This document shows, piece after piece, positions 1 to 64,000 of a DNA stretch of 64,000 nucleotides; position 1 is the first letter of the stretch, and each line of letters starts with the position of its first letter. The translations under genes were made by a program, and so were the position numbers. The stretch is taken from the NCBI RefSeq assembly GCF_011764425.1, contig NZ_BLPF01000001.1:1355001-1419000 (forward strand), written 5' to 3'. The notes under the pieces were generated by a model that was not told the origin of the DNA, ran no database searches, and saw only the letters and a list, made by a program, of their open reading frames with translations. This DNA comes from Phytohabitans houttuyneae. GTDB lineage: Bacteria > Actinomycetota > Actinomycetes > Mycobacteriales > Micromonosporaceae.

Positions 1-1318
1 GTTCCACGACGGTACCGAGGTGAAGGCGAAGAACTTCGTCGACGCGTGGAACTACACCGCACTCTCCACAAACGGGCAGCAGCAGGCGAGCTTCTTCAGC
101 GACATCGAGGGTTTCGCCGACGTGCACCCGGAGGACCCGGACGGCGAAGGGCCGCAGGAGGCGCCGGAACCGAAGGCGCAGACGATGTCCGGCCTCGCCG
201 CGGTGGACGACTACACGTTCACCATCAAGCTCCAGGCACCGTTCTCCATCTTCAAGAGCAAGCTGGGCTTCGCGGCGTACTCGCCGATGCCAGACGTCTT
301 CTTCCAGCAGGGGCCGGACACCTTCGGGCGCAATCCGATCGGCAACGGGCCGGTCAAGTTCGTCTCCTGGCAGGACGATGTGGACATCCGGCTGGCCCGG
401 TTCGACGAGTACACGCTCGCCGACAAGGTCAAGGTCAAGGAGGTGACGGTCAAGCTCTACCAGGAGGACACCGCCGCCTACGCCGACCTGCAGTCCAACC
501 ACCTCGACTTCATGCAGCAGGTGCCCGTCGTGAGCCTCGCGGGTGAGAAGTGGAAGTCCGACCTCGGCGACCGGGCGATCGACATCGCGATCCCGGTGCA
601 GCAGATGATCTCGTTCCCCATCTACGACGCCCGGTTCAAGAACCCCGACCTGCGCAAGGCCATCTCCCTCGCCATCAACCGCGAGGAGATCGCCTCCAAG
701 GTCTTCTTCAACAGCCGCAAGCCGGCCACGAGCTGGGCCGCACCCGGCACTCCGGGCGCCGAGCAGTTCGCCTGCACCGCCTGCTCGTACAACAAGGAGG
801 AGGCTGTGGCGCTGCTGCAGAAGGCGGGTGGCTTCAGCGGCCGGCTGGTGTTCTCCTACAACGCCGACGCCAGCCACAAGGACTGGATGGAGGCGGTCGC
901 GCAGAGCGTGAAGAACACATTGGGCATCGACGCGGTGGCCCAGGGCGTACCGACGTTCAGCAACTTCCGCCAGCTGATCAACGCGCGCAAGATGACCGGG
1001 CCGTACCGCGCCGCCTGGCAGGCCGACTACCCGAGCGCGGAAAACTGGGTCGGCCCGCTCTACGTCAAGGGCGCCGCCTCCAACGACGGCCAGTACGACA
1101 ACGCCGACGTCAACCGCCTGTACGGGGAGGGCACGAAGGCGGCGACGGTCGAGGAGGCGTACGCCAAGTTCGCCGAGGCCATCAAGATCGTGGACGCCGA
1201 GGTGCCGTCGATGCCGATCGTCGCGGTCTCCCAGCAGTCCGGCATCTCCGACCGGCTCAAGCCCATCAAGACCGACTGGGTCGGCGTCATCGACCTCTCC
1301 TCGGTCGAGCTGAAATAA
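1..1318 (+). CDS. ABC transporter family-5 solute-binding protein, 5'-truncated
   Basis: C-terminal portion of an extracellular solute-binding protein of the oligopeptide/nickel (SBP_bac_5) family, which captures peptides or similar solutes outside the membrane for an ABC importer. The reading frame is open from base 2 and begins with FHDGTEVKAKNFVDAWN, the family signature normally found about 90-110 residues into the precursor, so the signal peptide and first lobe start lie off the window. Later typical segments include DLRKAISLAINREEIA and the closing lobe. The TAA stop is at 1316-1318 and a strong hairpin follows. No permease or ATPase gene follows, so any partners must be upstream. Substrate cannot be told from sequence. 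Confidence 0.9.
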   Translation, partial: FHDGTEVKAKNFVDAWNYTALSTNGQQQASFFSDIEGFADVHPEDPDGEGPQEAPEPKAQTMSGLAAVDDYTFTIKLQAPFSIFKSKLGFAAYSPMPDVFFQQGPDTFGRNPIGNGPVKFVSWQDDVDIRLARFDEYTLADKVKVKEVTVKLYQEDTAAYADLQSNHLDFMQQVPVVSLAGEKWKSDLGDRAIDIAIPVQQMISFPIYDARFKNPDLRKAISLAINREEIASKVFFNSRKPATSWAAPGTPGAEQFACTACSYNKEEAVALLQKAGGFSGRLVFSYNADASHKDWMEAVAQSVKNTLGIDAVAQGVPTFSNFRQLINARKMTGPYRAAWQADYPSAENWVGPLYVKGAASNDGQYDNADVNRLYGEGTKAATVEEAYAKFAEAIKIVDAEVPSMPIVAVSQQSGISDRLKPIKTDWVGVIDLSSVELK

Positions 1319-1332
1319 CCCAACGGGGGGTG

Positions 1333-1370
1333 GGCCGGGCCGTGCGGAAGCCTCCCCGCACGGCCCGGCC
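1333..1370 (+). terminator. Strong GC hairpin after the solute-binding protein gene
   Basis: Perfect 15-bp inverted repeat (1333-1347 pairs with 1356-1370) with an 8-nt loop, starting 15 nt after the stop codon. No T tract follows, as is usual for actinobacterial terminators. It separates the transporter gene from the kinase gene. Confidence 0.8.
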
Positions 1371-1392
1371 GTGCCGGCCGCCACCTTCTGGG

Positions 1393-2076
1393 ATGATCGC
1401 GCCCGTGGACGCCCGCACCCTGCTCCTGGAGACTCTTGCCGGCCGCGTGCTCGCGGTGGCGCGGCCACATCCCGTGCGCGTGGCGGTCGACGGCTGCTCC
1501 GCCGCCGGCAAGACCACCCTCGCCGGTGAGCTTGCCGCCGCGCTGCGCACCCGCACGACCCGCCCGGTGCTGCGCGCCAGCGTCGACGACTTCACGAAAC
1601 CGGCGGGCACGCGCACGGCGTACCCGCCGCACACGCCGGAGAGCTACTACCTGGACACCTGGGACCCCGCCCAGATCCGCGCCGACCTGCTGCTGCCGCT
1701 GGGCCCGGCCGGCGACGGCCAGTACCGCACCGCCCCCGGCGCACCCACGACCCGCGCGCCCGGCGGCGCGATCCTGCTCGCGGACGGCATCTTCCTGCAG
1801 CGCCCCGAGCTCGACCCGCACTGGGACCTGCGGATCTACCTGCACGTCGGCTTCGACGTGGTCCTCGAGCGCGGCGTGGCCCGCGACCACCAGCGGATGG
1901 GTGGCGCGGCCGAGGCGGAACGCCGCTACCGGACCAAGTACCTGCCCGCCGAGCGCCGCTACGTCACGGACGTCCGCCCGGCCGAACGCGCCGACGTTCT
2001 CGTCGACAACACCGACCCCGCGACGCCCGTACTGCTGCGCGACCGGCTATCTAGACACCGTTCGCGGTCAGGGTGA
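1393..2076 (+). CDS. Uridine kinase-like P-loop NTPase
   Basis: Protein of 227 aa resembling the uridine kinase/phosphoribulokinase-like P-loop family. Walker A is GCSAAGKTT near residues 34-42, preceded by the hydrophobic strand VRVAVD. Further typical features are RASVDDF after the P-loop helix, a stretch around SYYLDTWDP, and ILLADGIFLQRPEL (Walker B-like strand). An RTKYLPAERRYV segment near the C-terminus resembles the lid/substrate region. The ATG at 1393 lacks a clear ribosome-binding site and a GTG at 1405 is also possible. Nucleoside phosphorylation is a family inference; many actinobacterial members are uncharacterised and the substrate is unknown. Confidence 0.8.
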   Translation: MIAPVDARTLLLETLAGRVLAVARPHPVRVAVDGCSAAGKTTLAGELAAALRTRTTRPVLRASVDDFTKPAGTRTAYPPHTPESYYLDTWDPAQIRADLLLPLGPAGDGQYRTAPGAPTTRAPGGAILLADGIFLQRPELDPHWDLRIYLHVGFDVVLERGVARDHQRMGGAAEAERRYRTKYLPAERRYVTDVRPAERADVLVDNTDPATPVLLRDRLSRHRSRSG

Positions 2077-2109
2077 CTGCGAACGTCAGGTTCACATTGA
2101 GATAGATCC

Positions 2110-2136
2110 GGGCTACCGCGATGTCCGCGGTAGCCC
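2110..2136. repeat. Intergenic repeat family A, copy 1 (short form)
   Basis: A perfect 11-bp inverted repeat (2110-2120 with 2126-2136) around the core TACCGCGATGTCCGCGGT. The core recurs at 5556, 19225, 27759 and 45938 with variations. This copy has the hairpin only and lacks the following GGTCCGGACC palindrome. It lies 34 nt past the kinase stop, so it could also act as a terminator. Confidence 0.7.
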
Positions 2137-2261
2137 AAATCTCTTGGAATGACCGTCGAGATCTCGACGGTGAACGCCGCCCGCACCAGGCCGCGTCGGG
2201 CGGTGCCGCATTGAGGACGGACCTGCGCACCCCGACCCTGAAAGGTCTCTAGACTCGGCGG

Positions 2262-2747
2262 ATGACCATCCGACCTGCTGAAGCCTGCGACGCGGGCGCC
2301 GTGGCCGAAATCTGGTACCACGGTTGGCGCGACGGCCACCTCGGGCACGTGCCCGCCGCGCTGGTCGCGATCCGCACGGAGGAGTCGTTTCACAAGCGGG
2401 CGGTGCAGCGCGTGGGCGACACGACCGTGGCGTTGCGCGGCGGTGAGGTGGCCGGCTTCGTGATGGTGGTGGGCGACGAGGTGGAGCAGGTGTACGTCTC
2501 CCGCGACCACCGTGGCAGCGGCGTCGCCGCCGACCTGCTCGGTGCGGCCGAGCGGCTCGTGGCGGCCGGTGGGCACGCGCGCGCCTGGCTCGCGGTGGCA
2601 ACGGGCAACGCGCGTGCCCGGCGCTTCTACGAGCGGTGCGGCTGGACCGACGAGGGGGCGTTCGACTACCCGGCGGCGAGCGAGGACGGGCCGATTCCGG
2701 TGCCCTGCCACCGATACACGAGGGACGTGCGCGAAAAAGCCCGCTAG
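2262..2747 (+). CDS. GNAT family N-acetyltransferase
   Basis: Protein of 161 aa with the GNAT fold signature: N-terminal MTIRPAEACDAGAVAEIW, central strand EVEQVYV followed by the acetyl-CoA pyrophosphate loop DHRGSGVAADLL (R-G-S-G-V, residues about 83-88), and a C-terminal NARARRFYERCGW motif typical of the last helix and strand. It should transfer an acetyl group from acetyl-CoA to an amine; the substrate is unknown. It stands alone between a repeat element and phoD. The ATG start gives a full-length domain. Confidence 0.85.
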   Translation: MTIRPAEACDAGAVAEIWYHGWRDGHLGHVPAALVAIRTEESFHKRAVQRVGDTTVALRGGEVAGFVMVVGDEVEQVYVSRDHRGSGVAADLLGAAERLVAAGGHARAWLAVATGNARARRFYERCGWTDEGAFDYPAASEDGPIPVPCHRYTRDVREKAR

Positions 2748-2818
2748 GCCGTTGCGTACGGCGGAAATTTTCACTGGGGGGCCTTGCCTCGTTCATCCAT
2801 GCCAATCAAAGTCATGGC

Positions 2819-4345
2819 ATGAGGAAGCTCTCCCGTCGCACCCTCGTCCTCAGTGGCCTCGCGGTCGCCAGCGCGACCACCCTCCCGACCCGATCGGCAG
2901 TCGCCGCCGTTCCGTACCCGTTCCGGCTCGGCATCGCGTCCGGCGAGCCGGCGCCCGACAGCGTCGTGCTCTGGACCCGGCTGGCCCCCGTCCCCCTCAA
3001 CGCCGACGGGCAGGGAGGCATGGCCAACGCCGACGTGGTCGTCGACTGGCAGGTGTCGACCACTGACCGCTTCACCACGCTCGTGGCACAGGGCTCGGTG
3101 ACCGCCCGTTACGCCGACGCCCACTCGGTCCACGTCGTCGCCGGTGGGCTGGCACCGGACGCCGACTACTTCTACCGCTTCCGGGCGCAGGGGCACGTCT
3201 CGCCGGTCGGTCGCACGCGCACCGCGCCGGCGGCCGGCACGTTCGGGCGTGACCTGGTGATGGCGTTCGCGTCCTGCGCGCACTACGAGTCCGGCTACTA
3301 CACCGCGTACCGGCGGATGGCCGAGGACGCTCCCGGCCTGGTGCTGCACCTCGGCGACTACATCTACGAGGACGCCACCACGGCCGGCTCGATCCGCGAG
3401 CACGCCGGCGCGGAGACCGTGTCGCTGGCCGACTACCGGCGGCGGTACGCGCAGTACAAGTCCGACCCCGACCTGCAGGCCGCGCACGCGGCCGCGCCGT
3501 GGCTCGTCGTGCCCGACGACCACGAGGTGGAGAACAACTTCGCCACCAACACGCGCGCGGACAGCAGCCCGGCGCTCACCGCGGCACAGTGGACGGCACG
3601 GCGCACCGCCGCGTACCGCGCGTACTACGAGAACATGCCGCTGCGCCCGTCCGCGGCGCCGAGCGGCAACAGCATCCCGCTGTACCGGCGTGTCCACTGG
3701 GGACAGTTGGCGACGTTCCACATGCTCGACACCCGCCAGTTCCGCTCGGACCAGGCGTGCGGCGACGGGTGGAAGGTGTGCGCCGACGCCGACCTCGCCT
3801 CCCGCTCGCTGACCGGCTCGGCGCAGGAGACGTGGCTGCTGAACGGGTTGGCACAGCGCTCCGCCACCTGGGACGTGCTGGGACAGCAGGTCTTCTTCGC
3901 CCGCCGGTTCGACGCCGCGGGAGCGGCCAGCATGGACGGGTGGGACGGCTACCGGGCGTCCCGCTCGCGGATCCAGCAGGGCTGGGTGCAGCGCGGTGTG
4001 CGCAACCCGCTGGTGCTCACCGGCGACGTGCACCGGGCGTGGGCGAACGACCTCAAGGCCGACTACGCCAACCCGAGCTCGGCGACGGTCGGCACCGAGC
4101 TGGTGTGCACCTCCATCTCGTCGGGCGGCGACGGCTCCGGCAGCACCACGATCCCGGATGTGGCGACCAACCCGCACCTGCGCTTCTACTCCGACCGCCG
4201 CGGGTACACGCGCACGACCGTCTCCCGCACCCAGGTGCGGGCCGACTTCCGCACGGTGGGGAGCGTGACCGAGCACGGGGCCGCGGTCTCCACGCTGCGT
4301 TCGTTCGTCATCCTCGACGGCCAGCCCGGCCTGCAGGCGGTGTGA
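2819..4345 (+). CDS. phoD: Alkaline phosphatase D family protein, Tat-exported
   Basis: Protein of 508 aa of the PhoD phosphatase/phosphodiesterase family, which releases phosphate from phosphoesters outside the cell using metal ions. The N-terminus MRKLSRRTLVLSGLAVAS is a twin-arginine signal (RR at 6-7), as usual for PhoD, followed by an N-terminal beta domain (PFRLGIASGEPAPDSVVLWT). Metal-site motifs are FASCAHYESG, LHLGDYIYED, VPDDHEVENN and LTGDVHRAW. The ATG at 2819 is chosen because it places the twin arginines correctly. The next gene starts 1 nt after the stop, so the two are translationally coupled. Pho-box control is plausible but was not identified. Confidence 0.93.
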   Translation: MRKLSRRTLVLSGLAVASATTLPTRSAVAAVPYPFRLGIASGEPAPDSVVLWTRLAPVPLNADGQGGMANADVVVDWQVSTTDRFTTLVAQGSVTARYADAHSVHVVAGGLAPDADYFYRFRAQGHVSPVGRTRTAPAAGTFGRDLVMAFASCAHYESGYYTAYRRMAEDAPGLVLHLGDYIYEDATTAGSIREHAGAETVSLADYRRRYAQYKSDPDLQAAHAAAPWLVVPDDHEVENNFATNTRADSSPALTAAQWTARRTAAYRAYYENMPLRPSAAPSGNSIPLYRRVHWGQLATFHMLDTRQFRSDQACGDGWKVCADADLASRSLTGSAQETWLLNGLAQRSATWDVLGQQVFFARRFDAAGAASMDGWDGYRASRSRIQQGWVQRGVRNPLVLTGDVHRAWANDLKADYANPSSATVGTELVCTSISSGGDGSGSTTIPDVATNPHLRFYSDRRGYTRTTVSRTQVRADFRTVGSVTEHGAAVSTLRSFVILDGQPGLQAV

Positions 4346-4346
4346 A

Positions 4347-5534
4347 ATGTCGATCATCTCAGTCGCGACGGCGATCCTGATGCTCGGCGTGGAAAGCGTC
4401 ACCTGGTCGGCGGCGAACAGCGTCGCCACCGGCGACCAGGACGTGCCCTCGATCGCGGCCAACCGCAACGGTCACGTGGCCGTGGTGTGGGAGGACGACC
4501 GCGACACCACGGCGCCCGCCGACGACGCGCACTCCGAGATCTTCCTGCGCCTGTACCGCAACGGCACGTCGGTGTACGAGCTCAAGCTCTCCGGCGGTGG
4601 CACGAGCGGCGTGGCGTGGAAGCACGTCACGCCCGACGTGGGCCTCGACGACCGGGGCAACGCGGTCGTGGTGTGGGCCGACGACCCGGACGGCAACGGC
4701 TACTACAACGTCCCGTACCGCGTGGTCTCCCCCACCGGCACCGTGCTCGCCTCCGGCCGCGCCAACGCCAACACCGACGGGCAGCAGGTCTTCCCGAAGG
4801 TCTCGGTCGACCCGGACGGGGTGCCGGGCAGCACGAGCGCGGTCGCGTTCACGGTCGTGTGGGAAGACATCCAGGGCACAAACCCGGCCACGGTACGCGC
4901 CGCGGGTTACACCGCCGCCGCGACGAAGGCGTACGAGGTGGTGGCCAGCCAGACCACGGGCGACCACCGGCGGCCGGACGTGGCCGCGCTCCCCTCGGGC
5001 GAGGCGCTGGTGGCGTGGGGCAACGCGGGCGACATCGGCCTGGTGAGGCTGGCGCGGGCCAACGGCGCCGTGACCCTGTCCCGGCGGCTGGCCAACGCAC
5101 AGACCGCCGGCCAGCAGCAACGGCCCGCGGTGGCGGCCAACTACGCCGGCGACTTCGCGGTGGCGTGGGAGTCGGCCGGTGTGTGGGTGCGATCGTTCGC
5201 GGCGGCCGGGAGCCCGCGCCACACCGACCTGGAGGTGGCGTCGAGCGGGGTGGCGCCCGGCATCGGCATCGACGACCAGGGCAACGTCGCGCTGGCGTGG
5301 TCGGTCGGCGGCACCGACCCGCAGGTGTGGATCACCGGCCGCAACCCGGACGGCACCGGCACCGGCCGGCTGGGCGCGCAGGTGCTCAGCCAGGCCACCG
5401 CGGGCCGGCAGGAGCAGATCGCGGTCGCGGCCTCGCCGTGGTCCGAGGTGAGCGTCGCGTACACCGACGACAACGACGGCAACCAGTTCGACCAGATCAT
5501 CTTCGGCACGGGCGTGACGAACTCGACCTGGTAA
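4347..5534 (+). CDS. Putative beta-propeller repeat protein coupled to phoD
   Basis: Protein of 395 aa with no recognised enzyme motif. It contains about seven repeats of roughly 50-60 residues, each built on the pattern P-x-V/I-A-x-(N/D)-x-x-G-x-x-(A/V)-V-x-W-(E/A)-D; examples are PSIAANRNGHVAVVWEDD, PDVGLDDRGNAVVVWADD, PAVAANYAGDFAVAWES and PGIGIDDQGNVALAWSV. Seven such repeats suggest a seven-bladed propeller. The first 23 residues are hydrophobic but lack a basic start, so export is uncertain. The gene begins one base after the phoD stop and probably depends on it for translation. A role in binding or scaffolding with the secreted phosphatase is inference only. Confidence 0.75.
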   Translation: MSIISVATAILMLGVESVTWSAANSVATGDQDVPSIAANRNGHVAVVWEDDRDTTAPADDAHSEIFLRLYRNGTSVYELKLSGGGTSGVAWKHVTPDVGLDDRGNAVVVWADDPDGNGYYNVPYRVVSPTGTVLASGRANANTDGQQVFPKVSVDPDGVPGSTSAVAFTVVWEDIQGTNPATVRAAGYTAAATKAYEVVASQTTGDHRRPDVAALPSGEALVAWGNAGDIGLVRLARANGAVTLSRRLANAQTAGQQQRPAVAANYAGDFAVAWESAGVWVRSFAAAGSPRHTDLEVASSGVAPGIGIDDQGNVALAWSVGGTDPQVWITGRNPDGTGTGRLGAQVLSQATAGRQEQIAVAASPWSEVSVAYTDDNDGNQFDQIIFGTGVTNSTW

Positions 5535-5555
5535 AAATCCAACCCAAACGAGACG

Positions 5556-5588
5556 TGAGCTACCGCGACGCCCGCGGTGGTCCGGACC
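5556..5588. repeat. Intergenic repeat family A, copy 2
   Basis: Core GAGCTACCGCGACGCCCGCGG followed by TGGTCCGGACC; inverted arms ACCGCG/CGCGGT and the 10-bp palindrome GGTCCGGACC. The second half seen in copies 3-5 is missing. It lies between the 3' ends of two convergent genes. Confidence 0.8.
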
Positions 5589-5652
5589 TGCTTCGAATTG
5601 GACCTTCTGAAACGGCTAGCACGGTCGCACCTCGCCCCGACCGCGAAGATGG

Positions 5653-6249
5653 CTAGCCCGCGACCATCCGCAGCAGCTGCTGGATCTGCGCCCGCACCGT
5701 CTCGTCGGTGCGGGCGGCCAGCGCCTTGACCTGTGGGTTCTGCCCGCCGGTCACCTCCATGCGGGCCAGCTCGACGGCACCGTGCTGATGCCCGATCAGC
5801 ATGTTCAGGAACGCGGTGTCGAAGTCGGCGCCGGGCATCGTGCCGAGTTCGGCGATCTCCTTGTCGCCGAGCGCGGGCAGCCCGCCGTGCGCCGCGTGCG
5901 CGTCGGCGTGGGCGGTCGAGACGAGCGGCTCGCCCCACGCCCGCAGCCACCCGGTGATCGTGCGGGCTTCGGCGGCTTGCGCGGCGGCGAGCTCGGTGGC
6001 CAGGCCGCGCACCTCGGGGCGGGTCGCCTTGCCCTTGCCGAGCGCGAGCAGCGCGGTGGCCGGCTCGTGATGCGCGAGCATCATCTGCAGGAACATCGTG
6101 TCGGTCGCGTTGTGCGCACCGTCCACAGTGGCCGGCAACGCGGCCGCGCTGGTGGCCGCCGGCGCGGGAGGCGTCGCCGCCCCACCGGTGGTGGCCTCCG
6201 CGCCACACCCGCCCACCGCCAGAACCACCACAAGCGCAAGCGCTCGCAT
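5653..6249 (-). CDS. DUF305 family lipoprotein
   Basis: Predicted 198-aa lipoprotein. The N-terminus MRALALVVVLAVGGCG contains a lipobox with Cys15, giving membrane anchoring. The rest is the ferritin-like DUF305 domain as a tandem: MFLQMMLAHHEPATALL in the first half and AFLNMLIGHQHGAVELARM in the second, each with the conserved His pairs of the family. DUF305 proteins occur near copper and other metal-handling genes, but no such neighbour is present here. The start is set by the GGAGG site 5 nt upstream. It may be cotranscribed with the LPMO gene, although a palindromic repeat separates them. Confidence 0.88.
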   Translation of the reverse strand: MRALALVVVLAVGGCGAEATTGGAATPPAPAATSAAALPATVDGAHNATDTMFLQMMLAHHEPATALLALGKGKATRPEVRGLATELAAAQAAEARTITGWLRAWGEPLVSTAHADAHAAHGGLPALGDKEIAELGTMPGADFDTAFLNMLIGHQHGAVELARMEVTGGQNPQVKALAARTDETVRAQIQQLLRMVAG

Positions 6250-6272
6250 CCCGCCTCCACTCGGCACCTGCG

Positions 6273-6334
6273 GTTGATCAGGGAGTTCGTGAGGCGGCGC
6301 GCCGGAAGACACGCCCACGAACTCCCTGGTCAAC
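6273..6334. repeat. 62-nt palindromic element family B, copy 1
   Basis: Imperfect palindrome beginning GTTGATCAGGGAGTTCGTG and ending CACGAACTCCCTGGTCAAC; the 19-nt arms differ at one position. The same 62-nt design recurs at 10369, 46012 and 49953. It lies just after the LPMO stop codon, where it could terminate transcription. Confidence 0.9.
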
Positions 6335-6349
6335 TCGGGGGAAGGGTCG

Positions 6350-7062
6350 TCAGCCGCAGGGGCCCTGGTCGCGCCAGACGCCCCACTGGCCGGTGGTGCC
6401 GGGCGTCTCGCCCTGCGTCCACCACTGCGCCTGCCAGCGGCGGCCGTTGTGCGAGACGATCGCGCCGCCGGTGTAGACCGCGCTGGCGCTCCACGGCGTG
6501 CCGCACGCGGGAGCGGGCGGCTGCGTGGTCGGCGGCGGGTTGCCGCCACCGCTGCCGACCTGCAGGTCGACGCAGGCGTAGAACGCCATGGCGGTGTCGG
6601 CGATGTTCCACCGGGCGAGCACCGTGATCCGGCCGGAACGCCCGCCCAGGCTCACGTTGTGCGAGACGTTCGCCGCAGGCTGGCGTCCACCGTCGTCGAA
6701 CACGGCTATGCGCGTGCCGCCGACGAAGTACTCCCACGTGCTGGTGGCGTGCCGGGCGGTGAGCACCCAGCTGAACGTCACGCTCTGGCCCACGGACGTC
6801 GCCGGCCAGTTGCGGCTGTTGTCGTTCAGCACCGCAAACCGGCTGCCGCCGCCGTTGCACTGCATTGAGCCCTTGGGCGCCTCGACGCTCTGCGGCTCGT
6901 AGACGATGTCGCCGCAGTTCGCGACGCGGCCCTGGGCACACATCGCCTGCCGGCTGGGCGGCGAGGAGATGTACCCATGCGCCTGCGCCGGCGAGATGCC
7001 CACGAGGAGCGAGGCCACGATCGCGGCAACGGTGAGCAGGGGAGGGTGATGCGTCTTCGCAT
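6350..7062 (-). CDS. AA10 lytic polysaccharide monooxygenase with C-terminal CBM, frameshifted in signal peptide
   Basis: Secreted copper-dependent oxidase of family AA10, cleaving chitin or cellulose. After the signal peptide the mature chain begins HGYISSPPSRQ; His1 and the histidine in TARHATSTWEYF would form the copper histidine brace. A PPPTTQPP linker leads to a CBM5/12-like domain with a WQAQWWTQGETPG motif. The ATG at 7062 has an AAGGAGG site and encodes MRRRITLP, but the hydrophobic part of the signal peptide continues in another frame. One extra C in the run at 7039-7042 joins the two into a normal 237-aa precursor. Otherwise only a weak GTG at 7018 with an uncharged short leader remains. 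Sequencing error or true disruption cannot be told apart. Confidence 0.88.
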
Positions 7063-7111
7063 GAAATCCTCCTTGTTTCGGGGGATCCGCTCGGGTTGGT
7101 GCCCATCAACA

Positions 7112-7129
7112 TAAGGTAAAGAAACCTTA
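7112..7129. promoter_or_regulatory. Candidate operator upstream of LPMO
   Basis: Inverted repeat TAAGGT-6 nt-ACCTTA in an unusually A/T-rich patch, 50-67 nt upstream of the LPMO start. Its regulator is unknown; it does not match the usual DasR site. Confidence 0.45.
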
Positions 7130-7191
7130 CAGTAAATAGGCTTAACCAAATCTTTCGATGGATGTGCTAAGCAGTCCCGGATCGACAGCCG

Positions 7192-7821
7192 TCAGCGGAC
7201 CGCGTAGTCGCGGAGCCCCGTCTCCAGGAGCGCGAAGGCCGCTTCGCCGCGCGCGCGCACGTCGGCGGCTAAGCGCAGGACCTCGTCGTCGGCGAGCACG
7301 CGGCGGCGCACGTACTCGATCAGCGTGCGGTGGACGCCCACCAGCGCGTTGGCCACCACGCGCGCGGTGAGCTCGTCGCCGCCCTCCGCGGCCAGCACCT
7401 CGGCGAGCCCGTCGGCGATGGTCGCGAGCGCCTCCTGCTCACGGGCGCGCAGGCGCGGGCTGCCGGCGACCATCGCCATCACCGAGCGGGCGCGGGCCAG
7501 CGCCTCGGCGTCACCCTCGGCGACCCGCGCGAGCATGCCCTGCGCGCCGAGCACGAGGCGGCGGAACGCCACCAGCGCGGACTCCCCCGCCGCGCGGTCG
7601 CGCACCGCGTCGACGAGCTCGGCGCCGAACCCCTCCAGGCCGGAGTAGAAGAGGTCCTCCTTGGTCCGGAAGTAGTTGAACACCGTGGTCTCGGCGACCT
7701 GCGCCTCCCGGGCGACCTCCGCCACCGACACCTGGTCGAAGCCGCGGTCGGCGAAAAGGCGCCAGGCGGTCTCGGTGATCAGCCGCCGGGTCTGCTCCTT
7801 TTTCTGCTCGCGCAGTCCCAT
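7192..7821 (-). CDS. TetR/AcrR family regulator
   Basis: Protein of 209 aa. The N-terminal helix-turn-helix is canonical: TRRLITETAWRLFADRGFDQVSV..., with AQVAETTVFNYFRTKEDLF as the recognition region (residues about 30-55). The C-terminal ligand domain is all-helical and not diagnostic. The ATG at 7821 is preferred because it starts MGLREQKKEQTRR and leaves a palindromic candidate operator just upstream. The gene lies head to head with the glycosyltransferase gene, which it could regulate together with itself; that is inference. Confidence 0.9.
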   Translation of the reverse strand: MGLREQKKEQTRRLITETAWRLFADRGFDQVSVAEVAREAQVAETTVFNYFRTKEDLFYSGLEGFGAELVDAVRDRAAGESALVAFRRLVLGAQGMLARVAEGDAEALARARSVMAMVAGSPRLRAREQEALATIADGLAEVLAAEGGDELTARVVANALVGVHRTLIEYVRRRVLADDEVLRLAADVRARGEAAFALLETGLRDYAVR

Positions 7822-7828
7822 CGCCCTC

Positions 7829-7858
7829 GCCAAATCTTGAGGCAGCCCCAAATTTGGC
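7829..7858. promoter_or_regulatory. Candidate TetR operator
   Basis: Inverted repeat GCCAAAT-16 nt-ATTTGGC starting 8 nt upstream of the TetR gene, with an inner CCAAATTTGG palindrome at one arm. The divergent promoter region (TATAG at about 7864) is next to it. Confidence 0.5.
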
Positions 7859-7964
7859 GTCACTATAGCGCGGGAGCCAGACCGGATTCCGACCGATCCT
7901 AGAGTCCATCGAACTAGGCTCGTCGATCGCTGGGCGCGCACGGCTAGCGAGAGGGCGGGTGCAC

Positions 7965-9274
7965 ATGGGTGGGTTCCGGTTGAGCGTTGTCGTGCCGGCG
8001 TACGACAACGCTCCCCTGCTGGACCTGACGCTGGGCGGCCTGGCGCGGCAGACGATGCCCGCCGAGGACTTCGAGGTGATCGTCAACGACGACGGCTCAC
8101 CGGTGCCGCTGGCGCCGGGCGTCGACAAGTACGCCGACCGGCTCAACGTGACCTGCGTGCGCGCCGAGCGCAACAGGGGCCGCTCGGCCGGGCGAAACGC
8201 CGGCGCGGCGCGGGCCACCGCTGACGTGGTCGTGTTCGTCGACGCGGACACTGTCGCCCATCCGGCGCTGCTGGAGCGGCACGCGGCGTACCACGACCGC
8301 CGCGGCGGCCGCCCCGGCGTGCTGCTCGGCGAGCGGTTCGACATCGACTGGGCAGGCGCGGGCGCGCTGCTGCGCGGCCAGACGCCCACCCCGGCGATGC
8401 TCGACGCGTACCGCGGCGACCCCCGCGACGGGCACACCGCGCACCCGCAGCACCGCCTCGACTTCGAGCGCGCGCCGTGGCTGCTCGGCTTCACCCACAA
8501 CACCTCGCTCGACAAGGCCACGTTCGACGCGGTGGGGGCTTCGACGAGGCGATCGTCAAGTGGGGCCTGGAGGACAGCGAGCTGTTCTACCGCGTCTTCC
8601 ACCACCACGGCTGCCCGCCCGACCTCTTCGCCCGCGACCCGCAGGCGATCGCGTACCACATGCCGCACTACCGGCCGACCGGCGAGCTGCTCGGCACGCT
8701 CGACAACATCCGGTACATCGCCCGCAAGCACCCCCGCTACGACCTCGAGGCGATGCACAGCCCCGCCACACTCGGCCAGGTCATGGGCAAGGTGCGGCTG
8801 TACTCGGACGCGGTGGCCGCCTGCCGGAGCGCGGGGCTGGGGCGCCCGGACGTGCTGCCGGCCGACGTCCGCACGGGCATCGGCGAGCGCGCTCTCGTCG
8901 CGGGGTACGGGGTGTCCCGCCTGCCGCTCGGCCCGGGCTCGCACACCTTCGACCACGACGCGCCGATCAGCGAGACCAACTGGCACCGGCTCGGGCTGAT
9001 GCTCCAGGACTTCCGCACGGGGCAGTTCGCCCAGTTCGTCAACGTCGACCTGTGGCGCTTCCTCATGCCCGAAGACCTGAGCCTGCTGGTCACCAAGGGA
9101 CTGCGCAAGGCCGACCGGATCGTGCTGGTCGCCTCGCACGCCGCGCCCGACGCGGCGTCGATGCTGCCGGTGCCCTTCGTCGACGACGTCGACTACGTGG
9201 CGCGGATGCTCGGGGCCCGCTTCGACGTGTCCACAGTGGTACACGAGGAGGCGACGGTGCTCACCGTCAGATGA
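7965..9274 (+). CDS. Family 2 glycosyltransferase, frameshifted
   Basis: GT-A glycosyltransferase of family 2. The first frame shows LSVVVPAYDNAPLLDLTLGGL, VNDDGSPVPL and VVVFVDADTV (the DxD-type metal and nucleotide-sugar site). After LLGFTHNTSLDKATFDAVG the protein continues in the next frame with FDEAIVKWGLEDSELFYRV, the ED motif of the family. Restoring one G to the five-G run at 8534-8538 gives VGGFDEA and a continuous 436-aa protein. The C-terminal third (about 170 residues) has no recognised motif. ATG 7965 is preferred over GTG 7959 for ribosome-site spacing. Sugar and acceptor are unknown. Confidence 0.85.
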
Positions 9275-9318
9275 GGCGCCGCGGCAGGCCGCCCGCGGGC
9301 TCCGAGCGCCGGTATGCT

Positions 9319-9346
9319 GTTACACCATGAAACAAAGCGGTGTAAC
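9319..9346. promoter_or_regulatory. Inverted repeat over the LacI start codon (probable auto-operator)
   Basis: GTTACACC (9319-9326) and GGTGTAAC (9339-9346) form a perfect 8-bp inverted repeat with a 12-nt spacer containing the ATG at 9327. A regulator binding here would block its own expression; as RNA it would also occlude the start. Confidence 0.6.
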
Positions 9347-10373
9347 GCGAGGCACCCGCGTCACGGTGCGGGACGTCGCGGCCGAGACCGGCCTGTCCAT
9401 CGCCACGGTGTCCCGGGTGATGAACGGCCGGTCGAACGTCGCACCGCACACCCGTGACCTGGTGCTCCGCGCGATGGGGCGGCTCGGCCAGCACACGCCG
9501 CGCCGCCGCGCCGACGCCGAGCCCGCCGGCGGAGCCGTCTACGTGCGCTGCCCGTACGTGCTGACCGACTACTTCGGCATCATCGTCTCCTCGGTCGCCG
9601 AGACCCTCGAGGTGCACGGCCGGCCGCTGGTGCTCAACGCCGGCGAGGCGGCGCAGCACGCCGAGGTGCTGCCCGGCCTGACCGATCGCACGGGTGTCGG
9701 CGGCGCCATCCTGATCCTGCCGCCGGAGCCGGGCGAGGCGCTGGAGCGGCTGCGCGACCAGCGGTTCCCCTTCGTCGTCGTGGACCCGCGCACCCCGCCG
9801 CCGCGCGACGTGCCCGCGGTCTCCGCCGCACACTTCGCCGGCGCGCGCCGCCTGATGACGCACCTTGTCGAGCTGGGCCACCGCCGGGTCGGCATCATCG
9901 GCGGGCCACGGCACTGGCTGGTCACCGACCACCGGCAGGCGGGATACGTGGCGCCGCTCGCCGACGTCGGCGTGCTGCCCGCGCCGGAGCTGGTCAGGTT
10001 CGTGGTGGAGCCGACCACCGAGCACGGCTACCGGGCCGCGTGCGAGCTGCTCGACCTGGCGCGGCCGCCGACGGCGCTGGTCGCGTTCAACGACAAGATG
10101 GCGGTGGGCGCGCTGCGCGCGGCGGCCGAGCGTGGCCTGCGCGTGCCGGACGACCTGTCGGTGGCCGGCTTCGACGACATCGAGGTCAGCCGCGCCACCC
10201 AGCCGATGCTGACCACGGTCCGCCAGCCGCTGGAGGAGATGGGGCGGATGGCGGTCAACCTCCTGATCCGCCTGCTGGACGCGCACAAGCTCGACGCCCT
10301 GCATGTCGAGCTGGCGACCGAGCTGGTCGTCCGCGGCTCGACGGGCCCCGCGCCCGCGCCCGCGCGGAGTTGA
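9327..10373 (+). CDS. LacI family transcriptional regulator
   Basis: Protein of 348 aa. The DNA-binding domain is TVRDVAAETGLSIATVSRVMNG (residues about 11-32), followed by a hinge region and a periplasmic-binding-type sensor domain. Typical sensor motifs are VELGHRRVGIIGG, TALVAFNDKMAVGAL and LSVAGFDDIEVS, and the end resembles ELVVRGST. It probably senses a sugar. It lies directly upstream of the secreted GH30 gene, the most likely target. Its TGA stop is the TGA inside the leading GTTGATC of a 62-nt palindromic element. Confidence 0.93.
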   Translation: MKQSGVTRGTRVTVRDVAAETGLSIATVSRVMNGRSNVAPHTRDLVLRAMGRLGQHTPRRRADAEPAGGAVYVRCPYVLTDYFGIIVSSVAETLEVHGRPLVLNAGEAAQHAEVLPGLTDRTGVGGAILILPPEPGEALERLRDQRFPFVVVDPRTPPPRDVPAVSAAHFAGARRLMTHLVELGHRRVGIIGGPRHWLVTDHRQAGYVAPLADVGVLPAPELVRFVVEPTTEHGYRAACELLDLARPPTALVAFNDKMAVGALRAAAERGLRVPDDLSVAGFDDIEVSRATQPMLTTVRQPLEEMGRMAVNLLIRLLDAHKLDALHVELATELVVRGSTGPAPAPARS

Positions 10374-10430
10374 TCAGGGACTTGGTGGGCGCGGCGCGCC
10401 GGCGACACGCCCACCAAGTCCCTGATCGAC
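10369..10430. repeat. 62-nt palindromic element family B, copy 2 (overlaps lacI stop)
   Basis: Begins GTTGATCAGGGACTTGGTGG and ends CCACCAAGTCCCTGATCGAC; near-perfect arms of about 20 nt. The element contains the stop codon of the preceding LacI gene. The 233 nt between it and the GH30 gene carry TGTTACATATTGACACTC (about 10447), sharing GTTACA with the LacI operator, but no further gene. Confidence 0.9.
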
Positions 10431-10663
10431 AGCCGGCACCCCACGGCTGTTACATATTGACACTCATGCCACAGTAGGTGTTTCATTTCCGTTACCGCTG
10501 TCGCGTCACCGGGTTTTTCGCGGCAGCGGGCGCTGGACCCACCCGAGGCCATCGCCGCGCCGCTGCACCGGGCCGGTGAGGGGGTCTGACGCCGCACACC
10601 CATGTCCGGCGTCGCCTGGCGGGAGCGCCAGGCGAGACCATCCCTAGCGAGGGAGATCCCTTC

Positions 10664-12565
10664 ATGCCCAGAGCAGGAGTCCGCGGGCGGCGGATGTTCG
10701 CCGCCGCCACCGGCGCGGCCACGCTCATCGCCGCCGTGGCCGGCACCGTCGTGCTGTCGCCGTCCGCGCACGCCGCAGGCGAGCAGGTGAACATCTGGTT
10801 GACCACCACCTCCGACGGAGGCGGCCGCAGCGTCACGCGCGGCCTGCAGCAGCAGGCGGCCATCGCGTTCGGGCCGGCCGGCGGTTCGGCCAACCAGACC
10901 ATCACCGTGAACGAGAACGTGCGCTACCAGACCTTCGAGGGCGGCGGCGCGTCGATCACCGACACGACGGCGTACCTCTTCCGCGGCGGCCCGATCAGCG
11001 CGGCCACCCGTGACGCGGTCATGCGCCGCCTCTTCCACCCCACCGAGGGCATCGGGCTGTCGTTCGTCCGCAACCCGATCGGCGCCTCCGACCTGTCCCG
11101 CCCCGGCAACGTGTCGCTCGACGACACCTGCTGCGACCTGAACGACTTCGGCGCCAACGGCTACGACACCAACGTGCGGCTGCTCACCCAGCAGGCCAAG
11201 CAGCTGAACCCGGCGCTGCGGGTCAAGGGCGTGCCGTGGAGCGCACCCGGCTGGATGAAGGACAACGGCCGCATGGACCAGATGGGCTGGCTGCGCGCGG
11301 AGTACTACCCGATGTACGCCCAGTACTTCGTCAGGTACGTGCAGAGCTACCAGGCCGCCGGCATCCCGGTCGACTACGTCTCGGTGCAGAACGAGCCGAA
11401 CTGCTGCCAGGCCGGCAACCCGACCGCCATGAACTACCCCGGCATGAGCTGGAACGCCTCCGGCCTCACCGAGTTCACCAAGAACCACCTCTACCCCGCG
11501 TTCCGCGCGGCCGGCATCACCACCAAAGTGCTGATCCACGACTGGAACTACGGCGACTACGGCCAGATCGGCTCCGGCATCCTCGCCGACGCGGCGGTCC
11601 GCAACGACCCGCTCTTCGGCGGCATCGCGTGGCACGGGTACTTCGGCGACCCCGCGGTCGGTACCCAGGTGCGCAACCAGTACCCGAACGTCCGCCAGTT
11701 CTCGACCGAGCACTCCGGCGGCACGTGGGTCGGCAACCAGCACAACGAGGACCTGAACGACATCGTCAACTACGCGCGTAACTGGAGCGGCAGCCTGGTC
11801 AAGTGGAGCCTGGCGCTCAACCAGAACATGGGCCCGCACAACGGCGGCTGCGGTACCTGCACCGGCCTCGTCACCGTCCAAGAGGGAGGGTCGCGGGCCG
11901 GACAGGTGGACAACACGATCGAGTACTACACGACCGGCCACCTGACCAAGTTCGTACGGCCGGGCGCGCAGCGGATCGACTCCAACAACACAGCCGTGCA
12001 GAACGTGGCGTGGCGCAACACCGACGGCTCCAAGGCGCTGATCGCGCACAACGGCGGCACCGGCTCGCAGTCGGTCCGGGTCAACTGGGGCAACCAGTCG
12101 TTCACGTACACGCTGCCCGCCCGCACCACCGCGACGTTCACCTGGACCGGCACCCAGTCCGGCGGCGGTGGCGGCGGTGGGAGCACCGGGCAGATCACCG
12201 GCCTGGCCGGCAAGTGCGTCGACGTGGCCGGCGCCTCGACCGCCAACGGCGCGGCGGTCCAGCTGTACACCTGCAACGGCACCGGCGCGCAGCAGTGGAC
12301 CCGCGGCACCGACGGCACGATCCGCGCGCTGGGCAAGTGCCTGGACATCGCCGGCCCGAGCACGGCCGACGGGGCACAGACCCACCTGTGGGACTGCCAC
12401 GGCGGCGCGTCGCAGCAGTGGACGTACACGGCGGGACGCGACCTGACCAGCGTGTACGCCGGCAAGTGTCTCGACGCCACCGGCAACAACTCGGCCGACG
12501 GCACCCGGCTGCAGATCTGGACCTGCACCGGCGCCGCCAACCAGAAGTGGAACGTACCCGCCTAA
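10664..12565 (+). CDS. Secreted GH30 glycosidase with ricin-B-type CBM13
   Basis: Precursor of 633 aa. A signal peptide (about residues 1-38, ending SAHAAG) leads to a GH30 glucosylceramidase/endo-beta-1,6-glucanase-like catalytic domain: TFEGGGASITDT near the start, acid/base Glu244 in VSVQNEPN, nucleophile Glu349 in FSTEHSGG, then the small beta domain typical of GH30. A Gly-rich linker follows, then a ricin-type trefoil (CBM13) of three repeats with GKCLD and QQWT/QKW motifs. The GAGGGAG site before ATG 10664 is strong. Fungal beta-1,6-glucan or glycoconjugates are possible substrates. The upstream LacI gene is the likely regulator. Confidence 0.92.
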   Translation: MPRAGVRGRRMFAAATGAATLIAAVAGTVVLSPSAHAAGEQVNIWLTTTSDGGGRSVTRGLQQQAAIAFGPAGGSANQTITVNENVRYQTFEGGGASITDTTAYLFRGGPISAATRDAVMRRLFHPTEGIGLSFVRNPIGASDLSRPGNVSLDDTCCDLNDFGANGYDTNVRLLTQQAKQLNPALRVKGVPWSAPGWMKDNGRMDQMGWLRAEYYPMYAQYFVRYVQSYQAAGIPVDYVSVQNEPNCCQAGNPTAMNYPGMSWNASGLTEFTKNHLYPAFRAAGITTKVLIHDWNYGDYGQIGSGILADAAVRNDPLFGGIAWHGYFGDPAVGTQVRNQYPNVRQFSTEHSGGTWVGNQHNEDLNDIVNYARNWSGSLVKWSLALNQNMGPHNGGCGTCTGLVTVQEGGSRAGQVDNTIEYYTTGHLTKFVRPGAQRIDSNNTAVQNVAWRNTDGSKALIAHNGGTGSQSVRVNWGNQSFTYTLPARTTATFTWTGTQSGGGGGGGSTGQITGLAGKCVDVAGASTANGAAVQLYTCNGTGAQQWTRGTDGTIRALGKCLDIAGPSTADGAQTHLWDCHGGASQQWTYTAGRDLTSVYAGKCLDATGNNSADGTRLQIWTCTGAANQKWNVPA

Positions 12566-12573
12566 CGAATGAC

Positions 12574-12598
12574 GGCCGCCGCTACTCGGGCGGCGGCC
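12574..12598 (+). terminator. Hairpin after GH30 gene
   Basis: 9-bp inverted repeat GGCCGCCGC/GCGGCGGCC with a 7-nt loop, 9 nt after the GH30 stop. Confidence 0.7.
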
Positions 12599-12637
12599 CC
12601 GGGCGTACATCGGCGCGGCGACCGGCGCACGCCCACG

Positions 12638-12669
12638 GGAAGCCGGCACCACCCGGGGTGCCGGCTTCC
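12638..12669 (-). terminator. Hairpin after merR-type gene
   Basis: 12-bp perfect inverted repeat GGAAGCCGGCAC/GTGCCGGCTTCC with an 8-nt loop, 22 nt past the stop of the converging MerR gene. Confidence 0.75.
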
Positions 12670-12691
12670 TGCCGCTGCACGCGACCCGGGG

Positions 12692-13210
12692 TCAGGGCTC
12701 CGATCGTGCGGGACCGCAGCAGCCGGCCTGGTCTTCGGTGCTCGGCACGACGGCGAGGCCCTCGAACGGCAGCGGGCAGCCAGACGCCTCCGCGCAGGCG
12801 ACCAGGTCGTCGCAGCCGGCCGTGACCGCCTCGCGGAGGGTGTCGCGGATGACGAGCAGCTCCGCGATCTTCCGCTCGACCTCGGCGAGCTTGACCTCCG
12901 CCCGGGCCCGCAACCCCGCCTCGGCCGGCGGCCGCGTGCCGGCCCTGGCCCGCGAACCGGAAACCGCGCGTGGCCGGTGGCCGTGGCGGTGGGTGGCGGC
13001 GTCGAGCAGCTCGGCCACCTCGTCGAGCGTGAAGCCGAGCCGCTGCGCCGTCTTGATGACCCGGAGCAACGTCACCGTCTGCGGCGGGTAGAGCCGGTGC
13101 CCGCCGTTGGTCCGGGCCGGCTCGGTGACCAGGCCGCGCCGCTCGTAGTACCGCAGCGTCTGCAGGTTGACCCCGGCCGCCGCCGCCACCTGTCCGGACC
13201 GCAGTCCCAT
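12692..13210 (-). CDS. MerR family metal-responsive regulator
   Basis: Protein of 172 aa. The winged helix is LRSGQVAAAAGVNLQTLRYY, then ERRGLVTEPARTNGGHRLYP, typical of MerR. A dimerisation helix (AEVERKIAELLVIRDTLREAV) is followed by a metal-site region with cysteines in GCDDLVACAEASGCPLPF, plus an extra CCGP near the C-terminus. This cysteine layout matches heavy-metal MerR members (Hg, Cd/Pb or Cu type) rather than drug sensors. ATG 13210 has GGGGG 7 nt upstream. The gene follows the ABC permease gene but has its own MerR-type promoter. No metal pump or mercuric reductase is adjacent, so the target is unknown. Residues about 75-105 are Arg/Ala-rich, an insertion relative to most members. 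Confidence 0.88.
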   Translation of the reverse strand: MGLRSGQVAAAAGVNLQTLRYYERRGLVTEPARTNGGHRLYPPQTVTLLRVIKTAQRLGFTLDEVAELLDAATHRHGHRPRAVSGSRARAGTRPPAEAGLRARAEVKLAEVERKIAELLVIRDTLREAVTAGCDDLVACAEASGCPLPFEGLAVVPSTEDQAGCCGPARSEP

Positions 13211-13223
13211 GCTCATCCCCCGA

Positions 13224-13254
13224 CCATAAACCTGTACCCGGGTACCGGCTGCAA
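13224..13254 (-). promoter_or_regulatory. MerR-type promoter with 19-bp spacer and GTAC-N4-GTAC operator
   Basis: Reading on the minus strand, TTGCAG (-35, 13249-13254) and TTATGG (-10, 13224-13229) are 19 bp apart. The perfect palindrome GTACCCGGGTAC (13234-13245) lies between them. An over-long 19-bp spacer holding a dyad is the hallmark of MerR-controlled promoters, and GTAC-N4-GTAC matches the core of classical mer operators. Confidence 0.75.
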
Positions 13255-13266
13255 GCGTGACCGCCG

Positions 13267-15702
13267 TCATGCCGCCGCGGTGCCGATCACCTCGATCGCC
13301 CGGCGCCGGGTGGCGGCGCGTGCGGTGACGGCCGTGACCGGACCGACGATGAGGAACGTGGCCGCCGCCACCGCCAGGTACACCCAGATCGGCCCGCGCG
13401 GGACCCAGGTGCCCAGCGCGACCGCCATGGGCAGCACCGTGAACGCCGAGATCACCGTGCCCAGCCCCACCGCGAGCGCCGCCAGCAGCGCGGCCTCGGC
13501 CAGGAGCATGCGGCGCACCTGGCGGTGGGTCGCGCCGGCCAGCCGCTGCACCGCCAGCTCGCCGCGCCTCGACAGCACCGCGACCGCGATGGTGTTGACG
13601 GCGGCGATGGCCGCGTACGCGATGGCGAGCAGCGCGACAAGGTAGCTGATCCAGCCTTGCACGTCGAGCCCGGCCTCGAAGGACGTACCGAGCGCGCCGC
13701 CATCGTCCACTGTGGTGCCCGGCCAGTCCGGAAGCGAACCGGGATCACCCTGGACGAGCAGCTGGCTCGGTGCGCCGGCCGTGGTGTGCGGGGCGAGCAG
13801 CTCGGGCGGCACCACCATGCCGGCGTAGTGCGACGGGCTGTCCAGCAGCGCGACCACCGTGACCGGCACGAGGGCGCCGTCGCCGAAGCGCATCGTCACC
13901 CGCTCGCCGACCGCGACGCCGAGGTCCTCGGCGCGCTTCTGGGGCAGCGCGACCACGTCACCGCCGAACCCGTCCAGGCTCCCGGCCACCACCGGCACGT
14001 CGAGCGCGGAGGGGCCGACGCCGAGGATGGTGGAGGGGTCGCTGCCCTTGCCGTCGTACGGCGCGTCGAGCCACCCTCGGCTGGTCACCAGCGGGGTCGC
14101 CGCCTCGACACCCGGCGTGCCGCGCACCTTGTCGACGAGGCCCGGTGCGATGCCGCCGGACGTGGAGGTGAGCACGGTGTCGGCGCGGAGCTGGTCGGTG
14201 TAGGCGGCGGTGGCGGCCGCCTCGTAGGTGGTCTGCGCGTACACGTTGCCGAGCGCGATCGACACGCCCACGACCAGCGGGGTGAGCACGGCGGTGAACT
14301 GGGCCGCCCGCGCGCGGAGGTTGATGGCGGCCAGCCCGCGGGGCAGCGGGAGCCGCGCGACGAGGCGGTCGATCAGCTCGGGGCCGAGCAGCGCGACCGC
14401 GATCGAGCCGGTGAGCACGGCGGGGCCGCCGATGGCCAGCGCGATCTCCGGGCCGAGGAACATCGTGGTCGCCGCCAGTGCCACAGTGCCACCCGCGAAC
14501 ACCAGCGCCAGGACCCGCCGGATCGGTGCCACCGTCGCCGCGGGGATGGCCGCCTCGGCGAGGGCCTGGATCGGCCGGGTGCGTGCGGCCGGCAGGGCGG
14601 CGAGGTGGGCGGTCACCCGGGCCATCACGAACGCCACGACCACGGCGCCGGCGAACGGGATCGGCCCCAGGCTGAACACCAGCGCCTCGGGCACCACGCC
14701 CCGCGCCTCGCTGGCCGCGAAGATCCGGCCGGCGAGGAGGGCGCCGAGGCCCGCGCCGCACGCGATGCCGAGGACCGCGACGGCCATCGTCTCGCGTACC
14801 ACCATGCGGTGCACCTGCCGCGGCGTGGCACCACCGGCCCGCAGGAGCGCCAGCTCGCGGCGGCGCTGCCGCACGGTGAGGCTGATCGTGGCGGAGACGA
14901 CGAGCGCCATCACCACGACCACCATGCCGCCGAAGATGGCCGCCACGAGGATCAGCGGCAGCCGGCTGGCGCCGATCCCCGCGAACTCGCCGGCGCCCCG
15001 GTCGGCGCCGGTCAGCACGGTCAGCTCCGGCGGCAGAGCCGCGTCCACCCGCTTGGCCACGTCGCCGGCCTCCGCACCCGGCGCGAGGAGCACTCCGATC
15101 GCGTCCACAGTGCCCGGTCGCGGCGCGAAGCGGGCGGCGTCGACGGTGGAAAAGAACAGCGCGGGCGCGTCGACAGCACGCTCGGACCGGGCCAGCCCGA
15201 CGACGGCGAAGTCGTGTGGCGTACCGGCAATGGTGATTTTCATTCGCTGGCCCACGACGGCGCCGCCGGTTTCCAGCACGACCTCTCCCGTGGCGCTTGG
15301 CGCGCGACCGTCCACTATGGTGTATGGGGTGAGTGCCGCGGACGCCCAGTCGTGGCCGGCGAGGACCTCACCGGGCGTGAGCGCCGCGGGAAACGAGACG
15401 TCCGGGATCGCGCGGGCCACACCGGGCACGGCCGCGACGGCGGACACGAGGGTGGCGTCGACCCGGGAGCGCTCGGGGTACGCGACCCGCTCGTGCTCCT
15501 GGTCCGGCAGCTTGAAACCGGACTCCCCGGCGACGATGACCGGCGCGCCGGCCAGCCGCTGCGCGGTGGCGTCCAGGCGGATCGCGGTCTCGAAGAGGCC
15601 ACCGCAGGTGACCAGCAGCGCGGTGCCGAGCAGCACCGCCGCGAACGTGGCCAGCGAGGCCGCCGCGCGGTGGCGGAGGCTCGCGAGCGCGAGACGGTTC
15701 AC
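13267..15702 (-). CDS. ABC exporter permease, FtsX/MacB type
   Basis: Protein of about 811 aa with the two-FtsX-domain layout: an N-terminal TM segment (ASLATFAAVLLGTALLV), a large extracellular domain, three TM segments (around residues 240-380), a second extracellular domain with a periplasmic core, and a final TM cluster ending VRRMLLAEAALLAALAVGL... and VGPVTAVTARAATRRRAIEVIG. Such permeases work with MacB/LolD-type ATPases to export peptides, antibiotics or lipids, or to act mechanically on the envelope. The GTG start at 15702 overlaps the ATPase stop by 4 nt and has a GGAGGG site. It is the third gene of the operon 16687 to 13267. Confidence 0.93.
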   Translation of the reverse strand: MNRLALASLRHRAAASLATFAAVLLGTALLVTCGGLFETAIRLDATAQRLAGAPVIVAGESGFKLPDQEHERVAYPERSRVDATLVSAVAAVPGVARAIPDVSFPAALTPGEVLAGHDWASAALTPYTIVDGRAPSATGEVVLETGGAVVGQRMKITIAGTPHDFAVVGLARSERAVDAPALFFSTVDAARFAPRPGTVDAIGVLLAPGAEAGDVAKRVDAALPPELTVLTGADRGAGEFAGIGASRLPLILVAAIFGGMVVVVMALVVSATISLTVRQRRRELALLRAGGATPRQVHRMVVRETMAVAVLGIACGAGLGALLAGRIFAASEARGVVPEALVFSLGPIPFAGAVVVAFVMARVTAHLAALPAARTRPIQALAEAAIPAATVAPIRRVLALVFAGGTVALAATTMFLGPEIALAIGGPAVLTGSIAVALLGPELIDRLVARLPLPRGLAAINLRARAAQFTAVLTPLVVGVSIALGNVYAQTTYEAAATAAYTDQLRADTVLTSTSGGIAPGLVDKVRGTPGVEAATPLVTSRGWLDAPYDGKGSDPSTILGVGPSALDVPVVAGSLDGFGGDVVALPQKRAEDLGVAVGERVTMRFGDGALVPVTVVALLDSPSHYAGMVVPPELLAPHTTAGAPSQLLVQGDPGSLPDWPGTTVDDGGALGTSFEAGLDVQGWISYLVALLAIAYAAIAAVNTIAVAVLSRRGELAVQRLAGATHRQVRRMLLAEAALLAALAVGLGTVISAFTVLPMAVALGTWVPRGPIWVYLAVAAATFLIVGPVTAVTARAATRRRAIEVIGTAAA

Positions 15703-16451
15703 AGTGCACCCTCCACAGTGGTCCCCACACGCGCGAGGCGCTCCGCCACCGCTGCCGCCCGCGGCCGGGCGAGCTCGTCGACGATGCGGCCGTCGACGAG
15801 GAAGAGCACGTTGTCCGCGTACGAGGCGGCGACCGGGTCGTGCGTGACCATCACGATGGTCTGGCCGGTGTCGGCGAGGTGCCGCATCAGGCCGAGTACC
15901 TCGGCGGCGGTGCGCGTGTCGAGCGCGCCGGTCGGCTCGTCGGCGAACGTGACCGCCGGCCGCGCCGCGAGTGCCCGCGCGATGGCCACCCGCTGCTGCT
16001 GGCCTCCGGAGAGCTCGGCCGGGCGGTGCCGCAGCCGGTCGCGCAGCCCCACCCGCTCGATGACCTCCGTCGCCCACCGCTTGTCGGTGCGGCGGCCGGC
16101 GAGCAGGTCGGGGAGCGTGACGTTCTGCCACACGTTGAGCGCCGGCATCAGGTTGAAGGACTGGAAGACGAACGCGACGCGGTCGCGCCGCAGCACGGTC
16201 AGCCTCGTCTCGTCGAGGCCGGTGAGCGGGGTGCCGGCGAGGGCGACCTCGCCCGAGGTCGGTGCGTCGAGCCCGGCCGCGCAGTGCAGCAACGTGCTCT
16301 TCCCCGAGCCCGATGGCCCCATGACGGCGGTGAACGTACCGGCCGGGAAGTCGACGGTGACCCCGTCGAGCGCGGTGACCGCGCCGCCTCCCTTGCCGTA
16401 GGTCTTGCGGACCGCCGCCAGGCGCACCGGCGGCTGCGCGGATGCGGTCAC
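15699..16451 (-). CDS. ABC transporter ATPase, MacB/LolD type
   Basis: Cytoplasmic ATPase of 250 aa powering the downstream FtsX-type permease. Walker A GPSGSGKST, Q-loop in VFQSFNLMPALNVWQNV, signature LSGGQQQRVAIARAL, Walker B VTFADEPTGALD, and switch His in MVTHDPVAA are all intact. The NLMPALNVWQNV region is typical of the MacB/LolD/DevA group. The GTG start at 16451 overlaps the preceding small membrane protein gene by 4 nt (GTGA); GTG 16460 is an alternative. Confidence 0.95.
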   Translation of the reverse strand: MTASAQPPVRLAAVRKTYGKGGGAVTALDGVTVDFPAGTFTAVMGPSGSGKSTLLHCAAGLDAPTSGEVALAGTPLTGLDETRLTVLRRDRVAFVFQSFNLMPALNVWQNVTLPDLLAGRRTDKRWATEVIERVGLRDRLRHRPAELSGGQQQRVAIARALAARPAVTFADEPTGALDTRTAAEVLGLMRHLADTGQTIVMVTHDPVAASYADNVLFLVDGRIVDELARPRAAAVAERLARVGTTVEGAL

Positions 16452-16687
16452 GGCGTCCACCGGCTTTCCCGCGCCAGCGCGCGGCGGGCGGCGTGCAGCG
16501 CCCCGGTGACCCACCACACGGCGAGCACGACGGGCGCCCCGGTCAGTACGGTCCACAGCCACCACGGCGTGACCAGGTCGCCACCGATGACGACGATCAT
16601 CGCCCACACGACGAACTGCACGGCGCTCGCGACGATCCACACGACGGCGGTGATGCGAGCGGCGAGCAGTGCGGCCGGCTTGTTCAT
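16448..16687 (-). CDS. Small two-TM membrane protein heading an ABC operon
   Basis: Protein of 79 aa with two predicted TM helices (about residues 8-34 and 41-66: ITAVVWIVASAVQFVVWAMI and WLWTVLTGAPVVLAVWWV) and a basic C-terminal tail (ARRALARESRWTP). No family recognised. It has a GGAGGGG ribosome-binding site and overlaps the ATPase gene by 4 nt, so it is the first gene of a three-gene transporter operon and may be an accessory subunit. Confidence 0.75.
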   Translation of the reverse strand: MNKPAALLAARITAVVWIVASAVQFVVWAMIVVIGGDLVTPWWLWTVLTGAPVVLAVWWVTGALHAARRALARESRWTP

Positions 16688-16750
16688 TGTCTTCCCCTCC
16701 CACTGGCTGACTCCGCTTTCGAGCCTGCGGCCCGGGAAGGGGTCGGGGCA

Positions 16751-16790
16751 GTAGGGCTAAGCCCCCTATCGGGGTAGGGCTTGGGTAGGA
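16751..16790. promoter_or_regulatory. Candidate operator upstream of ABC operon
   Basis: Direct repeats GTAGGGCTAAG (from 16751) and GTAGGGCTTGG (from 16774), 23 nt apart, combined with dyads AAGCCC/GGGCTT (16759-16782) and CCCTA/TAGGG. Placed about 65-100 nt upstream of the 16687 start. Confidence 0.5.
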
Positions 16791-16832
16791 GTTCGCACCG
16801 CGTCCGCGTCGCCGTGGGCACATGTCGCGCGT

Positions 16833-16878
16833 CAGACAGTGATGTGTCTGTTGCGATAGTGTGTGGCACACAGTATCG
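16833..16878. promoter_or_regulatory. Probable PadR operator region
   Basis: Two adjacent dyads just upstream of the padR start: CAGACA-6 nt-TGTCTG (16833-16850) and a 25-nt palindrome, CGATA-g-TGTGTG-g-CACACA-g-TATCG (16854-16878), ending 8 nt before the ATG. PadR genes are usually self-repressed, so one of these is a good candidate site. Confidence 0.6.
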
Positions 16879-16886
16879 TGTGAGGC

Positions 16887-17222
16887 ATGCTCGACGATGA
16901 ACTGCTCATGACGCACCAGCAGGAGCTGCGTCGCGGCACCGTCGTGCTCGCCTGCCTGCTGATCCTGCGCAAGCCCAACTACGGCTACGCCCTGCTCGAC
17001 CTGCTCGAGCGCAGCGGCTTCGCCGTCGACGCCAACACGCTGTATCCACTTCTGCGCCGGCTGGAAAAGCAGGGCCTGCTCACCAGCGACTGGAACACCG
17101 ACGAGTCCCGGCCGCGCAAGTTCTACCGCACCAGTGACCTGGGCGAGGAGCTTGCCGAGACCCTGAGCCACGACTGGGACGAGCTGCACGCCGCGTTCCA
17201 CACCCTGAAGGGCGAGTCATGA
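16887..17222 (+). CDS. PadR family transcriptional regulator
   Basis: Protein of 111 aa matching the short PadR-s2 type. The winged helix region reads GTVVLACLLILRKPNYGYAL, then LYPLLRRLEKQGLL and RKFYRTSDLGEELAETL, the standard PadR signature. It overlaps the following membrane-protein gene by 4 nt (ATGA at 17219). PadR genes paired with permease-prefix-domain membrane proteins and ABC exporters are common in Gram-positive bacteria, so it may also control the divergent ABC operon, whose first gene starts 200 nt away. Confidence 0.92.
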   Translation: MLDDELLMTHQQELRRGTVVLACLLILRKPNYGYALLDLLERSGFAVDANTLYPLLRRLEKQGLLTSDWNTDESRPRKFYRTSDLGEELAETLSHDWDELHAAFHTLKGES

Positions 17223-18169
17223 CGACCACGACCACCTCTCTCACCGACCGCTATATCGAGGCCACCCTCCGCCGCGTGCCCGCCCGGCAGCGGCCCGACA
17301 TCGAGCGCGAGTTGCGTACCTCCATCGCGGACGCGGTGGACGACCGGCTCGAAGCCGGCGACGAGCCCGCGGAGGCCGAGGTGGCGGTGCTCACCGACCT
17401 GGGCGACCCGACCCGCCTCGCCGCGGGTTACGCGGACCGCCCGCTCCACCTCATCGGCCCGGCGCTGTTCGTCGACTACACCCGCCTGCTCAGCGCGCTG
17501 CTCGTCACGGTGGTGCCCGCCGTGGCCGCGATCGTCGGCGTGGTGCAGGCGATCGACGGCGACAGCGCCTCCGGCATCGCCCGCGACGCGATCTACGCGG
17601 CGATCACCGCCGGCTTCCAGGTCGCCTTCTGGACGACGCTGGTCTTCGCGCTCCTCGAGCGCTTTCCGGGGCCGAAGCTGCCCACCCGGCAGTGGACGCC
17701 GGCCGCGCTGCCGGAGCCGGTGGGGCGCCGCACGCGGTACGCGGAGCTGATCGCCGAGACCGTGGCGATGGTGCTCTTCACCGCGCTCATCCTGCTCTCC
17801 CCCGTGCTGCCCATCCAGAAGGACGCGAACGGCGACCCGATCGGGGCGCTCGACCCGTGGCTGTGGGACAACGGCGTGATCTACGTCTTCGTCGGCCTGC
17901 TCATCACGAGCCTGAGTTTCGCCTTCGCCAAGTACTACGCGCGCCCCTCCGTCCCGTTCGCGATCGGGCGGGCGGCCGCCGACATCGCGACCGGGCTCAC
18001 GCTGCTCTGGGTCGCGGCGAACGACCACATCCTCAACCCCGCCTTCGTCGAGGCGGCCGGCTGGTCGTCCACGACGCCCAAGTGGACCAACGGGATCGTG
18101 GTCGCCGTCTGCGTCGCCTCGCTGGTCAGCGCCGTCGTCAACGGCCTGCGCGACTACCGCCAGCGCTGA
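17219..18169 (+). CDS. Permease-prefix/HAAS-type membrane protein partnered with PadR
   Basis: Protein of 316 aa. The N-terminal 70 residues (DRYIEATLRRVPARQRPDIE, then AEAEVAVLTDLGDPTRLAAGY) form the helical 'permease prefix'/HAAS-like cytosolic domain found in PadR-linked proteins. About six TM helices follow, e.g. LLVTVVPAVAAIVGVVQAI, FQVAFWTTLVFALLERF and GVIYVFVGLLITSLSFAFA. Function is unknown; such proteins are thought to be membrane sensors or envelope-stress components. Translation is coupled to padR. Confidence 0.85.
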   Translation: MTTTTTSLTDRYIEATLRRVPARQRPDIERELRTSIADAVDDRLEAGDEPAEAEVAVLTDLGDPTRLAAGYADRPLHLIGPALFVDYTRLLSALLVTVVPAVAAIVGVVQAIDGDSASGIARDAIYAAITAGFQVAFWTTLVFALLERFPGPKLPTRQWTPAALPEPVGRRTRYAELIAETVAMVLFTALILLSPVLPIQKDANGDPIGALDPWLWDNGVIYVFVGLLITSLSFAFAKYYARPSVPFAIGRAAADIATGLTLLWVAANDHILNPAFVEAAGWSSTTPKWTNGIVVAVCVASLVSAVVNGLRDYRQR

Positions 18170-18199
18170 GCCACCCCTCACCGTCCGAAGGAGACAGTC

Positions 18200-19168
18200 A
18201 TGAAGGCGATCGTCTACGACCGGTACGGCCCGCCCGACGTCCTGCGCTACGCGGACGTGGAGCGCCCCGCCTCCCCCGGCGCCGGCCAGGTGCTCGTCAA
18301 GGTGCACACCGCCTCCCTCAACTTCGGCGACCGCGCCGTGATGCGCGGCGAGCCCGGCGCGATCCGGCTCGGCATGGGGCTGCGCCGGCCGAGGGCAAAA
18401 ATCCTCGGCAGAGCGGTCGCCGGCACCGTCGAGGCGGTCGGGCCGGGCGTCACCCGCTTCCAGCCGGGCGACGACGTGTTCGGTGAGGTCAGCCAGAACG
18501 GCTTCGCGGAGTACACGCTGGCCAAGCAGAAGCACCTGGCCGCCAAGCCGGCCGGCGTGACGTTCGAGCAGGCGGCCACGCTGCCGGTCGCGGCCAACAC
18601 CGCACTGCAGGGCATCCGCCTGGGCGAGGTCGGCCCGGACACCCGCCTGCTGGTCAACGGCGCGTCGGGCGGGGTTGGCACGTTCGCGGTGCAGCTCGCC
18701 AAGGCGCTGGGCGCGCACGTCACCGCGACCTGCAGCGGACGCAACGCCGACCTGGTCCGCGCGATCGGCGCGGACGCGGTCATCGACTACACGACCGGTG
18801 ACGTCACGAGCGGCGAGGCCCGCTTCGACGTGGTGTTCGACCTGGTCGGCGACAAGCCCTTAGCCGCCATGCGCCAGGTCCTCACGCCCCGCGGCATGTA
18901 CATCGCGTCGTTCGGCGGCGGCGGCAAGGTGCTCGGCCCGATGCCCCGCCTGCTGGCCATGATGGTGAGGGCACCCTTCGCGTCACAGCGCCTGCGCCCC
19001 CTGGTCGCCACCCCCAAGGGCGCCGAGCTGGCCGAGCTCGCCGAGATGGTCGCGGCCGGCACGCTCGACCCGGTGATCGAGCGCTCCTGCCCCCTGAGCG
19101 AGACCGCGGACGCGATCCGCTTCATCGAGGAGCACCACGCGCAGGGCAAGTTCGTCCTCACGGTGTGA
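18200..19168 (+). CDS. Zinc-independent MDR-family NAD(P)H:quinone-type oxidoreductase
   Basis: Protein of 322 aa of the medium-chain dehydrogenase/reductase family, NADP-dependent quinone oxidoreductase-like branch. The N-terminal GroES-like domain contains VKVHTASLNFGDRAVMRG and lacks the catalytic zinc ligands. The Rossmann nucleotide-binding motif is LLVNGASGGVGTFAVQLAKALGA (residues about 152-174 overall). It probably reduces an enone or quinone with NADPH. An AAGGAGA site lies 9 nt before the ATG. It may belong to the padR operon (30-nt gap). Confidence 0.9.
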   Translation: MKAIVYDRYGPPDVLRYADVERPASPGAGQVLVKVHTASLNFGDRAVMRGEPGAIRLGMGLRRPRAKILGRAVAGTVEAVGPGVTRFQPGDDVFGEVSQNGFAEYTLAKQKHLAAKPAGVTFEQAATLPVAANTALQGIRLGEVGPDTRLLVNGASGGVGTFAVQLAKALGAHVTATCSGRNADLVRAIGADAVIDYTTGDVTSGEARFDVVFDLVGDKPLAAMRQVLTPRGMYIASFGGGGKVLGPMPRLLAMMVRAPFASQRLRPLVATPKGAELAELAEMVAAGTLDPVIERSCPLSETADAIRFIEEHHAQGKFVLTV

Positions 19169-19224
19169 GCGCACCACCGTCCACCGAGGACACGGGCCCG
19201 CGAGGGCGAACCCCAATGAAGATG

Positions 19225-19289
19225 TGAGCTGCCGCGACGTCCGCGGTGGTCCGGACCGTTGCTCCCGCGGCCTCACCCTCCGCGGTTGG
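19225..19289. repeat. Intergenic repeat family A, copy 3 (long form)
   Basis: Starts TGAGCTGCCGCGACGTCCGC, then the GGTCCGGACC palindrome, CGTTGCTCCCGCGGCCTCAC and a second CTCCGCGG unit. Same 65-nt plan as the copies at 27759 and 45938. Confidence 0.85.
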
Positions 19290-19305
19290 CGGGGAGCCTC
19301 CGGAG

Positions 19306-19327
19306 CTGGGCGCACCAATGCGCCCAG
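19306..19327. repeat. Short palindrome family E, copy 1
   Basis: CTGGGCGCA-4 nt-TGCGCCCAG, perfect 9-bp arms. A related palindrome occurs at 56464-56483; both are preceded by GCGGTTGG at about the same distance. Confidence 0.6.
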
Positions 19328-19518
19328 ACTTCGGCCCGAGGACCGAGGTCGGGGTCGGGGTCGGAGGTCGGCTTTCACCCTCGCCCAGGTCGTCCCACAG
19401 CGCGGCGGCGGCGTCACCATCGCAGGACGGCAGAAGCGGGAAGCCGACAACCGGGCAAGGTCCGTCCGTGGAAGCGACCAAGCCGTCCTCAGGTCAAGGT
19501 CTCGCGCTGATGACGCTT

Positions 19519-19568
19519 GCGATCGTGGACGTGCGGTGCCCTCCATGGGGCAGCAAACGTCCACGATC
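19519..19568. repeat. Large intergenic hairpin (family C)
   Basis: Perfect 13-bp arms CGATCGTGGACGT/ACGTCCACGATCG enclosing a nested TGCCC/GGGCA stem. Looks like a single copy of a REP/MITE-type palindrome; no adjacent gene end explains it as a terminator. Confidence 0.65.
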
Positions 19569-19941
19569 GGCCGGCCGCCCAGCGTCCCTAACGCGACCGC
19601 CCCTGGATCGACCCAACCATGATCGCCTGGCTCGGTGTCCACACCGCCAGGCGGTTGTTTCTGCCGGTTCCCCGTCCCGGTGGGCACCGGGGCGCAGGCT
19701 GGATGCGTCTGACAGAGCGAGCAGTCCACGCTGACCGCCGCCGCGTCCCGGCCCGCACGCGCTGGCGGTTCCCGTCGATGATCTGCCGTTCGGGCACTCG
19801 GGCGGACGAGATTGGCGGGGTCAGTCCGTGATAAGGCGCCGTCGTGGTGTCACGTGGGGTCGATCATGGGGCGGGACATTCGTTGAACAGATGGGGCCGA
19901 CCCGCACGTATCAGTGTTCAGGGAGTGTGAACCTGGTGACG

Positions 19942-21588
19942 ATGACGACGACCGCGGCGGCGACCGCGCCGGAGCCCGCGCGGGAGCGGTGGGTGGTGCC
20001 GGCGCGTCTGCGGCGCTGGCTGTACCCGCTGGTCGTGGCCCTGCTCCTCGGGCAGATGGCGGTCGCGATGGTGACCGCGGCCGTCCAGCAGACGCCGACG
20101 ATCGACGAGCCGGTTTACGTGGGCGCGGCCGTCTGGCAGACACAGGAGCACAGCCTCCGGTACAACCCGGAGCACCCGCCCCTCGGCAAGCTGCTCATCG
20201 GCGCGGGGCTGGCGTTTTCCGGCGCCGAGGTCGACCCCGGCTTCCAGGGCGACCAGACCGCGCTCGGCCGCCACCTGCTGTACGAGTCCGGTCACGACCC
20301 GTGGCGCCTCATGTTCCTCGCCCGGCTGCCGGTGATCCTGCTGACGCTGCTGTTCGGGCTGGTGGTGCTGGCGTTCGCGCGGGACGTGGCGGGGGCGGCG
20401 GGCGGGCTCGTGGCCCTCGCCCTGTACGCGTTCTCGCCGGACGTCATCGCGCACGGTTCGCTGGCGACGCTGGACGTTCCGGTGGTGGGGTTCCTGCTCA
20501 CCTCGGTGTGGCTGGCGTGGAGGGCGCGGCAGCGCCCGCGGCTCTACGCGCCGCTGGCAGGGCTGGCACTCGGGGCGGCTCTGTCCGTGAAGATGAGCGC
20601 GCTGCCGGCCGTACCATTGCTGCTTTTATTGATCTTTTTGTCGGTGTGGGCGGCGGCCGGTCGGACCTGGCGTGCCGCGGCCTGGGGCCTGGCCGCCGCG
20701 GTGCTCGCGGTGGCCGTGGTGTGGGCGTCCTACCTGGCGGTCGACCCGCGGCTGGAGTGGGTGCCGCCGCCGGACGTGCCGGCCAGCGGCGGGTGGCGCG
20801 GGTTGGTGGCGCGGGTGCTGCCGTTCCCCGCGGCGTACGGCGACGGGCTGCGCATGCAGTTCGGCTTCGAGGGCGCGCGGTGGACCGGCTTCCTCTTCGG
20901 CGAGGTGTACACCGGCGGCCGCTGGTACTACCTGCCGGCCGCGCTGCTGGTGAAGTCGCCGCTTGGCGCGATGGCGCTGTGGCTGGCCGGCGCGGTCGCG
21001 CTGATCGCCACGCCGCGGCTGCGGGCGGCCGCGCCGTACGTGCTGGCGCCGGCCGCCCTGCTGCTCGCCGTCGCGATGACCGGGTCGCGCGACTTCGGCA
21101 CCCGGTACGCGCTGGTGGTGCCGATCTTCCTCGCCGTCGCCGCGGCCGCGGTGATGACGGTGCGGTGGCGGGCGTTACGGATCGTGGCGGTGGTGCTCGT
21201 GGGTTTGGTGGCGGCGAGCTCGCTGCGCACGTTTCCGTACTACCTGCCGTACGCGAACGAGGCTTTCGGCGGGCCGGCCCGTACGCACGAGCACCTGCAT
21301 GACTCCAATGTGGACTGGGGCCAGGATCTGGGGCGGCTGGCCGATCGGCTGCGGTCGCGCTACCCCGGTGAGCGGGTCTGGCTGGTTTACAAGGGCAGCG
21401 GAGTGCCGTCGTGGTACGGCATCGAGGCCTCGGACCCGCTCGCGCTGCCGGCGGGTGAGGTGCGCGGGCTGCTCGTCGTATCGGACAGTTCCGCGGCCAA
21501 GGCCACGGGCCCGCTGGCCGACCTGATCCGCACGAGCGACCCGATCGACACGGTGGGGCACTCCATCACGATCTACCGCCGGCCGTGA
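19942..21588 (+). CDS. GT39-like polyprenyl-phosphate-dependent membrane glycosyltransferase
   Basis: Integral membrane GT-C enzyme of 548 aa resembling the protein mannosyltransferase/ArnT superfamily, which transfers sugars from a lipid-phosphate donor to an extracytoplasmic acceptor. The first external loop has the key acidic pair and donor-site region: PTIDEPVYVGAAVWQTQEH, then RYNPEHPPLGKLLIGAGL. About 10-11 TM helices follow. The soluble C-terminal part contains DSNVDWGQDLGRLADRLRS and YKGSGVPSWYGI, typical of this bacterial subfamily. ATG 19942 is chosen; in-frame GTGs at 19927 and 19936 and a longer frame from 19828 are alternatives. Donor and acceptor are unknown. Confidence 0.85.
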   Translation: MTTTAAATAPEPARERWVVPARLRRWLYPLVVALLLGQMAVAMVTAAVQQTPTIDEPVYVGAAVWQTQEHSLRYNPEHPPLGKLLIGAGLAFSGAEVDPGFQGDQTALGRHLLYESGHDPWRLMFLARLPVILLTLLFGLVVLAFARDVAGAAGGLVALALYAFSPDVIAHGSLATLDVPVVGFLLTSVWLAWRARQRPRLYAPLAGLALGAALSVKMSALPAVPLLLLLIFLSVWAAAGRTWRAAAWGLAAAVLAVAVVWASYLAVDPRLEWVPPPDVPASGGWRGLVARVLPFPAAYGDGLRMQFGFEGARWTGFLFGEVYTGGRWYYLPAALLVKSPLGAMALWLAGAVALIATPRLRAAAPYVLAPAALLLAVAMTGSRDFGTRYALVVPIFLAVAAAAVMTVRWRALRIVAVVLVGLVAASSLRTFPYYLPYANEAFGGPARTHEHLHDSNVDWGQDLGRLADRLRSRYPGERVWLVYKGSGVPSWYGIEASDPLALPAGEVRGLLVVSDSSAAKATGPLADLIRTSDPIDTVGHSITIYRRP

Positions 21589-21590
21589 GT

Positions 21591-21609
21591 CCCGGTTTCG
21601 AAAACCGGG
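21591..21609 (+). terminator. Hairpin after membrane glycosyltransferase gene
   Basis: CCCGGTTT-cga-AAACCGGG, 8-bp perfect stem beginning 3 nt after the stop codon. Confidence 0.7.
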
Positions 21610-21652
21610 CGGGGCCGTGGAACCGATCGGTGGGCTGGCGCGACCAGGTAGC

Positions 21653-22153
21653 GTGACACGGACCGCGGTAGAGGAGCCCCAGACGGGCGGGAGCGCGTTG
21701 GACGACTTCGGCGCGGCGTATCGGGCGCACTACGACGGCATGATCCGGCTCGCCTTCGTTATCACCGACAGCATGGCGGCGGCCGAGGACATCGTGCAGG
21801 AGTCGTTCGTCGAGTTGTACCGGCGCTGGCCCACCGTCCGGGACCCGGAGAGCTGGCTGCACACCGTCGTGGTCAACCGGTCCCGGTCGTGGTGGCGGCG
21901 CCTGCTGGTGGCCCGCCGCCACGTGGCGCGCGGCTCACCGGCCGAGTCCACGCCGTCAACGGAGGACGGCACCGCCGTGCGGCAGGCGCTGCTGGCGCTG
22001 AGCCGCCGCCAGCGGGCCGCCGTCTTCCTCCGCTTCTATCTTGACCTGCCCGAGCTCGCCATCGCCGAAGCGCTCGGCTGCCGCCCCGGCACCGTGAAGT
22101 CGCTGCTCCACCGCGCGCTCGCGACCCTGAGGGAGCACCTCGATGAAGATTGA
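21653..22153 (+). CDS. ECF-type RNA polymerase sigma factor
   Basis: Extracytoplasmic-function sigma factor (about 152-166 aa depending on start). Region 2 includes FGAAYRAHYDGMIRLAFVIT and AEDIVQESFVELYRRWPTV (the -10 binding helix); region 4 includes RQRAAVFLRFYLDLPELAIA and GCRPGTVKSLLHRALATLREHL (the -35 helix-turn-helix). GTG 21653 is given; TTG 21698, preceded by GGGAG, would yield the compact MDDFGAAYRAHYD start. The 3' end overlaps the next gene by 11 nt, so the two form a sigma/anti-sigma-like pair. Confidence 0.9.
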   Translation: MTRTAVEEPQTGGSALDDFGAAYRAHYDGMIRLAFVITDSMAAAEDIVQESFVELYRRWPTVRDPESWLHTVVVNRSRSWWRRLLVARRHVARGSPAESTPSTEDGTAVRQALLALSRRQRAAVFLRFYLDLPELAIAEALGCRPGTVKSLLHRALATLREHLDED

Positions 22154-23414
22154 GTCACCCGGCGACCGGGACGAGCGGGTGCGTGCCGCCGTCCGGAGCC
22201 ACATCGCGACACTGCCGGTACCCCCGCCTGACCTGGCCCGGATCGTGGCCCGCGCGGAAGGCGTGGCCCGGCCACGACGGCGGTCGGGATGGGTCGTCCA
22301 CGCGGTGGCGGCCGCGGTGGCCGTGGTGGTCTGCGGCACGGTGACCGCCGTGGCCGTGAGCCGCGGGGAGACGCGGTACGACGTCGCGCCGGTGTTCTCG
22401 CCCGGCCGGATCCCGGACTTCGCATCGCTGCCGGGGCCGGAGGTGGTGTGGCCGCAGGCGGTCCGCGAGCTGCCGCGCAAGCTGCCCGACGACTCGTCGT
22501 ACCGGATCGCGGACACCACGGACGGCGACGACCTGCTTGTCGTCTCGTCGGGTCGCGAGACGGGACCGCTGCTGTTCAACCCGGACAGCGGGTCGATACG
22601 CCCCGTCGCCACCGGGGCCATGAGCGACGGCCTGGCCGCGCCGAGGGTCTCGACGGCGCTGGTGGCCGGCGACCGCGTGGTCTGGTTCGTGTCGGGGCGG
22701 CGGCAGGGCAGGGCGGTCCGCGAGGCGTGGATCGCGCCGCTCGCGGGCGGTGACGCGACAAAGCTGGCCGACCTCCCGGCGAGCGCGGTCGACGGGCGGG
22801 GCGTGCTGGCGGGCGAGGCGGTGCTGTGGGAGCAGTACGGGCCGGGCGACGGCCAGGACGACGTGGTCGTCAAGCGGTTGTCACTTCGCGACGGGCGGAT
22901 CGCGGACGTGCCGGGCTCGCGCGGGTACTGGCTTTCCACCGTCCCCGGCTGGATCACGTCGCAGTATGGCGGGACGCCGTTCGGGGAGCCGGAGCGGAGC
23001 GGAACGCTTGTCGAGGTAGCCACGGGGCGGAAGGCGCGGTGGTTGGCCAACGACGAGATGGAGGCGACCGTCGCGTGCGGGCCCGAGTGGTGCACCGGCT
23101 GGAACGTCGCCGGCGACGCCGCCATCCAGAACCTCGACGGCAGCGGTTACGTCGACCTGGGCCGGAACGGCGGCCTCTCGCCGCGCCTCGAGGGGCGGCT
23201 CGCGATCGGCAACCTCGACACGGCGAACGTCATCTGGGACCGGGGCAGCGGCCGCGCCGCGGTGATCGCGGCGCCGCCACCGCCCGCGCGTGAGGGCATC
23301 GACTCCGGCGACCCGACGGTCTTCCAGCTCGACCGCGACAACGAGGCGGCGGTGTACTCCTGGCGGGCCGCCGACGGCACCCGCATGATGCTCGACCTCA
23401 AGCGCCTGTGGTGA
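22143..23414 (+). CDS. Single-pass membrane protein paired with ECF sigma factor (probable anti-sigma)
   Basis: Protein of 423 aa. The cytosolic N-terminus (about 53 residues, RVRAAVRSHIATLPVPPPDL then ARIVARAEGVARPRRRSG) precedes one TM helix (VVHAVAAAVAVVVCGTVTAVAV, about 55-75). The extracellular part of about 340 residues has repeated beta-rich segments with W/Y-containing turns (DRVVWFVSG, EAVLWEQYG, ANVIWDRGSG), suggesting a beta-propeller sensor. No zinc-binding anti-sigma motif is visible. The overlap with the sigma gene and the topology support an anti-sigma role, which is inference. Confidence 0.75.
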   Translation: MKIESPGDRDERVRAAVRSHIATLPVPPPDLARIVARAEGVARPRRRSGWVVHAVAAAVAVVVCGTVTAVAVSRGETRYDVAPVFSPGRIPDFASLPGPEVVWPQAVRELPRKLPDDSSYRIADTTDGDDLLVVSSGRETGPLLFNPDSGSIRPVATGAMSDGLAAPRVSTALVAGDRVVWFVSGRRQGRAVREAWIAPLAGGDATKLADLPASAVDGRGVLAGEAVLWEQYGPGDGQDDVVVKRLSLRDGRIADVPGSRGYWLSTVPGWITSQYGGTPFGEPERSGTLVEVATGRKARWLANDEMEATVACGPEWCTGWNVAGDAAIQNLDGSGYVDLGRNGGLSPRLEGRLAIGNLDTANVIWDRGSGRAAVIAAPPPPAREGIDSGDPTVFQLDRDNEAAVYSWRAADGTRMMLDLKRLW

Positions 23415-23424
23415 ACCGTGTCTT

Positions 23425-23441
23425 CCGGCCCCAGGGGCCGG
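23425..23441 (+). terminator. Hairpin after anti-sigma-like gene
   Basis: CCGGCCCC-a-GGGGCCGG inverted repeat, 11 nt after the stop codon. Confidence 0.6.
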
Positions 23442-23493
23442 CGGGATCCGGTCCGAGGAGCGCAGCGACGAGGTCGGATGGCGGCGGCTTCCC

Positions 23494-23538
23494 GGGCCTC
23501 AGCGAGCGGGGCCTCAGCGAGCGGGGCCTTGGCGAGCG
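23494..23538. repeat. Three tandem 15-nt units
   Basis: Three head-to-tail units of GGGCCTCAGCGAGCG (the third has TTG for TCA) between two convergent genes; probably a local slippage expansion. Not CRISPR-like, as there are no spacers. Confidence 0.7.
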
Positions 23539-23557
23539 CAGCGAGCGCGGTTGGCAG

Positions 23558-23587
23558 GGCCCCGCCCGCGGGACCTCGGGCGGGGCC
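23558..23587 (-). terminator. Hairpin after metallophosphoesterase gene
   Basis: 10-bp perfect stem GGCCCCGCCC/GGGCGGGGCC with a 10-nt loop, 14 nt past the stop of the converging gene. Confidence 0.75.
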
Positions 23588-23600
23588 GGAACAGCGGCGG

Positions 23601-25235
23601 TCAGCGAGGGTTGGCGACCTCGATCTCGTTGACCTGCTCACCAGTGAGAACGTCGAAGGCGCGCACGACGGTACGGTCCTCGTACACGGCCACGGTCAGC
23701 ACGGCCGGCGACTCGGGCCGGTCGGTGGCGGAGTCCTCGTCCCACGGGTCCTCGGGGCTCGGCGCGAACTCCATCGCCAGCGCACCCGTGTTGATCGCGG
23801 TGTAGCCGTCCCGGTGCCCGCCCGGCGTGACGACGCGGGCAGCCCAGTCGCGGCGGTACGGCGACCAGTGCGTGTGCCCGCTCAGGAAGATCACATTGGG
23901 GTACCGGCCGACGATCGCCTCGATCTCGAAGTCGCGGGGGCCGTTCTCGTAGAAGTTGCCGTAGGTGCCGGAGACCGTCCACTCGAACGGGTAGTGCCGC
24001 AGCACCAGCACCTGCTTGCCCTTGGTGGACCAGTACGCGAGCCGCTGCGTCAGGAACGCCAGCTGCGCGTCGCTGACGTCCTGCTTCTCGTCCTCCGGTA
24101 CGCCACCCTCCTCGCCGAGCACGAGCAGCGGGACGCCGCCGACCACCTTCTCGTAGTACGGCTTGTCGATCCGCGCGCCCCACTGGTTGGCGAACGTGAG
24201 GAAGTTGGCGACCTGCTGCTCCTTGGTGAGTACCCGGCTGCGCACGTCGTGGTTACCGATGGCCGGGTACACGGGCGGGAGCCGGTGGCCGGCGAAGGCG
24301 GCGCTGACGTCCGCGTACTCCTGGACCTGCTGCTCCTGGGTCTGCTCGCGCGGCCCGCTGATGATGTCGCCGACGAGGAGCAGCCCCTTCGCGGCCGGTG
24401 CCTCGCGGCGCAGCAGGTCGAGCGCGCCACCGGTGTACGGCAGCCCTTCCACCTGGATGTCGCTCAGCACCTGGAACGTCACCGGCTTCGCACCGCGCGG
24501 CAGCGCCGGCAGCGGGGTGCGGACCACGACGTCGTCCACCGCCCAGAACAGCTGCGGCCGGCTGCTGGCGTACCCGAATCGGAACACGGCGGTGCGCGCC
24601 CGGGAGGGCACGTCGACGCGGATCACCTCCTGGCCGGAGATGACGTCGCCGCCGCCGTTGGCGCTGACGCGGGCGGCCGAGTAGCGCAGCAGCTCCCGCT
24701 CGGCGCCGCCGTCGAACGCCACCGTCACCCGGCCGACCGCCTTGTGCGCCTGGCGGTAGTGCGAGGAGAAGACGAGCTCGACCGCGCGCTTGCCGGCGAC
24801 CGGCACGCCAGGGCTGGCCAGCGTGCTGTTGACCGGGTGGTCCCCGTCGACGACGGCGCCCTTGGCGGCCGCGACGCCGTTGTCGGCGACCGCGAGCACA
24901 CCCCGCGAGCGGGAGAACTGCTGCCGCCCGTCGAGGAAGCAGCGCTGGTCGAGCGGCCGGTCGTGCTCCGGGTCGCAGCCGACTCCCGCGGGCGCGGCGG
25001 CCGCGAACCAGTCGTCCCGCTGCGTGAACGTCCAGCCACGCCAGCCGGCCGCCGCGCCCTCGGTCTGTACGGACCAGGCCGCGTGTGCACCGTCGAAGTC
25101 ACCGCGCCACAGCGTCTGCTGCCCCGGCTGTCCGTGTCCGGAGCCGCCGGCCTGGGCGGCCGCGGTGGGCAGGAGCACGAGCGCCGCGGCGGCCGCGGCC
25201 AGCAGAAATCGGGTCCTGGGTACGAGGTTGGCCAT
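23601..25235 (-). CDS. Secreted metallophosphoesterase
   Basis: Exported protein of 544 aa. The signal peptide is MANLVPRTRFLLAAAAAALV, cleaved near residue 28. The N-terminal half is a beta-sandwich-like region with aromatic motifs (WRGDFDGAHAAWSV). The C-terminal half is a calcineurin-like phosphoesterase with the full metal motif set: FQVLSDIQV, LLVGDIISG, AIGNHDVRS, VLRHYPFEW and LSGHTHWSPY. It hydrolyses phosphoesters in a two-metal site; substrate unknown. Start fixed by GGAGAC 5 nt upstream. It diverges from the M20 peptidase gene. Confidence 0.9.
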   Translation of the reverse strand: MANLVPRTRFLLAAAAAALVLLPTAAAQAGGSGHGQPGQQTLWRGDFDGAHAAWSVQTEGAAAGWRGWTFTQRDDWFAAAAPAGVGCDPEHDRPLDQRCFLDGRQQFSRSRGVLAVADNGVAAAKGAVVDGDHPVNSTLASPGVPVAGKRAVELVFSSHYRQAHKAVGRVTVAFDGGAERELLRYSAARVSANGGGDVISGQEVIRVDVPSRARTAVFRFGYASSRPQLFWAVDDVVVRTPLPALPRGAKPVTFQVLSDIQVEGLPYTGGALDLLRREAPAAKGLLLVGDIISGPREQTQEQQVQEYADVSAAFAGHRLPPVYPAIGNHDVRSRVLTKEQQVANFLTFANQWGARIDKPYYEKVVGGVPLLVLGEEGGVPEDEKQDVSDAQLAFLTQRLAYWSTKGKQVLVLRHYPFEWTVSGTYGNFYENGPRDFEIEAIVGRYPNVIFLSGHTHWSPYRRDWAARVVTPGGHRDGYTAINTGALAMEFAPSPEDPWDEDSATDRPESPAVLTVAVYEDRTVVRAFDVLTGEQVNEIEVANPR

Positions 25236-25349
25236 CGCGTCTCCCTGACGGAGGGGAACAGGTAGGCACACCCTGGCCACGTTGATCAAATCCACGGTGA
25301 ACGCCACGCCCCGGCCGGATGATCTCCGTACGTCGGGCACGATGGTGCG

Positions 25350-26447
25350 GTGGAGCTTGATGGGTTTCTCACCGCCGCCGAAGAGCTGCTCGCCGTGCCG
25401 TCGACCGCGGACCGGCCGGAGGAGCTGCGGCGGGCGCTGGAGCTGGTCGTCGACTTCGTCGGGCCGGGCTTCCGGGTCGAGTGGTTCGAGTCGAGCGGCG
25501 TGCCGAGCGCCCTGGTCCACCATGGACCCGAGGCGCGCGACTTCCGGGTGGTGCTCAACGCGCACCTCGACGTCGTGCCGGCGACGCCGGAGCAGTTCCG
25601 GCCGCGGCGGGACGGTGACCGGCTGTACGCGCGCGGCGCGCAGGACATGAAGATAACGGCGCTGGCGCAGGCGCTGGCGTTCCGGGAGACGGCGGCCGCC
25701 CTGCCGTACCCGCTGGCGCTCCAGCTCGTCGCCGACGAGGAGATCGGCGGGCGCAACGGCACGCGCCACCAGGTGGAGTGTGGCGTCACGGCCGGGTTCG
25801 TGGTGATCGGCGAGCACAGCCGCCTGGACATCGTCGCCGACTCCAAGGGCCTGGCGCACGCGCGGCTCCACGCGACCGGTCACAGCGGCCACGGCGCGTA
25901 CCCGTGGCTCGGCGACAACGCGCTGCTCAAGCTCGTGCGCACGATCGGCCGCCTCACCGAGCGCTACCCGGTGCCGGCCGAGGAGGCGTGGCGCACGACG
26001 CTCAACCTGGCGAGGATCGAGACGCCCAACCGCGCGTACAACCAGATCCCGGCCGAGGCGGAGGCGTGGCTCGACATCCGCTTCCCCACCGAGGACGCCG
26101 ACTGGGCCGGCGCCGACGCCGAGCGGATCACCGCGCACCTGGCCGCCTTCTGCGAACCCGGCGTGACCGTCACCGTCGACCACGTCGACGCGCCGCACCA
26201 CGCCGACCACGACAGCCCGGAGATCGCGCACCTGCGCGCGGCCGCCCGCGAGCAGGGCTACGGCGGCGAGTTCCTCTACAAGCACGGCGCCGGCGACGGT
26301 CGCTTCTACTCAGCGCGCGGCATCCCGGCGGTCGCGTTCGGCGTGGGCGGCCACGGCCAGCACGGCCCGGAGGAGTACGCCGAGGTCTCCACGATCGCCC
26401 CGTACCACGCCGCCCTCGTCTCGTTCCTCCACCGCCTCGCGCCCTAG
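25350..26447 (+). CDS. M20 family metallopeptidase (ArgE/DapE/ACY1-like)
   Basis: Protein of 365 aa of the M20 zinc-dependent amidohydrolase family, deacylating N-acyl amino acids or cleaving small peptides. Metal and catalytic motifs are VVLNAHLDVVPA (His ligand and the Asp after it), YARGAQDMK (bridging Asp), ADEEIGG (catalytic Glu and ligand), GEHS, and GAGDGRFYSARGIPAVAFG near the end. The dimerisation domain lies between about residues 170 and 280. Starts with GTG. Substrate class (ArgE, DapE or carboxypeptidase) cannot be set. Confidence 0.92.
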   Translation: MELDGFLTAAEELLAVPSTADRPEELRRALELVVDFVGPGFRVEWFESSGVPSALVHHGPEARDFRVVLNAHLDVVPATPEQFRPRRDGDRLYARGAQDMKITALAQALAFRETAAALPYPLALQLVADEEIGGRNGTRHQVECGVTAGFVVIGEHSRLDIVADSKGLAHARLHATGHSGHGAYPWLGDNALLKLVRTIGRLTERYPVPAEEAWRTTLNLARIETPNRAYNQIPAEAEAWLDIRFPTEDADWAGADAERITAHLAAFCEPGVTVTVDHVDAPHHADHDSPEIAHLRAAAREQGYGGEFLYKHGAGDGRFYSARGIPAVAFGVGGHGQHGPEEYAEVSTIAPYHAALVSFLHRLAP

Positions 26448-26541
26448 CCGCGCAAGGTGAGGCGCTGAGGGCGGCGGCCGCTGAGAGCGTCTTTACGTCG
26501 CCACCTGTCCGATCGGAGGGGTGCTCGTTCGTCGTGGTGGT

Positions 26542-27732
26542 ATGGCAACCCCTTCACGTGCCCGCTGGGCGATCACGGCGGTCTTCGGCGGCAACGGCCT
26601 GCTCATCGCGAGCCTTGTGGTGCGTACCCCGCAGCTCAAGCTCGACCTCGATCTCTCCCCCGCCCAGCTCGGCCTGGTCAGCGCGGTGTTCGGCGTCTCG
26701 GCGGTACTCGCCATGCAGGTCGCCGGCGCGCTCGCCGCCCGGGTCGGCAGCGGGTGGGTGGTCCGCGCGGCGATCCTCGTGCTGCCGGTCGGGATCGCCG
26801 GGATCGGCGCCGCACCGACGCTGGCGGTGCTGCTGGCACTGCTGCTCGGCTTCGGCGCGGCGCACGGCCTGCTCGACGTCTCCATGAACGCACACGCCGT
26901 CGCCGTCGAACGCGCCCTCGGCCGCCCGATCATGAACGGCTGCCACGCCGCGTGGAGCATCGGCGCCGTCGTGGGCTCGCTGGCCGGCTCGGCGGCGGCC
27001 CAGGGCGGGATGTCGCGGCAGCTGCACTACGCGGTACTCGCCGTGGCGCTGCTGCCGGCCGCGCTGGCCTGCGGCCGCCTGCTCCTTCCCGGACACGCGG
27101 ACCGCCGCGCCGCCTCACCCGCACGGGCCCGCGCGTCGTGGCGGGCCGGCTGGTCCCGGCGGATCGTCGCGTTCGGCGCGATGGGTGCCACGGTGCTCAC
27201 GGTCGAGGCGGCGGTGGCCAACTGGAGCGGCGTCTACCTGCACGAAAACCTCGGCGCCTCGCTCGGCGCGGCCACGCTCGGGTACGTGGCGTTCACCGCC
27301 TGCCAGACCGCGGGCCGGCTGGTCGGCGACCGGATACAGGCCCGCGCCTCCGCGTCCCGCCTGGTGGCGGCCGGCACGCTGGTCGGGTCGGCCGGGCTGG
27401 CCGTCGTGGTCCTCAGCCCGTGGCCGGCGCTCGCGGTGGCCGGGTTCGCCGTGGTCGGCATCGGGCTGGCCACCCCGCTGCCGGTGCTCTTCGGCGTGGT
27501 CGGCCATCTGGGCGCCTCAGGCGCGGGCGCCGCCACGACGGTCGCCCGCTTCAGCACGATGACCTACACCGGCATCCTGATCGCGCCGGCCATCATCGGC
27601 TGGGTCACCGAGCTGATCGGTCTCACCTGGACACTCGCCACCCTGATCCCGCTGCTCGCGCTCGTCGCCCGCGCCGCCGCCCCGACCATCAGCCCCACGC
27701 CCGCCCGCGCCCCCGAGCCCGCGGTGGCGTAG
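26542..27732 (+). CDS. Major facilitator superfamily transporter
   Basis: Membrane transporter of 396 aa with about 12 TM helices. It fits a small-solute MFS group: LDLDLSPAQLGLVSAVFGVSA near the N-terminus, GFGAAHGLLDVSMNAHAVAVE in the TM4 region, and GCHAAWSIGAVVGS. The DVSMNA and W-S-x-G-A motifs resemble the FucP/YbjJ-type families. ATG 26542 is preferred; a GTG at 26521 directly abuts a GGAGGG site. Efflux or sugar uptake cannot be decided. Confidence 0.88.
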   Translation: MATPSRARWAITAVFGGNGLLIASLVVRTPQLKLDLDLSPAQLGLVSAVFGVSAVLAMQVAGALAARVGSGWVVRAAILVLPVGIAGIGAAPTLAVLLALLLGFGAAHGLLDVSMNAHAVAVERALGRPIMNGCHAAWSIGAVVGSLAGSAAAQGGMSRQLHYAVLAVALLPAALACGRLLLPGHADRRAASPARARASWRAGWSRRIVAFGAMGATVLTVEAAVANWSGVYLHENLGASLGAATLGYVAFTACQTAGRLVGDRIQARASASRLVAAGTLVGSAGLAVVVLSPWPALAVAGFAVVGIGLATPLPVLFGVVGHLGASGAGAATTVARFSTMTYTGILIAPAIIGWVTELIGLTWTLATLIPLLALVARAAAPTISPTPARAPEPAVA

Positions 27733-27758
27733 CGCAAAGGACTCAAAACAGACAGATT

Positions 27759-27823
27759 TGAGCTACCGCGATGTCCGCGGTGGTCCGGACCGTTGCTCCC
27801 GCGGCCTCACCCTCCGCGGTGGG
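27759..27823. repeat. Intergenic repeat family A, copy 4 (long form)
   Basis: Best-preserved long copy: TGAGCTACCGCGATGTCCGC, GGTGGTCCGGACC, CGTTGCTCCCGCGGCCTCAC, CCTCCGCGGTGGG. It lies between the 3' ends of two convergent genes. Confidence 0.9.
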
Positions 27824-27853
27824 TGGGCCCGGACCATCGCGGGCGTCGCGCGC

Positions 27854-28564
27854 TCAACTCCTGGCCTTGAGGCCCCGGTAGTGGGCGCGGCGCTCGGGGT
27901 CCAGGCGCTCGATCGCGTAGCGCAGCATCGTGCGCGGCATCGTGGCCGCGTGCCGGTCGAGGAAAGCGGTCAGGCGCGCGGGGTCCTTCTTGCCGGCCTC
28001 CCGCACCCAGCCGCCGACCGCCTTGTGTATCAGGTCTTCCGGGTCGGCGACCAGCAGCTCGGCGATCCGGAACGTGTCGGCCGTCTCGCCCTGGCGGATG
28101 AAGTACGCGGTGGCGACGATAGCGGTGCGGCGCCGCCAGATGTCGTCCGAGCCGGCCAGCTCGTCGAGGATGTCGCGGGGCTTGCCGGCCAGGTGCGCGC
28201 CCACGACGTACGGCGCGGCCAGGTCGACGAGGTCCCAGTTGTCGATGCGGTCGTGACGGCGCAGGTAGAGCTCGTACAGCTCGGCCCGCCGCTCCGGCGG
28301 CGTCCGGCGGGCACGGCCCTGCTTGTCCATGATGCTCAGCGCGCCCGCGCGCACCTCGTGGATCGGGCTGTCGAGCAGCTTCCCGAGCTCAGCCGGCGCC
28401 ATGCCCACGCACTCCTTGGCGAGCGCGAACACGTCGCCCATGCGCACGCCGGCGAACGTGTCGTCGCCAGGCTTGAAATAGCGCCGGTACTCCGCCCGCT
28501 GCTCCTCGGTGGCGAGGGCGAGCAGGCGCTCGGTGAACTCCTCCGCCGTACAGGTCACCGCCAT
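27854..28564 (-). CDS. AlkD-like DNA alkylation repair protein
   Basis: Protein of 236 aa of the HEAT-like DNA glycosylase family, which removes alkylated bases. The motif DNWDLVD (Trp110, Asp111, Asp114) matches the AlkD active-site region, and repeating helices such as EVRAGALSIMDKQ, IWRRRTAIVATAYFIRQG and DLIHKAVGGWVREAG match the family's HEAT-like core. Its 5' end overlaps the VOC gene by 10 nt, so both are cotranscribed. The protein length is normal for the family. Confidence 0.93.
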   Translation of the reverse strand: MAVTCTAEEFTERLLALATEEQRAEYRRYFKPGDDTFAGVRMGDVFALAKECVGMAPAELGKLLDSPIHEVRAGALSIMDKQGRARRTPPERRAELYELYLRRHDRIDNWDLVDLAAPYVVGAHLAGKPRDILDELAGSDDIWRRRTAIVATAYFIRQGETADTFRIAELLVADPEDLIHKAVGGWVREAGKKDPARLTAFLDRHAATMPRTMLRYAIERLDPERRAHYRGLKARS

Positions 28565-28974
28565 TGGATCAGCTCCACCGCGTTGCCGTCCGGGTCGCGG
28601 ACCAGAGCGGCTCGCACGCCCACGATGTCCAGGTCGGTCGGCGGGAAGAACGCCGGGACGCCGTCGGCCGCCAGCGCCGCGACGGCGGCGTCCACGTCGT
28701 CCACCTCCAGCGCGAAGTGGCGGTACCCGGTGATCTGGTACTCCTGCTTCGGATCCGCGGCGACCGCGTGCTCACCGGCCTTCTCGCCGTCGCCGATGAT
28801 CTCCATGTGGAAGTCGCCTTTCCGCAGGTAGCACATCCGCGCGCCGGGCAGCATGTCCGGCGCGCTCCACTCCTGCGCGACCGCGAAGCCGAAGTGCTTG
28901 CAGTACCAGCTCACCGTCTCCTCGTAGCTCCTCGCGATGATCGCCAGGTGGTGAAACCGGAAGTCCTGCGCCAC
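28555..28974 (-). CDS. VOC (glyoxalase/bleomycin resistance) family protein
   Basis: Protein of 139 aa with two beta-alpha-beta-beta-beta halves: FHHLAIIARSYEETVSWYCK in the first and GYRHFALEVDDVDAAVAALA in the second, ending in VRDPDGNAVELIQW. His residues at each half start and Glu in VELIQ are likely metal ligands. It could be a lyase, isomerase or dioxygenase; the substrate is unknown. First gene of the VOC-alkD pair. Confidence 0.88.
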   Translation of the reverse strand: MAQDFRFHHLAIIARSYEETVSWYCKHFGFAVAQEWSAPDMLPGARMCYLRKGDFHMEIIGDGEKAGEHAVAADPKQEYQITGYRHFALEVDDVDAAVAALAADGVPAFFPPTDLDIVGVRAALVRDPDGNAVELIQWR

Positions 28975-29021
28975 GCTTGCCTCCTCCGCGAACCGCCTGT
29001 CCAGGCTGGATACATTAAGTG

Positions 29022-29672
29022 ATGATCCTGATTCCGCCCGGCACCGTCTCGCTGGCTGACCGGCGCACCCGGCAGAGGTGGGCCGTCGACGTGGCGCCTT
29101 TCCTGCTGGCGCCGGTGCCGGTGACCCAGGCCCAGTACGCGGGTGTCACCGGCGATCGGCCGAGTGCGGCCGGTACGGGCGAGCGGCTCCCCGTGGACAG
29201 CGTGTCGTGGTGGGACGCGGCACGGTTCTGCAACGCACTGTCCACACGGGACGGCCTCGCGCCGGCCTACCGCCTGCTGGCCGGCGACGAGGTCGAGTGG
29301 GACCGCGACGCGGCGGGATACCGGCTGCCGACCGAGGCCGAATGGGAGCACGCCTGCCGCGCCGGCACGACCGGCCCGCGCTACGGGGCGCTCGACGAGA
29401 TCGCCTGGTACCGCGGCAACTCCGAGGGGCGGGCGCGCGAGGTGGGCGGCAAGCGCCCCAACCCGTGGGGCCTGCACGACATGCTCGGCGACGTCTGGGA
29501 GTGGTGCTGGGACGTGTACGACCCGGAGGTCTACGGCACGTACCGGGTGCTCAAGGGCGGCGGGTGGTTCGACGAGCACTGGAGCTGCCGGGTCTCGGTG
29601 CGCCGCCGCAGCCACCCCACGCTGCGGATCGAGGATGTCGGCTTCCGCGTCGCCCGCTCGCAGCCCGCGTAG
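29022..29672 (+). CDS. FGE-sulfatase domain protein (SUMF1-like)
   Basis: Protein of 216 aa consisting of a compact formylglycine-generating-enzyme-like domain: VTQAQYAGVTG, VSWWDAARFCNALS, YRLPTEAEWEHACRAG, NPWGLHDMLGDVWEWCWD and RVLKGGGWFDEHWSC, ending VGFRVARS. True FGE needs two nearby cysteines; only the one in EHWSC is present in the C-terminal motif and no sulfatase gene is nearby, so catalytic FGE activity is doubtful. GTG 29019 is an alternative start. TACATT 11 nt upstream of the ATG could be a -10 box giving a near-leaderless transcript. Confidence 0.85.
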   Translation: MILIPPGTVSLADRRTRQRWAVDVAPFLLAPVPVTQAQYAGVTGDRPSAAGTGERLPVDSVSWWDAARFCNALSTRDGLAPAYRLLAGDEVEWDRDAAGYRLPTEAEWEHACRAGTTGPRYGALDEIAWYRGNSEGRAREVGGKRPNPWGLHDMLGDVWEWCWDVYDPEVYGTYRVLKGGGWFDEHWSCRVSVRRRSHPTLRIEDVGFRVARSQPA

Positions 29673-29712
29673 GGCACTGCAACATTTCTGCACATCGATT
29701 TCTATTGACCTC

Positions 29713-29728
29713 AGGAAAGGGCTTTCCT
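29713..29728. promoter_or_regulatory. LacI-type operator candidate upstream of pectate lyase
   Basis: AGGAAAG-GG-CTTTCCT: perfect 7-bp arms. Almost identical to the GGAAAGCGCTTTCC palindrome at 62908-62921 upstream of the pectinesterase gene. TATTGACC just before it could be a -35 region. Confidence 0.65.
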
Positions 29729-29773
29729 AACGTAATCCCAAAGCGGTTGAGCCACGAGACAGGAGGCGCGCCC

Positions 29774-31330
29774 ATGCCCAGAAAAGGTCGGAGGGCGCTG
29801 CTCGCCGCCGCCCTCGCCGGCGCGGTGGCCACCGCGCTCGTGTTCGTCGGTGTGCACTCGGCACAGGCCGCCACGCTCTTCAGCACCGACTTCTCGGCCG
29901 GCGCCGACGGCTGGACCCGCTCCGGCGGGAGCTGGGCGGTCGTCACCGACGGCTCGGCCGTCTACCGCCAGTCCGGCACCGGCAGTGACGCCCGCGCGCT
30001 GGCCGGCTCCACCTCGTGGGGCAACTACGCGGTCGAGGCACGGGTCAAGCCCACCGCCTTCAACGGCGCCGCCCGCCACGCCGGCATCATCGCCCGCGCG
30101 CAGAGCACGAGCAGCTACTACTACCTCGCGCTGACGAACACCGGTCAGGTGCAGCTCGGCCGCCGCGGCTCCGGCGGCCACACCGCGCTCGCGTCGGCGT
30201 CCGCGACGGTGTCGCTCAACACGTGGTACCAGCTGCGCCTGGAAGCCTCCGGCAGCACGCTGCGCGGCTTCCTCGGCGGGCAGCTCGTGGCGACCGCCAC
30301 CGACAGCGCGTATACGTCCGGGCGGGTGGGCCTCGCCACGTACTACTCCAGCGCCTCCTTCGACGACGTGCTCGTCACCGACTCGGCGGGCCCGAGCCCG
30401 ACGACGACCGCACCCACGCCCGGCGTCACCACCTCGCCGCCGTCCCAGCCGCTGCCCGGGCAGCCCGACGGCCACGCGACCGGCACGACCGGCGGCGCGG
30501 GTGGCCCCACCGTCACCGTGACGAGCGCGGCGGAGCTCGCCCAGTACGCGGGCGCCAACACCCCCTACACCATCCGGGTCTCCGGGCGGATCGCGGTCGA
30601 CGACATGATCACGGTGGTGGCCAACAAGAGCATCGTCGGCGTGGGCTCCACCGCCGAGATCGTGGGCGGCGGCCTCCAGCTGGGCACCACCACGCGGCCC
30701 GGCAACAACGTCATCATCCGCAACATCACCTTCCGGGACGCGTCGGACGACTCGGTGAGCGTCCACAATGGATCGCACCATGTGTGGATCGACCACAACG
30801 ACTTCCACCCCGGCTTCGACGGCTCGGTCGACGTCAAGCGCCAGTCGACGAACGTGACGGTCTCCTGGAACAGGTTTCACGCCACGGACAAGAGCATGCT
30901 GCTCGGCCACTCCGACTCGTTCCCGGACGACATCGGCTACCTGAAGGTCACGTACCACCACAACTACTTCGACGGCTCCAACCAGCGCCACCCGCGGGTG
31001 CGCTTCGGCGAGCCGGTCCACGTGTACAACAACTACTACCGCGGCATCGGCCTCTACGGCGTGGCCTCCACGGAGAACGCGGGCGTGCTCGTCGAGGCCA
31101 ACTACTTCGAGGACGTCGCCTTCCCGTGCCACTCGGTCAGCGGGTACGCCGACTCGGCGCCCGGCCGACTCGCCGAGCGGGGCAACGTCTTCGTCCGCTC
31201 CGGCGTCTGCGAGAGCGGTGGCACGGTCGCCGACCCGCGGTCCTACTACTCGTACACGCCGGACAGCGCCGCCTCGGTACCGTCGCTGGTCACGGCCGGC
31301 GCCGGTGCGGGGCGCATCCCCGGCGCCTGA
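29774..31330 (+). CDS. Secreted PL1 pectate lyase with N-terminal carbohydrate-binding-like domain
   Basis: Precursor of 518 aa. The signal peptide ends near SAQAATL (about residue 34). An N-terminal jelly-roll-like domain (about residues 35-205, ending FDDVLVTDSAG) resembles family 16/LamG-like modules. A Pro/Thr-rich linker follows, then a PL1 parallel beta-helix: NKSIVGVGSTAEIVGGGLQL, HHVWIDHNDF, DGSVDVKRQSTNVTVSWNRF, and NQRHPRVRFG with the catalytic Arg. It cleaves polygalacturonate by Ca2+-dependent beta-elimination. The AGGAGG site before ATG 29774 is strong. Confidence 0.93.
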   Translation: MPRKGRRALLAAALAGAVATALVFVGVHSAQAATLFSTDFSAGADGWTRSGGSWAVVTDGSAVYRQSGTGSDARALAGSTSWGNYAVEARVKPTAFNGAARHAGIIARAQSTSSYYYLALTNTGQVQLGRRGSGGHTALASASATVSLNTWYQLRLEASGSTLRGFLGGQLVATATDSAYTSGRVGLATYYSSASFDDVLVTDSAGPSPTTTAPTPGVTTSPPSQPLPGQPDGHATGTTGGAGGPTVTVTSAAELAQYAGANTPYTIRVSGRIAVDDMITVVANKSIVGVGSTAEIVGGGLQLGTTTRPGNNVIIRNITFRDASDDSVSVHNGSHHVWIDHNDFHPGFDGSVDVKRQSTNVTVSWNRFHATDKSMLLGHSDSFPDDIGYLKVTYHHNYFDGSNQRHPRVRFGEPVHVYNNYYRGIGLYGVASTENAGVLVEANYFEDVAFPCHSVSGYADSAPGRLAERGNVFVRSGVCESGGTVADPRSYYSYTPDSAASVPSLVTAGAGAGRIPGA

Positions 31331-31342
31331 TCCGGCGGCCGC

Positions 31343-31375
31343 CCCGGCCCGCGCTTTCCCACAGCGCGGGCCGGG
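31343..31375 (+). terminator. Strong hairpin after pectate lyase gene
   Basis: 13-bp perfect stem CCCGGCCCGCGCT/AGCGCGGGCCGGG with a 7-nt loop, 12 nt after the stop; probably serves both converging genes. Confidence 0.85.
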
Positions 31376-31405
31376 CACGCGGTCGAGCCGGTTGACGCAC
31401 GCCGG

Positions 31406-32386
31406 CTACGCGCGCGTGGCCTCCGGGTCCGGCAACCACGCGCCGTCCGGCCGGTGGAGCCAGCCTCCGGCGGCCGAGAGCTTGTCGACGGCGGCGTGCA
31501 GCGCGGGCAGGCCGGGATGGTCGAGGTCGGCGCGCCAGAGCATCGCCCAGGGATAGAGCGCCACCGGCCGTACCAGTGGGCGGCTCACCGCGCCCTCCAC
31601 CGCCGGCTGCGTGCTCAACGTCAGGATGGGCGCGTCACGCAGGTGCAGGTGGTGGGCGAGCTCGTCCGCGCCGTGCACCGGCGGGTGGGCCAGTGCCGGG
31701 TCTATCCCCAGTGGACCGAGCAGCTGGTGCATCGCCTCGTCCCAGTCCTGCGTGACATGGTCGCCGGCGCGGAAGCACACGCCGCTGCCCTCCAGCTCGG
31801 CGACCGGGACCGCCGGCTGGGCGGCGAGCGGATGCGCCCGCGGCAGCAGCACCATGATGGGTTCGAGGCGGACCGTGCGGTGGCGCAGGCCGGCCGCCCG
31901 CGCGCCGGACGCGGTCCACCGGCCGAACGCCACGTCGATCCGCCCACCCCGCTCGGCCCGGCCGCTCAGCGTGGTGACGGCGCCGTCGAGGCCTTGGCGT
32001 TCGCGGGCGAAGAACTCGACGTCGCGCACGAGACCGCGGGCCTCCGCGAGCGCCAGCGACGGGGTCAGGCCCGGCCCCACCACATCGACAAGCAGCGGCT
32101 CCGGCTCGCCGCGCAGCGCGTGCAGGGCCTTGTCGTGGAGGGCGAGCAGGCGCCGCGCGTACCCCAGAAGCTCCTCACCGGCCGCGGTGAGCGCGACCTG
32201 CCGCGTCGTCCTGGTGAACAGCGGCCGGCCGACCCGGTCCTCCAGCCGCTGGATCTCGCGGCTCAGTGCCTGCTGCGCCACGAAGAGTCGCTGCGCCGCG
32301 CGGCTGAAGTGCAGCTCCTCGGCGACGACGACGAACGACCTCAGCATCCGGATCTCCAGGTCGCCGCCCACCCGTTCATTATTCAC
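31406..32386 (-). CDS. LysR family transcriptional regulator
   Basis: Protein of about 326 aa. The N-terminal DNA-binding domain is IRMLRSFVVVAEELHFSRAA, QRLFVAQQALSREIQRLEDR, VGRPLFTRTTRQVALTAAGE, the standard LysR layout. The effector domain (about residues 95-300) is less conserved. Start choices are GTG 32386 (AGGTGG upstream), GTG 32371, or ATG 32413. It is divergent from the MFS gene at 32482, which it probably regulates; the inducer would be the MFS substrate. Confidence 0.9.
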   Translation of the reverse strand: MNNERVGGDLEIRMLRSFVVVAEELHFSRAAQRLFVAQQALSREIQRLEDRVGRPLFTRTTRQVALTAAGEELLGYARRLLALHDKALHALRGEPEPLLVDVVGPGLTPSLALAEARGLVRDVEFFARERQGLDGAVTTLSGRAERGGRIDVAFGRWTASGARAAGLRHRTVRLEPIMVLLPRAHPLAAQPAVPVAELEGSGVCFRAGDHVTQDWDEAMHQLLGPLGIDPALAHPPVHGADELAHHLHLRDAPILTLSTQPAVEGAVSRPLVRPVALYPWAMLWRADLDHPGLPALHAAVDKLSAAGGWLHRPDGAWLPDPEATRA

Positions 32387-32481
32387 ACGCCACCTGTGTA
32401 GATCATGGCGCAACCGCTGTTGGATCTCGCCGGGTGGCCGCCGCGAGCATCGAGGGACGGCGGCGAAAGGAAGACGAGGCC

Positions 32482-33828
32482 ATGTTGCGGATCTGCGCCC
32501 TCTACGGCGCTGCCGGTGCCCTGACGGCCCTCTGGGGTGCCACCCTCCCGGCCACCGACGCCCGCCTCGACCTCGGCGCCGGCCGTCTGGGCGGCGTGCT
32601 CCTGCTGCTCGGCGCGGCGGCGCTCGTCGCGATGCCGGCCGCGGGCTGGTGGGCCGACCGGTGGGGCGCGGTGCGGCTGCTGCGCTGGGTGGCGCCCGGC
32701 TGCGCGCTCACGGCGGGGCTGGCGGTGCTCGCACCGACGTTCACCGTGCTCGCCTGCGCGGCCACCGCCCTGGGCCTGCTCATGGGCGCGCTCAACGTCG
32801 CGCTCACCGTCGCCGCCACCGCCGTGGAAGCCGGGGGCGGGCGGCCGGTCATGTCCACGGTCCACGGCACGTGGAGCCTCGGCGCCGTCATCGGCACCGC
32901 GGCCACCACCGGCGCGGTCGCCGCCGGGGCGCCGCTGCCGCCGGTGGTCGCGGCGCAGGCTCTCGCCCTCGCCGCGGCCTTCGCCCGGCTCTGCCGCGAC
33001 CTGCCGGCCACGGCGCCGCGGGTTCCGCGGCTCCAGCCGCAAGCGGGGGCGGCCACACCGGCGATGGGGGTACTCGTCGTGCTCGGGCTGGTGGGCGGCG
33101 CCGCTTTCCTCGTCGAAGGGGCGGCCACCGACTGGGCCGGGGTGCACGCGCGGCGGGTGCTCGGCGCGGACACCTCGGCCGCCCCGCTGGTGTACGCCGC
33201 GTTCCTGGCCGCGATGACCGCCGCCCGCTTCGCCGGGGACCCGGTCCGGGCGCGGCTCGGCCCTGTCCGGACGCTGCGTGCCGCGGGTGTCACCGCGTCG
33301 GCCGGGTACGCGGTCGTGCTCGCGGCGCCGGCGCTCGGCCCGGCGGGATTCGCGGCGGCGGTGGCGGGGTGGCTGCTGACCGGGGGCGGCATGGCGCTCG
33401 TCTGGCCGGTCGTCGCGAGCGCCACCGGCTCCGCCACCGCGCAGAAGGCCAGGCGGCTGTCCGTCGTGGCGACCGTCAGCTACGCGGGCGCGCTCGCCGG
33501 GCCGGCCGTCATCGGGTACGCCGCCGAGGTCACCTCGCTCGCCGCCGCGATGGTCATCCCGGGGGTGTTCGCGCTCGCCGTCGCCGTACACGGCCCTCGG
33601 GCGGTCGCGGCGCTGCGCGCCGGCGCCACGCGCACCGATCAGGCGGCGACGGCCAGCGGGGTGTGCTCCACCGGCACCGTCTCGGTCTCGCTCAGCGGCC
33701 CGGGCTCGCACCCCTCGCCGAACGGCCGGCCGCCCAGCGCCTCGCGCCCGTGCGGGGTCAGCCACCCTGACAGGTCCGGGCCGGCGGGCACGATCCCGGT
33801 CGGGTTGATGTCGCGGTGGACCTCGTAG
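32482..33828 (+). CDS. Major facilitator superfamily transporter with extended C-terminus
   Basis: Membrane protein of 448 aa with about 12 TM helices; motifs AGWWADRWGAVRLLR (loop 2-3), GALNVALTVAATAVE and STVHGTWSLGAVIG resemble the transporter at 26542. The core ends near residue 385 (VAVHGPRAVAALRAG). The final 60-70 residues are Ser/Pro-rich and hydrophilic and lie antisense to the 3' end of the converging GST gene, giving a 190-nt overlap. The tail looks like read-through after loss of a stop, not a real domain. Divergent from the LysR gene. Confidence 0.85.
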   Translation: MLRICALYGAAGALTALWGATLPATDARLDLGAGRLGGVLLLLGAAALVAMPAAGWWADRWGAVRLLRWVAPGCALTAGLAVLAPTFTVLACAATALGLLMGALNVALTVAATAVEAGGGRPVMSTVHGTWSLGAVIGTAATTGAVAAGAPLPPVVAAQALALAAAFARLCRDLPATAPRVPRLQPQAGAATPAMGVLVVLGLVGGAAFLVEGAATDWAGVHARRVLGADTSAAPLVYAAFLAAMTAARFAGDPVRARLGPVRTLRAAGVTASAGYAVVLAAPALGPAGFAAAVAGWLLTGGGMALVWPVVASATGSATAQKARRLSVVATVSYAGALAGPAVIGYAAEVTSLAAAMVIPGVFALAVAVHGPRAVAALRAGATRTDQAATASGVCSTGTVSVSLSGPGSHPSPNGRPPSASRPCGVSHPDRSGPAGTIPVGLMSRWTS

Positions 33829-34655
33829 TAGTGGCGCTTGATGTGGTCGAAGTCGACCGTGTCGCCGAACCCGGGTGTCTGGAAGAGGTCCCGCGCGTAC
33901 GCCCACAGGACCGGCATCTCGCTCAGCTTCTCCCGGTTGCACTTGAAATGCCCGTGGTACACCGGGTCGAAGCGCACCAGCGTCGTGAAGAGCCGCACGT
34001 CCGCCTCGGTGATGGTGTCACCGACCAGGTAGCGGCTCGCCGCCAGTCGCTCGGAGAGCCAGTCGAGCCGCGCGAAGAGGCGCCCGTACGCCTTCTCGTA
34101 CGCCTCCTGGCCGCCGGCGAAGCCGCACCGGTACACCCCGTTGTTCACGTCGGCGAAGACCACCCGGTTGACCTGGTCGATCTCCGCGCGCAGGTCCTCC
34201 GGGTAGAGGTCGGGCGCACCCGGCCGGTGGTACGCCCGCCACTGCGTCGACATGTCCAGCGTGATCTGCGCGTAGTCGTTGGTCACCACCTGCCCGGTGC
34301 GCACGTCCACGATGGCCGGCACGGTGATGCCGCGGTCGTAGCCGGGGAAGCGGGCGAAGTACGCCTCCTGCAGCCGCTCGATACCCAGCACCGGGTCGCG
34401 ACCGCCCGGGTCCAGGTCGAACGTCCAGCTCCGCTCGTCGTGCGTCGGCCCCGCGATCCCCATCGACAGCACCGTCTCGAGCCCGAGCAGCCGCCGCACC
34501 ACGACGGCGCGGCTCGCCCACGGGCACGCGCGGCTGACGACGAGCCGGTAGCGGCCGGGCTCCACCACGAACCCGTCCCGCCCGTCCGCGGTGATCCGGG
34601 TGGCGATGTAACGCTGGTCGCGGGTGAACTCACCGGAGGAGCTGACGTAGGCCAT
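33639..34655 (-). CDS. Glutathionyl-hydroquinone reductase-like GST (ECM4/YqjG family)
   Basis: Protein of 338 aa of the Xi-class glutathione transferase family. The thioredoxin-like domain has the family's catalytic Cys44 in VSRACPWASR, then GITVPAIVDVRTGQVVTNDY. The helical domain has YLVGDTITEADVRLFTTLVRFDPVYHGHF in two pieces, typical of YqjG/ECM4. These enzymes reduce glutathionyl-hydroquinones; actinobacteria use mycothiol, so the thiol partner may differ. The start is fixed by GGAAGGAGGG. The 3' end overlaps the MFS gene on the other strand. Confidence 0.92.
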   Translation of the reverse strand: MAYVSSSGEFTRDQRYIATRITADGRDGFVVEPGRYRLVVSRACPWASRAVVVRRLLGLETVLSMGIAGPTHDERSWTFDLDPGGRDPVLGIERLQEAYFARFPGYDRGITVPAIVDVRTGQVVTNDYAQITLDMSTQWRAYHRPGAPDLYPEDLRAEIDQVNRVVFADVNNGVYRCGFAGGQEAYEKAYGRLFARLDWLSERLAASRYLVGDTITEADVRLFTTLVRFDPVYHGHFKCNREKLSEMPVLWAYARDLFQTPGFGDTVDFDHIKRHYYEVHRDINPTGIVPAGPDLSGWLTPHGREALGGRPFGEGCEPGPLSETETVPVEHTPLAVAA

Positions 34656-34728
34656 TGCACCCTCCTTCCCCACCCGGCAGAAATCCACACACGTCGCGAT
34701 CCGGCCAGGCCCTGTTTCGAAACGGCTT

Positions 34729-36069
34729 TCAGGCGCGCACAAGCGCGGACAGCAGAGTCGCGAGGGCCTCGACCTCACCGTGCAGGATGCTCCAGAAGTA
34801 CTGCCAGCCGGCGATCTCGGCCTGGCGGTCGGTGTACGTGGAGCGGGCGTGCATCAGCACCCCGTCGGCCGCGGCGATGAAGCTGCGGGCGCGCAGCGAA
34901 AGGGCTGCCGCGTCCTCGGGCGTGACCGTGCCGGCCAGGCCGCTCAGCCCGCCGATGATCGCGCTGATCATGGACTCCAGCTCGACCGGGTCGGTGGCGG
35001 CCAGGGAGATCGGGCGTTCGCAGAGCACGCTCAGGGCTCGCAGGTTGACCGCCAGGCTCTCGACCGGGCCGTGTGGAGAGGCGGTGAGCAGGGAGATGCC
35101 GAGGTCGTCGACGAGGTGCGCGCGGCCGCGTGCCACTCCACCGGACCGCGGGTGCCCGCCGCGCGGTGCCAGTGGTGGGGTCTCGGCGAGCAGTCCGCGC
35201 AGGTACGCGGCGGCGGCCAGCGCGGCGTAGCGTCGCCACGTCGCCTCCGTGCCGCTGTCGCCGTGGTCGCTGATGCCGCGGATGACAAACCACTCCAGCC
35301 CGTTCAGCGAGCTGCTGCGGCCGATGCCTTTGCCCTCCATCTCCAGCGCCCGCAGGTTGTGCCGGGCCGCGAGCGCGTCGCGTACGCGGGCGTCGCGCAG
35401 GGACCGCTCGGAGCTGCCAATCAGTCCATAGTGGACTCGTGGCAGCGGCTGGCCGCCACGCCCGGCTGGCACCTCCAGGCGCGCCACCTCGCTGCCGGGG
35501 GCGCCGGCCAGCGCCACCGCGTTGTCGACCTCCGCCGGGCGGCCGTAGCCGGGCAGCGCGGGCGATCCGCCGAGGTCCAGCCACTGCGTCCAGGTGCCCC
35601 GACCGGTGTACTCCCGCGCCTCGATCAGCGCCGCCCGCTGCACGAGCAGCGGTGACGGCACCGGAAAGCCGTGGCGGAGCCGGGGACCGTCGGCGAGCTG
35701 GTCGACGTGGTCGAAGCCGATCACGCCCCAGGAGGCGACGACGACGTCACCCAGCCGCACGTGGCGCTCGGGCTGGTCCGGGCTCGGCACGCCCGCGGCG
35801 ATGCCGACCATCACCACGATGTTGGTCGAGCGGAAGGTGCGGGCGAGGTTGGTACAGGCCGTGGCCGCGGCGTCGTTTCCCGCGTCGCCGATGATGGTCA
35901 ACGCCACCTGATGTGGACGGCCGGGCACGAGGCTGGGCAGCTCCCCCGCGATGTACGGCGCGCGGTCGTCGTCGACGGCGACAGCGGCGGCCCCGTCCAG
36001 CAGCGCCTCCATCGCGGCGAACTCCTCGGGTAGCGCCGTGACTATGCCGATCGTGGGGGCGAACACCAT
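34729..36069 (-). CDS. PNP/MTAN-type nucleosidase domain fused to a helical C-terminal domain
   Basis: Protein of 446 aa. Residues 1 to about 290 form a nucleoside phosphorylase/nucleosidase (PNP_UDP_1) domain: IGIVTALPEEFAAMEALL with the MTAN-like Glu pair, VVMVGIAAGVP, RLGDVVVAS, ALEMEGKGIG (the ribose-binding Met-Glu) and VIRGISDHGD (catalytic Asp), so all key positions are kept. The remaining 150 residues are Leu/Ala-rich and helical (PVELESMISAIIGGLSGLAG and EIAGWQYFWSILHGEVEALA) and match nothing I know. It follows cinA by 35 nt and is the last gene of the three-gene operon. Domain-fused nucleosidases of this type occur in bacterial conflict and signalling systems. Confidence 0.85.
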   Translation of the reverse strand: MVFAPTIGIVTALPEEFAAMEALLDGAAAVAVDDDRAPYIAGELPSLVPGRPHQVALTIIGDAGNDAAATACTNLARTFRSTNIVVMVGIAAGVPSPDQPERHVRLGDVVVASWGVIGFDHVDQLADGPRLRHGFPVPSPLLVQRAALIEAREYTGRGTWTQWLDLGGSPALPGYGRPAEVDNAVALAGAPGSEVARLEVPAGRGGQPLPRVHYGLIGSSERSLRDARVRDALAARHNLRALEMEGKGIGRSSSLNGLEWFVIRGISDHGDSGTEATWRRYAALAAAAYLRGLLAETPPLAPRGGHPRSGGVARGRAHLVDDLGISLLTASPHGPVESLAVNLRALSVLCERPISLAATDPVELESMISAIIGGLSGLAGTVTPEDAAALSLRARSFIAAADGVLMHARSTYTDRQAEIAGWQYFWSILHGEVEALATLLSALVRA

Positions 36070-36104
36070 CAGTCCTCGCTTCGGGCACGGGATACGGTCA
36101 CGGC

Positions 36105-36617
36105 TCAGGCCGGCTCCACCGCGTACGTGCGAAGCAGCTGCCCGACAAGTTCGGTCAGCGCCGCCTGGGCCGCCCAGGCCCGTACCTCGGCGCGGCTGCC
36201 GTCCGGACCTTTGAGCGTGATCGCACGCGTGCCCGTGGCGTCGGCTATCCCGACGTGGAGCATCCCGACGGGATTGCCGTCCTGCTCCGTCGGACCGGCG
36301 ACGCCCGTGGTGGCGAGCCCCATCGAGGCGCCGAACACGACGCGCACCCGCGCCGCCATCTGGCGTGCGACCTCCGGGCTCACCGGGCCTTGCTCGCGCA
36401 GCACGGCGGGATCGACACCCAGCACGCCGCTCTTCGCCTCGGTGGCATACGTGATCATGCCGCCGACGTAGAACGCCGACGCACCGGCGACGGACGTGAC
36501 GAGCTGCCCGACCAGCCCACCGGTCAGCGATTCCGCGGTGGCCAGCGTCAGGCCGTACCGGCTCAGCAGGGTCGCCGCCGTCAGCGCCTGGCGGGCTCCC
36601 ATCGTCTCTGGCGTCAT
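36105..36617 (-). CDS. CinA C-terminal domain protein (NMN amidohydrolase PncC type)
   Basis: Protein of 170 aa corresponding to the stand-alone CinA/PncC domain, which deamidates nicotinamide mononucleotide to nicotinate mononucleotide in pyridine-nucleotide recycling. Family motifs are LATAESLTGGLVGQLVT, GASAFYVGGMITYATEAK, SPEVARQMAARVR and ATTGVAGPTEQDGNPVG. The usual ESCTGG appears as ESLTGG; the neighbouring Ser is retained. Its ATG overlaps the stop of the upstream two-TM gene by 4 nt, so it is a true operon member and probably not the housekeeping copy. Confidence 0.92.
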   Translation of the reverse strand: MTPETMGARQALTAATLLSRYGLTLATAESLTGGLVGQLVTSVAGASAFYVGGMITYATEAKSGVLGVDPAVLREQGPVSPEVARQMAARVRVVFGASMGLATTGVAGPTEQDGNPVGMLHVGIADATGTRAITLKGPDGSRAEVRAWAAQAALTELVGQLLRTYAVEPA

Positions 36618-37318
36618 TCGAAGATTCCCCTGCCGTTGTTTTGGATGAGCCGGACGAGGTCGGCGGTGTCCTTGTATTCGTACTTACTCGTGCGGGGCAG
36701 CTCCGGATTGGTCGAGTTGGCCGCGCCTTCGAGCGTGAAGGGCAGCTTGACACCCGGCCGCTTGAAATAAAGCGCCGGCTTGTTCAGCACGATCGCCATG
36801 CCGGCCTCGACGAGAACGCTCGACACCAGCGTCTCGGGAAATACGAGCAGGAAGTACCTGCTCTTCTTCAACGCCTCCATGTCATTGCGAAGTCCGACGT
36901 CGACGGCCTCGAAATGGTCCAGCGTCGGCCGGTTTCTTCCCGAGTAGTAGCACTTGAACTTGCAGCGCAGCTCGATCGTCCGGATGAACTTGAGGATGTC
37001 CTTGCGGTGCGCCTCGTAGGACTCCTGGGTCAGTGCGGTCATCGGCGAGGAGATGAACACGTCGTACTCGTACGCGACGGGCTTCGGATCGGGGGCGGCC
37101 ACCGGCGCGAGCACCGGCGTCCGGTGGCTCACGCCGAGCAGTGCCGGCCGCACGATGGCGACGACGGTCGCGGCCAGGACGATGAAAGCGATAACGGCGA
37201 CCAGGATGACGAACGCGCGGTCGGCGTCCTGCACCGCCCTCGCGAGGAGCAGCAACGCTCCCTCGATGACGAGCAGGGAAATCGTGAGAAATCCAAGGAG
37301 AGTCCGGACGCTGCGCAC
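36614..37318 (-). CDS. Two-TM protein with TIR/deoxyribosyltransferase-like domain
   Basis: Protein of about 234 aa. Two TM helices (TLLGFLTISLLVIEGALLLL and AFVILVAVIAFIVLAATVVA) anchor a cytosolic domain with a Rossmann-like flavodoxin fold: EYDVFISSPM, SYEAHRKDILKFIRTIELR, ADVG-like helix LRNDMEALKKSRYFLLVFPE, and SSVLVEAGMAIVLNKPALYF. Glu171 in VEAGMAI sits where nucleoside deoxyribosyltransferases and TIR NADases have their catalytic Glu, and FISSPM resembles their nucleotide-binding start. Hydrolysis of NAD or another nucleotide is inferred. GTG 37318 (GGTAGGG upstream) is chosen; GTG 37348 adds ten residues. First gene of an operon with cinA (4-nt overlap) and a nucleosidase. Confidence 0.8.
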   Translation of the reverse strand: MRSVRTLLGFLTISLLVIEGALLLLARAVQDADRAFVILVAVIAFIVLAATVVAIVRPALLGVSHRTPVLAPVAAPDPKPVAYEYDVFISSPMTALTQESYEAHRKDILKFIRTIELRCKFKCYYSGRNRPTLDHFEAVDVGLRNDMEALKKSRYFLLVFPETLVSSVLVEAGMAIVLNKPALYFKRPGVKLPFTLEGAANSTNPELPRTSKYEYKDTADLVRLIQNNGRGIFE

Positions 37319-37476
37319 GGAGGATGCCCTACCAGCGATCTTTCTCACCGCCTTCGGTCTGCGCGGCCATTTCGCGCAAGCCCCCCGAAAATGCGCTGTC
37401 CGCTGTATTGCCGACGATTCTAGGTGCCGCCACGGCGGGCCGCCGATGCCTCGGGCTGTCATGTATCGGTCATTGC

Positions 37477-37494
37477 TTTCGGTGACAGCCGAAA
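37477..37494. promoter_or_regulatory. Candidate operator in divergent intergenic region
   Basis: TTTCGG-6 nt-CCGAAA dyad between the TIR-like operon and the exported-protein gene; the gap of about 260 nt contains no other feature except a possible minus-strand -10 box (TAGAAT, around 37418-37423). Confidence 0.35.
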
Positions 37495-37582
37495 TGATTG
37501 AGCCGACCGGCCGGCGGAGCGCACCGTATCGGGCGAGAGCCGGTCCGCACGGGGGACCGGCCGTTCCTTCCGGAGGTACCCG

Positions 37583-38215
37583 ATGAAAAGACGCACGATG
37601 CTGGCCGGCGCCGCGGGAATGACCGCCACGGCGGCAGTCGCCCTTCCCGGCCGCGCGGTGGCCGCCACCGACCCGGCCGCCCGGCGGGTCCTGCTGGTCG
37701 GCGCCAACCCCGGCGTCAGCCTTTTCACCGGCGAGCAGCTGACCGCGTTCGCGTCGGTGTGGATCGTGCGGTGGTCGGAGCGCGGCAGCGGCCGTGCCAT
37801 CGTCGTGTGGCACGACGGTCGGGTGCGGGTGCTGGCGACCGACCGGGAGCTGGGTTACTGGCTATCGCAGTACTTCACCCGCAACTTTCCCGAGGTCGCG
37901 GGCGTGCCGTGGCCCGAGCCGGAGGTGCGGCGCGCGGACGTCGACGTCACGCTCGACCTCGCCACCGGTCTCGACGCGCGGGCGCGGGACGTGCGGGTAC
38001 GGATGGAGGGCGTGCTGCACCGGCGCACGTTCAGCACGGACGAGTTCGACCTCGCCGGCACGCCGCACTCGCTGAGCCTTGTGCTCGCGCCCATGCGCAC
38101 CGCGCGGATCACGGTCGGCGGGCTGGCGCTGCCGGGCGAGGTCCAGCTCGGCGGCACCCCGGAGCGTCCCGGCTCGTCGGCGTTCATGGCCGAGGCGGAG
38201 GTGTGGCGGGTCTGA
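37583..38215 (+). CDS. Tat-exported protein of unknown function
   Basis: Protein of 210 aa with a twin-arginine signal, [20 protein letters not shown], cleaved near RAVAA (residue 28). The mature part is mixed alpha/beta ([40 protein letters not shown]) without known catalytic motifs; it resembles uncharacterised actinobacterial exported proteins. A CCGGAGG site precedes the ATG. The gene has its own promoter region and diverges from the TIR-like operon; no functional link is evident. Confidence 0.75.
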
Positions 38216-38254
38216 CCCGCCAGGGCCGCTGGGTCGGCCGCGGCGCGGGCGGTG

Positions 38255-38792
38255 TCATCGGGTGCGGGTGCGGTGCAGCAGCTGGGCGCCGAGCGGGGTG
38301 AGCCAGTGCTGGACGCCGCGGCCGGCGCGGGTGGTCGCGACGAGGCCGGCGGCGCGCAGCGCGGCGGCGTGCTCGGAGGCGGTGGCCGGGCTGGAGCTCA
38401 CCCGCCGGGCCAGCTCGACGGTGCCGCATCCGGTGCCCACCGCGCGCAGGACGGCCGCCCGGGTGCCGCCGAGCAGCCGGGCGAGCGCGTCGTCCGGTGC
38501 CTCGCCGTCGCGGCTGGGCAGCGGGGTGCCGGTCGAGGCCGGCGGCCAGATCGCCACAGAGCGGCTGCACGAACGAGCAGGTCGGGCCGGACGGTGGGGT
38601 GAGCGCCAGCAGCGGCCCGGCGCGGTCGCCCAGTGCCGGCCGGGTGGCGGCGTGCCAGTGCGCGAGCGGCGCGGCGGGCGGGCGCCGCAGCGCGCGGGCG
38701 GCCAGGCCCGCGTCGGCCATCGGCCCGGGATCCGCCTCGAACCGCACGCTCGCGAGGTCAGCCGGGGTCAGCACGATCCGGAGCACCCTCAC
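38255..38792 (-). pseudogene. ArsR/DUF5937-type regulator with internal deletion
   Basis: The N-terminal part, from GTG 38792 ([20 protein letters not shown], up to [17 protein letters not shown]), matches the start of long ArsR-type regulators of about 320 aa. The C-terminal part ([11 protein letters not shown], then [40 protein letters not shown] and [16 protein letters not shown]) is their winged helix in a different frame. About 140 residues that normally separate the two are missing, and the length (538 nt) does not restore a frame by adding one base. It is therefore a deletion remnant. Divergent from the disulfide reductase gene. Confidence 0.7.
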
Positions 38793-38888
38793 ATCCTGCC
38801 CCGGAATCGCGCGCCACGCGCCCCGCGGACCGTGGCCGACGACATACTGTGGACGCGCCGGAGACCGCGACGAGAAGAGATGCGCCCG

Positions 38889-40307
38889 ATGGAATCGACC
38901 GAATACGACCTCATCGTGCTGGGCGCCGGAGCGGTGGGCGAAAACGTCGCCGACCGCGCCGTCCAGGGCGGACTGACCGCCGTGCTCGTGGAGCACGAGC
39001 TCGTCGGCGGCGAGTGCTCGTACTGGGCCTGCATGCCGTCAAAGGCGCTGCTCCGCCCGGCACAGGCGCTGCGCGCCGCGCGCCAGGTGGACGGCGCGAA
39101 GGAGGCGGTGACCGGCGCGCTCGACGTGGCGGCGGTGCTGGCCCGGAGGGACTCGTTCACCCACAACTGGAACGACGAGAGCCAGGTCCAGTGGGCCGAG
39201 GGCACGGGCATCGCGGTCGTGCGCGGCCACGGCCGCCTCACCGCGCCCAAGGAGGTCACGGTCACCACGCCGGACGGCGGCGAGGTCGTGCTGCGCGCCC
39301 GGCACGCGGTGACCATCTCCACCGGCTCCGACCCGCTCATCCCGGACATCGACGGCCTCCACGACGCCGACCCGTGGACCAGCCGCGACGCCACCAGCGC
39401 CAAGGTCGCGCCGGAGAGCCTCGCGATCATCGGCGGCGGCGTGGTCGCCACCGAGATGGCCACGGCGTACGCGAGCTTCGGCACCCAGGTCACGCTGATC
39501 TCGCGCGGCGGGCTGCTGGCCGGCATGGAGCCGTTCGCCGGGGAGATGGTCGCAGAGGCGCTCCGCGACCTGGGCGTCAAGGTGCTGCTACAGACCGCGA
39601 CGACCGGCGTGCACCGCACGGACGACGGCGTCACCGTGACGACCGGCGACGGTGGCACGGTGACCGCGCAGGAGGTGCTGGTCGCGACCGGCCGCACGCC
39701 GCGCACCACGGACATCGGCCTCGACGTGATCGGGCTGACACCGGGCGACTGGCTGGAGACCGACGACACGATGCTGGTCAAGGGCTTCGACTGGCTGTAC
39801 GCGACCGGCGACGTCAACCACCGCGCGCTCCTCACCCACCAGGGCAAGTACCAGGCGCGGGCGGCCGGCGACGTGATCGCCGCCCGGGCCGCCGGCCGGC
39901 CGGTCTCGGACGGCCCGTGGGGCACGCACGCGGCGACGGCGGACCACGAGGCGGTACCGCAGGTGACGTTCACCGACCCGGAGGTGGCGTCGGTCGGCCT
40001 CACGCTGAAGGCGGCCACCGACGCCGGCTACCGGGTCCGCTCCGTCGACTACGAGATCGGAAACGTGGCCGGGGCGAGCGTCTACGCGGACGGGTACAAG
40101 GGCACCGCCCGCATGGTCGTCGACGAGGACCGCAAGGTGGTGCTCGGCGTGACGTTCGTGGGACCGGACGTGAGCGAGCTGCTGCAGGCCGCGACGGTCG
40201 CGGTGGTCGCCCAGGTGCCGATCGACCGGCTGTGGCACGCCGTGCCGGCGTACCCGACGATCAACGAGATCTGGCTGCGCCTGCTGGAGTCGTACGGCCG
40301 GCCCTAA
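38889..40307 (+). CDS. FAD-dependent pyridine nucleotide-disulfide oxidoreductase
   Basis: Protein of 472 aa of the dihydrolipoyl dehydrogenase/mercuric reductase family. The N-terminal FAD-binding motif is [19 protein letters not shown]; the redox-active pair is Cys43/Cys48 in [18 protein letters not shown]. The NAD(P)H-binding motif is [20 protein letters not shown], the second FAD motif WLYATGDVN, and the dimerisation domain carries the terminal [11 protein letters not shown] His-Glu pair. The substrate (lipoamide, mycothione, metal or quinone) is undetermined. ATG 38889 is chosen over 38880. Its stop overlaps the converging acetamidase stop by 4 nt. Confidence 0.92.
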
Positions 40308-41245
40308 CCGCGCGTGATCGCGCCGTGCGGGAGTACCGCATGCGCGCCGACCACCTGGTTGACGATCTGGGTGACGCGCAGGTCGACCGCCACGCTGGCC
40401 AGCGCGATCGCGTCCCGGCGGGAGACGTCGAGCAGGCGCTGGAGCAGGGCGAACATGCCTTCAAGCGCCGCGTACGCCGCGTCGTCGAGCGTGTCGCCGA
40501 GCCCGAGCGTGAGCCAGTCGCCGGACGGCGTGCGCGCCGCCGGCGCGGCCAGCTCCCAGTCGTCCCGCAGCCCGAACGTCAGCTCGACCCGCTCCATCGG
40601 GCACTCGATGGCGGTACCGCTGACCTCGCCGTCACCCTGCGCGGCGTGCCCGTCACCCGCGGAGAAGAGCCCGCCCGCCACCGGTATCGGCAGGTAGAGC
40701 GTGCTGCCCGCGACGAGTTCCTTGCAGTCGAGGTTGCCGCCGTGCGCGCGGGGCGGCGTGGTCGAGTGCTCCCCCGGCTCGGCCGGCGGCATGCCCATCA
40801 CGCCGAGGAACGGGCGCAGCGCCACCGTGTGCCCGTGCTGGTTGCGGCCGGTCATCGCCGTCGTGTCGAGGTCCCACGTCTGGCCGGTCATGCCTTCGAC
40901 CTCGCCGTACCGCTCGTTGAACACGCTCGGCCACCCACCCGCCACGGTGGTGCCCCAGGGGCCGGGCACGACCGTGTCCACGCGCACCTCGAGCACCATG
41001 CCCGGCTCGGCGCCGCGGATGGCGATCGGGCCGGCGAGCGCGTGGCCGTACCCGTCGCGGTGGTGCTCGCTGCGCGGCCGGTCCTCCAGGCTCCCGCCCG
41101 TGTACGGCCCGGTGAACCAGAACGCGTCCAATGTGGAGAAGCGCACCGTGTCGCCGGGATCCACGGTGACGATGGGCGCGTAGTCACGGGAGAAGTAGCC
41201 GTGCGGGGTCGGTCCGCCGAGTTCGATCGCGTGCGATATCCCCAT
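40304..41245 (-). CDS. Acetamidase/formamidase family protein
   Basis: Protein of 313 aa of the FmdA_AmdA family, hydrolysing formamide or acetamide to ammonia and the acid. Motifs are VTVDPGDTVRFSTLDAF, GPIAIRGAEPGMVLEVRVD, GGNLDCKELVAGSTLYLPI and PVAGGLFSAGDGHAAQGDGE, the family's metal and active-site stretches. ATG 41245 is used because it begins the beta domain cleanly. The IS982-like element is inserted 66 nt upstream of the start, so its native promoter may be displaced. Confidence 0.9.
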   Translation of the reverse strand: MGISHAIELGGPTPHGYFSRDYAPIVTVDPGDTVRFSTLDAFWFTGPYTGGSLEDRPRSEHHRDGYGHALAGPIAIRGAEPGMVLEVRVDTVVPGPWGTTVAGGWPSVFNERYGEVEGMTGQTWDLDTTAMTGRNQHGHTVALRPFLGVMGMPPAEPGEHSTTPPRAHGGNLDCKELVAGSTLYLPIPVAGGLFSAGDGHAAQGDGEVSGTAIECPMERVELTFGLRDDWELAAPAARTPSGDWLTLGLGDTLDDAAYAALEGMFALLQRLLDVSRRDAIALASVAVDLRVTQIVNQVVGAHAVLPHGAITRG

Positions 41246-41311
41246 GGCCCGCACTATCGCCCACGCGCGGCGGCGGCGCAAAGCCTTATGCCGGTCAGGC
41301 GGCGTCGCGCT

Positions 41312-42345
41312 CCTAGACGATCTATTCCAAGGGGTCAGTGGTCGTAGGCGGTCAGTGAGCGCATGATCGGTTGGCCGGTGTGCCAGTTATGCCAGATGGC
41401 TGCGGTCAGGGCGAGGAGGCGTTGCAGGACGCGGATGGCGACGCCGGCGGGGGTTCGGCCGCCGTGGCGTTCGAGGTTGAGTTGGTCTTTGAGGGTGTCG
41501 TTGACCGACTCGATGTTCTGCCGGACGGCGCGGAGCAGGGTCTTTCCGGGTCGTGGCGGGTCGGTGCGGTACGCGGGCCGGATGACCTCGATGGTGGCTT
41601 CGTTGAGCCAGTCTTCGGTACGGCGGTCGCGGTAGCCCTTGTCCACGACCAGGATCAGACCGTCGGGGTGGTGGAACATGGCCGGTTGCAAACAGATCAG
41701 GTCGACCAGTACGTCACGCTCGTCGGCCTTCGGGTTGGTCAGGGCGAATGCGACGGGTAGGCCGTGCACGGTGGTGACCAGGTGTAGGCGCAGGCCCCAG
41801 AATCTGCGGGAGTGGGAGGCGCAGTAGCCGTATCCGGCCCAGCCGGCCAGGTCGGAGTTTTGGGTGGTGGTGCGGGAGGTGCCGCACTGCACTGGGGTGG
41901 AGTCGGCCAGGCGGATCGGGTGGTGCCACAGGTCGGTGTCGGCGGCCAGCAGCGCGATCAGGTGTGCCAGTTGGGTGGTCAGGGCACGTAGGCGTTTGTT
42001 GTAGCCGGGCTGTTTGGGCAGGTACGGGAACAGGTGCCCGATGTCCTTGCGGGCCCGGCGTAGCCACCGGGTCTCGTGGTGGTGGCCGAGCAGCACCTGC
42101 AGCACCGCGACGGTGATCAGTTCCGCATCGGTGATCTTCGGGTCGATGCCGACCGTAGGTCGGTACCGGTTGAGCTGCGGGGACGCCTTCAACTCGTCGT
42201 CGATCTTCACGTACAGTGCGGTGGCGAGGGTGTCCAGATCGACGTGCACGTGGCCTCCATGGTCATCGTTGCTCAGCAACGTCGATCATGGACGCCCTCG
42301 TCTTCGCTTGCTGCCCCGTACCCCCCTTGGAATAGATCGTCTAGG
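41312..42345 (-). mobile_element. IS982-family-like insertion sequence, complete
   Basis: About 1,034 bp bounded by perfect 23-bp terminal inverted repeats (41312-41334 and 42323-42345; outer end CCTAGACGATCTATTCC). It contains a single intact transposase gene. No convincing target duplication can be read at the junctions. One end carries the TAG stop codon of the adjacent STAS gene; the other end lies 66 nt upstream of the acetamidase gene. Confidence 0.9.
41335..42279 (-). CDS. IS982-type transposase
   Basis: Intact transposase of 314 aa. DDE region: RLADSTPVQCGTSRTT (first Asp), SHSRRFWGLRLHLVTTVHGL and LILVVDKGYRDRRTEDWLNE (second Asp), then RQNIESVNDTLKDQLNLERH with the catalytic Glu. 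The order GYCASxxxxFWGLxLHL is characteristic of IS982/IS5-like elements. ATG 42279 is given; GTG 42249 would start VHVDLDTLATALYV. No frameshift is needed, so the element may be active. Confidence 0.92.
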   Translation of the reverse strand: MLSNDDHGGHVHVDLDTLATALYVKIDDELKASPQLNRYRPTVGIDPKITDAELITVAVLQVLLGHHHETRWLRRARKDIGHLFPYLPKQPGYNKRLRALTTQLAHLIALLAADTDLWHHPIRLADSTPVQCGTSRTTTQNSDLAGWAGYGYCASHSRRFWGLRLHLVTTVHGLPVAFALTNPKADERDVLVDLICLQPAMFHHPDGLILVVDKGYRDRRTEDWLNEATIEVIRPAYRTDPPRPGKTLLRAVRQNIESVNDTLKDQLNLERHGGRTPAGVAIRVLQRLLALTAAIWHNWHTGQPIMRSLTAYDH

Positions 42346-42661
42346 GTGCGAGCGTGGGCAGCACGCCCGTGACGTCGAGGACGCGGGCGACCGCGCCGTG
42401 CGGGTTTTCCACCCGGTACCTCAAGCCGGCGGCCGATGCCTCGCGAAAGCCGCCGACAAGCGCGCCGATGCCTGTCGAATCGAGGAACGTCACCCGATCG
42501 AGGTCGATGACCACACCGTGCAGCCGCTGGGTCGCGGCCCCGGCTAATGCCTCACCCTGGCCTTTGAGGAGCACGTCGATGCTGGACAGATCGATCTCAC
42601 CGGCGAGCGCCAGCCGAACGTAGCCAGAGGCTACACGGACGGTGGTCGTCAGCTGAGTCAT
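42341..42661 (-). CDS. STAS-domain anti-sigma factor antagonist
   Basis: Protein of 106 aa, a single STAS domain: ALAGEIDLSSIDVLL, HGVVIDLDRVTFLDSTGIGALVG with the phosphorylatable Ser in the conserved DST motif, and ARVLDVTGVLPTL. Such proteins bind anti-sigma kinases when unphosphorylated and release a sigma factor. The GGAGG site before ATG 42661 is good. It diverges from the MEDS-STAS and kinase-like genes. Its TAG stop is contributed by the end of the insertion sequence, although the domain is full-length. Confidence 0.9.
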   Translation of the reverse strand: MTQLTTTVRVASGYVRLALAGEIDLSSIDVLLKGQGEALAGAATQRLHGVVIDLDRVTFLDSTGIGALVGGFREASAAGLRYRVENPHGAVARVLDVTGVLPTLAP

Positions 42662-42767
42662 GTGAAGACCTCCAGCCCCTACCCTGCCACACACGCCACC
42701 GGGCCGGTATCCACCGCAGGACTAGGATCACCGTGACCGGGACTCGGCTTTACGCGGTGGGACGTGG

Positions 42768-43643
42768 GTGACTGGTGCGATGGAAGCGGCGCGGCTGACG
42801 CAGGTCGACCTCGGCGATCACGCCTGCCTCACGTTCACCGACGCGGAGGAGCGGCTCGACCTGCTCGCCGCGTTCGTCCGTGACGGGCTGCGTGCGGGTC
42901 AGCGAGTCCTGTGCTGGACCGACCAGCTGCCGCCGGCGGCGCTGGCCGCCGAGTTCAGCGCCCGCCACGTGCGGGGCGCGGCCGCGGGCCGCCGGGGCCA
43001 GCTCACGATCGCCTCGGTCGAGGCGGCGCTGCTCGGCGGGCGCGGGTCGGCCGCCGCGATGGTGGAGGCGGTCGCGGCGGAGGTCGACGAGGCGGCCCGC
43101 CAGGGGTACACCGGTCTGCGGCTGACCGCGGACATGTCGTGGGCGACCCGCCCGGCCGGCGCGGAGCAACTGCTCGGCTTCGAGACGGAGATGGCCGACC
43201 TGTTCAGCGACGGGCGCCTCTCGCTCATCTGCCAGTACGACCGGGACCGCTTCGACGCGGTCACGCTCGCTTTCGCCGCGACCGCGCACACCAAGACGGT
43301 CGCCGCGCAGGTCTACCACGACGGGCCGCTGCTGCGGATCTGCCGGCAGTACAGCCCGACCGGCGTGCGGGTCGCGGGTGAGCTGGACTTCCGCCACCAG
43401 GCCGTGCTGGAAAAGGCACTTGCCGAGTCGCGCCGGCTGGACCGCCACATGTCCGTCAACCTCTCCGCCCTGTCGTACATCGACGCCGCCTGTGCGACCG
43501 CGATCGTGCAGGCGGCGATGCGGCTGCCGGCCTCGCGCAGGATGACGGTCACGTGCCAAGGTCTTGTCGCGAAGATGCTGGATCTCGTCGGCGGGCGTGA
43601 CACGCCACGGCTTCGGGTAGTACCCGGCGATGACCAGCGCTGA
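42768..43643 (+). CDS. MEDS-STAS sensory protein
   Basis: Protein of 291 aa combining an N-terminal MEDS (DcmR-like) sensory domain (DLGDHACLTFTDAEERLDLL, VLCWTDQLPP, and YTGLRLTADMSWATRPAGAE) with a C-terminal STAS-like domain (VRVAGELDFRHQAVLEKALA and MSVNLSALSYIDAACATAIV). The phospho-acceptor position reads YIDAAC rather than DST, so it may not be phosphorylated. It overlaps the ATPase gene by 14 nt. Starts with GTG 42768; ATG 42780 is possible. Likely an input sensor of the partner-switching module. Confidence 0.88.
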   Translation: MTGAMEAARLTQVDLGDHACLTFTDAEERLDLLAAFVRDGLRAGQRVLCWTDQLPPAALAAEFSARHVRGAAAGRRGQLTIASVEAALLGGRGSAAAMVEAVAAEVDEAARQGYTGLRLTADMSWATRPAGAEQLLGFETEMADLFSDGRLSLICQYDRDRFDAVTLAFAATAHTKTVAAQVYHDGPLLRICRQYSPTGVRVAGELDFRHQAVLEKALAESRRLDRHMSVNLSALSYIDAACATAIVQAAMRLPASRRMTVTCQGLVAKMLDLVGGRDTPRLRVVPGDDQR

Positions 43644-44088
43644 CCTGCCCGCTCGGGACCGGGCCGGGCCGGCGCCGACAACGGTTCCCGAGGCGGTCGC
43701 CGTGGACCACCAGTTCGACGCGGACGGGCTGTACGCGTTGCGCGCCGCGCTGGCCGCGCACGCCGACCACCTGGGTGCCTCGCGCGAGCAGGTGGAGCGG
43801 CTGCTGATCGTCGGCGGTGAGCTCGCCACCAACGCGATCCGCCACGGCGGCGGCTCGGGCCGGCTGCGGCTGTGGCGCGACGGCGAGCTGCTGCGCTGCC
43901 AGATCAGCGACTGCGGCCAAGGCATGCGGGACACCGCGGCGGGCTCGCGCCAGCCGGAGCCGACCGCGCTCGGCGGGCGAGGGCTGTGGATCGTACGGCG
44001 GTTGTGCACGGACGTGGTGATCGAGACCAGCCCGAAGGGTACGACCGTCACCGCCGCGATCCCCCTCAACGGCGCCGCCACCGCGTAG
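43630..44088 (+). CDS. RsbW/SpoIIAB-like anti-sigma ATPase
   Basis: Protein of 152 aa with a HATPase_c_2 domain: the N-box in LLIVGGELATNAIRHGG, the G1 region in ISDCGQGMRD, and the G2 region in LGGRGLWIVRRLCTDV. It would phosphorylate STAS-domain partners or hold a sigma factor inactive. It overlaps the MEDS-STAS gene; with the divergent STAS gene it makes a complete partner-switching set without its own sigma factor. Confidence 0.9.
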   Translation: MTSADLPARDRAGPAPTTVPEAVAVDHQFDADGLYALRAALAAHADHLGASREQVERLLIVGGELATNAIRHGGGSGRLRLWRDGELLRCQISDCGQGMRDTAAGSRQPEPTALGGRGLWIVRRLCTDVVIETSPKGTTVTAAIPLNGAATA

Positions 44089-44166
44089 CGCGGGATCGCC
44101 GCACACCGGTCGACCATCGCTCGTACGGCCGATTCATCCGACCCCGCGCGACCGTAGGGTGACCCG

Positions 44167-44784
44167 GTGACCGTCCCGCGGGCGAGCCGCCGCCGCGCAC
44201 AGCCCCCGGCCGACCGGGAGCCGATCCTGCGCGCGGCGACACACCTCTTCCGCACGCACGGCTACGCCGCCACGTCGATCGCGCGGGTGGCCCAGGAGGC
44301 GGGCGTGTTGCCGCCGGCCGTGTTCGCGGCGTTCACGTCGAAGGCCGGCCTGCTGAGGGCGGCGGTCGAGGCCGCTGCCGCCTTCGACGACCGCACGGCG
44401 CTGAGCTGGGTGCACGACGCGCCCTCCGCCGCCGAGGCGCTGCGCCGCTACGCCGGCACGATCGCGGCGGTCGCCCAGCGGGCGTACCCGATCCACGCGG
44501 TCGCGCAGGCCGCGGCCGACGCCGACCCGAAGGTCGCCGAGCTGGTCGCCGACCTGGACCGGCAGCGGCTCACCGGTGCCGGCTACATCGCCACGGCGGT
44601 GGCGGCCAAGCGTGGCGACGCCGACCTGTCCCGGGTCGGCTTCCTGCGCGACACGATCTGGGCGCTCAACTCGCCGCTGCTCTACGGCCTTCTCGTGCAC
44701 CAGCGCGGCTGGACCGTCGCGGCGTACCGGGACTGGATCGCCACCGCGTTGACCGCGCTGGCCGTACCGTCACCCCGTCAGTGA
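44167..44784 (+). CDS. TetR family transcriptional regulator
   Basis: Protein of 205 aa. HTH: EPILRAATHLFRTHGYAATS, IARVAQEAGVLPPAVFAAFT, SKAGLLRAAVEAA. The recognition helix has PPAVFAAF in place of the usual xTxYxHF pattern, a divergent form. The C-terminal domain is helical. Starts with GTG. Its end overlaps the converging membrane-protein gene by 15 nt. No operator identified. Confidence 0.85.
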   Translation: MTVPRASRRRAQPPADREPILRAATHLFRTHGYAATSIARVAQEAGVLPPAVFAAFTSKAGLLRAAVEAAAAFDDRTALSWVHDAPSAAEALRRYAGTIAAVAQRAYPIHAVAQAAADADPKVAELVADLDRQRLTGAGYIATAVAAKRGDADLSRVGFLRDTIWALNSPLLYGLLVHQRGWTVAAYRDWIATALTALAVPSPRQ

Positions 44785-45918
44785 GCGGTCCGGCTGGTAC
44801 GCGTACGCCGCCTCGCGCACGGTCTCGTCACTCTCCAGCCCCGCACCGAGCGCACCGCCCAATGTGGCCAGCGCGCTGACCAGCCAGGCCAGCTCCACCT
44901 GGTCGGAGAAGCCGGTGGGGTGGTCCAGCGCGGCGGCGTGCAGCCCCGGCGGCACCAGCAGCAGCACGCTGACCAGCGACAGGACGAACAGCGCGCAGTA
45001 GAGCGCCAGCACGCCGATCACCAGCGTTGTCACGGTGACGGCGTTGAGGAGGACGACCTGCTCGCGGGTGGCGCGCACGACTTCGGGGTCGCGCTGCGGC
45101 GGCGCGCGTTCCCACAGGTCGGCGCCGAGCAGCAGGGTGAGTACCACCGCGAGGACCGAGCCCGCGCCGACCAGCGTCTGCCGCAGCCAGCCGAGGTTGT
45201 CGGCGAGCAGCCAGATGTCGTTCGTGACGAGCGCGAAGACGCCGGCCGCGACCGCGGCGACAAGCGCCCGGGACAGCTCGACCGCCAGCCGCCACGGGCG
45301 GTTCGCGCGCAGCATGCCGATCAGCAGCCGCAGGTTGCCGGTGATGACGCCGGTGACAAGGCCGGCGCCACGGTCGTCGCCGGCCACGGTGCCGAGCTCG
45401 CGCAGGCGGCGCAGCAGCGCGTCGCGGTGCTTGCCGCCGCCGTCATCCCCGGAGGGCTTGACGTCGACCGGCGCGTCGCCGCCGCCGACCAGGACCGCCA
45501 CCAGCCGGACGATCGCCTCGTCCGCCCGCCGCTCGACACCGACCGCGCCGAGCGCGGGCAACGAGAGCACGGCGACACCGTGCGCGCTGCTGGCGTGCGC
45601 GACGACCGGCCGCCGGGCGGTCTGCAGCGGCAGGTCGGTGAGGAACACGGCGAGCTGCCATCCCCCGTCCAGCAGGCGCCGCCGGGTGCGCGCGACAAGC
45701 TCGTGCAGCGGCGCCGGCCCGCCGACCAACCGGTCGGCCACCACGCGGACAGACCACCTGGCGCCGGGCAGCCGCTCGCCCATCTGCCTGGCCAGCCCGC
45801 CGACCAGCGCCTCGGCCATCTCCGCCGCCGGCCCCGGCGACGCGATGAGGCCGACCACGACCGTCGCTGGCTCCTCCCCCACCGCGAAATCCTTGGCCCG
45901 CACGGGGTGGCGCGCCAT
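44770..45918 (-). CDS. Membrane protein of unknown function
   Basis: Protein of 382 aa. The first 170 residues are soluble with strands like ATVVVGLIASPG, QLAVFLTDLPLQTARRPVVA and GVAVLSLPALGAVG. TM helices follow near VAAVAAGVFALVTNDIWLLA, QTLVGAGSVLAVVLTLLLGA, VTVTTLVIGVLALYCALFVL and SLVSVLLLVPPGL, with a last one near the C-terminus. No known family assigned. ATG 45918 or 45924. Repeat elements A5 and B3 lie directly upstream. Confidence 0.75.
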   Translation of the reverse strand: MARHPVRAKDFAVGEEPATVVVGLIASPGPAAEMAEALVGGLARQMGERLPGARWSVRVVADRLVGGPAPLHELVARTRRRLLDGGWQLAVFLTDLPLQTARRPVVAHASSAHGVAVLSLPALGAVGVERRADEAIVRLVAVLVGGGDAPVDVKPSGDDGGGKHRDALLRRLRELGTVAGDDRGAGLVTGVITGNLRLLIGMLRANRPWRLAVELSRALVAAVAAGVFALVTNDIWLLADNLGWLRQTLVGAGSVLAVVLTLLLGADLWERAPPQRDPEVVRATREQVVLLNAVTVTTLVIGVLALYCALFVLSLVSVLLLVPPGLHAAALDHPTGFSDQVELAWLVSALATLGGALGAGLESDETVREAAYAYQPDRSLTG

Positions 45919-45937
45919 CACCAATTCCAGGTGACTT

Positions 45938-46001
45938 TGAGCTACCGCGACGTCCGTCGTGGTCCGGACCGTTGCTCCCGCGGCCTCACCGTCCGTCGTG
46001 G
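45938..46001. repeat. Intergenic repeat family A, copy 5 (variant long form)
   Basis: Same plan as copies 3 and 4, but CCGCGGTGG is replaced by CCGTCGTGG in both internal repeats: GTCCGTCGTGGTCC at 45952-45965 and again at 45991-46004. Confidence 0.85.
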
Positions 46002-46011
46002 TCCCGCGCGG

Positions 46012-46073
46012 GTTGATCAGGGACTTCGTGGGTGGACACGCCGGCAGACACGCCCGCCAACTCCCTGATCAAC
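46012..46073. repeat. 62-nt palindromic element family B, copy 3
   Basis: Begins GTTGATCAGGGACTTCGTGG and ends CCAACTCCCTGATCAAC. Placed 15 nt past the stop of the DUF1877-like gene (minus strand), immediately next to repeat A5. Confidence 0.9.
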
Positions 46074-46088
46074 GGGGAGAGGCGAGGG

Positions 46089-46556
46089 CTAGAGGGAGAT
46101 CCAGCAGTAGAGCTGGTCGCCGGCGGCGCGGGCCCGGCGGGCCAGCGCCACGAGGCGGGTCATGCCGTCGCGGAGGATGTCGATGCCCTCCGGGTCGTCG
46201 ATCGCCAGCTCCTCGATGGCGGCCCAGCGCTCGGCCAGCTCGGGCAGGCGGGCGTCGTCGACGCCGGCGAGCGCGTCGCGGGCCGAGGTGTGTATGGCCT
46301 GGACCCACGGGCCGGCGCCGGGGTCGCCGGGTGGCCACACGAGGTCGCCGCCGGAGATGTCGGTGTCCCACTCGACGTCGAGGATGAGGGCGACGAGCTT
46401 GCCCAGCGTGACGTTCGGCTCGATGCCCTTGGCGTCGACGCCGTCGGCGGCCGACGCGTCGCCGTGGACGATGACCGGGCCGCCGTCGGTCGCCTCCATC
46501 AGCTTGGCCACCGCGGTGTCGTCCGCGGCCCGGAAGTAGTCACACAAGACGCCCAT
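46089..46556 (-). CDS. DUF1877-like protein
   Basis: Protein of 155 aa beginning MGVLCDYFRAADDTAVAKLM, typical of the actinobacterial DUF1877/YfbM-like group, with PNVTLGKLVALILDVEWDTD and LYCWISL at the end. No catalytic motif is known. A GGGGAG site lies 7 nt upstream of ATG 46556. Monocistronic between repeats and a divergent glycosidase gene. Confidence 0.7.
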   Translation of the reverse strand: MGVLCDYFRAADDTAVAKLMEATDGGPVIVHGDASAADGVDAKGIEPNVTLGKLVALILDVEWDTDISGGDLVWPPGDPGAGPWVQAIHTSARDALAGVDDARLPELAERWAAIEELAIDDPEGIDILRDGMTRLVALARRARAAGDQLYCWISL

Positions 46557-46735
46557 TGCCACTCCCCTGTGTCCGCTCGAGCGGCGCACAGCCTAGCCGA
46601 GGCCGCGGACACCGTGCTTGCCAAGCGACGGCGCTCGATCGATACTGCTATCGGTTCAGAGCCGGACATGGTCGCGGGCAGGGCAACCTTCGACCGTTTA
46701 CGACCGATGCGTCATGTCCACGGAGTGTCTGAACT

Positions 46736-48799
46736 ATGAGATATCGCAGAGTCCGCCGCACGGCGTCCGCCGCTGCCCTCCTCCTCGCCACCGGCGTGCT
46801 CGCCGGCATCGGCCAGCCCGCCGCCCAGGCGGCCGCGACCCCCACCACCGTCACCGTCAACGCGCGGGCCGGCCTCGCCACCATGCCCGCGACCGGCCTC
46901 GGCATCAACGACGCCATCTGGGACCAGGAGCTCGGCACCAACGCGGTGGCCGACCTGCTCAAGTCGGCCGGCGTGACGATGCGCCGCTATCCCGGCGGCT
47001 CGTACGCGGACATCTACCACTGGGAAGACCACACCGCGCCCGGCGGCTACGTCGCGCCGAACACCGGCTTCGACACGTTCATGGCCGGCGTGCGGCGCAC
47101 CGGCGCCACACCAATGATCATCGCGAACTACGGCACCGGCACCGCGGCGGAGGCCGCCGGCTGGGTCCGCCAGGCGAACGTCGTCAAGAAGTACGGCGTC
47201 AAGTACTGGACGGTCGGCAACGAAAACTACGGCAACGGCCACTACGGCGCGGCCTGGGAGGCGGACAACCACCCGGACAAGAGCCCGCGGCAGTACGCCA
47301 CCGAGGTGGTCGCCTACGCCGACGCGATGAAGGCCGTCGACCCGACCATCAAGGTGGGCGCGGTGCTCACGATCCCGGCCGGCTGGCCGGACGCCGTGGT
47401 CGCCGAAGGTGACGCGGGCAGTTGGAACCAGGTGGTCCTCTCCATCGCCGGCCCGAAGATCGACTTTGTGGACGTGCACTGGTACCCGGGTGGGGCGACC
47501 GCCGCCGAAGGGCTGGCGAAGACCGCACACCTCCCCGACGCGCTCTACATCCTGCGGCAGCAGATCGCGAAGTACGCCGGCCCCGGCTCCGAGCGCATCG
47601 GCATCAGCCTGACGGAGACCAACGTCGACATCGGGCGCAACACGCAGCCGGGCGCCATCTTCCTCGCCGACACGTACGCGTCCCTGCTGGCGAACGGCGT
47701 CTTCACCGTGCAGTGGTGGAACGTCCACAATGGCATCGGCGACATCTCCACAGTGGCCGGGCAGACCGACTACGACGACTTCGGCATCCTCTCCAGCGGC
47801 AACTGCACGTCAGACGGCACGACCTGCCAGCCGGCGCTGAACACGCCGTTCGCGCCGTACCACGGCCTGTCCATGATGAACAAGCTGGCCCGCCCTGGTG
47901 ACCAGTTCATCCGCGCGGCGGCCGACGACCCTCTCGTCACCGCGCACGCGGTGCGGCGGTCCAATGGGGACGTCAACGTGCTGCTGCTCAACAGCGACCC
48001 CGACAACGCCCGCGACGTCACCATCGACTACGCCGGCTTCGCACCGGCGGGCGGCGCGGTGACCGTCCACACGTACGCGAACGGCGCCACCGGCATCGCC
48101 ACCGCCTCGGCGGGCACCGCGACGAGCCAGACGCTGCCGCCGTACTCGCTGACCGTCGTGCAGGCGCGCAACTCCCGGCCCATCGCCGGACTGCCCGCCG
48201 CGCCCGGCCAGCCCGCGGCGAGCGCGGTCACGGACCGTACCGCGACGATCAGCTGGCCGGCGGGCCGAGCCGGCGCGCACCCGATCGCCAAGTACGAGGT
48301 GTACCGCCAGCACGGCGCGGTCAGCGAGCAGCTCGGCGAGACGCCGGGCACCTCGCTCACCGTCAACAACCTGCGGCCGGGCAGCCGGTACACGGTGAAC
48401 GTGCTCGCCCGCGACACCGCCGGCAACGTGTCCTGGGCGTCACCGCCACTCTCGTTCACGACCGGCACGCCGGCGCAGAGCGCGTGCACGGTCAAGTGGA
48501 CGTACACGGCCGACTGGTCGAGTGGCTACGTGGCCTCGCTGGACATCGCGAACACCGGCACCCGCGCGCTCACCAGCTGGACGCTCACGTACGAGTGGCC
48601 GACCACCTGGCAGCAGATGAACGGCGGCTGGAACGCCAACTGGACCGCGACCGGCCGTACCGTGAAGGTGACCAACTTGGACGGTGCCGGACTCGACGTG
48701 GGCGCCACTGTCAACGTCGGCTTCGTCGGCGGCTACAGCGGGCCCAACGTGACGCCCGCCGTCTTCACGCTCAACGGCAACGTCTGCACGACGCTATGA
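46736..48799 (+). CDS. Secreted glycosidase (arabinofuranosidase/GH-A clan-like) with Fn3 and CBM2
   Basis: Precursor of 687 aa. The signal peptide ends near AAQAAAT (residue 34). The catalytic TIM barrel shows acid/base Glu163 in WTVGNENYG and nucleophile Glu294 in ISLTETNVD, a clan GH-A pattern like alpha-L-arabinofuranosidases (GH51-like). A beta domain follows (residues about 380-480), then fibronectin type III (TATISWPAGRAGAHPIAKYE, residues about 490-580) and CBM2 (CTVKWTYTADWSSGYVASLD to the end), which binds cellulose. Substrate assignment is tentative. Its stop overlaps the next gene by 4 nt. Confidence 0.85.
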   Translation: MRYRRVRRTASAAALLLATGVLAGIGQPAAQAAATPTTVTVNARAGLATMPATGLGINDAIWDQELGTNAVADLLKSAGVTMRRYPGGSYADIYHWEDHTAPGGYVAPNTGFDTFMAGVRRTGATPMIIANYGTGTAAEAAGWVRQANVVKKYGVKYWTVGNENYGNGHYGAAWEADNHPDKSPRQYATEVVAYADAMKAVDPTIKVGAVLTIPAGWPDAVVAEGDAGSWNQVVLSIAGPKIDFVDVHWYPGGATAAEGLAKTAHLPDALYILRQQIAKYAGPGSERIGISLTETNVDIGRNTQPGAIFLADTYASLLANGVFTVQWWNVHNGIGDISTVAGQTDYDDFGILSSGNCTSDGTTCQPALNTPFAPYHGLSMMNKLARPGDQFIRAAADDPLVTAHAVRRSNGDVNVLLLNSDPDNARDVTIDYAGFAPAGGAVTVHTYANGATGIATASAGTATSQTLPPYSLTVVQARNSRPIAGLPAAPGQPAASAVTDRTATISWPAGRAGAHPIAKYEVYRQHGAVSEQLGETPGTSLTVNNLRPGSRYTVNVLARDTAGNVSWASPPLSFTTGTPAQSACTVKWTYTADWSSGYVASLDIANTGTRALTSWTLTYEWPTTWQQMNGGWNANWTATGRTVKVTNLDGAGLDVGATVNVGFVGGYSGPNVTPAVFTLNGNVCTTL

Positions 48800-49893
48800 G
48801 GCGCATCATGATCTCCGCGCTGGCGGCGTCGCTGGCGCTCGTGGCCGCGTTCGCCGTCGTGCAGCGCCCGGCCTCGGCCGCGGCGGCGGTGCGCGTCATG
48901 CCGCTCGGCGACTCCATCACGGCGGGGCCGGGCTGCTGGCGCGCCTACCTGTGGGACCGTCTACAGAGGAGCGGCTACACCGACGTCGACTTCGTCGGCA
49001 CCCAGTCCGGCGGCGGCTGCGCGGTCCCGCTCGACCCCGACCACGAAGGCCACGGCGGCTTCTCGGCCACCGGCATCGCCGACCAGAACCAGCTGCCGCC
49101 GTGGCTGTCCGCCACCAACCCGGACGTCGTGCTCATGCACCTCGGCACGAACGACATGTGGGGCGGCTACATCCCGACCGACAACAAGATCACGGCGCTC
49201 ACCAAGCTGGTCGGCCAGATGCGCGCAAACAACCCCAACATGAAGATCATCGTGGCGCAGATCATCCCGATGGGCGCCAACGCCTGCGCCACGTGCCCGG
49301 CCGACGTGATCGCGTACAACAACCGGATACCGGCCTGGGCGGCCGGCCTCACCACCGCCCAGTCGCCCATCACGGTCGTCGACCAGTGGACCGGCTTCAA
49401 CACGGCCACGGACACCGGCGACGGCGTACACCCGAACGACGCCGGCTTCCAGAAGATGGCCGAGCGCTGGTACCCGGCCCTGGTGCGGGCGCTCGGCGGC
49501 ACCACACCGACCACGCCGCCGGTCACCACACCGCCGGTCACCACGCCGCCGGTCACCACGCCGCCCGTCACCACACCGCCGCCCACGGGTGGCGCGTGCA
49601 CGGCGACGTACCGGGTGGTGAGCCAGTGGACGGGTGGCTTCCAGGGCGAGGTCGCCGTCCGCAATACCGGCACCACCGCCAGGTCGGCCTGGACCGCCAC
49701 GTTCAGCTTCGGCGGCGGCCAGCAGGTCACCCAGGCCTGGAACGCGACGGTCACCCAGACCGGCGCCGCGGTCACCGCGCGAAACCTCAACTGGAACGGC
49801 AGCCTGCCGGCCGGCGGGGGCACGACCTTCGGGTTCCTCGCCAACTGGACCGGCGGCAACCCCGCCCCGGCGGTCACCTGCACGGTCTCCTGA
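48796..49893 (+). CDS. Secreted SGNH/GDSL esterase with CBM2
   Basis: Precursor of 365 aa. Signal peptide to about residue 30 (RPASAAAA). SGNH hydrolase blocks: VMPLGDSITAG (Ser40 nucleophile), GGFSATGI, LMHLGTNDMWGG (Asn) and DTGDGVHPNDAGF (catalytic Asp/His). A TTPPV-repeat linker (residues about 236-258) leads to CBM2 (CTATYRVVSQWTGGFQGEVA to the end). It probably removes acetyl groups from plant-wall polysaccharides. ATGA overlap with the glycosidase gene shows one operon. Confidence 0.93.
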   Translation: MRRIMISALAASLALVAAFAVVQRPASAAAAVRVMPLGDSITAGPGCWRAYLWDRLQRSGYTDVDFVGTQSGGGCAVPLDPDHEGHGGFSATGIADQNQLPPWLSATNPDVVLMHLGTNDMWGGYIPTDNKITALTKLVGQMRANNPNMKIIVAQIIPMGANACATCPADVIAYNNRIPAWAAGLTTAQSPITVVDQWTGFNTATDTGDGVHPNDAGFQKMAERWYPALVRALGGTTPTTPPVTTPPVTTPPVTTPPVTTPPPTGGACTATYRVVSQWTGGFQGEVAVRNTGTTARSAWTATFSFGGGQQVTQAWNATVTQTGAAVTARNLNWNGSLPAGGGTTFGFLANWTGGNPAPAVTCTVS

Positions 49894-49899
49894 CCGCGC

Positions 49900-49936
49900 G
49901 CCCGGCCGGCCACGCCCGCACTGTGGCCGGCCGGGC
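49900..49936 (+). terminator. Strong hairpin after SGNH esterase gene
   Basis: Perfect 14-bp stem GCCCGGCCGGCCAC/GTGGCCGGCCGGGC with a 9-nt loop, 7 nt after the stop. Confidence 0.85.
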
Positions 49937-49952
49937 ACGCACCCCCGACCCG

Positions 49953-50014
49953 GTTGATCAGGGACTTCGCGGGTGGACACGCCGGCTGAGACGCCCACCA
50001 ACTCCCTGATCAAC
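49953..50014. repeat. 62-nt palindromic element family B, copy 4 (contains GH42 stop)
   Basis: Begins GTTGATCAGGGACTTCGCGG and ends CCAACTCCCTGATCAAC, between convergent genes. The repaired GH42 frame ends at the TGA inside its left arm. Confidence 0.9.
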
Positions 50015-52056
50015 CGCGTGGGGGGTGGTGCGGATGGCGACGCCGCGGGGCGGGAGGACGTCGCCGCCGAGTAGGGGGTGCCAGGCACTCCGGACAGTTC
50101 GATGGGCTCGTCGGTGCGGTTGACCAGGAAGTGGTGCGTGCCGCGGATGGCCAGCTCGACGCGGCCGCGCAACGGATCGGGCAGTTCGCTGTGGACGCCG
50201 GCGGCGTCCGCTAGCTGGGCTAGCACGGGTGCCAGGCCGGCCGGGCCGAGCCGGGTGGAGACGTAGCTGGCCGATCCGGTGCCGGCGGGGCGGCGGGTGA
50301 CGGCGGGACGGCCGGCGTACTCGCCGGTCTTGTACCTGGCGAGCACCTCCACCGCCGGGTCGGTGATGTCCACGCGGTCGGTCCAGAGCGTGCCGGTCAC
50401 GCCGGTGTCCAGCGCCACGCTGTCGCCGTCGAGCAGCGGGCCGAACTCCTCGACGCGGATGCCGAGCAGCTCGCGCAGCGCGCCCGGATAGCCGCCCAGC
50501 CACACGTGGTCGTTTTCGTCGACGATCCCGGAGAAGTACGTGGTGACGAGGTGGCCGCCGCGCGCCACGTACTCCCCCAGCCGAGCGGCGAGCCGCGCCG
50601 GCACCACGTGCAGGATCGGCGCGACCACGAGCCCGTACCCGTCGAACGGCGCGGCGACGGGCAGCACGTCGGCGCGGATCCCGACGGCGAGGAACGCCGA
50701 GTACCAGTCGAGCGCCTCCTGCCGGTACCGCAGCCGCGACGTCGGGTGCGAGTCGAGCTCGCTGGCCCACCACGACTCCCAGTCGAAGAGGATCGCGGCG
50801 GGGGCCGGCAGCCGCGGCACCCCGGCGACCGGGGCGAGCCCGGCCAGCGTCCGCCCCAACTCGGACGCTGACCGGAAGACCTCGCTCCGCTCACCCGCGT
50901 GCGGCACCATCGCCGAGTGGTACTTCTCCGCGCCTGCCGCGGACTGCCGCCACTGGAAGAAGCAGACCGCGTCCGCGCCGTGCGCCACGTGGGTCAGCGA
51001 GTCGCGGGCCAGCTCCCCGTCGCGCTTGGCGAGGTTGACCGGCTGCCAGTTGACCGCGCTGGTGGAGTGCTCCATCAGGTACCACGGCCGCCCGCCGCCC
51101 AGGTTGCCGGTGAGGTTGGCCGAGAACGACAGCTCGTCAAGCCCTTGCGGGCCCGGCAGTACATAGTGGTCGTTGGCTACGAAGTCCACTTCGGACGCCC
51201 AGTCGGCGAAGTTCATGCCGGCCGTCTCGCCCATCACCATGAAGTTCGTGGTGACCGGCACGTCCGGCGTGGCCGCGCGCAGGATCTCGGCCTCCGCGCG
51301 CAGGTAGTCGCGGAGCGCGTCGGAGGAGAACCGCTTGAAGTCCAGCTGCTGGGTGGGGTTGGGATACGAGGCGGCCTGCCGGGGCGGGAGCACCTGGTCG
51401 AACTCGCCGTACCGCTGGGCCCAGAAGGCCGTGCCCCACGCGGCGTTGAGCCCTTCGACGGTGCCGTACCGGGCGCGCAGCCAGTCGCGGAAGGCGCGTG
51501 CGGCGTCGTCCGAGAAGTCGTACACGTTGTGGCAGCCGAGCTCGTTGTTGACGTGCCATGCTGCCAGCGCCGGGTGTGCGGCGTACCGGCCGGCCATCGC
51601 GCGCACGAGGCGCAGCGCGTGCGATCGGAAGACCGGCGAGGTGGGCCGCCAGTGCTGCCGGCCGCCGGGCCAGAGCGTGGCGCCGGTGCGGTCGACCGGC
51701 AGGATCTCGGGGTGTTTGGTGCTCAGCCAGGGTGGCGGCGAGGCGGTCGCGGTCGCCAGGTCGACGGCGATCCCGTTGCGGTGCAACAGGTCCATGACGT
51801 CGTCGAGCCAGGCGAAGTCGTACTCCCCCTCGGCCGGCTCGATCCGCGCCCAGGAGAAGATGGCGAGCGAGACGATGTTGACCCCCGCGCTCCGCATCGC
51901 CCGCACGTCCTCGTCCCACACGTGCCGCGGCCACTGCTCGGGGTTGTAGTCGGCGCCGTACGCCAGCCGCGGCCCGCCCCCGTCCGGCCACCGCAGCCAG
52001 CGGTGCGTGCGGCCCGGCACCGCGAGGGCGCCGGGCCGCGATGGCTCACTTGACAC
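49958..52056 (-). CDS. GH42 beta-galactosidase, 3'-frameshifted
   Basis: Intracellular GH42 enzyme releasing galactose from imported beta-galactosides. Start of the barrel: LAYGADYNPEQWPRHVWDED; acid/base Glu172 in WHVNNELGCH; nucleophile Glu329 in WYLMEHSTSA; then the trimerisation domain and the C-terminal beta domain. The frame breaks in the final strand: after ELSGVPGTP the expected LLGGDVLPPRGVAIRTTP lies in another frame. Adding one base to the five-G run at 50074-50078 gives 699 aa. The GTG start at 52056 overlaps the SBP stop by 11 nt. Last gene of the operon from 55131; regulated by the divergent LacI protein. Confidence 0.92.
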
Positions 52057-53389
52057 TGAATCCCTGGTCCGTTCCGTACTTGGCGCAGGTCTGCTGCCAG
52101 CTGTTCAGTCCATCTTGGAGCGTCGTGCCGGAGACGTACGCCTTGCCGACCGTGTCGTTGAAGACGCTGTTGGCGTACACCTGGAAGGGCAGGTAGGACC
52201 AGCCGGAGACGACCTGCTCGGCCGACTTCGCGAAGATCTCGTTGGCCTTCTGGCCGCCGAAGTACGGAAACTCGGTGCCCAGGAACTTTTCCGACTTCAG
52301 CTCCGCCGTCGTGGCCGGGAACGCGCCGCCGTCGAGGCGGATCTGCACGCCCTCACCGGCGTTGGCGTACTTGATGAAGCCGTACGCCAGCTCCTTGTTG
52401 CCGCCCTTGACCGGCATGGCGAGCGAGCTGCCGCCGTTTTCCGCACTGGCGTTGCCGCCCGCCTGCCACTGCGGCATCGGCGCGACCCGCCACTTGCCGG
52501 AGGCGCCCGGCACGCCGGTGACGAAGTTGGCCGGCATCCACGCGCCGGTCGCCAGCGTCGCGATCGTACCGTTGCCCAGCCCCTGGTACCACTGGTCGCT
52601 CCACCCGCTGATCGGCGCGAGCAGCTTCTCGTTGATCAGCTGCTGCCAGGTGGAGACGAACTCCTTGGAACCGGCGTCGGTGAAGTCGATGGTGACGTTG
52701 GTGCCGTCCACCTTGTAGGGCTTGCCGCCCGCCTGCCAGATGAGGCTCGTGGTGAAGCCCGCGTCGCCGGTGTCGCTGGTGATGTACGCCTTCGGGTCCG
52801 CCTGGTGCAGCTTGCGCGCCGCGTCAAGGTACTCCGCCCACGTGGTGGGCACCTTGATGCTGTGCTTGTCGAAGACTTCCTTGTTGTAGAACAGGGCCAT
52901 CGGCCCGGAGTCCATCGGGATCCCGTAGATGCCGCCGGCCGGGCTCACCGAGGCCCACGGCCCGGGGGTGAACGTGCCGTTGAGGCTCTCCGCGCCGTAC
53001 GCCTTCAGGTCGTCCACGGACTTGGCGAGGGCGAACTGGGGCAGCGCGTAGTACTCGATCTGCGCCACGTCCGGCACGCCGCTGCCGGCCGCGATGGCGT
53101 TCTGCAGCGCGGTGTACTGGTCGTTGCCGGTGCCGGCGTTGACCAGCTCGACCTTCACGTTCGGGTACTTCTGCTGGAACTTGGTCACGACCTCCTTGAG
53201 GGTCGGCTCCCAGGCCCAGACCTTGAGGTTGCCGCCCTTGTCCAGCGCGGCCTGCACGTCCGCGTCGGTGACGGTGCTGCCGCCGCCGCTGGCGCCGCCA
53301 TCCGAGTCGTCGTCGCCGGAGCCGCAGGCGGCAAGGGCGACAAGGGCCGCGGTGGCGAGGGCGGCGAGCCGCAAGGGTCTTCTTCTCAT
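52046..53389 (-). CDS. Sugar ABC transporter substrate-binding lipoprotein
   Basis: Family-1 solute-binding protein of 447 aa. The signal peptide MRRRPLRLAALATAALVALA ends in lipobox LAAC (Cys22), followed by an Asp/Gly/Ser-rich tether. Typical features: KFQQKYPNVKVELVNAGTG, GIPMDSGPMALFYNKEVFDK, and AMPVKGGNKELAYGFIKYA. It captures oligosaccharides (probably galactosides, given GH42) for the two permeases upstream in the operon. No ATPase gene is present; a shared MsiK-type ATPase elsewhere is likely. Confidence 0.94.
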   Translation of the reverse strand: MRRRPLRLAALATAALVALAACGSGDDDSDGGASGGGSTVTDADVQAALDKGGNLKVWAWEPTLKEVVTKFQQKYPNVKVELVNAGTGNDQYTALQNAIAAGSGVPDVAQIEYYALPQFALAKSVDDLKAYGAESLNGTFTPGPWASVSPAGGIYGIPMDSGPMALFYNKEVFDKHSIKVPTTWAEYLDAARKLHQADPKAYITSDTGDAGFTTSLIWQAGGKPYKVDGTNVTIDFTDAGSKEFVSTWQQLINEKLLAPISGWSDQWYQGLGNGTIATLATGAWMPANFVTGVPGASGKWRVAPMPQWQAGGNASAENGGSSLAMPVKGGNKELAYGFIKYANAGEGVQIRLDGGAFPATTAELKSEKFLGTEFPYFGGQKANEIFAKSAEQVVSGWSYLPFQVYANSVFNDTVGKAYVSGTTLQDGLNSWQQTCAKYGTDQGFSVK

Positions 53390-53410
53390 GGGGGATCCCT
53401 TCGTAGGGCG

Positions 53411-54256
53411 TTATTGCTTGACGCTTCCGGCGGCCAGGCCCGACTGCCAGTAGCGCTGCAGCAGCAGGAACGCGGCCAGGAGCGGGAGGATCGTGAGCAG
53501 CGAGCCGGTGATGATCAGGTTGAAGACGGGTTCGCCGCCGGCGGTCTCGGCCTGTTCGTTCCAGCTGTTGAGGCCGACCGTGAGGGGGTACCAGTCGGGG
53601 TCCTTCAACATGATCAGCGGCAGGAAGTAGTTGTTCCACGTCGCGACCATGCTGAACAGCAGCACGGTGACGATCCCGGGCGCGAGCAGCGGCAGGCAGA
53701 TCCGGAAGAACGTGCCCAGCTCGCTCGCCCCGTCGACGCGCGCCGCCTCGAGCAGCTCGTCCGGGATCGCCTCCGCCGCGAACGTCCACATCAGATAGAG
53801 GCCGAACGGCGTGACGAGCGACGGGATGATGACCGACCACGGCGTGTTGGTCAGCCCCATCCGGCTGAACATCAGGAACGTGGGCACGGCAAGCGCGGTG
53901 CCGGGCACGGCCACCGCGCCGATGACGACGGCGAAGACGGCCCGCTTGCCGGGGAAGTCGAACTTCGCCAGCCCGTACCCGCCGAGGACCGCGAGAAAGG
54001 TGGCGCCGCCGGCGCCGACCAGCACGTACAGCAGGGTGTTGCCGAGCCAGCGCAGGAAAATGCCGCCGTCGTAGGTGAGCGTGTCGGCGATGTTGCCGAA
54101 CAGCGCGAAGTCGCCGTGGAACCACAGGCCGAAGGAGTCGAAGAGGCCGGCCTGCGTCTTTGTCGAGTTGATGAGCAGCCAGACGAGCGGGATGAGGCTG
54201 TACACCAGCATGACGCCGGTCAGGACGGTGAGCGTGACGCTGCGGCGGCGCCTCAT
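53411..54256 (-). CDS. Sugar ABC transporter permease, MalG type
   Basis: Permease of 281 aa with six TM helices. The EAA loop is EAIPDELLEAARVDGASELGTFFRICLPLL in two segments, the contact for the ATPase. Its ATG overlaps the MalF-type stop by 4 nt. It ends 21 nt before the substrate-binding protein gene. Confidence 0.95.
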   Translation of the reverse strand: MRRRRSVTLTVLTGVMLVYSLIPLVWLLINSTKTQAGLFDSFGLWFHGDFALFGNIADTLTYDGGIFLRWLGNTLLYVLVGAGGATFLAVLGGYGLAKFDFPGKRAVFAVVIGAVAVPGTALAVPTFLMFSRMGLTNTPWSVIIPSLVTPFGLYLMWTFAAEAIPDELLEAARVDGASELGTFFRICLPLLAPGIVTVLLFSMVATWNNYFLPLIMLKDPDWYPLTVGLNSWNEQAETAGGEPVFNLIITGSLLTILPLLAAFLLLQRYWQSGLAAGSVKQ

Positions 54257-55131
54257 CTGTCTTCGCTCCGCATCCCGCGCAGCTGCACGACGTACGCGAT
54301 GACCATGGTGACCACGGCCATCACGATCGCGACGGCGGCCGAGTAGTTGTACTGCTGGCCGGAGAAGGACAGCGAGTACGCGTAGAGGTTGGGCGTGAAG
54401 TAGGTGGTGATCGCGTTCGGCGCGAGGTCCTGCAGGATGCTCGGCTCGTTGAAGAGCTGGAAGCTGCCGATCACCGAGAAGATGGTCGCGATCACCAGCG
54501 CGCCGCGGATGGCCGGCAGCTTGATGGCCCGGATGATGCGGAGCTGGCCGGCGCCGTCGATCTCGGCCGCCTCGTAGAGCGAGGCCGGCACGACCCGCAG
54601 GGCCGCATAAAAGATCAACATGTTGTACCCGACGAACTCCCAGGTCACGATGTTGCCGATCGAGGCGAGCACGAGGTCCGGGGAGAGCGGGTCGGGCAGC
54701 GTGACGCCGAGCGCCTCGTTGATGTTGCCGATCAGGCCGAAGCGCGTGCCGTACATGAAGCCCCACATCAGCGTGGCCACGACGGCCGGCACCGCGTACG
54801 GCAGGAAGATCGTCACGCGGAAGAAGCCCTTGCCGTACAGCCTGCCGCTGTCGATGGCGAGCGCGACAAGCAGCGCGAGGAACAACATGATCGGCACCTG
54901 GACGGCCAGGAAGAGCGTCACCCGGCCCAGCGCCGACCAGAAGTCACCGTCCTGCAGCGCCTGCGTGTAGTTGTCGAGCCCGACGAAAGAGTTGCCGCCG
55001 ATGAGGCGGTTGCGGAAGAGGCTCAGATAGATCGCGTAGCCGATCGGGGCGAGGAACACGAGCGCGAAGACCGCCAGGAAGGGTGCGACGAAACCCCATC
55101 CCGCCAGCGACCTCCGCCGCGACCCGACCAT
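54253..55131 (-). CDS. Sugar ABC transporter permease, MalF type
   Basis: Permease of 292 aa, first gene of the operon. Six TM helices; SLFRNRLIGGNSFVGLDNYT is typical after TM1, and the EAA loop reads VPASLYEAAEIDGAGQLRII. ATG 55131. It is divergent from the LacI gene with two operator sites between them. Confidence 0.95.
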   Translation of the reverse strand: MVGSRRRSLAGWGFVAPFLAVFALVFLAPIGYAIYLSLFRNRLIGGNSFVGLDNYTQALQDGDFWSALGRVTLFLAVQVPIMLFLALLVALAIDSGRLYGKGFFRVTIFLPYAVPAVVATLMWGFMYGTRFGLIGNINEALGVTLPDPLSPDLVLASIGNIVTWEFVGYNMLIFYAALRVVPASLYEAAEIDGAGQLRIIRAIKLPAIRGALVIATIFSVIGSFQLFNEPSILQDLAPNAITTYFTPNLYAYSLSFSGQQYNYSAAVAIVMAVVTMVIAYVVQLRGMRSEDR

Positions 55132-55154
55132 CCGAACTCCTACGTCCGACGTCT

Positions 55155-55195
55155 ATGTTTACGCAAACATGATGCTGGAATGTTTGCGTAAACAT
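55155..55195. promoter_or_regulatory. Paired 16-bp LacI operators
   Basis: ATGTTTACGCAAACAT (55155-55170) and its exact reverse complement ATGTTTGCGTAAACAT (55180-55195), 25 bp start to start. Each is a LacI-type dyad (ATGTTT/AAACAT) in the 119-nt gap between the GH42/importer operon and its LacI gene, well placed for two-way repression. Confidence 0.85.
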
Positions 55196-55250
55196 TTCGC
55201 GTGATACTGTCACCGCCGTCAACTGACCGTCAACCCCGGAGGCCTCGTCG

Positions 55251-56290
55251 GTGACGGAGGAGCCCTCGCGGCCGCGGCAGCGGCCCAAGCGCGGCGTGTC
55301 GATGGCCGACGTCGCGCGGCTCGCCGGCGTCTCCTCCCAGACGGTCTCCCGCGTCTCCACCGGACACCCCGGCGTGGTCGGCTCCACGCGCGAGCAGGTG
55401 CTCGCCGCGATGAAGCAGCTCGGCTACCGGCCCAACAGCGCGGCCCGGGCGCTCAAGCGGGGCGAGTTCCGGACCATCGGAGTCATCCTCTTCACGCTCG
55501 CCACCACCGGCAACAGCCGCACGGTCGAGGCGATCGCCAACCACGCCGCCGAGGAGGGGTACGCGATCACGCTGATCCCGGTCGCGTCCCCACGCAGGAC
55601 GGCCTGCTCGGCGCGTTCACGAGGCTCGGCGAGCTGGCCGTCGACGGGGTCATCGTGATCATGGAAGTCCACCTCCTCGACGCCGCCACCGTGAGCCTGC
55701 CGCCCGGCGCCCAGGTGGTCGTCGTCGACTCGGACGCCGGCGACCGGTACACGGTCGTGGACACCGACCAGGCCGACGGCGCCCGCCAGGCGGTGCGGCA
55801 CCTGCTCGACCTCGGCCACCGCACGGTGTGGCACCTGACCGGTCCGGCCGGTTCGTTCGCCAGCCAGCGCCGCGCGGACGCGTGGCGGGCCATCCTGACC
55901 GAGGCCGGCCGCCCCGTCCCCGAGCTGCGGCACGGCGACTGGTCCGCCGAGTCGGGCTACCGCGCCGGGCTGGAGCTAGCGGCCGAGCCCGAGTGCACCG
56001 CGGTCTTCGCCGCCAACGACCAGATGGCGCTCGGCCTGCTGCGCGCCTTTCACGAGCGCGGCCGCCGGGTGCCGGACGGCATCAGCGTCGTCGGCTTCGA
56101 CGACATCCCGGACGCGGCCTCGTTCATCCCGCCCCTGACCACCGTCCACCAGGACTTCACCGCGGTGGGGCGGCTCTGCGTGCGGGCCGTCCTCCGCCAG
56201 ATCCGCCACGAGATCACCGAGCCCGGCACGACGCTGGTGCCCACCCGGCTGGTGGTCCGCGCGAGCACGGCGCCGCCACCGCCCGCTTGA
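55251..56290 (+). CDS. LacI family regulator of the GH42/importer operon, frameshifted
   Basis: The HTH is MADVARLAGVSSQTVSRVST, hinge GYRPNSAARALKRGEFRTIG. The sensor domain begins IGVILFTLATTGNSRTVEAI and then breaks after LIPVAS. It resumes one frame over with GVIVIMEVHLLDAATVSLPP, HLTGPAGSFASQRRADAW, AVFAANDQMALGLLRAFHE and ISVVGFDDIPDAASF. One extra C in the four-C run at 55588-55591 restores SPTQDGLLGAFTRLGELAVD and a normal 346-aa protein. GTG start. It should sense a galactoside or related sugar and bind the paired operators upstream. Confidence 0.92.
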
Positions 56291-56810
56291 CGCCGCGCGA
56301 TCCCGAGCTTCGGCGGGTCGACGACTAGTGGCGCCCGGCCGGTCACGCGGCTTGATGTCCGACATCGGCCGGCCGGGTATCGGCCAGAGATCCGCGGCCG
56401 TGGCGACTCCTCGGCCGGCGTGGTTTCGTCCCGGGCTGAGGTGCGGCGGTTGGTTGCCCTGCATGGGCGCATCGGTGCGCCCAGCTTGAGAGCGCCCGGC
56501 AGCATGCCCGTCACCTAGTGAGTCCCCAGCCAGGGACTCCTTGGTCGCTCGGCCAGGGTGTCGCTTGCCGCCGATGATCCGGGTGTTGTCGCCGAACCGG
56601 CGGACCGCCGATAAGAGTGGGGTGCCTGCCGGCAGCCCGATGCTCAGACCGGCCGCCGAGGCGACAACGAGCCGGCCGCGGGCGAGCCGGACCCGCCAAC
56701 AGCAGCCCACCGGCCAGCGCCACCCCGAACGTGACAAGCGGCCCCCCACCCACCGAGGCGACGGTGACCGACAGAGGGCCGCTATCTCTGTACGGTGTAC
56801 GATATTCGGC
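56291..56810. other. Gap without a convincing gene
   Basis: About 520 nt between the LacI gene and a VOC gene. It contains palindrome E2 (56464-56483), a small AGTCCC/GGGACT dyad (56521-56538), and minus-strand frames that read GPLVTFGVALAGGLLLAGPA and VVASAAGLSIGLPAGTPLLS in different phases. These look like pieces of a decayed membrane protein gene, but no intact reading frame remains. Confidence 0.5.
56464..56483. repeat. Short palindrome family E, copy 2
   Basis: TGGGCGCA-4 nt-TGCGCCCA; matches the copy at 19306-19327, including a GCGGTTGG shortly before it. Confidence 0.55.
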
Positions 56811-57194
56811 ATGAAGATCACCTCATCGGCTGTCTCGCTCAACGTCGACGACGTCGGCGCCTCCAGCGCGTTCCTCGTCGAGCACTTCGGTTTCCAGGAG
56901 GTGATGGCCGCCGACGGCTTCGCCTCACTCGCGCGTGACGACGCGGGGATGAACGTCGTCTTCCTCCGCCGCGGCCTCCCCTCCCTGCCCGCCGACCAGC
57001 GCGACGACCACGCGCGCGGGCTGATCCTCGCGTTCGTGGTCGACGATCTGGAGGGTGAGCTGGCCAGACTCCAGTCCGAAGGCGTCGCGATCACGATGCC
57101 GCTGACCGTCGAGGAGTGGGGCGAGCGGGCCTTTCAGGTGCGCGACCCCAACGGGGTGATCGTGCAGCTCGTTGACTGGAATGGGCCGGTCTGA
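56811..57194 (+). CDS. VOC family protein
   Basis: Protein of 127 aa with the glyoxalase/bleomycin resistance fold: SAVSLNVDDVGASSAFLVEH, ARGLILAFVVDDLEGELARL and RAFQVRDPNGVIVQLVDWN. Ligand positions are incomplete (first His replaced in SAVSLNV), so it may bind a substrate without catalysis, or act as a resistance protein. Just upstream lies a direct repeat TGTACGGTGTACGA and GATATT as a possible -10 box, suggesting regulation by a TetR-type protein not found next to it. Confidence 0.85.
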   Translation: MKITSSAVSLNVDDVGASSAFLVEHFGFQEVMAADGFASLARDDAGMNVVFLRRGLPSLPADQRDDHARGLILAFVVDDLEGELARLQSEGVAITMPLTVEEWGERAFQVRDPNGVIVQLVDWNGPV

Positions 57195-57248
57195 TCTGTC
57201 ACATCGGCGGCGGGTAAGCGCGATCGCCGCCGAGCCGTTGTACCCGGT

Positions 57249-57875
57249 ATGAAGATCGGCATCATCGGCTCCGGCAACATCGGCGGCACGCTCACCCGCC
57301 GCCTGCAAGCCATCGGCCACGACGTGACGGTCAGCAACTCGCGCGGCCCGGACACGCTCGCGCCCCTCGCCGCGGAGACCGGCGCGACCGCCGGCACCGC
57401 GCGGGAGGCGGCCGAGTCCGCCGACCTGGTGGTCGTCGCGACGCCGCTGCGTGCGGTGCCCGACCTGCCCGCGGACGCGATGCGGGGCAAGGTGGTCGTG
57501 GACGCCGACAACTACTACCCGCAGCGCGACGGGCAGATCGGCGCGATCGACGACGGCTCGGAGACGTCCAGCCGCTGGACGGCCGACCAGCTGCCAGGCG
57601 CGACCGTGGTGAAGGCGTTCAACACGATCCAAGCCGGCCACCTGCTCGCCGAGGGCCGGCCCGCCGGCGACCCCGCGCGCATCGCGCTGCCCGTCGCCTC
57701 CGACGACGCGGACGCCAAGCGGATCGTGATGGCGCTGATCGAGGAGCTCGGCTTCGACCCGGTCGACGGTGGCGGCCTCGACGACAGCTGGCGGCAGCAG
57801 CCAGGCACCCCCGTGTACGTGGCCGACCGCGACGCGGCCGGCGTACGCGACGGGCTGGACGCGGCACGCCGGTAG
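57249..57875 (+). CDS. NADPH-dependent F420 reductase-like protein
   Basis: Protein of 208 aa of the F420-dependent NADP reductase-like (F420_oxidored) family. The Rossmann motif is MKIGIIGSGNIGGTLTRRL, followed by VTVSNSRGPDTL (NADP phosphate recognition by Ser/Arg), ADLVVVATPLRAVPDLP, and GATVVKAFNTIQAGHLL. It may transfer hydride between NADPH and F420 or a ferric/other acceptor. Monocistronic; 54 nt after the VOC gene. Confidence 0.88.
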   Translation: MKIGIIGSGNIGGTLTRRLQAIGHDVTVSNSRGPDTLAPLAAETGATAGTAREAAESADLVVVATPLRAVPDLPADAMRGKVVVDADNYYPQRDGQIGAIDDGSETSSRWTADQLPGATVVKAFNTIQAGHLLAEGRPAGDPARIALPVASDDADAKRIVMALIEELGFDPVDGGGLDDSWRQQPGTPVYVADRDAAGVRDGLDAARR

Positions 57876-57882
57876 CGCCGGC

Positions 57883-58434
57883 TCAGGACCGCACGAACTC
57901 CTCGCCCAGCAGCGCGCGCAGCCGGGTCAGCGCGCGGGCGCTCTGCGTCTTCACCACCGAGGCGGAGACGTCGAGGATCTCGGCGACCGTCTCCACGCTG
58001 TGGTCCTCCCAGTAGCGGAGTACCACGATCGCCTGGTCGCGTACGGGCAGGGTGGCGAGCGCCCGCATCAGCGTGACGTGCAGCTCGGCCGCCTCCTCGG
58101 CGGGACGCTGCACCGTGTCGGGCAGCTCGGCGAGCACGACCTCACCACTGCTGCGGCGCTTGCGCTGGTCGAAGATCGCGTTCATGAGCACGCGGCGGCT
58201 GTACGCGTTGAGGTTTTCCGCGCGCCAGATACGGTTCCACGACGCGTACATGCGGGCGAGCGCCGTCTGCGTCAGGTCCTGGGCGAGGTGCCAGTCGCCG
58301 CACATGAGGTAGGCGGTGCGGCGCAGGCGGTGCGCTGTCGCCGCCACGAACGCGGTGAACTCCTCGTCCCGCTGCGCCCTCTGCCTGCGCCGCGCCTGGC
58401 TCCAGCGCGCGATCGGGCCGGGTGACGGCGTCAC
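57883..58434 (-). CDS. SigE-family ECF sigma factor
   Basis: Protein of 183 aa of the actinobacterial SigE-like group: DEEFTAFVAATAHRLRRTAY, LMCGDWHLAQDLTQTALARM and NAYSRRVLMNAIFDQRKRRS in region 2, and LPVRDQAIVVLRYWEDHSVE with VSASVVKTQSARALTRLRAL in region 4. GTG start at 58434 overlaps the repaired stop of the upstream membrane-protein gene by 4 nt (GTGA). Converges with the F420-type reductase gene. Confidence 0.93.
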   Translation of the reverse strand: MTPSPGPIARWSQARRRQRAQRDEEFTAFVAATAHRLRRTAYLMCGDWHLAQDLTQTALARMYASWNRIWRAENLNAYSRRVLMNAIFDQRKRRSSGEVVLAELPDTVQRPAEEAAELHVTLMRALATLPVRDQAIVVLRYWEDHSVETVAEILDVSASVVKTQSARALTRLRALLGEEFVRS

Positions 58435-59008
58435 TCGCCCTCCCCGGGCGCTGGCCGTCGGGACACCCGCCGCCCGCGACGGACTCGACGCCGGCCCGCT
58501 TCTGCGTGTCCTCTTGCAGCGCGAGCCGCGGCGCGCCCGGTACGACGTCGACGTGAAACGCCTCGGGCAGCTGCCCCGGCTTCACGGCGGCGACAAGGTC
58601 GGGCGCGTCCCGGTACAGCTGCCGGAACTTCTCGTACGCCGCTTCCTTGCTCTCGTACCGCACCTGTTGAACGCGCGGATCGTGCCGCAGCCACTGGTCG
58701 AGCGCGGCGCGCTGCTCGTCGGTGATGTCGTTCTCGAGGAAGACCGCGAACGAGGTCTCCAGCAGGGGGCACTCGGGCCGGGTGGCGACCGACATCGCGG
58801 TCTGGTTGGCCGGCTCGGTGGCCGTGACGTTCAGGGCGAAGGTGGCGGCGAGCGCGGCGACCACGCCGGCCGCACCGCCGACCGCGAGGTGACGCCGCCG
58901 GCGGCTCCGGCGACCGCCGGCCATGGCCTGCCGCGCCAGGTCACCCGGCGGCGGCAAGGGCTCGTCACCGATCGCCCTCTCGAAGAGCACTTTCAGGCTC
59001 TGGTCCAC
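58431..59008 (-). CDS. FtsX-ectodomain-like membrane protein paired with SigE-family factor, frameshifted at 3' end
   Basis: Cytosolic N-terminus (MDQSLKVLFERAIGDEPLPP), basic stretch GGRRSRRRRHL, one TM helix (about 41-62), then an extracellular FtsX-like domain with TDEQRAALDQWLRHDPRVQQ, VRYESKEAAYEKFRQLYRDA and LPEAFHVDVV. It ends AGVESVAGGGCPDGQRPG, after which the frame overruns 290 nt into the sigma gene. One extra base in the four-C run at 58442-58445 instead gives the ending EGE and a stop at 58431 overlapping the sigma start (192 aa). Probably the sigma factor's membrane partner or anti-sigma. Confidence 0.8.
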
Positions 59009-60431
59009 GGCTCGCTCCTGTCATCTGAGTGGCTTCCCCCTCTATGACTGGGTGAGCCGGTGGTTCGGTCGCAGCCGCCCGCCCGAGCGCCCGCGGCACC
59101 GTGACGGCGACAGCGGCCGCCGCCGCGAACATGGCGGCCGCTCCCACCAGACCGGCACGGTACCCCGCCACCAGCGCCGACCCGCCGAATCCGCTGGCCA
59201 CCGCCGCGAGCACCGAGAGGCCGACCGCGGCGCCGATCTCCTGCGCCGAGTTGACCAGCCCGGAGGCCGCACCCTGCTCGCCCCGCGCCACGCCGGTGGA
59301 GGCCGCGATGTAGGTGGGCGCGTAGGCAAGGCCGCTCCCCAGCGCCAGCAGGATCATGCCGGGCAGCACGTCGGTCCAGTAGTCGCCGCCCGCCGGAAGA
59401 CGCGCGAGCAGCAGCGCGCCGGCCGCCAGCAGCGCGAGCCCGGTCGTGAGCAGGCGGCGTACGCCGAAGCGGGTGGTGAGCTTCGCCGCGCGCGGGGACA
59501 GCAGCAGGATCAGCAGCGTGACCGGCGCGAACGCGGCGCCCACCGCCAGCGGCGGATAGCCGAGCACCACCTGCAGGTAGAGCGTGAGGAAGAACAGCGT
59601 GGCGCCGAGCGCGCCCGCGTTGAGCAGGAGCGTGGCGTTCGCCGCCCGTACTCCCGGCAGGCGGAGCAACGCGAAGCGCAACACGGGCGCGGGCTGGCGG
59701 CGTTCCACGATGGCGAAGGCGGCGAGCAGCGCGGCCGCCGCGGTGGCCGCGGCGAGCGACCGCCCGCGCGCGCCGCCCTCCGCCAGCCAGCTCAGGGCGA
59801 GGATCGCGGCGGCCAACCCGGCGGCCAGGAGGAGGGCGCCGCCAAGGTCCATGCGGGGTCGTTCTCTTTCCCGGCGATGAGGTACGAGCCATGCCAGCGC
59901 GACCACCACGGACAGTCCAATGGGGACGTTGATGAAGAAGATCCATCGCCAGCCGAGAAACTGCGTGACGGCCCCACCGACGAGCTGGCCGGCGATCGCG
60001 CCCGCCGAGCCGACCCCGGCCCACAGCCCGAGCGCCCAGTTGCGCTCCGTCCCTTCGGCGAGGCTGGCGGTGATGGCGGCGAGCGCGTTCGCCGAGACCA
60101 TGGCCGCGCCCACGCCCTGCAGCCCGCGCGCGGCGAAGAGCTGCCAGTCGCTCTGCGCGGCGCCGGCCACGATCGACGCGACGACGAAGACGCTCAGGCC
60201 GGCAAGCAGGAGCCGCCGGCGGCCGAGGATGTCGCCGGCGCGGCCGCAGACGATGAGGAGGCTGCCGAACGTCACCGTGTACGCGGCGGCGGTCAGCTGC
60301 ACGCGGCTGTCGAGCAGCCCGAGGTCGCTCCGGATCGACGGGATGGCCACATTGATGATCACCACGTCGAGGATCAGCACGAACTGCGCCGCGCAGAGCG
60401 CGATCACGGTCCAACGGGCGCGCGTTCCCAT
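58965..60431 (-). CDS. DHA2-type MFS drug efflux transporter
   Basis: Proton-driven multidrug exporter of 488 aa with about 14 TM helices, EmrB/QacA family. Motifs: LDVVIINVAIPSIRSDLGL (D1), GRAGDILGRRRLLLAG (motif A), RGLQGVGAAMVSANALAAIT (motif B), and GLWAGVGSAGAIAGQLVGGA (motif C, antiporter signature). The C-terminal tail overlaps the next gene start by 44 nt. Divergent from a TetR gene with two 13-bp operators in between, so it is very probably repressed by it. Confidence 0.94.
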   Translation of the reverse strand: MGTRARWTVIALCAAQFVLILDVVIINVAIPSIRSDLGLLDSRVQLTAAAYTVTFGSLLIVCGRAGDILGRRRLLLAGLSVFVVASIVAGAAQSDWQLFAARGLQGVGAAMVSANALAAITASLAEGTERNWALGLWAGVGSAGAIAGQLVGGAVTQFLGWRWIFFINVPIGLSVVVALAWLVPHRRERERPRMDLGGALLLAAGLAAAILALSWLAEGGARGRSLAAATAAAALLAAFAIVERRQPAPVLRFALLRLPGVRAANATLLLNAGALGATLFFLTLYLQVVLGYPPLAVGAAFAPVTLLILLLSPRAAKLTTRFGVRRLLTTGLALLAAGALLLARLPAGGDYWTDVLPGMILLALGSGLAYAPTYIAASTGVARGEQGAASGLVNSAQEIGAAVGLSVLAAVASGFGGSALVAGYRAGLVGAAAMFAAAAAVAVTVPRALGRAAATEPPAHPVIEGEATQMTGASRGPEPESALREGDR

Positions 60432-60448
60432 GCAGGGTCCTCCAGTTT

Positions 60449-60482
60449 CCTACGCCGTAGGATTTAAACCCTACGCTGTAGG
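60449..60482. promoter_or_regulatory. Two 13-bp TetR operators in divergent promoter
   Basis: CCTACGCCGTAGG (60449-60461, perfect dyad) and CCTACGCTGTAGG (60470-60482) are 21 bp apart, two helical turns, between the MFS start (60431) and the TetR start (60491). Confidence 0.85.
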
Positions 60483-60490
60483 ATGAGCGC

Positions 60491-61138
60491 GTGGCAACCG
60501 CACCCACCCGCCGCCCCGGCCGGCCCCGCCCGGGCGAGCCCGCCCTCACCCGGGACGCGATCCTGGCGGCCGCCCTGGCCCTCGTCGACGAGCAGGGCAT
60601 CGAGGCGCTGAGCATGCGCAAGCTGGCCGCCCGCCTCCAGGTCGACCCGATGTCGATCTACCACCACGTGCCCAACAAGGCGGCGCTGGTCTCCGGCCTG
60701 GTGCACGCCGTCTTCGCCGAGATGGCGCCCTTCCCGGCCGCTGCCGGCCCGTGGCAGGAGCGGGTGCGCGCGTGGGCCCGCGCCTACCGCGACCTCGCCC
60801 TCGCCCACCCCAACCTGGTGCTCCAGATCGTCACCGACGCCGCGGCCGCCTCGGCGGCGGCGATCCAGGTCAGCGAGCCGCTCTACGCCGCGCTGGCCTC
60901 CGCCGGCCTGGAGCCCCGCGCCGTCGTGCACGCGGCCGGCACGCTTGTCGACTTCGTCAACGGCTACGCGCTGGGCGCCTCGGCCGCCACGCCCGCCGCC
61001 ACGGGCGACCACCTCGCCGCGATGGACCCGGCCGTGGTGCCCACGATGCACAAGGTCCACGAGGCGGTCGCGGGCAAGCCGTCCGGCGGCGGCTTCGAGG
61101 CCGGCCTGGACATCATCGTGCGCGGCGTCGCCCGATGA
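60491..61138 (+). CDS. TetR family repressor of the adjacent MFS pump
   Basis: Protein of 215 aa. HTH: LTRDAILAAALALVDEQGIE, ALSMRKLAARLQVDPMSIYH, HVPNKAALVSGL, closely resembling tetracycline-repressor-type proteins. The C-terminal ligand domain belongs to the TetR_C group (VLQIVTDAAAASAAAIQVSE). GTG start 8 nt after the second operator, so it is autoregulated. Its stop overlaps the deaminase ATG by 4 nt. Confidence 0.93.
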   Translation: MATAPTRRPGRPRPGEPALTRDAILAAALALVDEQGIEALSMRKLAARLQVDPMSIYHHVPNKAALVSGLVHAVFAEMAPFPAAAGPWQERVRAWARAYRDLALAHPNLVLQIVTDAAAASAAAIQVSEPLYAALASAGLEPRAVVHAAGTLVDFVNGYALGASAATPAATGDHLAAMDPAVVPTMHKVHEAVAGKPSGGGFEAGLDIIVRGVAR

Positions 61139-61635
61139 CGCCGGACGAGCTCGTGGCGGCCGCGCTGTCCGTCGCCGAGGAGGGCCTTGCCGCCGGCGAG
61201 CAGCCGATCGGCGCCGTGGTGGCACTGGGCGACGAGATCGTGGGCCGCGCGTACACCCAGGAGAAGGCCCTCGGCCGCCGCCTCGTCCACGCCGACCTGC
61301 TCGCGATGCTGGAGGCCGACGCCGCGCTGGGGTGGCGCTCCCGCCCCCATCCCCTGCGCCTCGCGGTCAACCTCGAGCCGTGCCTGATGTGCATGGGCAC
61401 CGCGATGGCGTTGGGCGTGCGCGAGGTCTACTTCGGACTGGCGTCACCGTCCGACGGCGGCGCGGCCGCCATCGCGGCCTGGCACTCGGACCCGGCGACA
61501 CCGTGGTTCGCGGCGCCGCTGGTGACCGGAGGCATCCGCCGCGACGAGAGCCGCGAGCTGTTTCGCCGCTGGTGCGCCACAGTCCCCGACTCCCCCGCCC
61601 GCCGCTGGGCCCAAACCCTGGCCGATCCCACCTGA
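61135..61635 (+). CDS. Nucleoside/tRNA deaminase-like protein with HAD instead of HAE
   Basis: Protein of 166 aa of the cytidine/deoxycytidylate deaminase superfamily, TadA-like branch. Zinc ligands His52 (VHADLLAM) and Cys83/Cys86 (EPCLMCMG) are present, but the proton-shuttling Glu of HAE is Asp54. C-terminal part: REVYFGLASPSDGGAAAIAA. It is translationally coupled to the TetR gene (ATGA), an odd partner; a role in deaminating a nucleoside-like substrate of the pump is speculative. Confidence 0.85.
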   Translation: MTPDELVAAALSVAEEGLAAGEQPIGAVVALGDEIVGRAYTQEKALGRRLVHADLLAMLEADAALGWRSRPHPLRLAVNLEPCLMCMGTAMALGVREVYFGLASPSDGGAAAIAAWHSDPATPWFAAPLVTGGIRRDESRELFRRWCATVPDSPARRWAQTLADPT

Positions 61636-61657
61636 GCCCGTGGCAGGTGCTTGAGCA

Positions 61658-61708
61658 TTGTCCCGAAACCTGCGCGACACGCCGGCCGTAGCGCGGTTTT
61701 CGGGACAA
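61658..61708. repeat. Palindromic element (family D), possible bidirectional terminator
   Basis: TTGTCCCGAAACC (61658-61670) and GGTTTTCGGGACAA at the other end form a near-perfect inverted repeat around an inner GC-rich loop, 23 nt after the deaminase stop and before the converging pectinesterase stop. Confidence 0.7.
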
Positions 61709-61742
61709 CGATCACCCCGCCTCGGGCTTGTCCCGCGGACGG

Positions 61743-62837
61743 TCAGTGCAGTGGGTTCCAGCCGTCGGTGCCGGCCAGGTAGCGCCGCGCGGTGTAGTCG
61801 GGGGCGGACTCGGGCGCGAGCTGGGGGCGGTCGGGCGTGAGCGTCGCGCCGGGGCCCTTGTTGCGGTATTCGGCGAAGCGGGCCTCGCGCCACGAGAAGC
61901 CGGACATGTCCGTCCAGGGGGCGTCCTTGATGTGCGGGCCCATCGCCGTGTCGCGGTAGAGGACCTGCGCGATCGCGTCGAGGGCGCCGCTCGGGTGCCA
62001 CGGGCGTCCAAGGTGGACACTCTGGTCGGCCGTGCCCGGCGCGGCGGTCAGGCGGCAGCGGGTGAAGAGGTAGCCGTACGGGTTGGTGATCGTCGTGGAG
62101 GCGGCGGTGACGTAGCCGTTGTTCGTCGCCGAGCCGCGGTTGAGCGAGCGGATCTCGCACCGGTCGAAGACCGCCGTACCCCGCCCGAAGATGAAGTCGA
62201 CGTCGCCCTCGATGTAGCAGTCGCGGTAGTAGGCGCGGCTGACCGTCGCCGCGTTCGGGCTGCTGGGCTGCAGGGTGTCCTGGTTGCCGAGGAACCTGAC
62301 GTTGTCGAAGACCAGCCGGTCGCCGCGGGTGGTGACCGCGACCGCCTGCTCGGCGCTGTACTCGTGTGCCGCCTCGTCGAAGGAGTTGGCGAACGTGAGG
62401 TGCTTGGCCACGAAGTCGTTGCCGTCGACGAAGACGGACGAGCTGCCGGTCGTGCCGTAGTTGCCGGTGCCGTCGGGCTTGGGGGTGCCGCTCGCGTTGT
62501 CGTATGTGATGACGACGTCGGTCGCCCGCCCCGTGGTGCCCACCAGCGAGACGAAGGGCTTGGTGGCCGGCACCGTGACAAGCTCCCGGTAGGTGCCGGG
62601 GCGGACGCGGATGGTCACCCGCGACGTGTTGCCCACCGGCACCGCGTCGATCGCGGCCTGGACCGTCGCGTAGTCGCCGCTGCCGTCCTGCGCCACGACA
62701 AGCGTCGGCGGGCACGCGGCCGACGCCGGCGGGACCACGCCCACCGCCGCCACCACCGCACCGGCAGCCGCCGCGAGGCCGAGGCGCGCCCGATGGAGGA
62801 CGGTGAACATAGAGGGTTGCCCAGGCATGAGCGTCAC
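61743..62837 (-). CDS. Secreted pectinesterase (CE8)
   Basis: Precursor of 364 aa. Signal peptide cleaved near PPASAAC (residue 41). Carbohydrate esterase family 8 motifs: VVAQDGSGDYATVQAAIDAV, SAEQAVAV (Gln of the oxyanion hole), RFLGNQDTL (catalytic Asp), DVDFIFGRG (second Asp), and VHLGRPWHPSG (Arg/Trp). It removes methyl esters from pectin, making it accessible to the PL1 lyase at 29774. GTG 62837 is favoured by GGAGG 4 nt upstream; ATG 62828 is possible. Confidence 0.94.
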   Translation of the reverse strand: MTLMPGQPSMFTVLHRARLGLAAAAGAVVAAVGVVPPASAACPPTLVVAQDGSGDYATVQAAIDAVPVGNTSRVTIRVRPGTYRELVTVPATKPFVSLVGTTGRATDVVITYDNASGTPKPDGTGNYGTTGSSSVFVDGNDFVAKHLTFANSFDEAAHEYSAEQAVAVTTRGDRLVFDNVRFLGNQDTLQPSSPNAATVSRAYYRDCYIEGDVDFIFGRGTAVFDRCEIRSLNRGSATNNGYVTAASTTITNPYGYLFTRCRLTAAPGTADQSVHLGRPWHPSGALDAIAQVLYRDTAMGPHIKDAPWTDMSGFSWREARFAEYRNKGPGATLTPDRPQLAPESAPDYTARRYLAGTDGWNPLH

Positions 62838-62907
62838 CGTCCTCCACAGAGCGAAACTGGCTCAACCTCCCCGGAGTCAGTCGGGCCAGCCATGCGCGGA
62901 AAGCACA

Positions 62908-62921
62908 GGAAAGCGCTTTCC
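62908..62921. promoter_or_regulatory. LacI-type operator candidate upstream of pectinesterase
   Basis: Perfect 14-bp palindrome GGAAAGCGCTTTCC, 71 nt upstream of the pectinesterase start. Same as the site before the pectate lyase gene (29713-29728) except at the central two bases. Confidence 0.75.
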
Positions 62922-62972
62922 GATGACGGACGCTACGCGACGCCGACGTACATGTCAATCAATGCGAGCCCG

Positions 62973-64000
62973 TCACAGCTCCCCGTTGAACGCCTTCCGC
63001 ATCTTGGTGAAGAAGCCGTCCTCGACCTGGGTGGTCGGCGCCTCGCCGCGGAGCGCGGAAAAGTCGCGGAGCACCGCCTCCTGCGCGGGCGTGAGGTGGG
63101 ACGGCACCGTGACACGGACCCGGACGTTCGCGTCGGCGGGGGTCCCGGCGCCGAGCCGCACGCGCTTGAGCCTGAGCGTCAGGCCGGGCTGGGCGCCCGC
63201 CGGCACGTCGACCTGCCGCGGTCCGTCCTTTGTGGGCAGAGTCAGCTTGGCGCCGAGCGCGGCGAGGGCCATCGGCACGGTGGCCACAAGCTCCAGGTCG
63301 GACCCCGGCGCGGCTTCGGACACCACCTCGACGCTGCCCAGGTCGGGTCGAAGCCGCTGGAACCGCTCCATCAGCTCCCGTTCGACCTTGTTCAGCTTGG
63401 CAGGCGTGCGCGCGTCGAGGTGGACGTAGAGGTCACCGCGACCCGTGCCGCGCAGGTGGTGCGCACCGAAACCACGCAGCCGGAGCTGGGCGCCGGGCTG
63501 CGTGCCGGGCTTGACGTCGATCTTCTTCTCACCGTCGAGCGTCTCGATCGTCAGGCGGGTGCCGAGCGCGGCGGCCGTCGTCGGCAACATGACGCGGCAG
63601 TGCAGATCGTCGCCCTTGCGGGAGAACACGTCGTGCGGCCGCTCGTGGATCTCCACGTAGAGGTCGCCGGCCGTGCCGCCGCCGGGGCCGACCTCACCCT
63701 GCTGGGCCAGGCGCACACGCGTGCCGTCCTCGACTCCGGGGGGCACCTTGACGGTCAGCGTGCGGCGGGTGCGGACCCGGCCGTCGCCGCCACAGGTGGC
63801 ACAGCGGTGCGGGATGACGGTGCCGTACCCCTCGCAGGCGGTACAGCGGCGCGGCGTGACGATCTGGCCCAGGAAGCTGCGCTGCACCGACTGCACCTCG
63901 CCGCGCCCGTCGCACCGGTCGCAGCTGACGAGCTGGGTCCCCGGTGCGGCGCCGGCGCCGGCACAGGTGGTGCACAGGACTGCGGTGTCCACCGTGATCG
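62973..64000 (-). CDS. dnaJ: Chaperone DnaJ, N-terminus outside window
   Basis: C-terminal about 342 residues of a type-I DnaJ co-chaperone, stimulating DnaK ATPase and binding unfolded proteins. The four zinc-finger repeats are complete: CTTCAGAG, CDRCDGRG, CTACEGYG and CATCGGDG. Two substrate-binding domains follow (VKVPPGVEDGTRVRLAQQGE; DLYVEIHERPHDVFSRKGDD; VKPGTQPGAQLRLRGFG) and a C-terminal tail. The J-domain with HPD lies beyond base 64000. hrcA would be expected upstream (off window). Confidence 0.95.
   Translation of the reverse strand, partial: ITVDTAVLCTTCAGAGAAPGTQLVSCDRCDGRGEVQSVQRSFLGQIVTPRRCTACEGYGTVIPHRCATCGGDGRVRTRRTLTVKVPPGVEDGTRVRLAQQGEVGPGGGTAGDLYVEIHERPHDVFSRKGDDLHCRVMLPTTAAALGTRLTIETLDGEKKIDVKPGTQPGAQLRLRGFGAHHLRGTGRGDLYVHLDARTPAKLNKVERELMERFQRLRPDLGSVEVVSEAAPGSDLELVATVPMALAALGAKLTLPTKDGPRQVDVPAGAQPGLTLRLKRVRLGAGTPADANVRVRVTVPSHLTPAQEAVLRDFSALRGEAPTTQVEDGFFTKMRKAFNGEL

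What the first reader, a model, noticed from the sequence alone, without database searches (positions are those of the whole stretch)
34729..37348. Three-gene nucleotide-centred operon: two-TM TIR/deoxyribosyltransferase-like protein, CinA/PncC and a fused nucleosidase
The genes are tightly arranged (4-nt overlap, then 35 nt). The first encodes a membrane-anchored domain with the catalytic-Glu position of TIR/deoxyribosyltransferase enzymes; the second an NMN-deamidase-type CinA domain; the third a nucleosidase with all catalytic positions plus an unknown C-terminal helical domain. All three chemistries converge on NAD/NMN or nucleosides. Such combinations are typical of phage-defence or nucleotide-signalling systems, and I know of no described system with exactly this set.
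Basis: partly seen in the sequence, partly recalled or inferred. Interest (0 to 1): 0.75.

Follow-up and report, generated by a model that had tools for sequence, protein, structure and literature searches.

The report
Mobile three-gene nucleotide-cleaving defence-like cassette
A bacterium carries a compact set of three genes, missing from close relatives, that appear to cut or process nucleotides, including a membrane-anchored base-cleaving enzyme next to an NMN-removing enzyme; it looks like a new variant of the self-sacrifice systems bacteria use against viruses, but nothing has been tested at the bench.

Summary
Three minus-strand genes (34729-37318/37348) form a unit: g1, two transmembrane helices plus a predicted MilB/DNPH1/deoxyribosyltransferase-fold domain (TIR ranks lower); g2, a lone CinA/PncC domain with the NMN-deamidase active-site residues; g3, a nucleosidase plus an unrecognised C-terminal region. 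In a same-genus genome (G005) the flanks lie 32 bp apart, so 34671-37476, just these genes, is a variable cassette. g1 is rare: 3 of 354 family genomes, counting this one. In G629 it again precedes an accessory CinA, which groups with g2 (99/97); in G684 it precedes a TIR-TPR-S-calcineurin protein. In both it lies shortly after a tRNA gene. g3's nucleosidase belongs to a group fused to CATRA, EAD2 or VMAP, domains of described NTP-dependent conflict systems. The three-gene set was found only here; the g1+CinA pair in two genera. Best reading: an abortive-infection-type, nucleotide-depleting conflict cassette assembled from modules. The g1-CinA pairing is the new part and suggests, untested, an NMN-controlled N-glycosidase reminiscent of SARM1 and NMN deamidase. 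No function was assayed, no defence island was shown, and g3's C-terminal fold was not obtained.

The parts
   Evidence: phrog_23497 E 4e-21
36105..36617 (-). g2: accessory CinA-only protein, ATG overlapping the g1 stop; Pfam CinA match residues 14-158
34729..36069 (-). g3: nucleosidase (PNP_UDP_1) domain, about residues 1-302, plus a C-terminal region of about 140 residues without recognised family
34671..37476 (.). variable cassette: absent in G005, where the flanks are 32 bp apart

Best explanation
A horizontally acquired, modular conflict (abortive-infection-type) cassette that acts on nucleotides. g1 anchors in the membrane and holds a MilB/DNPH1/NDT-fold N-glycosidase that, when triggered, cleaves the base from a nucleotide (NAD+, NMN or a nucleoside monophosphate; substrate inferred only). 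g2 is an NMN deamidase dedicated to this unit that removes NMN, either holding g1 in check or steering its product. g3 is a nucleosidase effector that hydrolyses purine nucleotides, and its C-terminal region would couple it to the trigger. Net effect: growth arrest of an infected cell. Shown: gene set, predicted fold of g1, CinA active-site residues, presence/absence as a unit, a g1+CinA pair in a second genus, kinship of g3 with conflict-system effectors. Inferred: substrates, order of action, trigger, direction of transfer, antiviral role.
For: Empty site in G005 spanning just the three genes; g1 GC 62.6% against 72.2% for the window. g1 is rare and patchy: 3 of 354 family genomes, 1 of 374 by profile in a class sample, both counting the window. 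g1 relatives lie 434 and 202 nt after tRNA-Ala and tRNA-Arg genes. Searching the DNA around g1 of L014 in 31 genomes of that genus, none of the 30 others matched the g1-CinA stretch at E 1e-20 (9 candidates a genome scored). In G684 g1 precedes a protein with a TIR-effector match (PADLOC E 4.3e-7), TPR-S and calcineurin-like phosphoesterase. g3's best PADLOC match is 'PN-superfamily' effector, E 4.1e-13. Of 6 nucleosidase-bearing relatives scanned by Pfam, 1 carries CATASP/CATRA, 1 VMAP, 3 EAD2, 1 nothing more. Kaur et al. 2020 (PMC7159879, passages) place PNPase and TIR effectors, sometimes with a 2TM SLATT gene, in NTP-dependent conflict systems; a table row in PMC10952713 (passage) lists PNP as degrading (d)ATP in Detocs, CBASS and NLR-like systems, citing Rousset 2023 (not seen).
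Against: No defence island was shown: of the window's neighbours 14 were scanned with Pfam only and gave GST, LysR, MFS, oxidoreductase, formamidase, transposase, pectate lyase and other ordinary families, or none. No STAND ATPase, cyclase or caspase is among the three proteins. g3 has no EAD/CATRA match at E up to 1 and no relative of its C-terminal region was found. All three genes together were found only here. g2 stays far below NCBI's equivalog cut-off for nicotinamide-nucleotide amidase (92 of 212 bits). Two other genomes carry a lone CinA close to g2 without g1. No activity or phage test exists.
Confidence: 0.5

Rival explanations
1. Two systems side by side: g1+g2 is a two-gene unit (membrane N-glycosidase with its NMN-deamidase guard), and g3 is an independent nucleosidase effector that was carried in with it.
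For: G629 has g1+CinA without a g3-type nucleosidase in the 18 kb fetched; a PNP_UDP_1 gene 1.4 kb away on the other strand gave no blast match to g3 at E 1e-3. In 20 fetched neighbourhoods of g3 relatives no called protein matched g1 or CinA at E 1e-3 (the gene caller missed the nucleosidase frame in 3 of 20, so the test is weaker there).
Against: In the window all three are co-directional with a 4-nt overlap and a 35-nt gap, and the empty site shows them present or absent together. Three of g3's nearer relatives also follow membrane-protein genes, the position g1 takes here.
Confidence: 0.27
2. A metabolic operon for NAD/nucleotide salvage: N-glycosidase, NMN deamidase and nucleosidase recycle bases and pyridine nucleotides.
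For: All three predicted chemistries fit salvage; CinA active-site residues are present.
Against: A housekeeping CinA with pgsA, HTH and pspA homologues is already present in G000 and G629; a second CinA was found in 2 of 11 genomes examined, both with g1. Patchy distribution, the membrane anchor, and conflict-system kinship of g3 are unusual for salvage.
Confidence: 0.12
3. A nucleoside-antibiotic pathway remnant, since the best structural match, MilB, is a CMP N-glycosidase and BlsM is also listed.
Against: g1 has two transmembrane helices, its neighbours in three loci are CinA or a TIR-TPR-S-calcineurin protein, and the cassette holds no biosynthetic genes.
Confidence: 0.03

Closest known systems
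MilB / DNPH1 (Rcl) nucleoside 5'-monophosphate N-glycosidases and nucleoside 2'-deoxyribosyltransferases
   Different: g1 has an N-terminal two-helix membrane part and no significant sequence match to these families (best: PF05014 E 0.04 for the G629 relative, below cut-off).
TIR and TIR-like NADases (e.g. plant RUN1, SARM1, Swarozyc/DUF4062)
   Different: RUN1 ranks below MilB/DNPH1; no Pfam TIR or DUF4062 hit at E up to 1.
CinA/PncC NMN deamidase
   Same: PF02464 over nearly the whole domain; catalytic Ser and Lys and phosphate-binding residues present.
   Different: Accessory copy without N-terminal domain, coupled to g1, in a clade apart from the housekeeping-type copies; below NCBI's equivalog cut-offs.
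PNPase effectors of NTP-dependent conflict systems (Kaur 2020; CATRA, VMAP, EAD) and the PNP (d)ATP-degrading effectors of Detocs/CBASS/NLR-like systems
   Same: Same nucleosidase domain family; nearest kin fused to CATRA-type regions or beside membrane-protein genes.
   Different: No recognised EAD, CATRA or STAND/caspase partner; neighbours here are g1 and CinA.
TIR + 2TM SLATT pairs
   Same: A TIR/NDT-fold enzyme with a two-helix membrane part (PMC9503650, passage: TIR genes with 2TM SLATT genes in firmicute phages).
   Different: Here fused in one protein; no SLATT profile match at E up to 1.

Membership tests
NDT/DNPH1/MilB N-glycosidase superfamily (g1) | Five-stranded alpha/beta fold of this group | tested here: met
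NDT/DNPH1/MilB N-glycosidase superfamily (g1) | Catalytic Glu at the fold's active site | tested here: inconclusive
   E171 invariant in 3 of 3 and placed after strand 3; no residue-level superposition was available
NDT/DNPH1/MilB N-glycosidase superfamily (g1) | Sequence-profile membership (PF05014) | tested here: not met
   No hit for g1 at E up to 1; 14.5 bits against cut-off 28.8 for the G629 relative
TIR domain (g1) | TIR fold / TIR profile | tested here: inconclusive
CinA/PncC NMN deamidase (g2) | PF02464 / PncC domain above cut-off | tested here: met
   149.3 bits vs 23.5; TIGR00199 115.2 vs 68.9
CinA/PncC NMN deamidase (g2) | NCBI equivalog cut-off for nicotinamide-nucleotide amidase (NF002975) | tested here: not met
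   92.1 bits vs 212
CinA/PncC NMN deamidase (g2) | Active-site residues listed in PMC5384747 (E30, S31, T33, G35, G46, S48, Y58, K63, T105, G106, A108, G109, P110, R145) | tested here: met
   All present in g2 (E29, S30 ... K62 ... R142); C32 is Leu, as in 33 of 35 rows
CinA/PncC NMN deamidase (g2) | NMN deamidase activity | not testable with these tools
   needs assay
PNPase effector of conflict systems (g3) | PNP_UDP_1 domain of the conflict subfamily | tested here: met
   PADLOC PN-superfamily E 4.1e-13; grouped with CATRA-type fusions at 97/96
PNPase effector of conflict systems (g3) | EAD/CATRA/VMAP adaptor or ATPase/caspase partner | tested here: not met
   no Pfam hit in g3 or its C-terminal region at E up to 1; none in g1 or g2
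CBASS | CD-NTase cyclase in the operon (recalled) | tested here: not met
   no cyclase among the three proteins: only an insignificant PADLOC cyclase match in g2 (E 0.026, 11.2 bits, over 23 residues)
Thoeris | ThsA effector (e.g. SIR2-SLOG) with ThsB | tested here: not met
   no SIR2, SLOG or macro hit among the three proteins; definition from the start of the abstract of PMC11204291 in a listing
Detocs | two-component-like sensor and receiver genes with PNP effector (recalled) | tested here: not met
   none among the three proteins
2TM SLATT effector (g1) | SLATT profile match | tested here: not met
   no hit for g1 or its two relatives at E up to 1

The most novel reading that the evidence does not exclude
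A native bacterial NMN-gated death switch: a membrane-bound NDT/TIR-fold N-glycosidase (g1) is activated by, or consumes, NMN, and is held off by its own NMN deamidase (g2); loss of g2 activity or an NMN surge during infection (for instance from NAD-consuming ligation or NAD breakdown) releases g1, and g3 then destroys purine nucleotides. This would be the bacterial counterpart of SARM1 control by NMN, where an introduced bacterial NMN deamidase blocks activation in flies (PMC9788811, abstract and passages).
Probability: 0.13. Interest if true: 0.85.

Novelty: new variant of a known kind. Interest (0 to 1): 0.58.

Why it matters
If right, CinA/PncC, a widespread NAD-recycling enzyme, has been recruited as a dedicated partner of a membrane-bound nucleotide N-glycosidase in a mobile conflict cassette. 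That would make NMN a candidate signal or checkpoint in bacterial immunity and give the NMN control of animal SARM1 a bacterial parallel that can be tested directly. It also shows how nucleosidase effectors of actinobacterial conflict systems are re-paired with new membrane partners.

Tried and rejected
g1 relatives elsewhere: none in plasmids or phages by tblastn, none in two genome-contig scans or in viral contigs (one search was for g3). Those scans need short peptide patterns and miss distant kin; the genome-contig scans returned no relative at all, so absence there is weak. The phylum sample gave 4 of 396 at E 0.01, one being the window; two of the other three were looked at and lie in long ORFs that I judged by eye to be Mur-ligase-like, i.e. 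chance; the third (L003) has stops and was not looked at.

TIR as the primary assignment of g1: considered, ranked below MilB/DNPH1. SLATT for the two helices: no profile hit.

g3's C-terminal region as EAD, CATASP or another adaptor: no profile hit and no blastp or phmmer match below 0.01 among the fetched neighbourhood proteins. Its structure was not obtained.

Direct repeats at the cassette ends: none of 8 or more bases between 34601-34760 and 37331-37560; the longest inverted word was 9 bases. No sigma-70-type promoter in 34500-37700 (other types not covered).

Sinorhizobium plasmid match to g3 (39% over 74 residues): neighbourhood uninformative. Plasmid CinA hits (43 records): 4 neighbourhoods were fetched; Tsukamurella shows pgsA-cinA-HTH-PspA, Georgenia and Levilactobacillus show nothing annotated like g1, Streptomyces is unannotated.

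Empty-site comparison: of 5 same-genus genomes searched, both flanks were joined in 2 (G005, G002); in G003 and G001 only one flank matched in the stretches fetched, and G004 gave only short matches.

In my notebook I wrote that the G629 CinA overlaps g1 as TTGA; that is wrong: the codon there is CTG, and the likelier start is TTG 9152, 41 nt after the g1 stop.

Rows dropped: L011 (own housekeeping CinA) left out of the CinA tree because its blast piece held a stop.

Papers: CinA + TIR domain found 1 paper, unrelated by title. NMN deamidase + phage gave 5; one, PMC8494770, compares the SARM1 TIR NADase with bacterial phage defence and toxin-antitoxin systems, and there NMN deamidase occurs once, in the reference list; the other four are by title about axon biology, SARM1 or NAD enzymes. 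CinA + TIR domain + nucleoside phosphorylase + anti-phage (3 of 4) gave 4, none about this by title. Subscription papers, Rousset 2023 among them, were not seen.
Full report
What is there. The window lies in contig 1 of a genome of 11.3 Mb (G000), window GC 72%. On the minus strand three ORFs follow each other: g1 36614-37348 or, more likely, 36614-37318; g2 36105-36617; g3 34729-36069. g1 stop and g2 start overlap by four bases and g3 starts 35 nt after g2. Third-position GC is 0.86, 0.88 and 0.91. A GST gene follows on the same strand.

g2. A lone CinA/PncC domain (149 bits in Pfam; above NCBI's PncC domain cut-off but below its equivalog cut-offs). Against the active-site list for the Agrobacterium enzyme (PMC5384747, passages), catalytic Ser31 and Lys63 and phosphate-binding Ser48, Tyr58 and Arg145 correspond to S30, K62, S47, Y57 and R142; Cys32 is Leu, as in 33 of 35 rows compared. 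It is an accessory copy: another CinA of this genome and of G629 sits with pgsA, HTH and pspA homologues (in G000 the pgsA and cinA matches fall in one called frame), as in Tsukamurella. Among 11 genomes examined all had CinA and 2 had a second copy, G000 and G629, the two with g1 next to CinA. In a wider sample 136 of 158 family genomes matched; two had two matches, G000 and G537, the latter with equal matches on two contigs.

g3. Residues 1-302 are a nucleosidase of the PNP_UDP_1 family. The EMEG and RGISD motifs align with MTA/SAH nucleosidases and the ALPEE motif is nearly invariant; their catalytic roles are recalled. PADLOC's best match is 'PN-superfamily' effector (E 4.1e-13). Relatives were found in 32 of 190 family genomes at E 1e-6, counting the window (at most 9 candidates a genome scored); in a phylum sample in 4 of 396 at 1e-8, counting the window, with at most 4 scored in the genomes listed. 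Ten proteins from these neighbourhoods were scanned with Pfam: of 6 with the nucleosidase, 1 carries CATASP/CATRA, 1 VMAP, 3 EAD2 and 1 nothing more; of 4 partner genes, 2 are NB-ARC-TPR proteins, one also with EAD2, and 2 have no family. A tree of 21 nucleosidase domains places the window with seven CATRA-type fusions and three membrane-protein-plus-nucleosidase pairs (97/96), near the base, its own place weakly supported (84/63). The CATRA label rests on Pfam for L063 and on phmmer scores above those of nucleosidase-only proteins for the other six; the membrane proteins show 4, 2 and 4 hydrophobic segments. The C-terminal ~140 residues of g3 matched nothing.

One unit. In G005 (same genus) window 34670 and 37477 lie 32 bp apart; in G002 window 34687 and 38890 lie 29 bp apart. 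The first comparison delimits 34671-37476, the three genes and no other; the second also lacks the gene at 37583-38215. The other three same-genus genomes were not informative. No target duplication or terminal repeat was seen. g1 is 62.6% GC against 72.2% for the window. Gain rather than loss is inferred from this and from the rarity of g1.

Where else g1 occurs. 3 of 354 family genomes; 1 of 61 relatives and 1 of 374 class genomes by the PHROG profile; all counting the window. In G629 (another genus) g1, 56% identical over 232 codons, is followed by a CinA, 55% over 169 codons and 60% over the core, likely start 41 nt after g1. In both genes third codon positions differ most and second least (122 vs 51; 88 vs 47), consistent with purifying selection. 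The two g1-linked CinAs pair at 99/97, apart from a group of 28 rows at 99/96; in that group the pgsA setting was seen for the three looked at (Tsukamurella, G527, G629). In G684, g1 (44%) is followed 20 nt later by a 784-residue protein with a TIR-effector match, TPR-S and calcineurin-like phosphoesterase. Both relatives lie downstream of a tRNA gene (434 nt after tRNA-Ala, 202 nt after tRNA-Arg); that tRNA genes are common integration places is recalled. The DNA around g1 of L014 was searched in 31 genomes of that genus: apart from G629, 29 matched the stretch ending at query position 767 or before (g1 begins at 1151), one of them also a downstream piece on another contig, and one had no match at E 1e-20.

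Against the strong form of the finding. The three-gene set was found only in the window. Two genomes (G578, G579) carry a lone CinA 56-57% identical to g2, not beside pgsA homologues and without g1, so this branch of CinA is not tied to g1 everywhere. None of the called proteins in 20 neighbourhoods of g3 relatives matched g1 or CinA (the caller missed the nucleosidase frame in 3). 14 neighbours in the window were scanned, with Pfam only, and do not look like a defence island.

Mechanism. A membrane-bound N-glycosidase-fold protein, an NMN deamidase and a nucleosidase of the conflict-effector family in a variable cassette are most economically read as a nucleotide-depleting, abortive-infection-type system (0.5). 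Published passages support each element: PNPase and TIR effectors, at times with a 2TM SLATT protein, in NTP-dependent conflict systems (PMC7159879, passages); PNPase effectors with death-like adaptor domains (PMC8195603, passages); TIR with 2TM SLATT in phages (PMC9503650, passages); PNP as (d)ATP-degrading (PMC10952713, one passage; PMC10197012, passages, calls it an immune-related ATP nucleosidase); TIR-like DUF4062 NADases in defence (PMC13174449, abstract). The NMN link is the new idea: in flies a bacterial NMN deamidase lowers NMN and blocks dSarm-driven axon loss (PMC9788811, abstract and passages). A bacterial operon that itself pairs a TIR/NDT-fold enzyme with an NMN deamidase would be a natural form of that control. 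Nothing here tests it. Three searches of the held library showed no paper joining CinA or NMN deamidase with a bacterial TIR-type system in this sense; the library lacks most subscription papers.

Verdict. Real, compact, variable between close relatives; domain calls right with a refinement; three-gene conservation absent, g1-CinA pair seen in two genera. New variant of a known kind.

Noticed in passing
L015:8348-11436: In G684 the 2TM N-glycosidase-like gene is followed by a 784-residue TIR + TPR-S + calcineurin-phosphoesterase protein, shortly after a tRNA-Arg gene: another possible conflict pair.
   Followed up: partly
L062:5142-7984, L065:3687-6338, L066:5048-7510: g3-type nucleosidases directly downstream of 494-601-residue membrane proteins without a Pfam family; a possible undescribed two-gene effector system.
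   Followed up: partly
L065:5298-6338, L066:5048-6022: These nucleosidases begin with a stretch (TFNVN...GNH) that looks to me like a bacterial amyloid-signalling motif (recalled, not tested); g3 lacks it.
   Followed up: no
L122:4526-5014 (G579), L123:4812-5177 (G578): The only CinA match in these genomes is of the g2-like type and not beside pgsA homologues; in L122 it neighbours a LemA-like gene (by eye).
   Followed up: partly
family search: 22 of 158 family genomes lack a CinA match at 1e-10 (up to 22 candidates a genome scored); 16 of the 20 listed belong to one genus (g12), suggesting loss or divergence of CinA there.
   Followed up: no
window 34688-38889: In G002 this whole stretch, including the gene at 37583-38215, is missing between the same outer neighbours, so the site looks like a small variable spot.
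   Followed up: partly
window 41335-42249: DDE transposase gene about 4 kb from the cassette.
   Followed up: no
L014:9674-10453: Nucleotidyltransferase / AadA_C-like gene (Pfam, AadA_C just below cut-off) downstream of the G629 g1-CinA pair, opposite strand.
   Followed up: no
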